Of a DNA stretch of 35,280 bases, positions 1-35,280 are shown piece after piece (the stretch's first letter is position 1; each line of letters starts with the position of its first letter). A program made the translations under genes and the position numbers. The DNA comes from a virus. Location: the IMG/VR virus record IMGVR_UViG_3300035698_009801, positions 1 to 35,280 of that record. One strand, 5' to 3'. The notes below the pieces were generated by a model, which was not told the DNA's origin, did no database searches, and worked only from the letters and a program-made list of their open reading frames with translations.

Positions 1-279
1 ACCCCAGATCAATCCAAATCGTAAACCAGCTATAAAGTTTTCATCATCAATAAAAGCAGGATTAATAAATAAAGCCCTCCCAGGATCATTAAAAGAATTA
101 GTAAACACCATACAACAAGCCCAATCAAGACAGATACCTCTGTTTTCATGTCTCTCATTCATATCATTGGCTGCTGAGTGTATACTATAACCCTGAAGCC
201 AAAAAGAGATTTTATCTGGTTGATAGGCTTGTGCTGGTGTTGTAAACATTAGCAAAGTTATCAGTATCAATATTTTCAT
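1..279 (-). CDS. Secreted protein, probably outer-membrane barrel-like (partial)
   Basis: Partial gene; the C-terminus runs off the left edge, so only the first 93 residues are seen. It starts MKILILITLLMFTTPAQA, a typical signal peptide with an AQA cleavage site, so the product is exported. The mature part has aromatic and Asn-rich segments (HENRGICLDWA, FTNSFNDPGRALF, FIAGLRFGLIWG). This alternation recalls small phage or bacterial outer-membrane proteins with an N-E-N-x-G and N-S-x-x-x-P pattern. The start codon at 279 lies 2 bases after the stop of the upstream Rad50-like gene, so it is the next gene of the same leftward operon. The barrel assignment is recalled resemblance only; the signal peptide is clear. 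Confidence 0.6.
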   Translation of the reverse strand, partial: MKILILITLLMFTTPAQAYQPDKISFWLQGYSIHSAANDMNERHENRGICLDWACCMVFTNSFNDPGRALFINPAFIDDENFIAGLRFGLIWG

Positions 280-281
280 AG

Positions 282-1325
282 TTACTTACCGCACAACGGG
301 CATTCAGAAGGAAAATCTTTTTTGAATTCTGTTTCAAGTACAGTCACATCAACACTAATTCTATTAATATGATCCTCTAAATCTGCTATTTCATCTACAA
401 AATCACAAAGACCATCATTATTATTCCGCTGTATCTGATAAGTGCCGATTAGACCCTGTAGAAGCTCGATAGATACAATCTCTTTTTTATTATATGCTAG
501 AGTACCTATTTGATCAGAAATGCTCTTAACAGCGTTTAAATCACTCTCAAAACTATTAAGCTGAATAACACCACCATCCCATGATTCCCATTCATTTATT
601 AATAAACAAGTTTGATATAGTTCATCATCTTGTTCCTTAAACTTGTCTAGCTGTTCTGTTAGCTCGTCTGTTTCTTCTAGTATATCTATTAAGTATTCTT
701 GACTTGATTCTGAGTTTTTAAATTCTAAATGATTATCTTGTAACAGTAACAGTTCTTTTTCGGCTGTTTCTACCCAATCTAGTTCAGCTAATTCCGTTTT
801 ATTAATTTTAACTTCAGCTTCTTTTCTTTTGATATCGCTATTAGCCGTATCAACCTTGGATTTAGCTTTAGTTAAAGAAGTGCTGATAATATCAAGATTA
901 GCTATTTTATTTAGGTATTTTGCTGTATCACCACCGTTTAAACTAAGAAGGAAAGGAGCATCCATTTGATTCTGGAAGTTAAGTTCATCTAAATTAAGAA
1001 CTGATTTAACTTCATCAGGGACACCTGACTTACCTAATGCTTTAAAGGACTGATCATTTACCCGGTATTCATTTTTAGTCTTGTTCTTAAACCTAGTGAC
1101 TTCATTCCCATCTACAACTACAGTACTAGAACACTCACCACGCTTACTAAAATCAGAAATGAAGTCACCACCACTGGGCTTATTTTCAGCATTCCAGTAT
1201 AAAGCCCTAATAATACTTGTTTTTCCTTCGTCACTTTCGCCTATTACGCAATTCACACCCGGACAGAATTCTAGTTCTGAGCTTTTGTGTGCCTGGAACG
1301 ATTTTAATTTAAGTTTTTGTATCAT
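282..1325 (-). CDS. Half-length Rad50/SbcC-like ATPase ending at the zinc hook
   Basis: The 347-residue protein has a P-loop GESDEGKT at residues 29-36 in the SMC/Rad50/SbcC N-terminal context (MIQKLKLKSFQAHK start). A long Glu/Lys-rich coiled coil covers about 150-330. The last residues are CPLCGK, matching the Cys-x-x-Cys zinc hook that in full-length Rad50/SbcC sits in the middle of the coil. The returning coil and the C-terminal lobe with signature and Walker B motifs are missing here and are not seen elsewhere in the window. Full Rad50 acts with Mre11 on DNA ends; an Mre11-like protein is encoded at 17022-17981. It overlaps the upstream nuclease gene by ATGA. Either a short phage form working as a dimer through the hook, or one half of a split protein. 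Confidence 0.75.
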   Translation of the reverse strand: MIQKLKLKSFQAHKSSELEFCPGVNCVIGESDEGKTSIIRALYWNAENKPSGGDFISDFSKRGECSSTVVVDGNEVTRFKNKTKNEYRVNDQSFKALGKSGVPDEVKSVLNLDELNFQNQMDAPFLLSLNGGDTAKYLNKIANLDIISTSLTKAKSKVDTANSDIKRKEAEVKINKTELAELDWVETAEKELLLLQDNHLEFKNSESSQEYLIDILEETDELTEQLDKFKEQDDELYQTCLLINEWESWDGGVIQLNSFESDLNAVKSISDQIGTLAYNKKEIVSIELLQGLIGTYQIQRNNNDGLCDFVDEIADLEDHINRISVDVTVLETEFKKDFPSECPLCGK

Positions 1326-1837
1326 GTTAATTTGTTGTAAGGGTCAACATTAAACTCTTCAAATATACTTTTTAAAGCTTTTGTTAGTTTCTTTGATTTA
1401 GGGTAATCAGGAAACTTTTTAGTACGGTATTTCGCAAAATATAATTTTTCAAGTTTATTATAGTTAGACTTCCTGACTATTTTCTTTTTGATTTCTGATG
1501 GATGTATTAAAGGTAAACTCTCCTCCTCTAAATAATCAGCTAAATTCCTAAGTAAAACAGGAAGAGGTACTTTAAATTTATGCAGCCCATAACGCCTAAA
1601 AGCATTAAATATTTTACCTTCCCACGAATTGCATTGAAAACATAAAACCCGTCTTATCTGTCCAGCACCGTCAACACCTAATTCATCAGTTTTTAATAAC
1701 TTGTGCTGATGGTCTAAGACAGCTTTTTCAAACTTTATTTTTCTGCCACAAACAAGACAGGTTTTATTTTGTTTTTTATATAGCTCTAATCTTTTTTCAC
1801 TTATTTCCTTTTGAGCAAGAACACTCATTTGTTTCAT
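1322..1837 (-). CDS. Recombination endonuclease VII-like HNH nuclease
   Basis: The 171-residue product has CLVCG at residues 27-31, LDHQH at 41-45 and RRVLCFQCN at 62-70. This is the order of zinc cysteines, catalytic His-Asp-His and conserved Asn of endonuclease VII (T4 gp49 family, His-Me finger nucleases), which resolves branched DNA before packaging. The N-terminus overlaps the upstream gene by 41 bases and no clear ribosome binding site is visible. A start at the second Met (residue 4) is equally possible. The end overlaps the Rad50-like gene by ATGA, consistent with a recombination and DNA-end processing set. Confidence 0.8.
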   Translation of the reverse strand: MKQMSVLAQKEISEKRLELYKKQNKTCLVCGRKIKFEKAVLDHQHKLLKTDELGVDGAGQIRRVLCFQCNSWEGKIFNAFRRYGLHKFKVPLPVLLRNLADYLEEESLPLIHPSEIKKKIVRKSNYNKLEKLYFAKYRTKKFPDYPKSKKLTKALKSIFEEFNVDPYNKLT

Positions 1838-2141
1838 GACAATTAAACTCGAATAGGTTATTAATTTTATCGTGAATATCAGTAACTATCTCTTTTAACT
1901 CTTCAGCGTTTTTAGACCTAATACAACGTAAAGTACAATAAGCGTTTAGACCAGTAGAAACAGAAGCGTGATAACTTCTCCATTTCCATTCTGTTTGCTT
2001 TACTTCATCTTTATCCATATAACTAACTAATTCTTGAAGCTCCATATTCCGGTCATCAGAAGGCATAAGCCTAAACTTTTTATCTAGTATTATTCCTTCT
2101 GTTACTGACTTTCTGGTTTTCCTTTTTGGTTTATCAGTCAT
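1797..2141 (-). CDS. Conserved-looking phage protein of unknown function
   Basis: 114 residues, no recognised domain. Around residues 50-95 it has a W-x-W-R-S-Y-H segment followed by an amphipathic helix (NAEELKEIVTDIHDKI). The pattern loosely recalls small P2-type phage proteins, but I would not assign a family. The C-terminus carries four cysteines (CHETNECSCS). Its start overlaps the stop of the RecA-like gene (ATGA) with AAGGA upstream, so it is translated as part of the recombination operon. Confidence 0.6.
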   Translation of the reverse strand: MTDKPKRKTRKSVTEGIILDKKFRLMPSDDRNMELQELVSYMDKDEVKQTEWKWRSYHASVSTGLNAYCTLRCIRSKNAEELKEIVTDIHDKINNLFEFNCHETNECSCSKGNK

Positions 2142-3196
2142 TTCTTTTTCCTTTTTGGCTTAAAAGAATCCTCAATACTATACCATTTTTCTTTAACAGC
2201 TTTTAACAGTATTTCCTCTTGGTTATTCTCTTCAATATAATCTATTAGTTTAGAACGATCATTAAACTGCTCATCATCCCAAGTTACATCTACTTTCTTT
2301 TTTGTCTTTCCGGTATCAGTGATTAAATCAAAAAGAAAACATAAATTAGAATCAATATTGTCAACTCCATAATCAAACAGGATTTGAAATTCACATTCTC
2401 TAAAGGGTTTAGCAATTTTATTCTTTTCTACTTTAGCACGTATTCTAACACCGGTTTTCCTTTTATAACCAGATACAGTTTGCTCTAACTTCTCTACTTC
2501 AGCCAGGACAATAGTCTGAGCGCAATAAAAATCTAAAGCCCTTCCACCTGACCGGCTCCACTTCCTGCCAAAACTAACATTAATTTTATCCCTAATCTGG
2601 GATATAATAATCAATAAACAATTACTGTCTTTTAAATCATTCTTAATTAACCTAAAAAACTCAGATAGTAGTTTGGCTTTTTGTGTTCCGTAAGTACCTT
2701 TTTGCTTAGTGTTAGTCTCTCTGGCCTTCTCCCTGCCGTCTGCGTGTTCTATTTCTGATTCAGAGGTTAAGCCATCTAAACTATCTACAATATATACACA
2801 GGGTGTTTTAGTATCTAAAAATGGTTTTAATCTATTCCTAATACTACTTATCAGGTCTTCTACAGTTTCAGAACAATCATCCTTTCCTTTACTGTCTACT
2901 AAAACGGGCATGTCATAACCCCAGATTTCATTAGTATCAAAACTAAAACCAGCTTCAGTATCATCATAGAATATTTTTATCTTATCTATGTGTTCTTTAT
3001 AAGCCTTGGCTATAGCTTCACATACCAGTAGAGTTTTTCCGCTGGATTTATCACCAATAATGTTTATGACTTTACCTAACGGAAAACCTCCACCCAAAGC
3101 ACAATCAAGTAAATCTGATCCTGAAGAAATCAATTGTACTGTAGGATTGTTCCTTTCTATTGGTTTTTCTTTTGTTCCTCTTTTGTACTCTCCCAT
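2138..3196 (-). CDS. RecA/UvsX-like recombinase
   Basis: The 352-residue protein has the RecA core: an N-terminal substrate-entry segment (SSGSDLLDCALGGGFPLGKV), Walker A GDKSSGKT at 48-55, Walker B VYIVDSLD at about 134-141, a QIRDK segment and an L2-like SGGRALDFYC segment. It should form nucleoprotein filaments on ssDNA and drive strand exchange during recombination-dependent replication, together with the gp32-like SSB encoded upstream. The start at 3196 has a good AGAGGG site. It overlaps the preceding small HTH gene by 40 bases. The basic C-terminus (KPKRKKK) is probably a DNA-contact tail. Confidence 0.85.
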   Translation of the reverse strand: MGEYKRGTKEKPIERNNPTVQLISSGSDLLDCALGGGFPLGKVINIIGDKSSGKTLLVCEAIAKAYKEHIDKIKIFYDDTEAGFSFDTNEIWGYDMPVLVDSKGKDDCSETVEDLISSIRNRLKPFLDTKTPCVYIVDSLDGLTSESEIEHADGREKARETNTKQKGTYGTQKAKLLSEFFRLIKNDLKDSNCLLIIISQIRDKINVSFGRKWSRSGGRALDFYCAQTIVLAEVEKLEQTVSGYKRKTGVRIRAKVEKNKIAKPFRECEFQILFDYGVDNIDSNLCFLFDLITDTGKTKKKVDVTWDDEQFNDRSKLIDYIEENNQEEILLKAVKEKWYSIEDSFKPKRKKK

Positions 3197-3375
3197 TGTT
3201 TTCCCTCTAGTAACCAGATTAGTCTTTTTTTGTTTATGACATAACGTCCAACTACTTTCCTACCTATCATATGATTAACACACCATTTTCCAATAGTCTC
3301 AGTTGTCACACTGACACCATACTCTTCAGCAATTATAATAGCCTCAGCTGATGTTATTTTGCCAGTGTTTTTCAT
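3157..3375 (-). CDS. Small helix-turn-helix protein
   Basis: 72 residues. Residues 7-45 (SAEAIIIAEEYGVSVTTETIGKWC) read as a helix-turn-helix followed by GRYVINKKRLIWLLEG, like excisionase or MerR-type small DNA-binding proteins. The start has an AAAGGAGATA site just before ATG. Function is unknown; it could be a DNA-binding regulator or an accessory factor for recombination. It sits between a small membrane protein and the RecA-like gene. Confidence 0.65.
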   Translation of the reverse strand: MKNTGKITSAEAIIIAEEYGVSVTTETIGKWCVNHMIGRKVVGRYVINKKRLIWLLEGKQWESTKEEQKKNQ

Positions 3376-3596
3376 TATCTCCTTTTTTCTTGTTGTATTA
3401 CGAAAAGCCTACATGTTTCTATCGCCAGATTGTCTAAAGCACAACTAGCCGCTATCGGATTAGCTCCTTGATTAACCAAACCTACTATTTTTGTGTTTTT
3501 GTTTATGCCATAGACAACAATAGCTATAATTAAAATACTGGTGGCAACTGACACTATTGACCATAAAAATAACCAAAATTTTTGTTCTGAGTCCAC
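3375..3596 (-). CDS. Small single-pass membrane protein
   Basis: 73 residues, starting at GTG (3596) with an excellent AAGGAGAT site that includes the end of the SSB gene. One strongly hydrophobic segment (residues 7-29, FLWSIVSVATSILIIAIVVYGI) is followed by a short cytoplasmic-type tail. No family recognised. It is one of several tiny membrane proteins in this operon (see also 4667-4828 and 5784-5942). Confidence 0.65.
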   Translation of the reverse strand: MDSEQKFWLFLWSIVSVATSILIIAIVVYGINKNTKIVGLVNQGANPIAASCALDNLAIETCRLFVIQQEKRR

Positions 3597-3597
3597 C

Positions 3598-4674
3598 TTA
3601 TCTCCTTTTGTTTCTTCTACGTGTTGTGGTTTGTTCTGGTTCCGCTTCGGCCTTTTCTTTTGCTTCCCGTTCTAGCTTTAGCTTTTCCAGATCATTATAA
3701 AGACCTTCACACTCATCATAGGTTTCTTGTTCGCACTTTTCACAAACACTGTTAGAATCCCAATCAGTACCCATAATCAAGCCATGTTCTAAAGCATGAG
3801 GGCAACCAGTTAAATCCTCTTTTGGTTCCTCTGGTTCTTTCTCAGCTGGTTTACGTCTTGAGCCTCTGGTCTTTGTTTCTTCTTTTGGTGCTGTTTTCTT
3901 TTTCCTTTCCTTCTTTTCTTTTGGGGGTGGGGTTTCTTCTTTTTCCTCTTCAACACCCATAAAAAGGGCTTGTACTTCGTCATAAGAAGGAATAATAAGC
4001 ATAGCATCTAACGGGAATACATCTTCATAGATACTTTCTTCATACGGATCTCTACTTTCAAAATCAAAATCTTTTGGCTTAATAAATTTATTTTTATTAA
4101 ACGTTTCTTCTGATCCTCTGAAAGTAACCGTATAGCCTTCTTCAATATCAGCAAAACAAATAAAAGCAGGGTCTTTATACTCAGCAGCCCCAAATAATTC
4201 CTTTTCAAAGAAATGATAAGACTGATCAAGAAGCTGAACGCCTTTCTCTGTATCATTAATATCAATTACATTATAAATACACCTTCTTTTAGCTGATAGT
4301 GCTTTCACTTCATCATCATCCCAGTTAGCACCGGCATCCTGCATAGCTTTCTTTTCTTCACAAATAGGGCAGGGTTTTCCAAACGTTTCTAAAAGACACA
4401 ATACAGAATCCTCTTTAGGGCCTATTTTTTTATGCACCCAATATTCTAACTTATACTGATCTTCACCTATTTCAGCTTTCATAGGATCATTTTTTGTGGT
4501 GATTTCATAAGGAAGGATATCAACTTGATTCTTTCCTTTTTTAGCTTTAAACCATGACACGTCATCATAATCTGTCATATCTAATAAAGGTCTGTAATTA
4601 CCTTTATCCCGATTAGCAGCATCATTCTGCATTCTAGCTCTTAACTTTTCTCTTCTATCTTGTCTGCTACCCAT
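3598..4674 (-). CDS. gp32-like single-stranded DNA-binding protein
   Basis: About 358 residues from the chosen start. The pattern is that of T4 gp32-type SSBs: basic N-terminus, SWFKAKKGKNQVDILPY strand, then HKKIGPKEDSVLCLLE..KPCPICEEKKAM, whose CPIC and preceding His/Cys fit the zinc-binding loop. The C-terminal third is low-complexity Lys/Glu (KEKKERKKK), then a second Cys-rich patch (GCPHALEHG..CEKCEQ) and a basic tail. I chose ATG at 4674 because AGGAGA lies 9 bases upstream; the ATG at 4692 has none. It should coat ssDNA and recruit the recombinase. The second Cys/His patch is unusual for gp32. Confidence 0.8.
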   Translation of the reverse strand: MGSRQDRREKLRARMQNDAANRDKGNYRPLLDMTDYDDVSWFKAKKGKNQVDILPYEITTKNDPMKAEIGEDQYKLEYWVHKKIGPKEDSVLCLLETFGKPCPICEEKKAMQDAGANWDDDEVKALSAKRRCIYNVIDINDTEKGVQLLDQSYHFFEKELFGAAEYKDPAFICFADIEEGYTVTFRGSEETFNKNKFIKPKDFDFESRDPYEESIYEDVFPLDAMLIIPSYDEVQALFMGVEEEKEETPPPKEKKERKKKTAPKEETKTRGSRRKPAEKEPEEPKEDLTGCPHALEHGLIMGTDWDSNSVCEKCEQETYDECEGLYNDLEKLKLEREAKEKAEAEPEQTTTRRRNKRR

Positions 4675-4828
4675 AGTGTTTAGTCTCCTCATTTTTTGAT
4701 TTATGCCACGCTTTACTAATCAATCTAGCAAGCACATAGCAATATGGAAATAACAGGATTAAAAGAATAACAACCATAAAAACTATAATTATTATTCCTA
4801 AAAATCCTAGTGAAAGTAAATAACTCAT
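4667..4828 (-). CDS. Small membrane protein (53 aa)
   Basis: Found by hand between the SSB gene and its upstream neighbour. The product starts MSYLLSLGFLGIIIIV, has one long hydrophobic stretch (residues 4-27) and a basic, polar tail ending KHYG. The site GGAGATCATA precedes the start. Its ATG shares a base with the TAA of the upstream gene (TAATG), and its end overlaps the SSB start by 8 bases, which fits real operon packing. Function unknown. Confidence 0.65.
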   Translation of the reverse strand: MSYLLSLGFLGIIIIVFMVVILLILLFPYCYVLARLISKAWHKSKNEETKHYG

Positions 4829-5451
4829 TATGATCTCCTACGTCTTTTCCTTGGTTCTTTGTTTTCGTTTTCTTGATCTAAAGCATCTTGAAATACTTCT
4901 TGACCTTCCGGGGACATGTCCTTTTTTACCTCTTCAGCTGTTTTTTTAGTTCTGGTTTTTTTCTTTTCGTTTAATCCTTTAGTGGCTTTTTTTGAATTAT
5001 CTTCTACAGCTTTTTCTTTAGCCTCTATTAACCGTTTACCACCATCTAACAAATGATTAGGATTAGGAACAGAAAAGTAATTACTAATATGCAGATCACA
5101 AAGCTTTTCTAATGCTCTTTTTCTCATCTGGAAGCTTTCGACCGTATTATTAGCTCTGACTAAATTCATTTGAGCCGTGTGCATATCCTTTTTTAATAAC
5201 TCAACTTCTCCACGCTTACTAACCCAATCATCAACAGCACCTTGCGGGGGGGCTTTTTTAAACCCTTCACTTTCCCAGGCTTCACGCAAGTAAGATGCTC
5301 TGTCAGCTTCTAGGTTAGTTAATTCAAGTTTTAGAGTATCCCGTATATCTAAGCAATCAGCAGAATGTTCCTGAGCTTCATCAAACAATAAAGGCTGTTG
5401 TAACCACTCTTCATCTAACTGAGCCGGGTCAATCGGTAAATTTTCATTCAT
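4828..5451 (-). CDS. Phage protein, coiled-coil, next to SSB; unknown function
   Basis: 207 residues from the chosen ATG at 5451, which has GGGAGA 8 bases upstream and overlaps the TAA of the preceding small gene (TAATG); an in-frame ATG at 5466 has no such site. The middle (residues 35-140) is predicted helical and coiled (LKLELTNLEADRASYLREAWE, then VELLKKDMHTAQMNLVRANN). The C-terminus is rich in Lys/Glu/Arg, ending RKRRRRS, similar in character to the SSB tail next door. It may be an SSB partner or recombination accessory protein; that is inference from position only. Confidence 0.6.
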   Translation of the reverse strand: MNENLPIDPAQLDEEWLQQPLLFDEAQEHSADCLDIRDTLKLELTNLEADRASYLREAWESEGFKKAPPQGAVDDWVSKRGEVELLKKDMHTAQMNLVRANNTVESFQMRKRALEKLCDLHISNYFSVPNPNHLLDGGKRLIEAKEKAVEDNSKKATKGLNEKKKTRTKKTAEEVKKDMSPEGQEVFQDALDQENENKEPRKRRRRS

Positions 5452-5624
5452 TAATCTTTCTCCCATGATTTCATTAATTTTAAATCTGATTCATAGATTA
5501 AAACAGCAACCTCAAAATTAGGACTCCAGATAAACCTACAAAACGGTAAATCATCAAAGTCATCTGGTTTTTCTGTTAATACTATTGTCTTTCCTTCTAA
5601 AACATAGCACCAATACCCATACAT
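5451..5624 (-). CDS. Small acidic/aromatic protein (57 aa)
   Basis: Read by hand. MYGYWCYVLEGKTIVLTEKP start, then an acidic DDFDDL stretch and FCRFIWSPNFEVAVLIYESD. The AAGGAATAAA element upstream is identical to that of the neighbouring gene at 5626. The stop shares a base with the next start (TAATG). Single-domain beta-like small protein of unknown function. Confidence 0.6.
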   Translation of the reverse strand: MYGYWCYVLEGKTIVLTEKPDDFDDLPFCRFIWSPNFEVAVLIYESDLKLMKSWEKD

Positions 5625-5625
5625 T

Positions 5626-5799
5626 TTATTCCTTTGATTTTTTAATCCTGCGTTTCTTCTCTACTTCAAGAACTTTGATAAGATCACCTGCTAATCTGTT
5701 GCCGTGACAATCACCACAAATCTTTTTCCTGCCTGACCACGGCTTGTCTCTATCCGGTACAGTTGCCTCATTCACTTTGCATATTATACACTTTGCCAT
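5626..5799 (-). CDS. Small zinc-ribbon protein (57 aa)
   Basis: Read by hand. CIIC at residues 4-7 and CGDC at 28-31 form a four-cysteine zinc ribbon, followed by a basic helix (EVEKKRRIKKSKE). An AAAGGAATAAA site precedes the start. Likely binds nucleic acid or a protein partner; no family is claimed. The start overlaps the end of the upstream membrane protein. Confidence 0.65.
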   Translation of the reverse strand: MAKCIICKVNEATVPDRDKPWSGRKKICGDCHGNRLAGDLIKVLEVEKKRRIKKSKE

Positions 5800-5942
5800 T
5801 TTATTCCTTTGATTTTATCAGATAAAAATATTAAAAAGAATTTTGGTAATAAATAAAAATACATACCAAACGCTAACGGACAATAAATAGCAAAAAAAAA
5901 TAAAGACAATAATGGTACAGCTAAAAGAAATGGTTTTTTCAT
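5784..5942 (-). CDS. Small hydrophobic membrane protein (52 aa)
   Basis: Read by hand. MKKPFLLAVPLLSLFFFAIY gives one strongly hydrophobic segment, with a second at about 26-40 (GMYFYLLPKFFLIFL). The start ATG overlaps the stop of the upstream gene (ATGA) and has no separate ribosome binding site, so translation is probably coupled. Function unknown. Confidence 0.55.
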   Translation of the reverse strand: MKKPFLLAVPLLSLFFFAIYCPLAFGMYFYLLPKFFLIFLSDKIKGIKWQSV

Positions 5943-6124
5943 TTTTTAATATTTTTTATTTCTTGTTCAACTAAACGATTTAAAAAATCACATTCCTCTT
6001 CAATGGCTTCCTCTGGATCTTCATTATCTTGTAATACTCTACCGTACTCAATACTAATACTAGCAGATTCATAATTACCCATATTAATAGTTCTTGATGA
6101 TCTAACTTTTATTTCTTGTGGCAT
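5939..6124 (-). CDS. Small conserved-type phage protein (61 aa)
   Basis: The sequence has SSRTINMGNYESASISIEYG followed by DPEEAIEEECDFLNRLVEQEI. I recall similar small phage and archaeal-plasmid proteins with a T-I-N-L-G-N-Y-E-S strand and a C-terminal acidic helix, of unknown function. GGAG lies 7 bases before the start. It is the first gene after the promoter-like repeat at 6153-6182, so it begins a transcript that includes the SSB and recombinase genes. Confidence 0.65.
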   Translation of the reverse strand: MPQEIKVRSSRTINMGNYESASISIEYGRVLQDNEDPEEAIEEECDFLNRLVEQEIKNIKK

Positions 6125-6152
6125 TTCTTTTCTCCATTAAGATTATATTACT

Positions 6153-6182
6153 ATTATAAACAAAACACGAAGTAAAAGTAAA
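6153..6182 (-). promoter_or_regulatory. Leftward promoter-like repeat, copy 1
   Basis: On the minus strand, TTTACT (6182-6177), 18 bases, then TATAAT (6158-6153). The flanking sequence, roughly 6146-6190, is nearly identical to copies at 13842-13871 and 19681-19721. It lies in the gap between the clamp-loader stop and the start of the 61-residue gene, reading leftwards. Confidence 0.65.
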
Positions 6183-6192
6183 TTTATTTTAT

Positions 6193-7086
6193 TTATTTTA
6201 AACTCATATAAGCGGACAGTGTTAATTCAGCTTTAGTATAGCAAGGATTTCTAAACTCTTCCATGATGATAGCCACTGATTCATTACCGTTAAGTAAAAC
6301 AGTATTCATATAACCTAAAACACCATGTCTAATAGTTTCTGGTTCACCTTTTAATCCTTTTAGAATACCAGCAACCACTTTCCAGCTTTTTCCTTCAAGT
6401 AAAGCCTGGCATAATTCTTTTAAATCCCTTTCACGTTCTTTTGTACTCTCAATAGCTTTTAATCGGTCTTCTGGTTCTAAACCGATTACCTGATCCAGTA
6501 TAACAAGTGCTTCTCTGGGAATACCTTCACTGACTTCTGATATCCGTTTTAATTCTGCTTTATCAAATTCCTTTTCTTCATTCTCTAATACCCATTCTAA
6601 TAGCTGAACTATTTCTTTTTGAGATAAAGGATTCACTTGATATTGACTACAACGGCTTTTAACCGTCTTTAAAACCTTTTGGGGGTCCGTAGTACATAAA
6701 AAGAAATAAACGTGTTTTGGGGTATCCTCTAAGGTCTTTAAAAGGGCATTAAAGTAAGCCGGTGTTCCCTGATGTACTTCATCAAGAATATAAGCTTTTA
6801 TTTTACCAAACATAGGGCAAAACATAACACCGGATTTTAATTCTTTAGCGTTGTCTATCCCTCTGTTAGTACCCACATCAATTTCCTGTAGGCTTCTATC
6901 ATCACATCCTACTACTTTAGCAGCTATCCTGGCTAACGTTGTTTTACCACAACCTCTAGGGCCATGAAATAAGAAGACGTGAGGCCCATCAGGATTATTT
7001 AATTGTGTATTTAGCTTTAGTATTTCTGACTCATTACCTATTATTTCATCCAGGCAATTAGGTCTATAGTCCAGGTGTAAGCTCAT
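6193..7086 (-). CDS. Clamp loader ATPase (DnaX/RFC-like)
   Basis: The 297-residue AAA+ protein has DYRPNCLDEIIGNE, Walker A GPRGCGKTT at 42-50, Walker B YILDEVH at 99-105 and the SRC motif at 144-146 that supplies the arginine finger in clamp loaders. It is about the size of T4 gp44 or a truncated DnaX (AAA+ plus a short lid and collar) and lacks a tau extension. It should open and load the sliding clamp encoded at 10027-11028 for the polymerase at 7385-9883. Good GAGG ribosome site; its start overlaps the upstream stop (ATGA). Confidence 0.85.
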   Translation of the reverse strand: MSLHLDYRPNCLDEIIGNESEILKLNTQLNNPDGPHVFLFHGPRGCGKTTLARIAAKVVGCDDRSLQEIDVGTNRGIDNAKELKSGVMFCPMFGKIKAYILDEVHQGTPAYFNALLKTLEDTPKHVYFFLCTTDPQKVLKTVKSRCSQYQVNPLSQKEIVQLLEWVLENEEKEFDKAELKRISEVSEGIPREALVILDQVIGLEPEDRLKAIESTKERERDLKELCQALLEGKSWKVVAGILKGLKGEPETIRHGVLGYMNTVLLNGNESVAIIMEEFRNPCYTKAELTLSAYMSLK

Positions 7087-7388
7087 TCAATTTCCTCATG
7101 ACTTAATATTATTTTGATTCCTTTTGGTGGTTGCCCGTTCATTTCTAAATTAGCACCTTCACCACGGATAATAAAAACATGTGTGTCTTTATCACTCCAA
7201 ATTAATCTAGTTAATTGCTCAAGATAAGATATGTCCTGCTCTTCAGCTAATTTACAGATGATATAATTAATAAGATCGTTTACTTTATCCTGTCTTGAAT
7301 TAGATACTAAAGCCCCTGCAAATCCCTCTAAATCAATAGTAGTATGAGGAACATTCTCATCCCATAAATCATGTATTGAATAACTCAT
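7083..7388 (-). CDS. Phage protein of unknown function between polymerase and clamp loader
   Basis: 101 residues, no recognised motif; acidic with a helical middle (DKVNDLINYIICKLAEEQ) and a final beta-rich part (HVFIIRGEGANLEMN). ATGA overlaps join it to the polymerase upstream and the clamp loader downstream, and GGAGG lies about 10 bases before the start. Position suggests a role in the polymerase-clamp machinery, for instance a small clamp-loader subunit like T4 gp62; the sequence itself does not show this. Confidence 0.55.
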   Translation of the reverse strand: MSYSIHDLWDENVPHTTIDLEGFAGALVSNSRQDKVNDLINYIICKLAEEQDISYLEQLTRLIWSDKDTHVFIIRGEGANLEMNGQPPKGIKIILSHEEIE

Positions 7389-9883
7389 ATCTTGTATTCC
7401 TCCATATCAAACCAGTTCCCGTTTACTTTACTGGTTTTAATTTCTACTGATAAAGGTACGTTAATCCAGTCATACTCTTTTCGGACTCGCTTTGTCATAA
7501 CGTCTTGAATCAAAGGTGCTAACTCTTCTAACTCGTCAGGGTGTACGTCAAACATCATTTCATCATACACCTGTAAACACACTTGGCTTTTCCAGCCTTG
7601 TGTTCTAGTCTCGTGTTCTAGCTCTATTAAAGACCATAAAAGAAGATGGAAAGCAGTTCCTTGAAATGGATAGTTAACAACGTTCTTCCTATCCAGCACG
7701 CCGGAACATCTAAATCCGGTCAAATACTCAACGTAACCCAATTCTAGGTAACGCTCCCAGGCTTCTGCTTTCCACTTATCAAATACTTTAAACTTTTCTT
7801 TCCAGAAAATCCTTTCCTCTTCTCTTACGTGATCTTCAAAATGCTTATAGGTTTTGATTCCCTGGTCATATAGATGATCTTTTAATAGATAACATTCCTC
7901 ATCATTAGTTTCTAATTTTCCAGCAGAATCCCATAATCCTTTAGCGCAAGCCCTCCAATAGTCACCATAGAATTGAGGAAAAATAAATTGATTCTTAGAA
8001 CTATAACGAATTTGTTTTGTTATCTGATCAGGATGAAGTTTAAATAACCTCAAAGCTTGATCCCTGTGCATATCATTAGCTGGATTAGTAACATAATCAA
8101 TCATTACTGGGTCTTTATGATAAAAGCATCCAGAACACACCTCAACACCGCTATAATCTACAGTTAACAGTAAATGTCCTTTCCTTGGTATAACACCTGT
8201 ACGCACGAGCTTTTGCATCTCTTCATCTCTTTTAGGAATGTTGGCAAAGTTCGGAGATGTGGTGCTTGGTCTGTACGTTTTGGTAGTATGTAAGTTCTGG
8301 TTAGGATGAATAATCCCTGATATGGATTCCCGAAGAAAACCTTCAACATAAGTTCCTTTTACTTTGTGCGTTTCTCTATAAGTAATAATATTATTAAAAA
8401 ATTCATTCTTTTCACCTAACCCTTTTAACACTTCTTTATCAACTGAAGCTTTTCCTTTTGTTGTTTTCTTGTTTATCTTCAGTTTAAGGACGTTTAAAAC
8501 GAGTTTCTTTACTTGATCACTACTTAGTATGTCTAGGTTCTGTTTTTCGGTTTTAAGCCACTTTAAATGCTCCTTAGAGGTGTAAATAAGCTCTTCTGTA
8601 TCGTTTAGTTTATCCTCTAACTCTTTATGCGTTGCTTTAAAGTAATCCTCATCAATCCTCATTCCATTTTCGGTAACATTAGCCAGTGCTAACATACCGT
8701 CAAAAAAGAAATCATATTGATCATCAAGTCCTTTTTCTTTTAGCTTCTCTATCTGATCCATTGTTAATCTATAACCAAACATTGAATCAAGAGCGTTATA
8801 ATGCAGAAGCTTATCCATTGGGGCTAGATGGATATTATTTAATCTATTATCAGATTTTTCATCTTCACCCTCTTTAGTGACGGTTAGATACTGCTTCATT
8901 TCATCATCGTAACCCGCTACACCATAATTGATATAGGTTTGGAATTTTAACCCGCTTATATGTGTCCGGTTATCTAGTACGTGACAAGCCAACATAGAGC
9001 AAAAGGCATTTCCTTCTACTTCAAAGCCTAAAACATGCCTTGTCCACTTTTGTTCAAACCCGATATTATGAGCTGTCTTTTTAATACTATGATTAGCTAA
9101 TACTTGTTTTAATTCATCGTGGAAAGTATCATTGTCGAAGATAGGAAAAGAAACACAAGAAAAAGGATCGACGGCAAAAGAAATAGAATAAAGTTCTTGC
9201 TCTTCTCTATAAGGTTTAAGACCAGTGCCTTCATAGTCATAGGATATCCATACTGGAAAGGATTCAGATAATTCATAACGTAAATAGTTAATAGCCTCTT
9301 TAACATCTATAATCACCCTGATATCTTCTTTATGTACAACAAAAGGTTTATTATGATCTAAAGCGTTTACTAAATGATCAGCAAATACATATTCCACCGC
9401 TTCATTCTTATGTCCTTTTACAAAGTCAATTTCAAATAAAGGAAATACCCAACATTGATAGTCCTGATCCGGTATAGCCCAACCAACCCACCTTTCCATC
9501 TTCCCAATATCATTCATACGATCACCAACAAACGCCTTAACCGCTGTATGACCTAATAACAATATCTTTTCTGGTTTAAGCTCTTTAACTAGGTCTTGCC
9601 ATTGTTTTCTACAACAATTAATAGTTTTATTAGTCACTGAGCCTTCACATTGTACTACTGAGCTGAACCAGCAATCTGAAGGGTCAAGTCCATTATCTTG
9701 TAGTTGGGTACTTAACCAAGCCATATGTTCTAAAGATAAAAACTTTTCAGTTAATACTAATATCTTTTTATGACCTGCGCTAGTTACTTTCCTTTGTGTA
9801 GACTTATCTAAAGGACAAGACCTACAATCATGTTTTACTTTTGGTTTTTTAACTTCTACTTTTTCTATCTGGAAGAAAGGCAT
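7385..9883 (-). CDS. Family A DNA polymerase with N-terminal UDG-like domain and 3'-5' exonuclease
   Basis: 832 residues. N-terminus (about 15-180): a family-4 uracil-glycosylase-like fold with CRSC at 20-23, C79 and C90/91 in the spacing of the Fe-S ligands, and LKPEKILLLGHTAVKAF. The catalytic GE-x-PG loop is replaced by LTEKFLS, so it is probably non-catalytic. Exonuclease: DYEGTG (D216, E218), HNIGFEQ (Glu where Asp is usual) and YNALD (Y362, D366). Polymerase: motif A VDYSG (D576), motif B RYSSKNQFIFPQFYG (626-640), motif C YDEM (D774). This is the replicative enzyme. I recall a similar UDG-like fusion in SPO1-type phages. The start lacks a Shine-Dalgarno sequence and overlaps the end of the MKIY unit at 9865. 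Confidence 0.92.
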   Translation of the reverse strand: MPFFQIEKVEVKKPKVKHDCRSCPLDKSTQRKVTSAGHKKILVLTEKFLSLEHMAWLSTQLQDNGLDPSDCWFSSVVQCEGSVTNKTINCCRKQWQDLVKELKPEKILLLGHTAVKAFVGDRMNDIGKMERWVGWAIPDQDYQCWVFPLFEIDFVKGHKNEAVEYVFADHLVNALDHNKPFVVHKEDIRVIIDVKEAINYLRYELSESFPVWISYDYEGTGLKPYREEQELYSISFAVDPFSCVSFPIFDNDTFHDELKQVLANHSIKKTAHNIGFEQKWTRHVLGFEVEGNAFCSMLACHVLDNRTHISGLKFQTYINYGVAGYDDEMKQYLTVTKEGEDEKSDNRLNNIHLAPMDKLLHYNALDSMFGYRLTMDQIEKLKEKGLDDQYDFFFDGMLALANVTENGMRIDEDYFKATHKELEDKLNDTEELIYTSKEHLKWLKTEKQNLDILSSDQVKKLVLNVLKLKINKKTTKGKASVDKEVLKGLGEKNEFFNNIITYRETHKVKGTYVEGFLRESISGIIHPNQNLHTTKTYRPSTTSPNFANIPKRDEEMQKLVRTGVIPRKGHLLLTVDYSGVEVCSGCFYHKDPVMIDYVTNPANDMHRDQALRLFKLHPDQITKQIRYSSKNQFIFPQFYGDYWRACAKGLWDSAGKLETNDEECYLLKDHLYDQGIKTYKHFEDHVREEERIFWKEKFKVFDKWKAEAWERYLELGYVEYLTGFRCSGVLDRKNVVNYPFQGTAFHLLLWSLIELEHETRTQGWKSQVCLQVYDEMMFDVHPDELEELAPLIQDVMTKRVRKEYDWINVPLSVEIKTSKVNGNWFDMEEYKI

Positions 9884-10030
9884 TTTTTTATATAATTAAA
9901 TAAGTTTACCATTACACCATGTTTATCTTTTTCTAAAAAATAATAAGATATTAAAATTGCATTTAAATGATGCTCATATATATATAGAGTGTTTCTTTTC
10001 CGGATGATTCCCAGCTAAATATATTTTCAT
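9865..10030 (-). pseudogene. MKIYLAG unit 3, frame broken at a TA tract
   Basis: ATG at 10030 overlaps the clamp stop (ATGA). The in-frame product is only 18 residues (MKIYLAGNHPEKKHSIYI), stopping at 9974 inside a TA tract (9976-9986). In another frame the sequence goes on as YEHHLNAILISYYFLEKD, then VNLFNYIKKC, to a stop at 9865 inside the polymerase start. One extra TA would join the parts into a product of about 55 residues. It resembles units 1 and 2 (11091-11305, 11000-11155). I recall that related phage TGT-like proteins begin with an MKIYLAG segment of this kind. Confidence 0.55.
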
Positions 10031-11028
10031 GTTTCTGCTAATAAGGAAATGATGTGATTGAATTTATCACCTTTAAATAAAAATGAGCTCCCCCCGATAA
10101 TAACAGTTTGCAGATACTTTAAAATATCTATAAAATGATCAGGGTGGATTTTGATAGTAATCGGTTCAGCATCCCACTTTATTTTAATAGTCTCTTCTAT
10201 GTGCCCGGCTGTCCCTTTACTCTTGCAGATTAGTTTATTCTTTTGGAAATCCAGCTCGATAAACTTATCATGATCAAACTCAGCTGAAACAAACACACCA
10301 GTTCTATCTATTGTCTCTTCTAAGTTTTTCGGGAATTCCACTTCATTGCCATCAACATCAAATAAAGGTGAAATATCAGGATAATCAACTTCCATTAAAC
10401 GGCAGCTAAAAATAGTACCCGCCTCATTAGTAAAGTGAATCCAAGCTTTATCTATAGCGTATTCAATAGGATTATATTTTATTAGGATATGAGCTGATGA
10501 GCCGTTTAAAAAGAATTGCTTTTTTATTTTGGAATCTAGTTTGTGTTTGGTCGCTCTGTAGTTATCACAAGACAGAACATGGTTATCAACCACATTAAGG
10601 CAGGTTAAAGCCGGTCTGGTCATATCATTACTGACAGAAAATAAACTGAATCTAATAGCCTGATTGAAGTTAGCAGGAAGATCCATCCATTTTTCTGGCA
10701 GTATTATTTCAGGTATTTTTATCTCTGTTTCTATTGCTATTGATGCTTTTGTTTTACCTGATTTAATAAGCAACTGATTATGTTTTACAACCATATCAAC
10801 TTCATCTTCTTTAAGCTTATCAAGTAACCTATAGAAAGCCTGTTGTGGTATGGCTATTCCTTCTAATCCTGTTTCTAGTTGCTGACTGATTGTTATCTGA
10901 TCGTTGTAGGTGTATATCTCACCAGCTTCAAAAATAAAATGGGTTGATTGTTCCACCATCTCATTATTAGCTAGTCCTGGTTTGATCAGGGATAAGGTGT
11001 CAAGTAATTCTTTTCTTTTTATTTTCAT
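10027..11028 (-). CDS. Sliding clamp (DnaN-like)
   Basis: 333 residues. MKIKRKELLDTLSLIKPGLA and TYNDQITISQQL match the first domain of DnaN-type clamps in phages, and CRLMEVDYPDIS is the conserved R-x-x-x-x-x-Y-P segment near the last domain. Repeated beta-alpha segments with a short acidic third domain fit a three-domain beta clamp; the length is slightly under the bacterial 366. It encircles DNA and tethers the polymerase. The start has no Shine-Dalgarno sequence (an A-rich TATATAAAAA run precedes ATG) and lies inside the end of MKIY unit 2, so translation may be coupled to it. Confidence 0.82.
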   Translation of the reverse strand: MKIKRKELLDTLSLIKPGLANNEMVEQSTHFIFEAGEIYTYNDQITISQQLETGLEGIAIPQQAFYRLLDKLKEDEVDMVVKHNQLLIKSGKTKASIAIETEIKIPEIILPEKWMDLPANFNQAIRFSLFSVSNDMTRPALTCLNVVDNHVLSCDNYRATKHKLDSKIKKQFFLNGSSAHILIKYNPIEYAIDKAWIHFTNEAGTIFSCRLMEVDYPDISPLFDVDGNEVEFPKNLEETIDRTGVFVSAEFDHDKFIELDFQKNKLICKSKGTAGHIEETIKIKWDAEPITIKIHPDHFIDILKYLQTVIIGGSSFLFKGDKFNHIISLLAET

Positions 11029-11155
11029 TTTTTATATATTCCAGTCTGTGTTTAAAAACATCATAATAAGTTAATAAAAAATTGAAAGCTCTATCCTTTA
11101 TAAAGTCCTTGTTCTTTTCTATCGGGTGACCATAACCTGCTGTGTATATTTTCAT
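11000..11155 (-). CDS. MKIYTAG unit 2 (51 aa, intact)
   Basis: Reads MKIYTAGYGHPIEKNKDFIK, then RAFNFLLTYYDVFKHRLEYIKNE, ending KKKRIT. It has the same start and the same layout as units 1 and 3: an aromatic middle and an F/Y-x-IK end. It has no long TA tract and is open throughout. The end overlaps the clamp start by 29 bases, and its beginning overlaps the shifted-frame end of unit 1. Function unknown. Confidence 0.55.
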   Translation of the reverse strand: MKIYTAGYGHPIEKNKDFIKDRAFNFLLTYYDVFKHRLEYIKNENKKKRIT

Positions 11156-11305
11156 TGTGTTCTTTTATTAGATTAAATGATTCAAGAACTGAAAACTGAT
11201 TATTCATGATATCCCAAAAGCTCAATAGTCTGTTTCTATATATATATATATCCATACTTTTTCTCTTTTAATCATCCCTGCTGTCCCCGCCATGTATATT
11301 TTCAT
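11091..11305 (-). pseudogene. MKIYMAG unit 1, frame broken at a 15-base TA tract
   Basis: ATG at 11305 overlaps the stop of the TGT-like gene (ATGA). The frame-0 product is 27 residues (MKIYMAGTAGMIKREK..), stopping at 11222 just after the TA tract at 11237-11251. In the -1 frame the protein continues as YRNRLLSFWDIMNNQFSVLE, then SFNLIKEHNENIHSRLWSP, to a stop at 11091. Removing one TA (or adding two) makes a single reading frame of about 70 residues. The continuation looks like real protein, so this is a recently broken or phase-variable gene. Confidence 0.55.
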
Positions 11306-12141
11306 AATCCAAATCCTGTGTTAGTTTTTCTTTTGAACGCCCACGGCCATTGAGGTAACGCTTTTTCAAGATCCATATAGTAAATAATATTTATTTCATC
11401 TCTTTTTTTATAATCCTCAGCCAGTTCATCTAAAGTATAACCATTTTCAGTGATGTACTTTTTTACTATGTTTTGTCTTGATTCTGATAAAGTTTTAAAA
11501 GGTTTTCCCTCTTCTTTTAAAGCAGGTGATTTTTCTGATACTGATATTAACCACGCCTTTTCATCATAAATCCATTCATTATTTTTTAAGCTAGGCATAA
11601 TAATAGCACCATTTCGGGCGTGAATAGCCCAAGTAGTTGAGTCAACAGAATACCATGGGTATCTAAGCATGATAGGCAGGGCTGTAACAGCAAAGCCGTG
11701 AAACTTAACTTTCGGCATCCCTTTTTCATCACATACGACGGGCATACATCCATCAAGCCATTTAATCTTTTCTGGTGTTCGTCTATCATTAGCAGGGGAC
11801 AATCCAATATAAGGGATTTCATCAACCATCTTCTTTAACCACTTCATATTTTCACCCATATGAAAAACATGAATTAGCTTTTCTTTAGGTATTCCTTTCT
11901 TTAGCATGTAATAATAATTATCATATCCTTTAGAAGCTGAATCTTCTTTCATTTGCTCAGTGATGTTTTTATGGCCTGGATAGCCTGGTATAATATCAAG
12001 GTTAACCACATAAGAAATATGTTCAATGTTATCTAATGAAAATTTAATGTATTCATCCAGATCAATAGTAATCTTTTTAGTCCATGCTGAAAAAGCACCT
12101 GAGTCTAGTATTAATGATATTTTTTTATTTTTCATAATCAT
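11302..12141 (-). CDS. TGT-fold protein, candidate DpdA-like DNA transglycosylase
   Basis: 279 residues. LILDSGAFSAW (D13) matches the DSGGFQ catalytic segment of tRNA-guanine transglycosylases. VVNLDIIPG (D49), IGLSPANDRR (112-121) and YSVDSTTWAIHARNG (D167; 175-178) match further TGT motifs, including the nucleophile Asp followed by A-R-N-G. The zinc motif of bacterial TGT is not seen. In phages such paralogues (DpdA) place 7-deazaguanines into DNA. The upstream neighbour is a VUT/YhhQ-type transporter of queuosine precursors, which supports a deazaguanine role. No Shine-Dalgarno is visible; a GNRA hairpin sits just before the start. Substrate (DNA or tRNA) is not decided by the sequence. 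Confidence 0.6.
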   Translation of the reverse strand: MIMKNKKISLILDSGAFSAWTKKITIDLDEYIKFSLDNIEHISYVVNLDIIPGYPGHKNITEQMKEDSASKGYDNYYYMLKKGIPKEKLIHVFHMGENMKWLKKMVDEIPYIGLSPANDRRTPEKIKWLDGCMPVVCDEKGMPKVKFHGFAVTALPIMLRYPWYSVDSTTWAIHARNGAIIMPSLKNNEWIYDEKAWLISVSEKSPALKEEGKPFKTLSESRQNIVKKYITENGYTLDELAEDYKKRDEINIIYYMDLEKALPQWPWAFKRKTNTGFGL

Positions 12142-12143
12142 AA

Positions 12144-12157
12144 GCGGGTTTCCCCGC
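12144..12157 (-). promoter_or_regulatory. GNRA hairpin in front of the TGT-like gene
   Basis: On the minus strand GCGGG, loop GAAA, CCCGC, ending 2 bases before the start codon at 12141. This is a stable five-pair GC stem in an AT-rich setting with no U-run, so it is more likely a translation-control or RNA-processing hairpin than a terminator. Confidence 0.5.
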
Positions 12158-12165
12158 CGTTAAGG

Positions 12166-12666
12166 TTATTTATTTTTTGAAAATTTATTAGAAAAATATC
12201 TGATGATCCAGAACCACATAGCTCCTCCTAATGTTTTAACTAACCATTCTAGCAAAATCATTAAAGGCATAAACTGCCCAAAAGCTATAGTTTGGAATAA
12301 TATGGTGTCTGCACCTGCACTGACAACATTAGACCCATTTACTTTTAAGAACCTACTCTTTTTATCAAGTAAATGATACACAACACCATCAATAACTCCA
12401 GCAACTGCAAAAGCAGTAAAAGAAGCTAAAGCAATTGATCCGGCATCCTTATTGAACAAATAAGAAATGATTGATCCTGAGCCTATCAACAAACCCATTT
12501 TCCATACTAAACCTTTTCCTTTCCATGCTTCATGCAAATGATCTCTAGCTGTTAAATCAAGACCAATAAATAAAAATGCAGTTAAAATGGAAGATATTAT
12601 ACCATACTGAGCAACCAGTAAATTAGCAGCTACAATGGCGCCTAAATACATAATAATATAAATCAA
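12166..12666 (-). CDS. VUT-family membrane transporter (YhhQ-like, queuosine precursor)
   Basis: 166 residues, with about five hydrophobic segments: IIMYLGAIVAANLLVAQYG, ILTAFLFIGLDLTARD, MGLLIGSGSIISYL, IALASFTAFAVAGVIDGVVY and the final GAMWFWIIRYF. The segments GLDLTARDHLHEAW and VNGSNVVSAGADTILFQTIAFG are those I recall from VUT/YhhQ-type preQ0/preQ1 transporters. It sits in the inner membrane and would supply the base for the adjacent TGT-like protein. I chose TTG at 12666 as start because GAGG lies close upstream; the next ATG at 12651 is too far from it and would cut into the first segment. Confidence 0.75.
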   Translation of the reverse strand: MIYIIMYLGAIVAANLLVAQYGIISSILTAFLFIGLDLTARDHLHEAWKGKGLVWKMGLLIGSGSIISYLFNKDAGSIALASFTAFAVAGVIDGVVYHLLDKKSRFLKVNGSNVVSAGADTILFQTIAFGQFMPLMILLEWLVKTLGGAMWFWIIRYFSNKFSKNK

Positions 12667-12733
12667 AACACCTCTTGTTTTAATGTTTTATTTAAAGATA
12701 GGATTATTAAAAACTATCTATTCATAAAAATTA

Positions 12734-12779
12734 CCCTTCTTTTAATACAATTAACTGATCCAGAAGGGCTTAAGATCAG
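12734..12779 (-). terminator. Terminator-like hairpin with an alternative stem
   Basis: On the minus strand CCTTCT-type arms at 12762-12768 and 12734-12740 (7 pairs) are followed by TAATTTTT, like an intrinsic terminator after the Lys-rich protein gene. A second stem, 12774-12779 with 12755-12760 (6 pairs), overlaps the stop codon and cannot form together with the first. Confidence 0.45.
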
Positions 12780-13792
12780 CTAAAAGATAAGATTCCTTTA
12801 TCATCTTGAACAACCAAAGAATCAAATTTATTATATTTTGCATTTTTTGAATCAGAAACCACTGTTCCTATTGTAGATACATTTAGATGAGGTGAATCAC
12901 CAGACACTTTTGCTATGATCTCTTTACGTGTTAATTTACCTTGATCTAAACATTTTTTTATTGCGTTCATCATAACATGTTTAGCTTCTTTTTTATCACT
13001 TACAGGAGCTTTTTCGTCCTTAACAACTTTTGGTTCTTTTGGAGTGGTTTTAGCTTTCTTTTCTGCTTTCTCTTTAACAGGCTTTTCAACAGCACTTTCC
13101 TTTTTGGTTGTTCCTTTACCGGTTTCAGTGGCTTTACCTTTATCAGCTTTCTTCTTTGCTTTTGGTTCAACCTTTTTCTTAACCGGAACTGCCTCAGCCC
13201 ACTTAACCTTAATATCATTAGCTTCAAATACAGCAATGGTACCTTCTTTAAAGTCACTTGGCTTATCATCAGGAGTAACCGTTTTACCGTCTTCTTCATA
13301 GGGCTGGTTAATCTCATCAGCCATACTCTGAAGCTCTTTTTCCATTCCCATAATAGATAATTTAGTGAATTTATCCAGTGCTGATTTAGGGAATCCCAGG
13401 AAGTCAATCAGGTCAGTTGCAGCCGTAATCATAGCCGGTCCTAATTGATCTGGTGCCCTGTCTTTTGGGGTCTCTTTTTTAATTGGTATTACTTTTGCTG
13501 TCTTTTTCTTCTTTTTTTCATTTTCAACAATATCAACAATACCCTCTATTTCTTCCAGATCACCATCGATATCATCTAAAGCACCCGGCTCAACAGCCAT
13601 TTCACATTTCAGTTCATCAAAAGCGTCCAGTGTAGCTGAGCTAAGAGCACTAAAATCAAAATCAGTTAATCCTTTGACCGCTTCTTTAATAGCTTCTTGC
13701 AGTACATCACCTTTCACAGCTACTACTTTGATTGTGGTGTTTGCTGCTTTGTTTAGTTCTTTTGCTGCTTTGACATAATCTCTATGTTGCAT
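12776..13792 (-). CDS. Lys-rich protein with C-terminal winged-helix-like domain
   Basis: 338 residues in three parts. The N-terminal part (1-95) is acidic-helical (DFSALSSATLDAFDELKCEM). A middle globular part (about 110-205) has LIDFLGFPKSALDKFTKLS. A long Lys/Ala/Pro/Glu linker (about 206-270) leads to a C-terminal domain (KHVMMNAIKKCLDQGKLTRK, then ISTIGTVV-like and YNKFDSLVVQDD) that reads like a small winged helix. It may bind DNA, histone-like through the Lys-rich linker, but no family is recognised. It has a strong AAGGAG site and is the first gene after promoter-like repeat copy 2, so it is probably well expressed. Confidence 0.65.
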   Translation of the reverse strand: MQHRDYVKAAKELNKAANTTIKVVAVKGDVLQEAIKEAVKGLTDFDFSALSSATLDAFDELKCEMAVEPGALDDIDGDLEEIEGIVDIVENEKKKKKTAKVIPIKKETPKDRAPDQLGPAMITAATDLIDFLGFPKSALDKFTKLSIMGMEKELQSMADEINQPYEEDGKTVTPDDKPSDFKEGTIAVFEANDIKVKWAEAVPVKKKVEPKAKKKADKGKATETGKGTTKKESAVEKPVKEKAEKKAKTTPKEPKVVKDEKAPVSDKKEAKHVMMNAIKKCLDQGKLTRKEIIAKVSGDSPHLNVSTIGTVVSDSKNAKYNKFDSLVVQDDKGILSFS

Positions 13793-13841
13793 CTTTCTCC
13801 TTTCTGGGATTGGTGACTGGTTTTAGTTAATTTATATTATT

Positions 13842-13871
13842 ATTATAAACAAAACACGAAGTAAAAGTAAA
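13842..13871 (-). promoter_or_regulatory. Leftward promoter-like repeat, copy 2
   Basis: On the minus strand TTTACT (13871-13866), 18 bases, TATAAT (13847-13842). The surrounding 45 bases are nearly the same as copy 1 at 6153. It drives the Lys-rich protein and the TGT-like/clamp/polymerase block. Confidence 0.65.
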
Positions 13872-13920
13872 TTTATTTTAATTTATCTTATAAGTACCTT
13901 TTAATGTAGTTTAAAGAAGG

Positions 13921-13953
13921 CTGAGAGCTAAAACTAAAGTTTTTAATACTAAG
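13921..13953 (-). repeat. Intergenic motif, copy A
   Basis: On the minus strand CTTAGTATTAAAAACT, a T-rich stretch, then AGCTCTCAG. Similar sequences lie at 23500-23533 (minus) and 30378-30409 (plus), all in gaps between genes. Contains a short AT hairpin (AAAACT..AGTTTT). Role unknown; may be a promoter of another class or a processing signal. Confidence 0.5.
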
Positions 13954-13977
13954 TATAGGGTAAAGGTTCAAATCGTT

Positions 13978-14622
13978 TTAAAGGCTGTTTAAACCTGCTT
14001 CTATTATATTGGGTTTTAAATAGTCGCCTAGCTTATAATTGCTATTTTTTCCTTTTGGATAACTTTCTATTTTATAATTAAGTGCTTTTATAACTTGTTT
14101 TTTTAGTGTTTTTCTAGCAATAGCAAAATAGATGTATCTGTGTTTAGATGACCTAACTTTTCTTAGTCCTTTTTGGGCATCATTTTTATAGTGCCTAGAG
14201 TGTTTATTTCCTTCCGTGTATTTATCAGTTCTTTTTTTAGTAGCACCAGTATAAATAAAGTTACATGCTTGATAAATATATCCATTGTGGTTCATTTCTG
14301 TATCACTATAGGAAACAATGATTAGATTTTCTTGTTTTAATCTCCTTAGACATGCAGAAACAAAAGCACTTAATTGCTCTTTTAATGAACCGACACGACA
14401 CAACCTATTTAATTCATAAACCATAGATGAAAATTCTTTTCCACAAACACCAGTACAAAGTGAACTTGAAGCCGGTTTCCCAAAAGTACATACAGCTACT
14501 AATATGCCCCTAATATACCAACCAAACGCCCACGATATTGAAGGTATTCTTCCTGAATAATGACGGGGTAATAAAAAATCTTTGGCTGTTTTATAATCTA
14601 TTATTAATATCTTGCCCCTCAT
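13978..14622 (-). CDS. Mom-like DNA adenine modification protein
   Basis: 214 residues. I recognise the pattern of the Mom family (GNAT fold; in phage Mu Mom carbamoylmethylates adenine in DNA): LPRHYSGRIPSISWAFG at 18-34, then LVAVCTFGKPAS, ELNRLCRVGSLKEQLSAFVS and VSYSDTEMNHNGYIYQACNF, FIYTG. It would add a hypermodified base and protect phage DNA from restriction. It lies directly downstream of the helicase gene. A tandem AAAGGAGATG repeat spans the helicase stop and this start; the first copy gives a ribosome site 10 bases before ATG at 14622. Exact modification cannot be read. Confidence 0.72.
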   Translation of the reverse strand: MRGKILIIDYKTAKDFLLPRHYSGRIPSISWAFGWYIRGILVAVCTFGKPASSSLCTGVCGKEFSSMVYELNRLCRVGSLKEQLSAFVSACLRRLKQENLIIVSYSDTEMNHNGYIYQACNFIYTGATKKRTDKYTEGNKHSRHYKNDAQKGLRKVRSSKHRYIYFAIARKTLKKQVIKALNYKIESYPKGKNSNYKLGDYLKPNIIEAGLNSL

Positions 14623-14628
14623 CTCCTT

Positions 14629-16176
14629 TCATCTCCTTTTCCTGTCTCTGGGTTTATCCTCATTAGTTGATTCCTGATAATCATCAATATAACTATCAAG
14701 ATAAGCATTACCTATAGCTAACTGCTGTAGAACTACAATATCGCGGTTAATTACTTTATCATCACGTTCAAATAGCATAGACCACCGCATAATATTTTTA
14801 TTATATTCCTCTTCAGTTTGGTTAAGAGCAATCATTCTGTCAACATGACTAGCCTTCCTTTTATCCTCTGCTAGATTACCTTTTTTAGTTTTTTTGTCAT
14901 AAGTATCTTTAGTGGTCTGAGTAGCACTAGCCACACCAGCATTGAACTCTTGACCTAGCTTTTTATGGCCACTCCATATATCATCTAAACCATGTCTACA
15001 ATCTAGTTTAGGGTTATCCGGTATCATTAAATCAGCGTAATCCGTGATTATAACGTCAGTTGTAAAGCCTTCATACTTTTCCCAAAGCAATAATTGATTC
15101 TTAATATCTTTACAACTTTTAGTTTTTTGGGGCCATGATTGTATTTTAAGATTCCCTTTAGTATACATCTTTAAAGCATTAGTCTTTTTAGCTACTATAG
15201 ACGGGTTTAGAACTGGTTTGTTATTTAGATGATAGCTGATAACCCTTATAAATCCTTTTCGTGTTTTACGCTGATTAAACTCACATAAACGGCACCCTTT
15301 ATAGTCATCAGGAGCGGCATAGGTTCCGTTGCTTAACATTCCTTTTACTTTGTTAGGACATTTATCACAAGACCCTTGCTGATTATGATAACAATCAAAG
15401 AAAGGTACTTTACAATCTTTATCTTTTTCTTTTGCTGGTGAGCCGGTAAAGCTTTGTATTAGTCTAATCCATAACTTTTTTCTCATTTCAAAATTAAAGA
15501 TAGAAACGTTGTAACCCCTGAATAAAGCCTGTAGAGCTATTTCTATTAACCAAAAACTTTTACCTCTTTTCTCTGGTGCAGCGCAAGCAATAAAATCTTC
15601 TCTACAAAAAGGTGGTATAATAGTTCCGGCAGCTCCTTTGAACTTAAATAAAGCGTTATCATCATCAGGGCTAAAGAATCCAGCTATTTCTTCAGTATCG
15701 TTAAACAGGTCTAATCCTGAACCTGCAGGAGTCTCTAACTGATTAAAATCAGCAATAGCTAGTTCAGCACCTTTAGTGTCGTTATTGTTAATACTGACCT
15801 GTAAATCATCCTTCAGGGCTAGTATATTCCTTTTCTGAAAATACTCTTCAGCTTGGTTTAATATGTGTTTCCAGTTAAAGTTTGAATCCCTGTCGTATTC
15901 GGTGGATAGCCTATCTAAGAATAATTCTATTGCGTCACAAAGAGCTTCATCTAACTTTTCTGACTTTTCTTTGTAAAGTGCCTGTATGGTTTTGTTTGGT
16001 GCTTCTGTGTATGTCTCGTAATAGTCCCAACACCATCTAGCTATTATTTTAGCATAGGGTATTTGGAATAACTCATTTTTGTAAAGGTATTCAAAGCCCT
16101 GTAGAAAATCTGTACTGACTATCATAGCGGTAATGATAGACGTTTCCACATAGCTGTCTAGTTTTTTAATTTTCAT
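14629..16176 (-). CDS. DnaB-like replicative helicase with cysteine-rich insert
   Basis: 515 residues. The N-terminal helical domain (1-150) is like DnaB. Walker A is AAPEKRGKS at 199-207 and Walker B VIITDYADLM at about 375-384 (D379), with an SATQTT sensor segment at about 417. Between these, residues 255-298 hold a Cys-rich insert (DCYHNQQGSCDKC..GCRLCEF: C262, C270, C273, C295, C298) suggesting a zinc-bound module not found in classical DnaB. It should unwind the fork with the primase at 19732. The start overlaps the upstream stop by 11 bases. Confidence 0.82.
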   Translation of the reverse strand: MKIKKLDSYVETSIITAMIVSTDFLQGFEYLYKNELFQIPYAKIIARWCWDYYETYTEAPNKTIQALYKEKSEKLDEALCDAIELFLDRLSTEYDRDSNFNWKHILNQAEEYFQKRNILALKDDLQVSINNNDTKGAELAIADFNQLETPAGSGLDLFNDTEEIAGFFSPDDDNALFKFKGAAGTIIPPFCREDFIACAAPEKRGKSFWLIEIALQALFRGYNVSIFNFEMRKKLWIRLIQSFTGSPAKEKDKDCKVPFFDCYHNQQGSCDKCPNKVKGMLSNGTYAAPDDYKGCRLCEFNQRKTRKGFIRVISYHLNNKPVLNPSIVAKKTNALKMYTKGNLKIQSWPQKTKSCKDIKNQLLLWEKYEGFTTDVIITDYADLMIPDNPKLDCRHGLDDIWSGHKKLGQEFNAGVASATQTTKDTYDKKTKKGNLAEDKRKASHVDRMIALNQTEEEYNKNIMRWSMLFERDDKVINRDIVVLQQLAIGNAYLDSYIDDYQESTNEDKPRDRKRR

Positions 16177-16429
16177 TAATAATATCAGCTATTCTATCTG
16201 CTTCATTAACAGTATCTTCATCACAATAGGATAATTCACCAAATCCAGAAACAGAATAACCGATTAACTGAGCAAATTGCATTCTATCATCATCTGAAAA
16301 ATCCATACAAGCCAATTTATTTAAGTCTATTGGGCTTACATCAAGCAACAATCTAACTATTTTATTTACTTTAAATCTTATAACCCCATCTTTAGCTCTA
16401 TAAATGGGTTGTGTTGGGTTCTTTTCCAT
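16166..16429 (-). CDS. Conserved-type phage protein (87 aa)
   Basis: IYRAKDGVIRFKVNKIVRLL and DFSDDDRMQFAQLIGYSVSG form a pattern I recall from many phage genomes, always without function. An excellent AGGAGG site 5 bases before ATG. Overlaps the helicase start by 11 bases; likely cotranslated with it. Confidence 0.7.
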   Translation of the reverse strand: MEKNPTQPIYRAKDGVIRFKVNKIVRLLLDVSPIDLNKLACMDFSDDDRMQFAQLIGYSVSGFGELSYCDEDTVNEADRIADIINEN

Positions 16430-16438
16430 AATATCCTC

Positions 16439-16798
16439 CTACGGTATTATCATTTTAACATTTAAAGCATTACCTATCCGATTAACAATAGTGTGCCTAG
16501 CTCGTTCCTGTAGATTTTCTGGCATTAATTCATTAAGAGGGACTAACATAGTTTCACAAATCTCATGAAAAGCCAGATACTCTAGTATTTCTTTAGCGTC
16601 AGGTTGTTCATAAAGCTCAGTGTTTAAAGTTACAAAACCAGCTTTAGAATCATGATCAAATTCTACTTGTGCCCACCTACCGTCTGTACCACCTTCAGAT
16701 TCAGCAAACATCCACCAGATATCTGTTAATCCAAATTCACAAATCCATTTTATACACCGTTCTTTAAAGTATTCAAAAGGGTTAAATTTATCTTTCAT
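16439..16798 (-). CDS. Protein with HExxE-type metallopeptidase-like motif
   Basis: 119 residues. Residues about 78-82 read HEICE in an AFHEICETMLVP helix, with WAQVEFDHDSKAGFVTLN ahead of it and a final helix ERARHTIVNRIGNAL. HE-x-x-E is seen in some minimal metalloprotease-like phage proteins; the classical second His is replaced by Glu, so catalysis is doubtful. Overlaps the upstream gene by ATGA. Function unknown. Confidence 0.55.
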   Translation of the reverse strand: MKDKFNPFEYFKERCIKWICEFGLTDIWWMFAESEGGTDGRWAQVEFDHDSKAGFVTLNTELYEQPDAKEILEYLAFHEICETMLVPLNELMPENLQERARHTIVNRIGNALNVKMIIP

Positions 16799-17004
16799 AA
16801 TGAGTAAGGGGTTAAATCAAAGTTAATAATACGGGACAAAGGCCCTTCAGTCAAATATCCTTTATGAATATAATCATCAGGTGCAGGTGTTAATTGAGTT
16901 ACTTCACCTCCATTTTTTAAAAACTCCTCAGTGGCTTCTTTGATCTCTTCACGGTTTGGATCAAAGTCCGGTCTATCAGGAAGTACAATATCATTTATTT
17001 GCAT
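16795..17004 (-). CDS. Small hypothetical protein (69 aa)
   Basis: Acidic protein (MQINDIVLPDRPDFDPNREE start, then a helix EIKEATEEFLKNGG). No family recognised, and no clear ribosome site upstream; kept because it fills the gap exactly, with an ATGA overlap downstream. Confidence 0.5.
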   Translation of the reverse strand: MQINDIVLPDRPDFDPNREEIKEATEEFLKNGGEVTQLTPAPDDYIHKGYLTEGPLSRIINFDLTPYSL

Positions 17005-17021
17005 AATATTATTTTAATTAG

Positions 17022-17981
17022 TTATTTATAAAAAGGATAAAACCTAGACTCAAGCCACGACACACCGGTTTTACCTATTACCATTTTAATAATGAAAAAT
17101 CCAGTATGGCTGGCTATTCTTTTACCTCTCATCCATTTGCTTTGTTTCTGCATAGCTCCAGCACTGATACAATGAACATGCCTATCAAACATAGTCAACG
17201 CTTTATGAGTATGACCACAGATAAACACATTAGGCTTTTCACCACCGGTTATTGATTCTATTATTTTCTGAATCCTGTAACTAAAAGCATAGGAGTTTCC
17301 GTCTTCTCCATGCCAGAGTTTAATAGTAATTCCTTTTATTTTAATATCACCCTCATCATGTCCTAAGTAATTTAGGTTTTCTTGTTCCCGGCAAAGCTCC
17401 TTTACTATTAAAGCCCCATTACTCTTTATATACCATCTATCATGATTACCATCGATCATATAAATAGGTGTTTCAGTCCATTTACTAAATATTTCTCTAG
17501 CATGATCTAATTGAGCAGAGTAACCAATATGAGTGCATTCGTACATATGCCCGGCTCTATGGCTTAATCCCTCAGTAACGTCACCTGAATGAGTAATAAA
17601 GTTTACACCTTGTTTAGCAAACTCATCAAAAGCGGCATATACCATTTCTGGATCAGTGTACTTACTTCCAAGATGTGTATCAGTAAAACAACCAACCGTT
17701 ATCTCATCACCATCAAAATCATAAAGAGCAGTAGACCGATCAGGAGCAGCCATATAGCCAGATAGGATTCTTTTTAGTTCAGCATCACTAAACTTTTCTC
17801 TTAATTGCCTGATTATTTTTTCATCTGGTTTCTTTTCTGATGATTCGTCTTTACGTCTACGATATTCTCTCATAGTACGTCTTACATATTCTTTTGTTAA
17901 ACCTAACTTTTCAGCAGCTCCTTTATAGTCTAAATCATCTACAGCTGTTTTTATTTCTTTGATTCGTTTATCAGATAGCAT
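17022..17981 (-). CDS. Calcineurin-like metallophosphoesterase with N-terminal HTH (Mre11/SbcD-like)
   Basis: 319 residues. The N-terminal 45 residues form a helix-turn-helix (AAEKLGLTKEYVRRTMREYR). The phosphoesterase motifs follow in order: TDTHLGS (D101, H103), SGDVTEG (G133, D134), DGNHDRW (178-181), H224 and CGHTH (255-259). All metal ligands are present, so it should be an active nuclease or phosphatase. It may act with the half Rad50 at 282-1325 on DNA ends; that pairing is inference. Good GGGAGG site; its ATG overlaps the stop of the previous gene. Confidence 0.78.
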   Translation of the reverse strand: MLSDKRIKEIKTAVDDLDYKGAAEKLGLTKEYVRRTMREYRRRKDESSEKKPDEKIIRQLREKFSDAELKRILSGYMAAPDRSTALYDFDGDEITVGCFTDTHLGSKYTDPEMVYAAFDEFAKQGVNFITHSGDVTEGLSHRAGHMYECTHIGYSAQLDHAREIFSKWTETPIYMIDGNHDRWYIKSNGALIVKELCREQENLNYLGHDEGDIKIKGITIKLWHGEDGNSYAFSYRIQKIIESITGGEKPNVFICGHTHKALTMFDRHVHCISAGAMQKQSKWMRGKRIASHTGFFIIKMVIGKTGVSWLESRFYPFYK

Positions 17982-18649
17982 TATCCTCCCTTGTTATAAT
18001 TACGTCGATCTAGTGATGGACGTTGACTAGCATAATCACCATGAATAGCTTCTTCAAGCCATTTAATAAAACGATACCAAGTTCCATCTTGAGGGCCTAC
18101 TTTATAAGCGCTTAAACAATTATAATTTTCACTTAACCAATTAACATAAATATTAAAGAACTTATCTTCAGTTCCTATTTGAGAATAGGTTGATGCTCGT
18201 TTACATAATATATCTGTCACTAACCAATCATAATATTCTTCAATCCCAGCTAATCCTTTTTTAAGTATCCCAAACTGATGATTATCATTTTCAATAGAGC
18301 GATCAAAGATATTTTCATCATACAACTTCTCAAGCCAATGGTCATAAACCTGTACTGTTTTATACTCAAGTGATTTAGTATCGGTGTACATGTACTTTAA
18401 TAGATAGCTCATTTTAGCTATAGGATGATAGATAAGCTGATCTAAAGACATTTTGTTAATCTTTGTTTTGTCTTCTGGTATGTTATTTAGCTTGAACATA
18501 TTAGCCATTTCTTCCATACCTGCTAATAGTTCATCTTTAGTAAAAGACCTGTTTAGTTTAGCTTTAGTAAGATTACAGGATTTTAGAAACTTAGGATCTA
18601 AATCACAATGATTAGTGAACTTACCTTTTAATAGTAAGTTAGTTAACAT
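17981..18649 (-). CDS. C-terminal part of a replisome-organizer-like protein (frame continues to 18826)
   Basis: 222 residues from the first ATG at 18649, but that ATG has no ribosome site and the frame is open, without ATG, GTG or TTG, back to 18826. The upstream codons read like protein: a Lys/Asn-rich linker (NNKNKDNKVSKDTKG), then PPVNPELLFLLEEWRSYS and KGQHHKKEGTKIHKKIAM. This joins in the -1 frame to the end of the HTH gene at 18820-19200. I therefore see it as the C-terminal half of one replication protein. The C-terminal part itself is helical, with no recognised family. Ends by overlapping the start of the phosphoesterase gene. Confidence 0.55.
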   Translation of the reverse strand: MLTNLLLKGKFTNHCDLDPKFLKSCNLTKAKLNRSFTKDELLAGMEEMANMFKLNNIPEDKTKINKMSLDQLIYHPIAKMSYLLKYMYTDTKSLEYKTVQVYDHWLEKLYDENIFDRSIENDNHQFGILKKGLAGIEEYYDWLVTDILCKRASTYSQIGTEDKFFNIYVNWLSENYNCLSAYKVGPQDGTWYRFIKWLEEAIHGDYASQRPSLDRRNYNKGG

Positions 18650-18819
18650 AGCAATCTTTTTATGTATCTTAGTTCCTTCTTTTTTGTGGTGTTGTCCTTT
18701 AGGTATTATAGAATAACTTCTCCATTCTTCTAAAAGAAAAAGTAACTCAGGATTAACGGGAGGTGAAACCCCCTTAGTATCTTTAGATACTTTATTATCT
18801 TTATTCTTATTATTATAAA

Positions 18820-19200
18820 CTAAATTTTAGTTTTTATATCTGAAATATTTAGTATATTTGTAAAAACAGTAAGATAGTTGATTTTAAACCATATCCTAGG
18901 TGGTATTCCAACACGTTTGGTTTCAATGATACCTAAGTCCACAAGCTTTTTTGTTGCTTTTTGTTGGTGGTATTCAGAAAGGTCTAAATCTTCTTTAATG
19001 TATGTTTGTTCCGAAAAGAAAAAGCCCTCAGCATCTATTTTGCCTTTTTCTGAAAAATAAACAGCTTTAGAGATTAAGTCAGCTAAAAGAATAGAGGGAA
19101 TTAACCCTATCATTTTAATAGATAATTTATTGATTGATAAATGAGCTTGACTAGAAAGAGTTGATTTAACTAAATGTGAATAATCTATATGTTCAGACAT
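18820..19200 (-). CDS. Winged-helix N-terminal domain of a replisome organizer-like protein
   Basis: 126 residues from ATG at 19200, chosen because AAGGAGG lies 8 bases upstream; the longer frame to 19263 lacks this. The product has LIPSILLADLISKAVYFSEK, then a winged helix (EQTYIKEDLDLSEYHQQKAT, KKLVDLGIIETKRVG, IPPRIWFKINY). This is the fold of phage replisome-organizer N-terminal domains, which bind the origin. It ends at TAG just before the Lys/Asn-rich linker carried in the -1 frame, so it looks like half of a longer protein. Confidence 0.65.
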   Translation of the reverse strand: MSEHIDYSHLVKSTLSSQAHLSINKLSIKMIGLIPSILLADLISKAVYFSEKGKIDAEGFFFSEQTYIKEDLDLSEYHQQKATKKLVDLGIIETKRVGIPPRIWFKINYLTVFTNILNISDIKTKI

Positions 19201-19389
19201 CTTTGGAGCCTCCTTATAAGGGTTAGGTTTGATAAGCCGTGTAGACAGTGTATAAGGCACCATCTAACTCAATACAGTAGCTAACTGTCACGGCTTAATT
19301 CTTTTATGGTCGTGTTTATTTGTTAATTTCTCTGCGAAGAACACGAGAAACCCGCAGTTCATCCGGTAATTATCCGGCAACACCCAAAA

Positions 19390-19421
19390 AGCCCAACGCA
19401 TTATTAAAATCACGTTGGGCT
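19390..19421 (-). terminator. Intrinsic terminator, leftward
   Basis: On the minus strand AGCCCAACG, a 14-base loop, CGTTGGGCT (9 perfect pairs), then TTTT. It would stop transcripts from promoter copy 3 after roughly 285 bases unless they are antiterminated. Confidence 0.65.
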
Positions 19422-19453
19422 AGTATCAGCTGATTAATTTAAGGAAGGTTAAC

Positions 19454-19636
19454 ATGAATAGATTACTGCTACCTCCTTGGTTAAAATTAGAGAATACTTT
19501 AGTTTCTGAGCTGATTCCCTTTAAGCTAGTAAAGCACTTCTGCAAATCTAATTTATTTTATATGTTGCCCGTGTTCCAGAAGTGGGCCAGTTTAAAGTCA
19601 TATTTAGGACTTAATTGCCAGGTGGAAGTTTCATAG
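19454..19636 (+). CDS. Possible small plus-strand protein (60 aa)
   Basis: Starts with ATG preceded by AAGGAAGG at good distance. The product (MNRLLLPPWLKLENTLVSEL start) has no recognised motif, and it would be the only plus-strand gene inside the leftward block. It could equally be chance within a structured RNA region. Confidence 0.25.
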   Translation: MNRLLLPPWLKLENTLVSELIPFKLVKHFCKSNLFYMLPVFQKWASLKSYLGLNCQVEVS

Positions 19637-19680
19637 TTAATTTCCAGGAGAGTTTATTGATTATACTTTAGTATACTATT

Positions 19681-19721
19681 ATTATAAACAAAAAGTAAAG
19701 TAAAAGTAAAGTAAAAGTAAA
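19681..19721 (-). promoter_or_regulatory. Leftward promoter-like repeat, copy 3, with tandem -35 boxes
   Basis: On the minus strand TATAAT at 19686-19681, with TTTACT at 19710-19705 (18-base spacing) and further TTTACT copies at 19721-19716 and 19699-19694, an 11-base period. Same family as 6153 and 13842 but without the CGTG part. Lies right after the primase stop. Confidence 0.6.
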
Positions 19722-19731
19722 TTTATTTTAC

Positions 19732-20607
19732 TTATCGTATTAATTTCATAACTTTACGAGCTTCAAATTCAGATAATTCAGCGGGGTCTTCAGCGTCAAT
19801 ACTAAGCATTTCAACGTCTACACCTAAAGCAATTAATTTATTTCCTAGGCTTTCTGCTTTCCCTTCTGCGTCTTCATCATCAAAGGCTATTACGGCATAG
19901 TCTAAACGCTCCGCAAGCAACAAAACCTGCTCTGTAGTCACCTCAGTACCAAAAGTACTTACAGCACCATAGCCCAGCTTCCACACGTCAAAAACACCCT
20001 CTACAATAACAGCTTTTTTATTTTTAACGTGATCAATTCCATAAACAATATGCTTATGGTGGATTACTTCTTTCTCAATCGGGCAGGCTTTGTATCTTAG
20101 GTCAGAACGTCCGGTTATATCCCTACCCTGATAACTAACTAACTTACCATTAAAGTAAATCGGAATAATGATTCTAAATTTATATGGACCTATCGGACCG
20201 GTGCCTCTGATTTGCCAATCATCTACTAGAAAGGGGGGACTAAAGTTACGTTCAATTAAATATTGATTATGTCTATTTTGTAGGTCATGACAGTTAACAG
20301 GCCATTCTATTTCTTTGGCTTGAGCTTTCTTTTTAAAAACGGTTTGGTCACTACTAGAACCGGAATACTGTTTTATTAAGGTGATAGCATCGTGATGACT
20401 AATACCTAGTAGTGATATAATAACATTATCCAAACGATGACTACCACACTTCCAGCAATTGAAATAATTACCAGCGATATTAAACCCCCCATGAAAGCCT
20501 GAATCACCGCAAAACGGACAGCAAACTTGAATCCATCCCACTTGCCAGTTTTTCCCACCTGTAGAAGTAGGAATATTGTAATCCTGTAGCAATTGTTCAA
20601 TGCTCAT
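19732..20607 (-). CDS. DnaG-like primase
   Basis: 291 residues. The N-terminal zinc domain has CCPFCG (29-34) and YFNCWKCG (48-55). A TOPRIM-type core follows with VEGVFDVW (E203, D207) and AFDDEDAEG (241-249), the acidic residues that hold Mg2+. Shorter than bacterial DnaG and without a helicase-binding C-terminal domain. It makes RNA primers for the DnaB-like helicase/polymerase fork. GGAG lies before the start and the start overlaps the upstream stop. Confidence 0.85.
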   Translation of the reverse strand: MSIEQLLQDYNIPTSTGGKNWQVGWIQVCCPFCGDSGFHGGFNIAGNYFNCWKCGSHRLDNVIISLLGISHHDAITLIKQYSGSSSDQTVFKKKAQAKEIEWPVNCHDLQNRHNQYLIERNFSPPFLVDDWQIRGTGPIGPYKFRIIIPIYFNGKLVSYQGRDITGRSDLRYKACPIEKEVIHHKHIVYGIDHVKNKKAVIVEGVFDVWKLGYGAVSTFGTEVTTEQVLLLAERLDYAVIAFDDEDAEGKAESLGNKLIALGVDVEMLSIDAEDPAELSEFEARKVMKLIR

Positions 20608-20831
20608 TTAGTCTCCTTTAATAGTTGTTTACACAATTCTTTAGCGAATAATAAAGCATGAGATTCTTCAAGAAATTTGCCTATAGCTAAAGGTTCGTAT
20701 GGTTTAACCACAACCCATTTTCTAACCCCCGCCTTAGAATGCCTATAAACAGCTATAAAATTAAATTCAACATCAAGTTGCCCTATATATCTTTCGAATT
20801 CATATGTATTCTTAAATGATTTGTATTCCAT
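20604..20831 (-). CDS. Small hypothetical protein (75 aa)
   Basis: MEYKSFKNTYEFERYIGQLD start, then FNFIAVYRHSKAGVRKWVVV and a C-terminal helix. No family recognised. AAGGGG lies 6 bases upstream; overlaps the primase start (ATGA). Confidence 0.55.
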   Translation of the reverse strand: MEYKSFKNTYEFERYIGQLDVEFNFIAVYRHSKAGVRKWVVVKPYEPLAIGKFLEESHALLFAKELCKQLLKETK

Positions 20832-20833
20832 AA

Positions 20834-21400
20834 TTAACCCCTTTTTAATAATAGTTGTTGATGACTAGTGAGTTCACGTTTAATGCCTAGAGCATCTCTA
20901 ATTTCATTATAATTTCTGTATATCTTTTTACTAGACCACCCTTTGTTTTTAAAGTAACGTGTAACACACTTTCTATACAAATGCATATTACCCCAGCGAT
21001 TACTAGTCATAGTTCTAACTAGCTCAATCATCTCAGCGGGTGTATTTAGTAAAGTGTCAACCACTTCTTTAGCCTCTTTACTTAAACTATCAATTAGTTC
21101 TTTAAAAATACAGGCTTGCTCTGGGTTATCTTGTTTTGATGTTAGGTTTAGGTTTTCAGTTAAGGAATTAAAGTAATCTTTTTGGTTAATAAAGTTACCT
21201 AAAGCACCGTTAATCGTAATGTATAGATGAGTATGAAAAGAGGCTTTATCTGGATCATAACTATCAACCGCTTTTAAAAATCCCATATTAGCCTCTGATA
21301 GTAGTTCATCAAAATCAAACCTAGATTTTTTAACATATAACCAGACTAGGTTCTTAATACACTTTTCGTATTGCTGATAGAGTTCGTTAGTTGGTTTCAT
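20834..21400 (-). CDS. Sigma70-like factor (region 2)
   Basis: 188 residues. Residues 28-75 read FDFDELLSEANMGFLKAVDS, then YDPDKASFHTHLYITINGAL, the signature of sigma region 2 (-10 recognition and core binding). The second half has a possible helix-turn-helix (WSSKKIYRNYNEIRDALGIK) rather than a clear region 4. It may redirect host RNA polymerase to phage promoters, possibly the repeated intergenic motif copies A-C. A good AGGAG site precedes the start. Confidence 0.72.
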   Translation of the reverse strand: MKPTNELYQQYEKCIKNLVWLYVKKSRFDFDELLSEANMGFLKAVDSYDPDKASFHTHLYITINGALGNFINQKDYFNSLTENLNLTSKQDNPEQACIFKELIDSLSKEAKEVVDTLLNTPAEMIELVRTMTSNRWGNMHLYRKCVTRYFKNKGWSSKKIYRNYNEIRDALGIKRELTSHQQLLLKRG

Positions 21401-22968
21401 ATATCTCCTGTTATACGGTTCATTAACTCAGTTAAAAGGCTGGTTTCTTCAGTAACAGTTCCATCTAGTACAGCATCTAATATTTCTCGTTTACGGTCTA
21501 ATAGTTCAGCTATTTCCATGTCAATAGTATCCTGCCCTAAGAGATAATAAGCGTTTATACTATTAGCCTCTTGGCCTATTCTATGCACTCTATCCTCTGC
21601 TTGATCGTGATCACCAGGCGTCCAACCTAATTCAATAAAACATGTAGAACTAGCAGCGGTTAGAGTTAGACCAACACCAGCTGCTTTAATATTACCTATA
21701 AATAAACGACACCTTGGGTTATTCTGAAACTTTTCTACAGCCAATTGTCTATCCTTTTGGCTAGTAGATCCATCTAATTTTACGCAATTGCCAAAAAATT
21801 CCTTTTGAAGAATATCAACTATTTTCTTATGCGTGCAGAACACAACTAATTTCTGACCGGACTCTAAAAAATTACTGATCCAGTTAATACAGGTTCTAAT
21901 CTTACCCTCTACAACTAATTGTTTTAAAGCCTCAATCCTAGTTAACTGTATAGCAGGACTATCACTAGAGTCAAGCTCTTTAACAGCTTTATTGTATTCA
22001 GCTCTATTAGTAATCTCTAAAGGTATAACCGTTCTAATTTTAGCGGGTAATTCTGGCAACACATTTTTTTTTAGCCTTCTGATCATTGTACGCTTAACCG
22101 TTTCATTCAGTAAATCAGGATTACTAGAGCCCCCAAAGTCCCAACCAAATCCATTGTGTTTAGCATCACAATATTTATGGGCATAATTCCAGAAAGAAGA
22201 CCATTCATTTTTATTGATTAGGTTCAGTATAGGAAAAAACTCAGATGGTTTATTAATAATTGGAGTACCAGTCAACCCTATAACGTGGGGTACTTTCTTT
22301 GATAATTTCTTAACGGCTTTTGATCGTTTGGTTTTACTGTTTTTAATGTAATGATTTTCATCTAAGATAAGACAAGAGGGATTTAAACTAATAAGGAAAT
22401 CCACCCATGAATCAAGTATATCATAATTAATAATGATAACTCTTTCATAATATCCAGATGTTAGTTTTTTATAGTTACCAGAAAGAACTGATACAGGTTC
22501 CTCTAACCATGTCCAGGCTTCTTTTTCCCAGTTTAGTTTAAGTGAAGCCGGACAAACTACAATACTAAAACCAAATTCAGGATGCATTTTTAAATAAAGT
22601 AAAGCCTGAACAGTTTTTCCTAATCCCATTTCATCACCAACTAAGGCCCGTCCATCATGAGATTCTATAAACTCAACACCTTCTATCTGAAAAGGATAAG
22701 CCCCTTTCATAGCAGGATGATTACTAAGGTCAATTTCTTTAACATTCAGATTTTCCCAACACTTATTAGCTTTATTATCAAAAGTAAATTCCCATCCTTT
22801 TAACTTTTCAAAGTTTTCAAAGGAAGGCGGGCACGTCCAGTACACGGGTTTTACTTTACCCACAAACTTTCTACCCGATAAACTTTTAACACAATGTAGA
22901 TTATTCTGAAAACCTAAACCATGAAAGGTGATTTTTAATAGATCATTAATTAGTTCTACCTTTTTCAT
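21397..22968 (-). CDS. SNF2-family (SMARCAL1-like) helicase
   Basis: About 523 residues from ATG at 22968, chosen for the GGAG site 8 bases upstream. Motifs in order: I GDEMGLGKT (111-119), II LDENH (202-206), III LTGTP, V GNIKAAGVGLTLTAAS, VI QAEDRVHRIGQ. The N-terminal part (WTCPPSFENFEKLKGWEF) resembles the small domain seen in annealing helicases. It translocates on dsDNA and may remodel replication forks or protein-bound DNA. It is the second gene leftward from the divergent region. Confidence 0.88.
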   Translation of the reverse strand: MKKVELINDLLKITFHGLGFQNNLHCVKSLSGRKFVGKVKPVYWTCPPSFENFEKLKGWEFTFDNKANKCWENLNVKEIDLSNHPAMKGAYPFQIEGVEFIESHDGRALVGDEMGLGKTVQALLYLKMHPEFGFSIVVCPASLKLNWEKEAWTWLEEPVSVLSGNYKKLTSGYYERVIIINYDILDSWVDFLISLNPSCLILDENHYIKNSKTKRSKAVKKLSKKVPHVIGLTGTPIINKPSEFFPILNLINKNEWSSFWNYAHKYCDAKHNGFGWDFGGSSNPDLLNETVKRTMIRRLKKNVLPELPAKIRTVIPLEITNRAEYNKAVKELDSSDSPAIQLTRIEALKQLVVEGKIRTCINWISNFLESGQKLVVFCTHKKIVDILQKEFFGNCVKLDGSTSQKDRQLAVEKFQNNPRCRLFIGNIKAAGVGLTLTAASSTCFIELGWTPGDHDQAEDRVHRIGQEANSINAYYLLGQDTIDMEIAELLDRKREILDAVLDGTVTEETSLLTELMNRITGDI

Positions 22969-23064
22969 TTTCTTAGCTCCAAATAAGGTTTTATAAGAGT
23001 AACAGCTAAACAGCACCAACCAAAAGTGATTGGCACTATTAGGCCGTTAAGCCTAAATAAGAGG

Positions 23065-23265
23065 TTAGAGTTCTATATTTTTTGGCTGAACAGAAACTAT
23101 ATGCCCTTTTGGAAAACCAGCACCTTTCTCAAGCAATTTAACATTGATAAACCCATCATCTCGTCCATCATCAACTTTTTCGCATTTAACAGAGATGGTT
23201 CCGACTATTCTAAAAGGATTATGACCTAATCCGCTTCCACGCATTGATTGAAAATTTGCTTTCAT
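23065..23265 (-). CDS. Small hypothetical protein, first leftward gene (66 aa)
   Basis: MKANFQSMRGSGLGHNPFRI start, ending HIVSVQPKNIEL; a small beta-rich protein. ATG at 23265 is preceded by GGAGAAACAAA; the longer frame to 23346 is not supported. No family recognised. It heads the leftward operon. Confidence 0.6.
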   Translation of the reverse strand: MKANFQSMRGSGLGHNPFRIVGTISVKCEKVDDGRDDGFINVKLLEKGAGFPKGHIVSVQPKNIEL

Positions 23266-23705
23266 TTTGTTTCTCCGTTTAGGATTTATGAATAATGTAA
23301 TTAAAAAGTAATATTCTAAAATCGATAAGTAAAGGAAAATCGACAAACACGACTCAAAAGAACTAAACTATTTTACAGATTGTTGTTATTATAGACTAAA
23401 AAAATAAGCACCCAAAGATAGTTCATAATAGGGCTTTACAACACACTATAAAATCGTAGTAAAGTAATACTAATACCCTTAGATGGCATTTAAACCCTAC
23501 TAAAAAGCAAAAGTAATAGTTTTTAATACTAAGATACCCTAAACCCTAATAGTTAATTCTAAGGCGTTTAATACTATAAACATTAGCTTTATCATTATTA
23601 ACTCAACCCAAAAACATACAGCTATTTAGTAAACCGTTTCTTATCGTTTTAAAACGGGAATTAACGATAAAACCGTAATAAAACGGAAATAACAGAAAAT
23701 CGGTT
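23266..23705. promoter_or_regulatory. Divergent non-coding control region
   Basis: 440 bases between the leftward and rightward blocks. It contains a minus-strand TATAAT (23393-23388) with a poor -35, motif copy C, and, near 23630-23700, inverted and repeated CGTTTTAAAACG / TTATCGTT..AACGATAA / AAACCG elements in front of the terminase gene. These may be operators or the rightward promoter; no clear rightward -35/-10 pair could be chosen. Confidence 0.5.
23500..23533 (-). repeat. Intergenic motif, copy C
   Basis: On the minus strand CTTAGTATTAAAAACT, then ATTACTTTTGCTTTTTAG. Shares the first 16 bases exactly with copy A (13921-13953) and more loosely with copy B (30378-30409). Confidence 0.5.
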
Positions 23706-24212
23706 ATGAAATATAAAAGAAATTCAGGTAGAGAAAAACCGGTAGAAGTTAAAATACTAACTGAAGAAGAACTAACTTATCACCAACAGCTTTTAGTCAA
23801 TAAACAATTATTAGAAGATGTAGATTGGATAGAAGAATTAAACGGACTTGATAATTATAGTTCTGAGTGGGTTCATAAAGTAGCTGTTGAGTTATTGTTA
23901 CAATGCATGGGTAAGAAAGATATTCTAGTAGGTGTTACCGGTAAAGAAACATTAAGGAAAGTGTTTAAAGAGAAACCAGCACTTGAAGCCTTGGCAATGA
24001 TTGCTAAAATGAACGGTCACTTATTCGATACTGTTAAAGGGCAGATGACTGGTAAAGTAGCTGTTGATGTAGAACACAATCACTTAATAGAGTTACAACC
24101 TGATTCTAATAGAACTGGATCAGTATTAGATATCCTGGATACGTACGGTGCATTACAACCCCAAATAAAGCGTTTAACTAAAGATGATGTTGAAATCATA
24201 TCCTCAGCATGA
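23706..24212 (+). CDS. Probable small terminase subunit
   Basis: 168 residues. N-terminal basic segment (MKYKRNSGREKPVEVK), a helical centre (WVHKVAVELLLQCMGKKDIL, ALEALAMIAKMNGHLFDTV) and an acidic C-terminus. The call rests on position: first gene of the structural block, overlapping the large terminase gene by 4 bases, with the usual size. No DNA-binding motif is certain. The start has only a weak ribosome site. Confidence 0.65.
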   Translation: MKYKRNSGREKPVEVKILTEEELTYHQQLLVNKQLLEDVDWIEELNGLDNYSSEWVHKVAVELLLQCMGKKDILVGVTGKETLRKVFKEKPALEALAMIAKMNGHLFDTVKGQMTGKVAVDVEHNHLIELQPDSNRTGSVLDILDTYGALQPQIKRLTKDDVEIISSA

Positions 24213-25606
24213 ACCTAGACAATATAAGTACAGAAGATAGAAAAAGACTAGATGAATTAATATTACCAAAATGGAATAAATATATCCCGCATACCCCAAC
24301 AGTAAAACAGCAAGCCTTCTTATGGTTGAATAATAGAGATGTTTTCTATGGAGGACAGGTTGCTGGTGGTAAGTCAGATGCTTTACTAATGGCTGCAAGT
24401 CAATATGTAGATGTACCGGGTTATAATGCAGTTCTATTTAGAGATACGTATACTAATTTAACTAAGTCAGGTGGTTTATTAGATAGAGCACATGAATGGT
24501 TTTATAAGACAGATGCTATATGGAAAGGAGAAACTAAGTGTTATCAGTTTCCGTCAGGAGCCAGGGTTTGGTTTAGTTATTTAGATGGTCCTATGGATCA
24601 TTTCAATCATCAATCAGCTGAATATCAATTTGTAGGTGCTGATGAAGTAGTAGCGATGAGAGAAAACCAGATTATCTATGTCGCCTTCTCCCGGTGTAGA
24701 AAAAAGAATGCAGAATCATACGCAAAAGATTTAAAAGAGCTAACAGATTTTAATGATGTAGAAATAGCTAAGTACTATAAAGCATATCAGCAAATACCAT
24801 TACGATTTAGATGTGCAGCCAACCCACCTACAGCTGAGCAGTTAGCTAAAGGAGCCTGGGTTAAGAAACGCTATGTGGACGCTGAAACAAGACAAGATAG
24901 AATATTTATACCAGCTGGAATAGATGACAACCCACATGTAGAGAAAGAAGAGTATGTAGAATCCTTAATGCATCTTGATCCAGTTACTAGAGCGCAACTA
25001 TTAAAAGGTGATTGGAATATACGTGTTAAAGGTAGAATGTTCGACAGGACTTGGTTTCATATCGTTGATCAAGCACCAGCAAAAGCTAAAAGAGTACGAT
25101 TCTGGGACCCGGCACACACTGAACCAGCTGCAAAGAAAAACAGTGCAGGAACTACTGATCCAGATTGGTTCGCTGGTTGTAAAGCTAGTAAAACAGAACA
25201 AGGCCTGGTTTACTTTGAGAATATGAGGAGATGGAGAAAATCCCCATTAAAATCTAAAGAAGCGGTTAAGTCTCAAGCGGTAATAGACGGTAGAGAAACA
25301 AGTATAACAATAGAACGTGAACCAGCAGCAGGAACTAACCTCATAGATGACTATATAAGGCTGTTAGCGGGCTTTGTTTGCAAGGGGTATACCAGCCCTA
25401 AGGGATACAAGAATGAGCAAGCTATGGCCTTGGCAAGCTACGCAGAGGCAGGCAATGTTTATATAGTTAATGGGTCCTGGGTTGAGGAGTTCTTAGATGA
25501 GTTAGAGGTTTACCCGGATGGGCTTCATGATGATCAACTAAGAGCTGCAGTAGGTGCTTTTAATGAGTTAATCGGAACCGGAACAACTAATATTAGGTGG
25601 TTATGA
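24209..25606 (+). CDS. terL: Terminase large subunit
   Basis: 465 residues. ATPase: GGQVAGGKS (48-56), Walker B FVGADE (141-146), CAANPP motif (202-207). Nuclease: RFWDPAH (D300), ITIEREP (E369/E371) and HDDQ (440-443), all acidic residues present. It cuts concatemers and drives DNA into the prohead through the portal at 29038. Overlaps the small subunit gene by 4 bases (ATGA). Confidence 0.92.
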   Translation: MNLDNISTEDRKRLDELILPKWNKYIPHTPTVKQQAFLWLNNRDVFYGGQVAGGKSDALLMAASQYVDVPGYNAVLFRDTYTNLTKSGGLLDRAHEWFYKTDAIWKGETKCYQFPSGARVWFSYLDGPMDHFNHQSAEYQFVGADEVVAMRENQIIYVAFSRCRKKNAESYAKDLKELTDFNDVEIAKYYKAYQQIPLRFRCAANPPTAEQLAKGAWVKKRYVDAETRQDRIFIPAGIDDNPHVEKEEYVESLMHLDPVTRAQLLKGDWNIRVKGRMFDRTWFHIVDQAPAKAKRVRFWDPAHTEPAAKKNSAGTTDPDWFAGCKASKTEQGLVYFENMRRWRKSPLKSKEAVKSQAVIDGRETSITIEREPAAGTNLIDDYIRLLAGFVCKGYTSPKGYKNEQAMALASYAEAGNVYIVNGSWVEEFLDELEVYPDGLHDDQLRAAVGAFNELIGTGTTNIRWL

Positions 25607-25875
25607 GTGATTATTATGATTATTACGGGTATAGTCGGAGCCTTTGTTCAGTATTAGATGAGATGAGAACGACAATAAAAACATTAAATTTTGCTATACT
25701 CTCTTCTTTAATAGAGGAAGTTCAGACTTTAGGTAATAGAATGGAAGCCGGTCTTGATGATCAGCATACTTTAGAATCCATACATGAAAAGATAAAAAAT
25801 AAAAAGAAAGAGCTTAAAGAACTAAACAATAAGGTTAAAGAAAAAGAACTTTGTATCGAATCAATACAAACCTAA
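25603..25875 (+). CDS. Small Tyr-rich coiled-coil protein
   Basis: 90 residues from ATG at 25603, which overlaps the terminase stop (ATGA); a GTG at 25597 is possible too. The N-terminus is rich in Tyr (SDYYDYYGYS), followed by a long coiled coil (LEEVQTLGNR, then HEKIKNKKKELKELNNKVKE). Unknown function, probably a virion or packaging accessory. Confidence 0.55.
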   Translation: MSDYYDYYGYSRSLCSVLDEMRTTIKTLNFAILSSLIEEVQTLGNRMEAGLDDQHTLESIHEKIKNKKKELKELNNKVKEKELCIESIQT

Positions 25876-25889
25876 ATTAGAGTGAAAAC

Positions 25890-26315
25890 ATGGGACTTAA
25901 CATTTTTACAATAAATGACGGCAGGAAAGTGGCACAAAGATTTATATCTAGTGATACTGCCTGGACAAGCACATTAATTGTGCAAGGTCATCAACGATTA
26001 AATGTAGGCATTATAGTTGGTAGTCAGATATCAGATATCATATCAGCAGCAGGCTTTTCTGATACTATATCCGGTATTAATTCCTTTTTCTCAGGTGTTA
26101 TTACTCTACAAAGAAGGATGCCGGAGGAAACGGAATCATATCATTGGCGTGATGTAGCAGAATGGACCATTAGTTCAGCAGCAATAAACGAAGGCGGAAG
26201 TGAAAACATAACAGCTTATGCTGATCCGGAAACAGTTGAATATAGATTAGGGCTAACAGATGCCGCAGCCGCTTATGTTGGTGGAGTTGCTCATATTAGA
26301 TTAGGAACATCATGA
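25890..26315 (+). CDS. Virion-type protein, tandem paralogue 1
   Basis: 141 residues. Shares with its neighbour at 26424 the blocks VQGHQ, N-x-G, LQRRMPEETE, YHWR and a C-terminal RLGTS/RIGTS. Beta-rich, no signal peptide. A structural role (decoration or head/tail protein) is likely from position in the morphogenesis block, but unproven. Confidence 0.65.
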   Translation: MGLNIFTINDGRKVAQRFISSDTAWTSTLIVQGHQRLNVGIIVGSQISDIISAAGFSDTISGINSFFSGVITLQRRMPEETESYHWRDVAEWTISSAAINEGGSENITAYADPETVEYRLGLTDAAAAYVGGVAHIRLGTS

Positions 26316-26419
26316 TAATTAATATTGCTGCAACGGTTGGTTCTATTTGCGGTCAACCTATAGTTGCTGGTTTCTTTACCCCTTATTTCGGTAGTTTTAT
26401 TAGTTCATTAGTAAGGTAA
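26312..26419 (+). CDS. Tiny hydrophobic protein (35 aa)
   Basis: Between the two paralogues. MIINIAATVGSICGQPIVAG, then FFTPYFGSFISSLVR. Its ATG overlaps the preceding stop (ATGA). A hydrophobic glycine-rich peptide; could be a membrane or capsid peptide. Small size keeps confidence low. Confidence 0.4.
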   Translation: MIINIAATVGSICGQPIVAGFFTPYFGSFISSLVR

Positions 26420-26423
26420 TAAA

Positions 26424-26849
26424 ATGGCTAGTGGATATGAGCTTCCAGTTATAGGGAATGGTGATAAAGCAGCTCAAGCGTGGGTTTACCCTGTAGCACC
26501 GACACAATACGATATATTTACGGAGCCTGTACTTGTTCAAGGGCATCAATATATAAATGCGGGATTAAAAGTTGGTGCAGACGCTCAGGACATGCTGACA
26601 GCAATGGGTTTTGATTATACAGCACACGGTAAATGGTTTGATCTAATAGGAATAGTAGTTTTACAAAGACGTATGCCAGAAGAAACTGAAGATTATCATT
26701 GGAGAACGGTATATGGCTGGATCGTTACAGCCGGTGCTGAGTTTGAAAATATTATAGGGCAAGAAATGGAATCTTGTTTTTATAGATTAGGTGTTCTGGC
26801 GGATAGCTGGACAAGTGGACAAGGACTTCTAAGGATAGGTACATCATGA
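26424..26849 (+). CDS. Virion-type protein, tandem paralogue 2
   Basis: 141 residues, same length as paralogue 1. Shared blocks: PVLVQGHQYINAGLKVG, VVLQRRMPEETEDYHWR, and C-terminal LLRIGTS. The duplication with divergence suggests two related virion components or positions in the particle. Function otherwise unknown. Confidence 0.65.
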   Translation: MASGYELPVIGNGDKAAQAWVYPVAPTQYDIFTEPVLVQGHQYINAGLKVGADAQDMLTAMGFDYTAHGKWFDLIGIVVLQRRMPEETEDYHWRTVYGWIVTAGAEFENIIGQEMESCFYRLGVLADSWTSGQGLLRIGTS

Positions 26850-27082
26850 CAATAACTAAGAAAGGAAATATAATGGGTGCGGAGCAAAACGGATATGGAT
26901 GGGATGTATCTGGCAATTTAAATGCTCATAACGTAAATGCTCAGGGTGGAGTAGTACAAATAAAAGAAGGAACTACACCGGTAGCAGAAACTAATTCAGG
27001 TAAGATATACACTAAAACGGATAATAAAATGTATTTTCAAGATGGTGCTGGTACTGAACACGAAGTAGCTTATGTACCATAG
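26846..27082 (+). CDS. Small virion-type protein with repeat-like beta segments
   Basis: 78 residues. AHNVNAQGGVVQIKEGTTPV and GKIYTKTDNKMYFQDGAGTE look like the short beta segments of phage tail-spike or fibre-related structural proteins. The ATG at 26846 overlaps the previous stop; a second start at 26873 has GGAAATATA in front. I keep 26846 because both this and the next gene carry GNIMG near the N-terminus. Confidence 0.55.
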   Translation: MTITKKGNIMGAEQNGYGWDVSGNLNAHNVNAQGGVVQIKEGTTPVAETNSGKIYTKTDNKMYFQDGAGTEHEVAYVP

Positions 27083-27092
27083 GGAGATTAAA

Positions 27093-27293
27093 ATGCCAGG
27101 AAATATAATGGGACCACGTGATCCGGTAGGGGCTGGATTTATAACAACTATTTTTGACGGTGTAAAACAACAAATGAAGGTGGCCGATAACGCTACTCAC
27201 AGTATTCTTAATACTATAGCAAATATTATGAGAGCAGTTGCAATACAACTAGGATTAATAACCGGAAACCAAATAAACGAAACAGAGGTATAA
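27093..27293 (+). CDS. Small hypothetical protein (66 aa)
   Basis: MPGNIMGPRDPVGAGFITTI, then a helical middle (ATHSILNTIANIMRAVAIQLG). ATG at 27093 was chosen for GGGAGA 5 bases upstream; a longer frame from 27072 has none. GNIMG is also in the previous gene, and the 15 bases AGGAAATATAATGGG recur. No family recognised. Confidence 0.55.
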   Translation: MPGNIMGPRDPVGAGFITTIFDGVKQQMKVADNATHSILNTIANIMRAVAIQLGLITGNQINETEV

Positions 27294-27845
27294 ATGAGTG
27301 GATTTATTATTGAGGGTGGAGAGGGTGATGGTTTTTCTGCTGGTGTAACTAATGAGAATAGATTAAAGACACATTGCGTAAATGAAAGTATAGAGTTCCA
27401 TACTAATAAACATGAGACAGAAGCATATACACTAATGGTTGGCGTTACACCTACTGGAGCCGGTGATTGCTTTTTATATGTAAAAAATAATTCAGAAAGG
27501 GATATGGTTGTTTCTGAATTTATGTTTTATTGTGCTTCTGATGAGATATTACAGTTTAAATTAAATGATATAGGCACTCCGATAGGTGGCACAGACATTA
27601 CTGCCGGGAATAGAAATGCTGGAGCAGGTGAAGAGGCTGATATTGATTCTCAATCAGGTGTTAATATTACTGGAATGGATGGCGGTCATGTTGTAGGGGG
27701 TACGTTTAAGAAAGGCGGAGAAGATAGTTCATATATAGCTATGAAGTCAGGTTTTATTATCCCAAAGAATAAAATATTGACAGCGTATGTAGTAACAGGA
27801 ACAGCAGCTGTACTATTAGGGGTCGGAATCTATTTCCACGATTAA
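27294..27845 (+). CDS. Phage structural protein of a conserved type
   Basis: 183 residues. SAGVTNENRLKTHCVNESIE, the HNHET-like HTNKHETEAYTL, TPTGAGDCFLYVKNN, a GGTDITAGNRNAGAG segment and a GIYFHD end match a beta-rich virion protein family that I recall from several phages, function unstudied. Its position between small virion genes and a jelly-roll protein supports a particle component. Confidence 0.65.
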   Translation: MSGFIIEGGEGDGFSAGVTNENRLKTHCVNESIEFHTNKHETEAYTLMVGVTPTGAGDCFLYVKNNSERDMVVSEFMFYCASDEILQFKLNDIGTPIGGTDITAGNRNAGAGEEADIDSQSGVNITGMDGGHVVGGTFKKGGEDSSYIAMKSGFIIPKNKILTAYVVTGTAAVLLGVGIYFHD

Positions 27846-27848
27846 ATT

Positions 27849-28946
27849 ATGATTGATATAAGGATTATTGACCCACAATCAGCAAGGGCTGTTGAGGTTG
27901 TAGGTGAAGAAGCGGAGAAGCATGCTTTAGTTGTAGCTACAAGACCGCTGAAGACATTTACTAATAAGCTTAGGTTTTTCCTGAATGATGAGTACGGTGC
28001 TGACATGAACCAGGACGCTTCATTAGGAGGTACTCCCGTGCATGTCCATGATGGAACTGATCACGCTTATTGGACAGGTTCTAATATTGTAGGAAATAAA
28101 GTTGTTTTTGATAGTAATGACAAAAATCATACCATAGTCGGCGGGGCTGATTCTGTTAAATCTGATAATATTGATATTGGTGATGTATTTCAATTTGATA
28201 AAGGATCTGATTTAGATTGTTCTGGGTATGTTTCTTTAAGTTTATGGGTTTACGTTGATAAGGATTGGAAAGCCAGGGATTCAATATCATGCTATGGATG
28301 GGATACAGGCACAGGATTACAAGTTGGTGATGAGATTTATTTAGAGAACTATTTTAATTATTCAGATACTAAAATCTGGCAAAAGATTGTTATCCCTTTA
28401 ACTGATTTCGGTTCTTTAGCAACATATACAACGCTTGATGCTATCAGGTTTAGACAAGTAGCTGATGAAGGAAAAGCTCCAAAATACTATCTGGACGATA
28501 TTCAGTTTGAAGAAAACGGAACGCCTATTGTATATAGTGTTGAACCTGCTCTTGGTACTTGGCTCCATGTAAATAGTTTTCAAGTTGTAATTGCCGATGC
28601 TTATACAGGTGTGGTGGCTGATGGGACAATGCCTAGTATTCCTTTCAATGGGTTTTTTGATTCAAAAGGGTTATCAGGGATAGATTATAAGAGAACGATT
28701 GACGGTAAGATTCTTAATTCATATACGATTATGAAGTTCTTGGATATTATGTCCTTTTCTCAAGCTAAGATTTCTGGGTATGGGTCAGACGGGACAAATA
28801 GCTGGGTGAGTATTTTGGTTGAATTTACAGAGCCAGTAATACTCAAATCAGAAGATAATGATGCTATGTCTTTTACTATAGCTGATGATTGGAGCGGTCT
28901 TCTAGTGTTTAAAATAAGTGCTGGGTGTAAGATAGAGCAAAGATAA
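27849..28946 (+). CDS. Structural protein with a carbohydrate-binding-like central domain
   Basis: 365 residues. Residues about 85-220 (ADSVKSDNIDIGDVFQFDKG, then YVSLSLWVYVDKDW and YYLDDIQFEE) read like a CBM-type jelly roll: beta strands with YLDDIQ near the end, as in galactose-binding folds. The N- and C-terminal parts look like virion domains. Probably exposed on the particle and possibly sugar-binding; target unknown. Confidence 0.6.
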   Translation: MIDIRIIDPQSARAVEVVGEEAEKHALVVATRPLKTFTNKLRFFLNDEYGADMNQDASLGGTPVHVHDGTDHAYWTGSNIVGNKVVFDSNDKNHTIVGGADSVKSDNIDIGDVFQFDKGSDLDCSGYVSLSLWVYVDKDWKARDSISCYGWDTGTGLQVGDEIYLENYFNYSDTKIWQKIVIPLTDFGSLATYTTLDAIRFRQVADEGKAPKYYLDDIQFEENGTPIVYSVEPALGTWLHVNSFQVVIADAYTGVVADGTMPSIPFNGFFDSKGLSGIDYKRTIDGKILNSYTIMKFLDIMSFSQAKISGYGSDGTNSWVSILVEFTEPVILKSEDNDAMSFTIADDWSGLLVFKISAGCKIEQR

Positions 28947-29037
28947 TGAAAATAAGATTAAAGAATTGATGTAAAGAACGGAAAGCTCAGGTTAGAGTGA
29001 AGAAAAGTAAAACCGTAAAACTACCAAAACGGACTAA

Positions 29038-30369
29038 ATGAATTTAAAGAACTGGTTTTTAAACTTTTTTAATAAAGCAGTAACGGCAAGCGGTGCAGCT
29101 TTCGGTGGTTTAGGTGGTGCTAGGTGGTCTACTAGGGACTATGCAAACTTTGCTAAAGAAGCCTATATAACGAACTTTGTCAGTTATCGTTGTATTGATA
29201 TGATTGCTCAGAGTGTTGCTAGTGTACCGTGGAATGTGTTTAAGAAAGACGGGAAAAACAGGGTAGAGGTAGATAAACACCCATTAATGAGATTACTACA
29301 TAGAACTAATCCCACTACTGGTTTTAGTGCTCATCAATACGCTGTTACTTCCTTCTTAGGTATAGCTGGAAACGCTTATATTGAGAAGTTAGCACCGGAA
29401 ACAGGACCGAATAAAGGATTACCGTTTGAACTAGAAGTATACAGACCAGACCAGATTAAATTTGTATTAGATGAAAATACTAAAGAGCTAATCGGTTATG
29501 CTTTAGAGATACAAGGAAAGATATTAAAAGAATGGCCTATTGATCCTATAACTGGCAAGTGTGATTTACTACACGTTAAAAAGTTTCATCCAACTAACGA
29601 TATTGAAGGATTAAGTCCAGTAGAACCAGCCGCAAAGAGTATAGATACAAGTAATGAAGCTCTAACATGGAATAAAAGTCTATTACAGAATGATGCTAGA
29701 CCAGGCACTATGTTTATATTTGATGGTGCTTTAGGTGATGACCAGTTTGATAGATTACAGAAGCAATTAGATAAGAAAATGTCCGGTGCTGAAAATGCCG
29801 GGAAAAATCTAATTGTAGAAGGTCAAATGAAGGATGCTAGACCCTTTGGTTTTAGTCCTAAAGAAATGGATTTTCTTGATGGTAATTGGGATTTAGCGAG
29901 ACAAATATGCATGACTTTTGGTGTACCTTCTATGCTAGTGGGCATCCCTGGTGAGTCTACATACAATAATTTTAAAGAAGCAAGGGAATACTTTTGGGAT
30001 ACAACTATATTCTTTTACTTAATGTTACTAAAAGATGAATACAACAACTGGTTTTTCCCTGATGATGATGAAACGTTTATTGAGTATGTGTTAGATGATG
30101 TTCCGGCTTTAGCTCCCAGAAGAAAAGAGAAGTGGGAAATGGTAGAAGCATCTACTATGATGACTATTAACGAAAAACGAGAAGAGTTAGGAATGGAGTC
30201 TACTCCCGGTGGTGATGTGATACTAATACAGGCTTCAATGATTCCTTTAGATATGGCTGGAGTAAGTGAGGAAGAAGTTGATGATTCTGAATCTGATATG
30301 AATGATATTGAAGATGATACGGAATCAGAGGCAGACTCTACAGAGGATTTAAACGTAAAAGACTCTTAA
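29038..30369 (+). CDS. Portal protein (HK97-type)
   Basis: 443 residues. ANFAKEAYITNFVSYRCIDM, IAQSVASVPWNVFKKDGK, NARPGTMFIF-like (NDARPGTMFIFDG), FGVPSMLVGIPGESTYNNF and a DVPALAPRRKEKWEM segment form the usual portal pattern. The C-terminal tail is very acidic (EEEVDDSESDMNDIEDD). It is the ring through which DNA is packaged by the terminase at 24209. Confidence 0.9.
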   Translation: MNLKNWFLNFFNKAVTASGAAFGGLGGARWSTRDYANFAKEAYITNFVSYRCIDMIAQSVASVPWNVFKKDGKNRVEVDKHPLMRLLHRTNPTTGFSAHQYAVTSFLGIAGNAYIEKLAPETGPNKGLPFELEVYRPDQIKFVLDENTKELIGYALEIQGKILKEWPIDPITGKCDLLHVKKFHPTNDIEGLSPVEPAAKSIDTSNEALTWNKSLLQNDARPGTMFIFDGALGDDQFDRLQKQLDKKMSGAENAGKNLIVEGQMKDARPFGFSPKEMDFLDGNWDLARQICMTFGVPSMLVGIPGESTYNNFKEAREYFWDTTIFFYLMLLKDEYNNWFFPDDDETFIEYVLDDVPALAPRRKEKWEMVEASTMMTINEKREELGMESTPGGDVILIQASMIPLDMAGVSEEEVDDSESDMNDIEDDTESEADSTEDLNVKDS

Positions 30370-30377
30370 CCCTTATC

Positions 30378-30409
30378 CTACTATTAAAAACTTTTGTTTT
30401 TGCTCTCAG
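30378..30409 (+). repeat. Intergenic motif, copy B
   Basis: CTACTATTAAAAACTTTTGT, then TTTTGCTCTCAG, 9 bases after the portal stop and about 30 bases before the next gene. Has a 6-pair AT hairpin (AAAAAC..GTTTTT) and CCTAC/GTAGG arms around it. Same motif family as 13921 and 23500, but on the plus strand. Confidence 0.5.
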
Positions 30410-30439
30410 GGGCTTTTAAAACGCTTGTAGGTATTAATT

Positions 30440-30754
30440 ATGACTTATCAAGAAAAGAAACAATACTTAGAGAATAGAGGGTATGAGTTTTATCAAATAG
30501 TAGATGAAAAACATTTAGATGAATATATTGAAAATGAAAGATACTGCGAGCTAATAGATCAACTAAGCAAACGAAAGTTAAAAAAGATTATATCCACATG
30601 GAAAGGCTCTTCAAATTTAGGTCGTAACTTTGTTTATTGGGTACAGGATAGAGTAAGAGATTATTTAAAAGAGGCTGTTTGCGGTTATCAAGGAGTTTAT
30701 GGTGATCGAATGGACTATTTAAGAAATGGATTAGATAAATGCCAATTGATTTAA
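30440..30754 (+). CDS. Hypothetical protein between portal and MuF gene
   Basis: 104 residues. MTYQEKKQYLENRGYEFYQI, then RKLKKIISTWKGSSNLGRNF and DRVRDYLKEAVCGY. Small helical protein, no family recognised. Overlaps the MuF gene by 16 bases. Position suggests a head-assembly accessory. Confidence 0.55.
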   Translation: MTYQEKKQYLENRGYEFYQIVDEKHLDEYIENERYCELIDQLSKRKLKKIISTWKGSSNLGRNFVYWVQDRVRDYLKEAVCGYQGVYGDRMDYLRNGLDKCQLI

Positions 30755-32490
30755 CTACAGAGAAGGCCAGACGACAATATCATAATATAGTCTTACAGAT
30801 AATGGCTAGATTAGAGCGTACTGTATCAAATCAATTAAAGCCTTTAATCAATCGGCAGTACATGGATGCCGCAACCCTAATAACCCAGGGTGTACGTGAT
30901 GTAGACCATGTAGTAAATGAGCAAACCACTAGATTAAGAAAGATATTAAGAGCGCATTACCGGAGAGTAGCACTAACAGCAGGACGACAAGCAACAATAG
31001 CGTATGATCCAGATAAGTCCATGAATGAGAGTTTCTGGAATGACATCAATACTTATGTTGCTATGAATACCGGTAGAAAGATAACACAAGTACAGAATAC
31101 TACTAAAAAGATGTTAGGTATCGTTATTCAGACCGGTGTACAGCAAGGTGAGACTAATAGAGAGATAGCTACACGGTTAAGGAACACAGGTAAAGTTGAT
31201 AGTAAGTTTAGAGCATTAAGAATAGCCCGTACAGAAACACTAGGCATGTATAACTCTGCTACTGATGCCAGTGTAAGAGAAACAGGATTAAAATTTATTC
31301 GGGTATGGTCAACTACTAAGGATTTAAGAACTAGAAGAAGGAAAGCAAAGAGTAAATTTGATCATTGGGCTGTTGACGGTCAGAAGAGAGCGCAGAATGA
31401 AGATTTTGACGTAAGTGGAGAAAAACTAAGCTTTCCTGGTGATCCTAAAGGAAGTGCAGGTAATATAATTAATTGTAGATGTGTTCTAATGTATGAGCGA
31501 GATCGACAGGGACAAGCTAGACCAGCTAGTGAACCAGCTTTAAAACCTGTTAGTAGTTTGCCTATATCGATTCCTAAATTAAACCCCGAACAATTAATGA
31601 AAAGGGATATAAAAGCAGGAAAAGAAGTTTTAGAAAATAATTTAAGTCAAGAAAGTAAAAAGAGTTTAAATGAATATATAATAAACCATAAAAAATTAAA
31701 GGGCATAGAAAAACAAATAAAACCACTTAACGTGGAAAGAGATGTGTTATTAGATATCCCATCTGCTGAATTAACGGCAGCCGAAAAAATAAGATTGAAG
31801 GCTCTAACCGATGAATTAGTTAAATTAGATGATGAAGTTCAGGATGTATTCGGTGTACTTTTTGAATTAGAAGAAGATGAGATTATACCTGTATTTGATA
31901 AATTACGTGTGGACTTAATAAAGAAATCTAACGTACCAGAAAATGAAATTTTAAAACATATAGAAACAATAGACTTTGTTGAAACACAGGTTCCTCTTAA
32001 TTCAGAAATAAAAAACGACATTTCAGATTTTATCCGTTTATCTAATGGAAAAGGAAAAAGTGTAAGCCGTATTTCTGGTGATAGTGATAGAGCATATCAC
32101 AAAAGGATGACCAACAACACATCTAAAATAGATATAACATGGGCTGGAAAACAACAACAACAAAGCCTTTTTCATGAAATGGGTCATTCGATAGAATATG
32201 AAGATGACGAGATATTAAAATCAGCTACTTTTTGGCGTAATAATAAAGCAAAAAATAAAAAACCAAAGAAATTATCAGAAATAACTAATAATAATATGTA
32301 TGGCGATGCTGAGGTGGCGGTTGAGGATGGTTTTTTCACGCCTTATTTGGGTAAAGTTTATCCCGACCATAAAACAACTGAGGTGGTTTCTATTACGTTA
32401 GAAAATTTTGTATCTGGTGAGACTATGGCTAAATTTTATGTAAAAGATCCTGAATTATTTGAATTAGGATTAGGATGGTTAAAAAAATAA
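30739..32490 (+). CDS. MuF-domain head protein with C-terminal HExxH metallopeptidase-like domain
   Basis: 583 residues. The N-terminal part (about 30-250) is the MuF/SPP1 gp7 head-morphogenesis domain: ALRIARTETLGMYNSATDAS, WSTTKDLRTRRRKAKSKFDH and the final SAGNIINCRC (239-248). A helical linker (about 290-430) leads to HEMGH (479-483), followed by TEVVSITLENF and a short tail. HExxH plus a downstream Glu fits a zinc metallopeptidase. MuF proteins with C-terminal effector domains are known in phages as polymorphic toxins or injected effectors. The next gene overlaps the end and could be the antitoxin. Effector activity is inferred. Confidence 0.72.
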   Translation: MPIDLTTEKARRQYHNIVLQIMARLERTVSNQLKPLINRQYMDAATLITQGVRDVDHVVNEQTTRLRKILRAHYRRVALTAGRQATIAYDPDKSMNESFWNDINTYVAMNTGRKITQVQNTTKKMLGIVIQTGVQQGETNREIATRLRNTGKVDSKFRALRIARTETLGMYNSATDASVRETGLKFIRVWSTTKDLRTRRRKAKSKFDHWAVDGQKRAQNEDFDVSGEKLSFPGDPKGSAGNIINCRCVLMYERDRQGQARPASEPALKPVSSLPISIPKLNPEQLMKRDIKAGKEVLENNLSQESKKSLNEYIINHKKLKGIEKQIKPLNVERDVLLDIPSAELTAAEKIRLKALTDELVKLDDEVQDVFGVLFELEEDEIIPVFDKLRVDLIKKSNVPENEILKHIETIDFVETQVPLNSEIKNDISDFIRLSNGKGKSVSRISGDSDRAYHKRMTNNTSKIDITWAGKQQQQSLFHEMGHSIEYEDDEILKSATFWRNNKAKNKKPKKLSEITNNNMYGDAEVAVEDGFFTPYLGKVYPDHKTTEVVSITLENFVSGETMAKFYVKDPELFELGLGWLKK

Positions 32491-32774
32491 TGCTTCATAT
32501 TAAATTTAAAAGTATTCTTGATTCTGAATTAAAAATAAAAGGTCCTTGGATGGGTTATAACAAAATTCAGTTTTTTGGGACAGATAAAACGTTGTTAAGA
32601 CGGGTAATAGAGGGCTTACGTGGAATTCAAGGGCATTTAATTAATAGTAATTTAACAGCACCGATTGATGTCTATTCAGCAGTGAAACAAATAGATGATG
32701 TATTTGATGTAGAATATATTTCTATACCTAAAGATGCACGAAAAATAAATACACCTGTAGGAGTTCAATCATAA
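32475..32774 (+). CDS. Small protein overlapping the MuF gene, candidate immunity partner
   Basis: 99 residues (MVKKIMLHIKFKSILDSELK start, then KTLLRRVIEGLRGIQGHLIN). It overlaps the MuF gene by 16 bases; ATG at 32475 has AGGA 5 bases upstream, while ATG at 32490 forms a TAATG overlap. No family recognised. Gene order (effector C-terminus, then small gene) is typical of toxin-immunity pairs; there is no direct sequence evidence. Confidence 0.45.
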   Translation: MVKKIMLHIKFKSILDSELKIKGPWMGYNKIQFFGTDKTLLRRVIEGLRGIQGHLINSNLTAPIDVYSAVKQIDDVFDVEYISIPKDARKINTPVGVQS

Positions 32775-33178
32775 TGCCTAACTATAGCAATAAATCAAAA
32801 GCGAACTTATTAACCTGCCACCCTTATTTAAGATTAATCATGAATCAGGTTATATGGGAAATAGATTGCACTATACTAGAAGGCAAAAGGGATAAAGAAA
32901 GACAGATGGAGTTATATGCTAAAGGCACATCAACAGTAACTTATCCTAACAGTAAACACAATACTGAGCCTTATAGTATAGCTGTAGATGTGGTGCCGTA
33001 TCCCTTGGATTGGAATGATATACCAGCCTTCAAACAGTTAGGTGAAGTAATAATGAAAAAAGCTAATAAGCTAGGGATTGCATTGATTTGGGGTGGCAAC
33101 TGGGTAAATTTTAGGGATTATCCGCATTATCAGTTAGGGCCATCTATTATAAAATCTTTTGATAAGATGGGAGTATAA
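32774..33178 (+). CDS. M15-family peptidase, probable endolysin
   Basis: 134 residues. SKHNTEPYSIAVDVVPYP (H62, D72) and FRDYPHYQL (H118) are the zinc ligands of M15 peptidases (VanY/T5 endolysin type), which cleave peptidoglycan peptides. No signal peptide. The short size fits a single-domain Gram-negative lysin. Its place inside the head-gene block, instead of a lysis cassette with a holin, is unusual; a virion-associated role is possible. Confidence 0.78.
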   Translation: MPNYSNKSKANLLTCHPYLRLIMNQVIWEIDCTILEGKRDKERQMELYAKGTSTVTYPNSKHNTEPYSIAVDVVPYPLDWNDIPAFKQLGEVIMKKANKLGIALIWGGNWVNFRDYPHYQLGPSIIKSFDKMGV

Positions 33179-33916
33179 ATGCCAGATAAATATATAACAG
33201 TACCATTCGAGAAAAAGGATATTCAAGATAGCGGTATATTTACCGGTTATGGTTCTACGTTCGGTGGCAAGCCTGATTCTTATGGTGATATTATAGCACC
33301 GGGAGCCTTCAGCGAGTCCATTACTAAAAACGGTAGAGGGGGAATGGGTATTGCTATGTTGTATCAGCATGATTCTCATCAGCCAATCGGTGTTTGGACC
33401 AGTATAGCGCAAGATAAAAAAGGCTTAATCATGGAAGGCCAGCTTGTGATGGAAGTACAGCAAGCAAGGGAAACACATGCCTTAATGAAAGCCGGAGCGT
33501 TAAAAGGATTGTCTATTGGGTTTGATATGCCTAGAACTAATGGAAAAATAGATGAAGATGCAATAGAGATTAATGAAAAGAGTAAAACACAGTTACTAAA
33601 AAGAATAAACCTATGGGAAGTACCACCCGTTACCTTTGCAGCTAATACTAGAGCGAAAATAACTGGTGTAAAGAATTTAGAGGAAGCCATTACAGCTAGG
33701 GATATGGAAAAAGCCTTGAGGGATTCAGGGTTATCTAAATCTGAAGCATTGTATATGGTTACATTGTGTAAATCGGGCTTGAGGGATTCAGGCGACGATG
33801 TTCAAGTAAAAGAGCTTTTGGAAACTATAAAGAAAACTAATGAAGAGATGGAAAATCATAGGATTCTAAGTAGTCTTCTGAATAATCTTAATTTTGTTAA
33901 TGATACGTTAAAATAA
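33179..33916 (+). CDS. Prohead protease (HK97 type, U35)
   Basis: 245 residues. FTGYGSTFGG, YGDIIAPGAF, LYQHD (H64) and GALKGLSIGF (S112) match the HK97 prohead protease pattern, His/Ser catalytic pair included, followed by a long C-terminal helix. It cleaves the delta domain of the capsid protein made next door. Confidence 0.85.
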   Translation: MPDKYITVPFEKKDIQDSGIFTGYGSTFGGKPDSYGDIIAPGAFSESITKNGRGGMGIAMLYQHDSHQPIGVWTSIAQDKKGLIMEGQLVMEVQQARETHALMKAGALKGLSIGFDMPRTNGKIDEDAIEINEKSKTQLLKRINLWEVPPVTFAANTRAKITGVKNLEEAITARDMEKALRDSGLSKSEALYMVTLCKSGLRDSGDDVQVKELLETIKKTNEEMENHRILSSLLNNLNFVNDTLK

Positions 33917-33938
33917 CTATCAAACGGAGTTTTAAAAA

Positions 33939-35280
33939 ATGCCTGATATTTTAGAAGTTGTCGAGGATGTGAAGAAATCTGTTGTACAGATGGGCGAAAC
34001 ATCTAAGAAAAATTATGAGGAAATGAACCGTAATTTTGAGGAGTTCAAATCCACAATTAAGTCACAAGGTGAAACTGACCCAATTACTTTAGAGAAGTTG
34101 GATAAGCTAGCTAGTGATGTTAGTACAAGACAGGAAGCTGCTGATACAGCCGCAGCCGTACAAGCAAAGAATGAAAAAGATTTTACTGATCGTTTAGATG
34201 CCATTGAAGTTGCAGCAAAAAGGATTGGTCATCTTGGTTCTACTGGTAATATGGAACAAGACAGGAAGTTGATTGAAGATTCTATGTCATTTGAAAAGTC
34301 TTTGATTGCAGCTCAACAAAGGAAAGTTGGTTTTGGTGAAATTCTGGAAATGGAAAAGAACCCAAATCTGGAAAAGTTAGCTCAATACAAAGATTCTTTT
34401 TATGAGTATCTTGCTATTGATGAAAAGGCGATGAGTGCTGAAAGCTATAAATCACTTCAGGTTGGTATTGATGTTGATGGTGGTTATACAGTAACACCGT
34501 TTATGTCAAACAGAATCAGTCAAAGATTGTTTGAAACTGATCCTATCAGGCAACTAGCAAGCGTTGAAACCATCGGAACAGATGCATATGAGATGTTCTT
34601 AGATGATGACCAGGCCGGGGCTGATTGGGAAGGTGAAACAGTGCAGAATGATAACGAAGAAACGCCTAAAATGAAGAAAAAGCGTATTCCGGTTCATATT
34701 CTTGCCACTCATCCTAAAATGACTCAGATGCTTATTGATGACAGTAATATCAATATTGAATCGTGGTTAAGTAATAAAGTTGCTGATAAATTTAGTAGAA
34801 CTGAAGCTGCTTCTTTCGTTACTGGTGACAGTATTGGGAAACCAACTGGATTCGGTACTTATGCTGCTTGGACCACTAACGGTACTTATGAAAGTGGAAA
34901 AATTGAGCAAACTAATATGGGTCATGCTACTAAGTTTACTACTGACGGTCTTGTAGATGTTAAATACTCTATGATTGAGCAGTATTTGAATAGAGGGACA
35001 TGGTTATGTAATAGATTGAGCGTTCGTGATATCATGAAGCTGAAAGATGGTGACGGTCAATATATCTGGAGAGCCGGTATCACTGAAGGACAGCCAGCTA
35101 TGTTACTGGGATTGCCTTTTAGAATGTCAACTACGGTTGCTACTGCCGCTGCTGGTGCTTTGGCTATTTATTTAGCTGATTGGCGTGAATCCTATCTGAT
35201 TGTAGATAGACAAGGAATCAACGTTCAAAGAGATCCGTATACTAAGAAACCTTTTATCGAATTCTATACTCGTAAGCGTG
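33939..35280 (+). CDS. Major capsid protein (HK97 fold), partial
   Basis: Runs off the right edge; about 447 residues visible. ATG at 33939 follows GGAG. The first ~130 residues are a helical delta/scaffold region (MPDILEVVEDVKKSVVQMGE start), normally removed by the prohead protease. Then come DVDGGYTVTPFMSNRISQRL, DWEGETVQ, ILATHPKMTQMLIDDS and SVRDIMKLKDGDGQYIW, LPFRMSTTV, the core of HK97-type capsids. The order portal, MuF, protease, capsid is that of standard HK97-like phages. Confidence 0.88.
   Translation, partial: MPDILEVVEDVKKSVVQMGETSKKNYEEMNRNFEEFKSTIKSQGETDPITLEKLDKLASDVSTRQEAADTAAAVQAKNEKDFTDRLDAIEVAAKRIGHLGSTGNMEQDRKLIEDSMSFEKSLIAAQQRKVGFGEILEMEKNPNLEKLAQYKDSFYEYLAIDEKAMSAESYKSLQVGIDVDGGYTVTPFMSNRISQRLFETDPIRQLASVETIGTDAYEMFLDDDQAGADWEGETVQNDNEETPKMKKKRIPVHILATHPKMTQMLIDDSNINIESWLSNKVADKFSRTEAASFVTGDSIGKPTGFGTYAAWTTNGTYESGKIEQTNMGHATKFTTDGLVDVKYSMIEQYLNRGTWLCNRLSVRDIMKLKDGDGQYIWRAGITEGQPAMLLGLPFRMSTTVATAAAGALAIYLADWRESYLIVDRQGINVQRDPYTKKPFIEFYTRKR

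What the first reader, a model, noticed from the sequence alone, without database searches (positions are those of the whole stretch)
9865..11305. Three MKIY[M/T/L]AG small reading frames, two broken by TA tracts
Units at 11091-11305, 11000-11155 and 9865-10030 all start MKIY.AG and keep a similar aromatic middle and IK end. Units 1 and 3 are interrupted at (TA)n tracts (11237-11251; 9976-9986) of different length and need opposite shifts: one TA less, one TA more. The downstream frames still encode protein-like sequence. I recall that related phage TGT-like proteins carry such an MKIYLAG segment at their N-terminus, whereas here the units are separate and follow the TGT-like gene. This may be a phase-variable or decaying gene family.
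Basis: partly seen in the sequence, partly recalled or inferred. Interest (0 to 1): 0.7.

Follow-up and report, generated by a model that had tools for sequence, protein, structure and literature searches.

The report
Phase-variable spare parts of phage enzyme
An uncultured bacterial virus carries several tiny genes that each encode the missing first piece of its DNA-modifying enzyme, two of them out of frame at slippery repeats, and related viruses show the same repeats in the same place, as if these viruses switch enzyme parts on and off at random.

Summary
Three MKIYxAG units lie at 11305-11091, 11155-11000 and 10030-9865 (- strand). Units 1 and 3 change frame at (TA)n tracts; unit 2 is intact. 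All three match an 83-sequence profile of such units built without the window (59.5, 33 and 49.6 bits; reversed-DNA control at most 13).

The units are detached N-terminal modules (beta1-alpha1-beta2 of the TIM barrel) of the phage DNA-transglycosylase DpdA. The window's DpdA core lacks that segment; a relative (polymerase 70% identical) has it fused. Uncultured phages carry up to six such modules around DpdA, often starting at an ATGA overlap with the core's stop.

Intact modules are under strong purifying selection. Dinucleotide tracts of 9 nt or more are 86 times denser in them than in neighbouring DNA. 20 of 143 modules are frameshifted, 19 by a single lesion; no frameshift was seen in the DpdA cores. 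Four sister phages have tracts of 17, 17, 11 and 19 nt at one position, all out of frame, yet the part after the tract is conserved (pN 0.006, pS 0.30).

Best reading: a split DpdA with interchangeable, SSR-phase-variable modules. Decay and assembly error fit poorly; recoding is not excluded. Assembly in trans and the effect on DNA modification are inferred.

The parts
11302..12141 (-). DpdA (TGT-like DNA transglycosylase) catalytic core; starts at beta3 (LILDSGAFSAW) and lacks the N-terminal beta1-alpha1-beta2 segment
   Evidence: phrog_887 E=8e-52; alignment with 9g, Dp-1, Vid5, L002 DpdA; predicted fold pLDDT 85 with TGT 2pot as best PDB match, E=1.8e-4
11091..11305 (-). Unit 1, class-1 module (MKIYMAGTAG...RLLSFWDIMNNQFSVLESFNLIK), out of frame after the TA tract; its ATG overlaps the core stop (ATGA)
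   Evidence: 59.5 bits with one frameshift vs 20.3 without; 57-64% identical to intact class-1 modules, part after the tract 62-78% identical
11237..11251 (.). (AT)7A tract at which unit 1 changes frame
   Evidence: sequence; shift confined to this tract costs no score; ATG-to-RLL distance 74 nt vs 72 nt in intact class-1 modules
11000..11155 (-). Unit 2, intact 51-aa module (GYGHPIEK class); overlaps the clamp start
   Evidence: intact ORF; 51% identical over 41 aa to L090:6339
10027..11028 (-). DnaN-like sliding clamp
   Evidence: phrog_947 E=3e-31
9865..10030 (-). Unit 3, module out of frame after its TA tract; starts at the clamp stop and ends in the polymerase start
   Evidence: 49.6 bits with one frameshift vs 14.9 without
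9976..9986 (.). (TA)5T tract at which unit 3 changes frame
7385..9883 (-). Family A DNA polymerase with N-terminal UDG-like stretch; follows unit 3
   Evidence: PF00476 E=6e-51, PF03167 E=6e-5, just below its cut-off
12166..12666 (-). Vut_1/QueT-like transporter upstream of the DpdA core, probable 7-deazaguanine precursor importer
   Evidence: PF02592 E=7e-13

Best explanation
The units are detached, duplicated copies of the first quarter (beta1-alpha1-beta2) of the TIM barrel of the phage DNA-transglycosylase DpdA. The gene for the enzyme is split: a catalytic core (beta3-beta8) plus a set of exchangeable N-terminal modules, either 5' of the core and able to run into it in frame, or 3' of it as small overlapping genes. 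One module at a time would complete the barrel (inferred). Many modules carry a simple repeat, (AG)n, (TA)n, (CT)n or a run of G or A, between beta1 and beta2. Slippage at these tracts switches a module in or out of frame (phase variation by slipped-strand mispairing; inferred from pattern). In the window units 1 and 3 are OFF and unit 2 is ON. Varying the module would change the substrate or DNA-sequence preference of 7-deazaguanine insertion and so diversify the phage's protection from host restriction (inferred, least certain step).
For: Homology: HMM of fused DpdA N-termini finds the stand-alone units; unit profile vs isolate DpdA profile aligns at DpdA residues 1-48, E=3e-6, probability 88; the same class is fused to the core in L038 and separate in L057/L031. 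Fold: fused L038 model (pLDDT 88.6, pTM 0.87) shows the module as strand 2-5, helix 12-21, strand 24-28, followed by core strand 55-59. Architecture: 37 of 63 loci without a detected fused module have detectable separate units; where a unit starts at the core stop, 24 of 29 do so with an ATGA overlap, as in the window; all 18 loci found with a unit-only query lie next to a DpdA core; within whole contigs nearly all units cluster at DpdA. Protein-coding selection: dN/dS 0-0.17 in most intact ortholog pairs, 0.39 in one, not computable where synonymous sites are saturated. Repeats: 25 dinucleotide runs >=9 nt in 9.7 kb of module DNA vs 17 in 570 kb of surrounding DNA (P about 2e-39); 17 of 121 intact modules have one vs mean 2.0, maximum 6, after synonymous shuffles. 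Breaks: 20 of 143 modules frameshifted, 19 with one lesion, 17 of 20 placeable inside a repeat tract; long tracts in 12/20 broken vs 19/121 intact, Fisher P=7e-5. In all five broken 5' modules the part after the shift runs into the core frame. Sister phages L137, L138, L139, L142: tracts 17, 17, 11, 19 nt, different frames, pN/pS after the tract 0.006/0.298.
Against: No population or read data: switching within one phage was not seen, and no near-identical pair of contigs with different tract lengths was found. All four sister phages are out of frame, which also fits recoding. About half of randomly placed windows of tract size would also hold the shift, because the helix region is weakly conserved (58 of 120). 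22 of the 63 loci scored as core-only had no detectable unit, besides four isolate phages of which three have a diverged N-terminus that the profile missed; some of these 22 also have a diverged in-frame module, others may truly lack one. Assembly of core with module in trans was not modelled. The fused model matches only generic TIM barrels in PDB (E>0.03). Nothing tests the effect on DNA modification.
Confidence: 0.62

Rival explanations
1. Recoding, not mutation: ribosome or RNA polymerase slips at the repeat tract, so a fixed share of product joins the two halves (and, for 5' modules, gives both fused and core-only DpdA).
For: In four sister phages the part after the tract is out of frame with MKI...AG in all four and yet strongly conserved; all five broken 5' modules continue in the core frame. 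Frameshifted proteins made by recoding are common in phages.
Against: Required shift differs between sisters and between class-1 members (+2 in L017, L137, L138, L139, window; +1 in L140, L142, L143; none in ten others). Tract type differs: AG, TA, CT, G, A. No conserved slippery heptamer was noticed. Intact modules carry equally long tracts.
Confidence: 0.2
2. The modules are independent small proteins (regulators, inhibitors or anti-restriction peptides) that merely descend from the DpdA N-terminus and do not complete the enzyme.
For: Many classes coexist in one phage, more than one enzyme needs; some fused-DpdA loci carry extra modules (12 of 26); no complex was modelled.
Against: Core-only DpdA lacks two of eight barrel strands; modules keep both strand motifs, cluster at DpdA and often start on its stop codon.
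Confidence: 0.2
3. Decay: redundant copies are being lost, and repeats are simply where indels happen first.
For: Two of three units in the window are out of frame; several copies per genome suggest redundancy.
Against: dN/dS well below 1 in most intact pairs; 19 of 20 broken units have one lesion only; the post-tract half of window unit 1 is still 62-78% identical to intact orthologs; tracts far exceed synonymous expectation in intact units.
Confidence: 0.1
4. Assembly or sequencing errors at low-complexity tracts.
For: Metagenome contigs; (TA)n and G8-9 tracts are error-prone.
Against: No frameshifted DpdA core was seen in the about 80 loci inspected by motif; most tract-bearing modules are in frame; the tracts themselves are the main anomaly.
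Confidence: 0.06

Closest known systems
Phage DpdA of the 9g type (Queuovirinae; Hutinet et al. 2019, PMC6884629)
   Same: Same catalytic core, same invariant residues including the His of KVHGFG (9g H196), same gene order dpdA - clamp - DNA polymerase, and its first ~50 residues are the homologue of the units
   Different: There the N-terminal module is one fused, single-copy part of a ~310-aa protein, with no module arrays seen
Bacterial SSR phase variation / contingency loci (Neisseria, Campylobacter, Haemophilus), including phase-variable restriction-modification enzymes (e.g. PMC4889913, PMC11868660)
   Same: Mono- and dinucleotide tracts inside coding sequence, frames switched by tract length, acting on DNA-modifying enzymes
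   Different: Here phage-encoded, in many tiny paralogous modules of one enzyme; no such phage case was found in the papers searched
Edwardsiella phage vB_EpM_ZHS (OM621816) DpdA locus
   Same: DpdA annotated without the N-terminus, an (AG)6 tract just upstream of the core, and separate downstream module ORF62 'MKIFLAG...ILVSFFFY'
   Different: The only isolated phage found with this arrangement; the module is annotated only as a hypothetical protein
tRNA-guanine transglycosylase (TGT, Zymomonas mobilis 2pot and others)
   Same: Fold of the core
   Different: TGT is a single intact barrel acting on tRNA

Membership tests
Phage DpdA (9g type) | Sequence membership of the core | tested here: met
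   phrog_887 'queuine tRNA-ribosyltransferase' E=8e-52; 33-34% identity over 89-96% to ZHS, Vid5, Dp-1; no Pfam TGT match
Phage DpdA (9g type) | Conserved His (9g H196) that separates DpdA from DpdA2 (PMC6884629) | tested here: met
   KVHGFG/KFHGFA His is invariant, H148 in the window
Phage DpdA (9g type) | Complete barrel including N-terminal strands in one polypeptide | tested here: not met
   Window core starts at beta3; module supplied by separate units
Phage DpdA (9g type) | 7-deazaguanine in phage DNA | not testable with these tools
   Uncultured phage
SSR contingency (phase-variable) locus | Repeat tracts in coding sequence beyond chance | tested here: met
   86-fold density, P about 2e-39; 17 vs 2.0 expected by synonymous shuffling
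SSR contingency (phase-variable) locus | Tract length differs among close relatives and changes the frame | tested here: met
   Four sister phages 17, 17, 11, 19 nt; for the window phage itself no close relative was available
SSR contingency (phase-variable) locus | Reversible ON/OFF switching in a population | not testable with these tools
   No reads or cultures
Split enzyme completed in trans | Core needs the module for fold or activity | not testable with these tools
   Only inferred from missing strands and gene coupling

The most novel reading that the evidence does not exclude
Phages have evolved a combinatorial, phase-variable DNA-modifying enzyme: one catalytic core and a bank of interchangeable half-domain modules, each with its own slippage switch, so that the progeny of one infection mark their DNA differently and some escape any given host restriction system.
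Probability: 0.35. Interest if true: 0.95.

Novelty: new variant of a known kind. Interest (0 to 1): 0.85.

Why it matters
If right, phages use bacterial-style contingency repeats to diversify their own DNA modification, and a TIM barrel can be supplied in exchangeable pieces from separate small genes. This would give a testable way by which phages vary anti-restriction chemistry within a burst, and it names a family of small phage proteins that matches nothing in Pfam or PHROGs.

Tried and rejected
Single-protein scans with the window's DpdA or L002's DpdA, and an exact DNA pattern for MKIYMAGTA, found no new relatives; alignment queries worked. Unit queries against isolated phages found nothing useful. 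Nucleoside 2-deoxyribosyltransferases can share an MKIYLAG-like start (from memory) and one sits near the ZHS DpdA, but the second motif (RLLSYY) and the fusion to DpdA cores decide for DpdA. Near-identical contigs L065/L068 differ by indels, but none in a module. A search for more alleles of the L137 group returned only the four known contigs. Attributing each shift to its exact tract is limited by the weak conservation of the helix region (control).

Full report
OBSERVATION. The window is an IMG/VR virus record. Its - strand replication block reads: Vut_1/QueT-like transporter (12166-12666), DpdA core (11302-12141), unit 1 (11305-11091), unit 2 (11155-11000), DnaN-like clamp (11028-10027), unit 3 (10030-9865), family A DNA polymerase (9883-7385). 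MKIY.AG occurs three times here and in none of 200 Markov resamples.

WHAT THE UNITS ARE. The window DpdA begins directly at the catalytic LILDSGAFSAW stretch. Its relative L002, whose polymerase is 70% identical, has a full DpdA that begins MKIYYSN...ILISYYKL and then LFLDSGAFSAF, directly followed by the clamp, with no separate units. An alignment query fetched 80 DpdA loci. Many have this N-terminal segment fused, many have it separate, and the same class can be either: class 1 is fused in L038 and separate in L057 and L031. A profile of stand-alone units aligns to the first 48 residues of DpdA from isolated phages with E=3e-6, probability 88. In a model of the fused L038 protein (pLDDT 88.6, pTM 0.87) the segment is strand-helix-strand plus a helix, placed before the core's first strand. 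The model of the window core starts with that later strand and matches TGT best in PDB; the fused model matched only generic TIM barrels, weakly. So the units are detached beta1-alpha1-beta2 modules of the DpdA barrel. They match no Pfam or PHROG family.

ARRAYS. A frameshift-aware profile search, built without the window units, found 143 modules of at least 20 bits (reversed-DNA control maximum 13 bits). Loci hold up to six. Start-to-start spacing is mostly 140-200 nt. Of 29 units starting at the core's stop, 24 overlap it as ATGA, as unit 1 does here. Eighteen loci found by a module-only query all lie beside a DpdA core. In whole contigs of up to 140 kb nearly all modules sit at the DpdA locus. 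Several classes recur across phages (for example TPGIxxRExxWQ...RLLSYWDI, ATWLxDxxLGxSLTKKKA, GGMTVxNVKGREREL, GYGHPIEK). Window unit 1 belongs to the first class and unit 2 to the last.

SELECTION AND REPEATS. Intact ortholog pairs show mostly strong purifying selection, for example 6 synonymous and 0 nonsynonymous changes between L066 and L068; one pair reaches 0.39 and several are saturated. Yet the module DNA between the two strands is full of simple repeats: 25 dinucleotide runs of at least 9 nt in 9.7 kb against 17 in 570 kb of the surrounding DNA; in intact modules 17 carry such a run against a mean of 2.0 (maximum 6 of 500) after synonymous shuffling with local codon usage. Tract kinds differ (AG, TA, CT, G, A), so the amino acids (RERE, YIYI, LSLS, GGG) follow the repeat rather than the reverse (inference).

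BREAKS. 20 of 143 modules are frameshifted. 19 have one lesion and no stop. 17 can be placed in a tract, against 48% for random windows. Long tracts mark 12 of 20 broken and 19 of 121 intact modules (P=7e-5). No frameshifted DpdA core was seen among the loci inspected by motif; this was not a systematic test of other genes. For all five broken modules just upstream of a core, the part after the break runs into the core frame. In L102 a (CT)8 tract separates module and core frames. Thus tract length decides whether the core is made alone or with its module (inference from the frames).

SISTER PHAGES. L137, L138, L139 and L142 are 88-92% identical over most compared stretches. At one position in the class-1 module that runs into DpdA they have (GA)n tracts of 17, 17, 11 and 19 nt. 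The distance from ATG to the second strand is 74, 74, 68 and 76 nt, against 72 in nearly all intact members. All four are out of frame, in two different frames. After the tract pN is 0.006 and pS 0.298, the same constraint as in the core (0.009 and 0.432). A sequence that is out of frame in every sampled relative and still conserved must be translated often. Switching or recoding can explain this; decay cannot.

MECHANISM. Shown: homology, detachment, arrays, selection, repeat enrichment, tract-linked frame differences. Inferred: slipped-strand phase variation; completion of the barrel in trans; change of modification. The window phage would be ON for unit 2 and OFF for units 1 and 3. Phage DpdA inserts 7-deazaguanines that block restriction enzymes (PMC6884629), so variation of its N-terminal strands, which in TGT-type barrels border the active site (established fold knowledge), could alter substrate or site choice.

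NOVELTY. DpdA and SSR phase variation are both known. Exchangeable, phase-variable barrel modules in phages were not found in the papers searched; subscription journals are mostly absent from that library.

LIMITS. All but one of the arrays are from uncultured contigs; no reads were available; module calls depend on one profile; the ZHS-like modules are diverged and partly below threshold.

Noticed in passing
window 13978-14622 (-): Mom-like DNA modification protein (PF25680 E=1e-29, phrog_1384 E=5e-55), so this phage carries a second DNA-modification gene close to DpdA.
   Followed up: no
window 12166-12666 (-) versus L002:2991-6173: The window has a Vut_1/QueT-like transporter next to DpdA, whereas its relative L002 has genes resembling QueD, QueE, QueC and FolE instead: salvage appears to replace synthesis of the 7-deazaguanine precursor (L002 genes named by eye, not by profile).
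   Followed up: partly
window 7385-9883 (-): The family A DNA polymerase has an N-terminal stretch with weak similarity to the uracil-DNA glycosylase superfamily (PF03167 E=6e-5, just below its cut-off) ahead of exonuclease and polymerase domains.
   Followed up: no
L005:5870-6030 (Edwardsiella phage ZHS, OM621816): The annotated DpdA start skips an in-frame upstream module (MILWPGG...RERE...) holding an (AG)6 tract; the true gene may be longer than annotated.
   Followed up: partly
L102:3900-4030: (CT)8 directly between an N-terminal module and the DpdA core, leaving the two in different frames.
   Followed up: partly
L083/L112: 2185 and 3057: One contig carries two consecutive DpdA-like cores, each with an upstream N-terminal module.
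   Followed up: no
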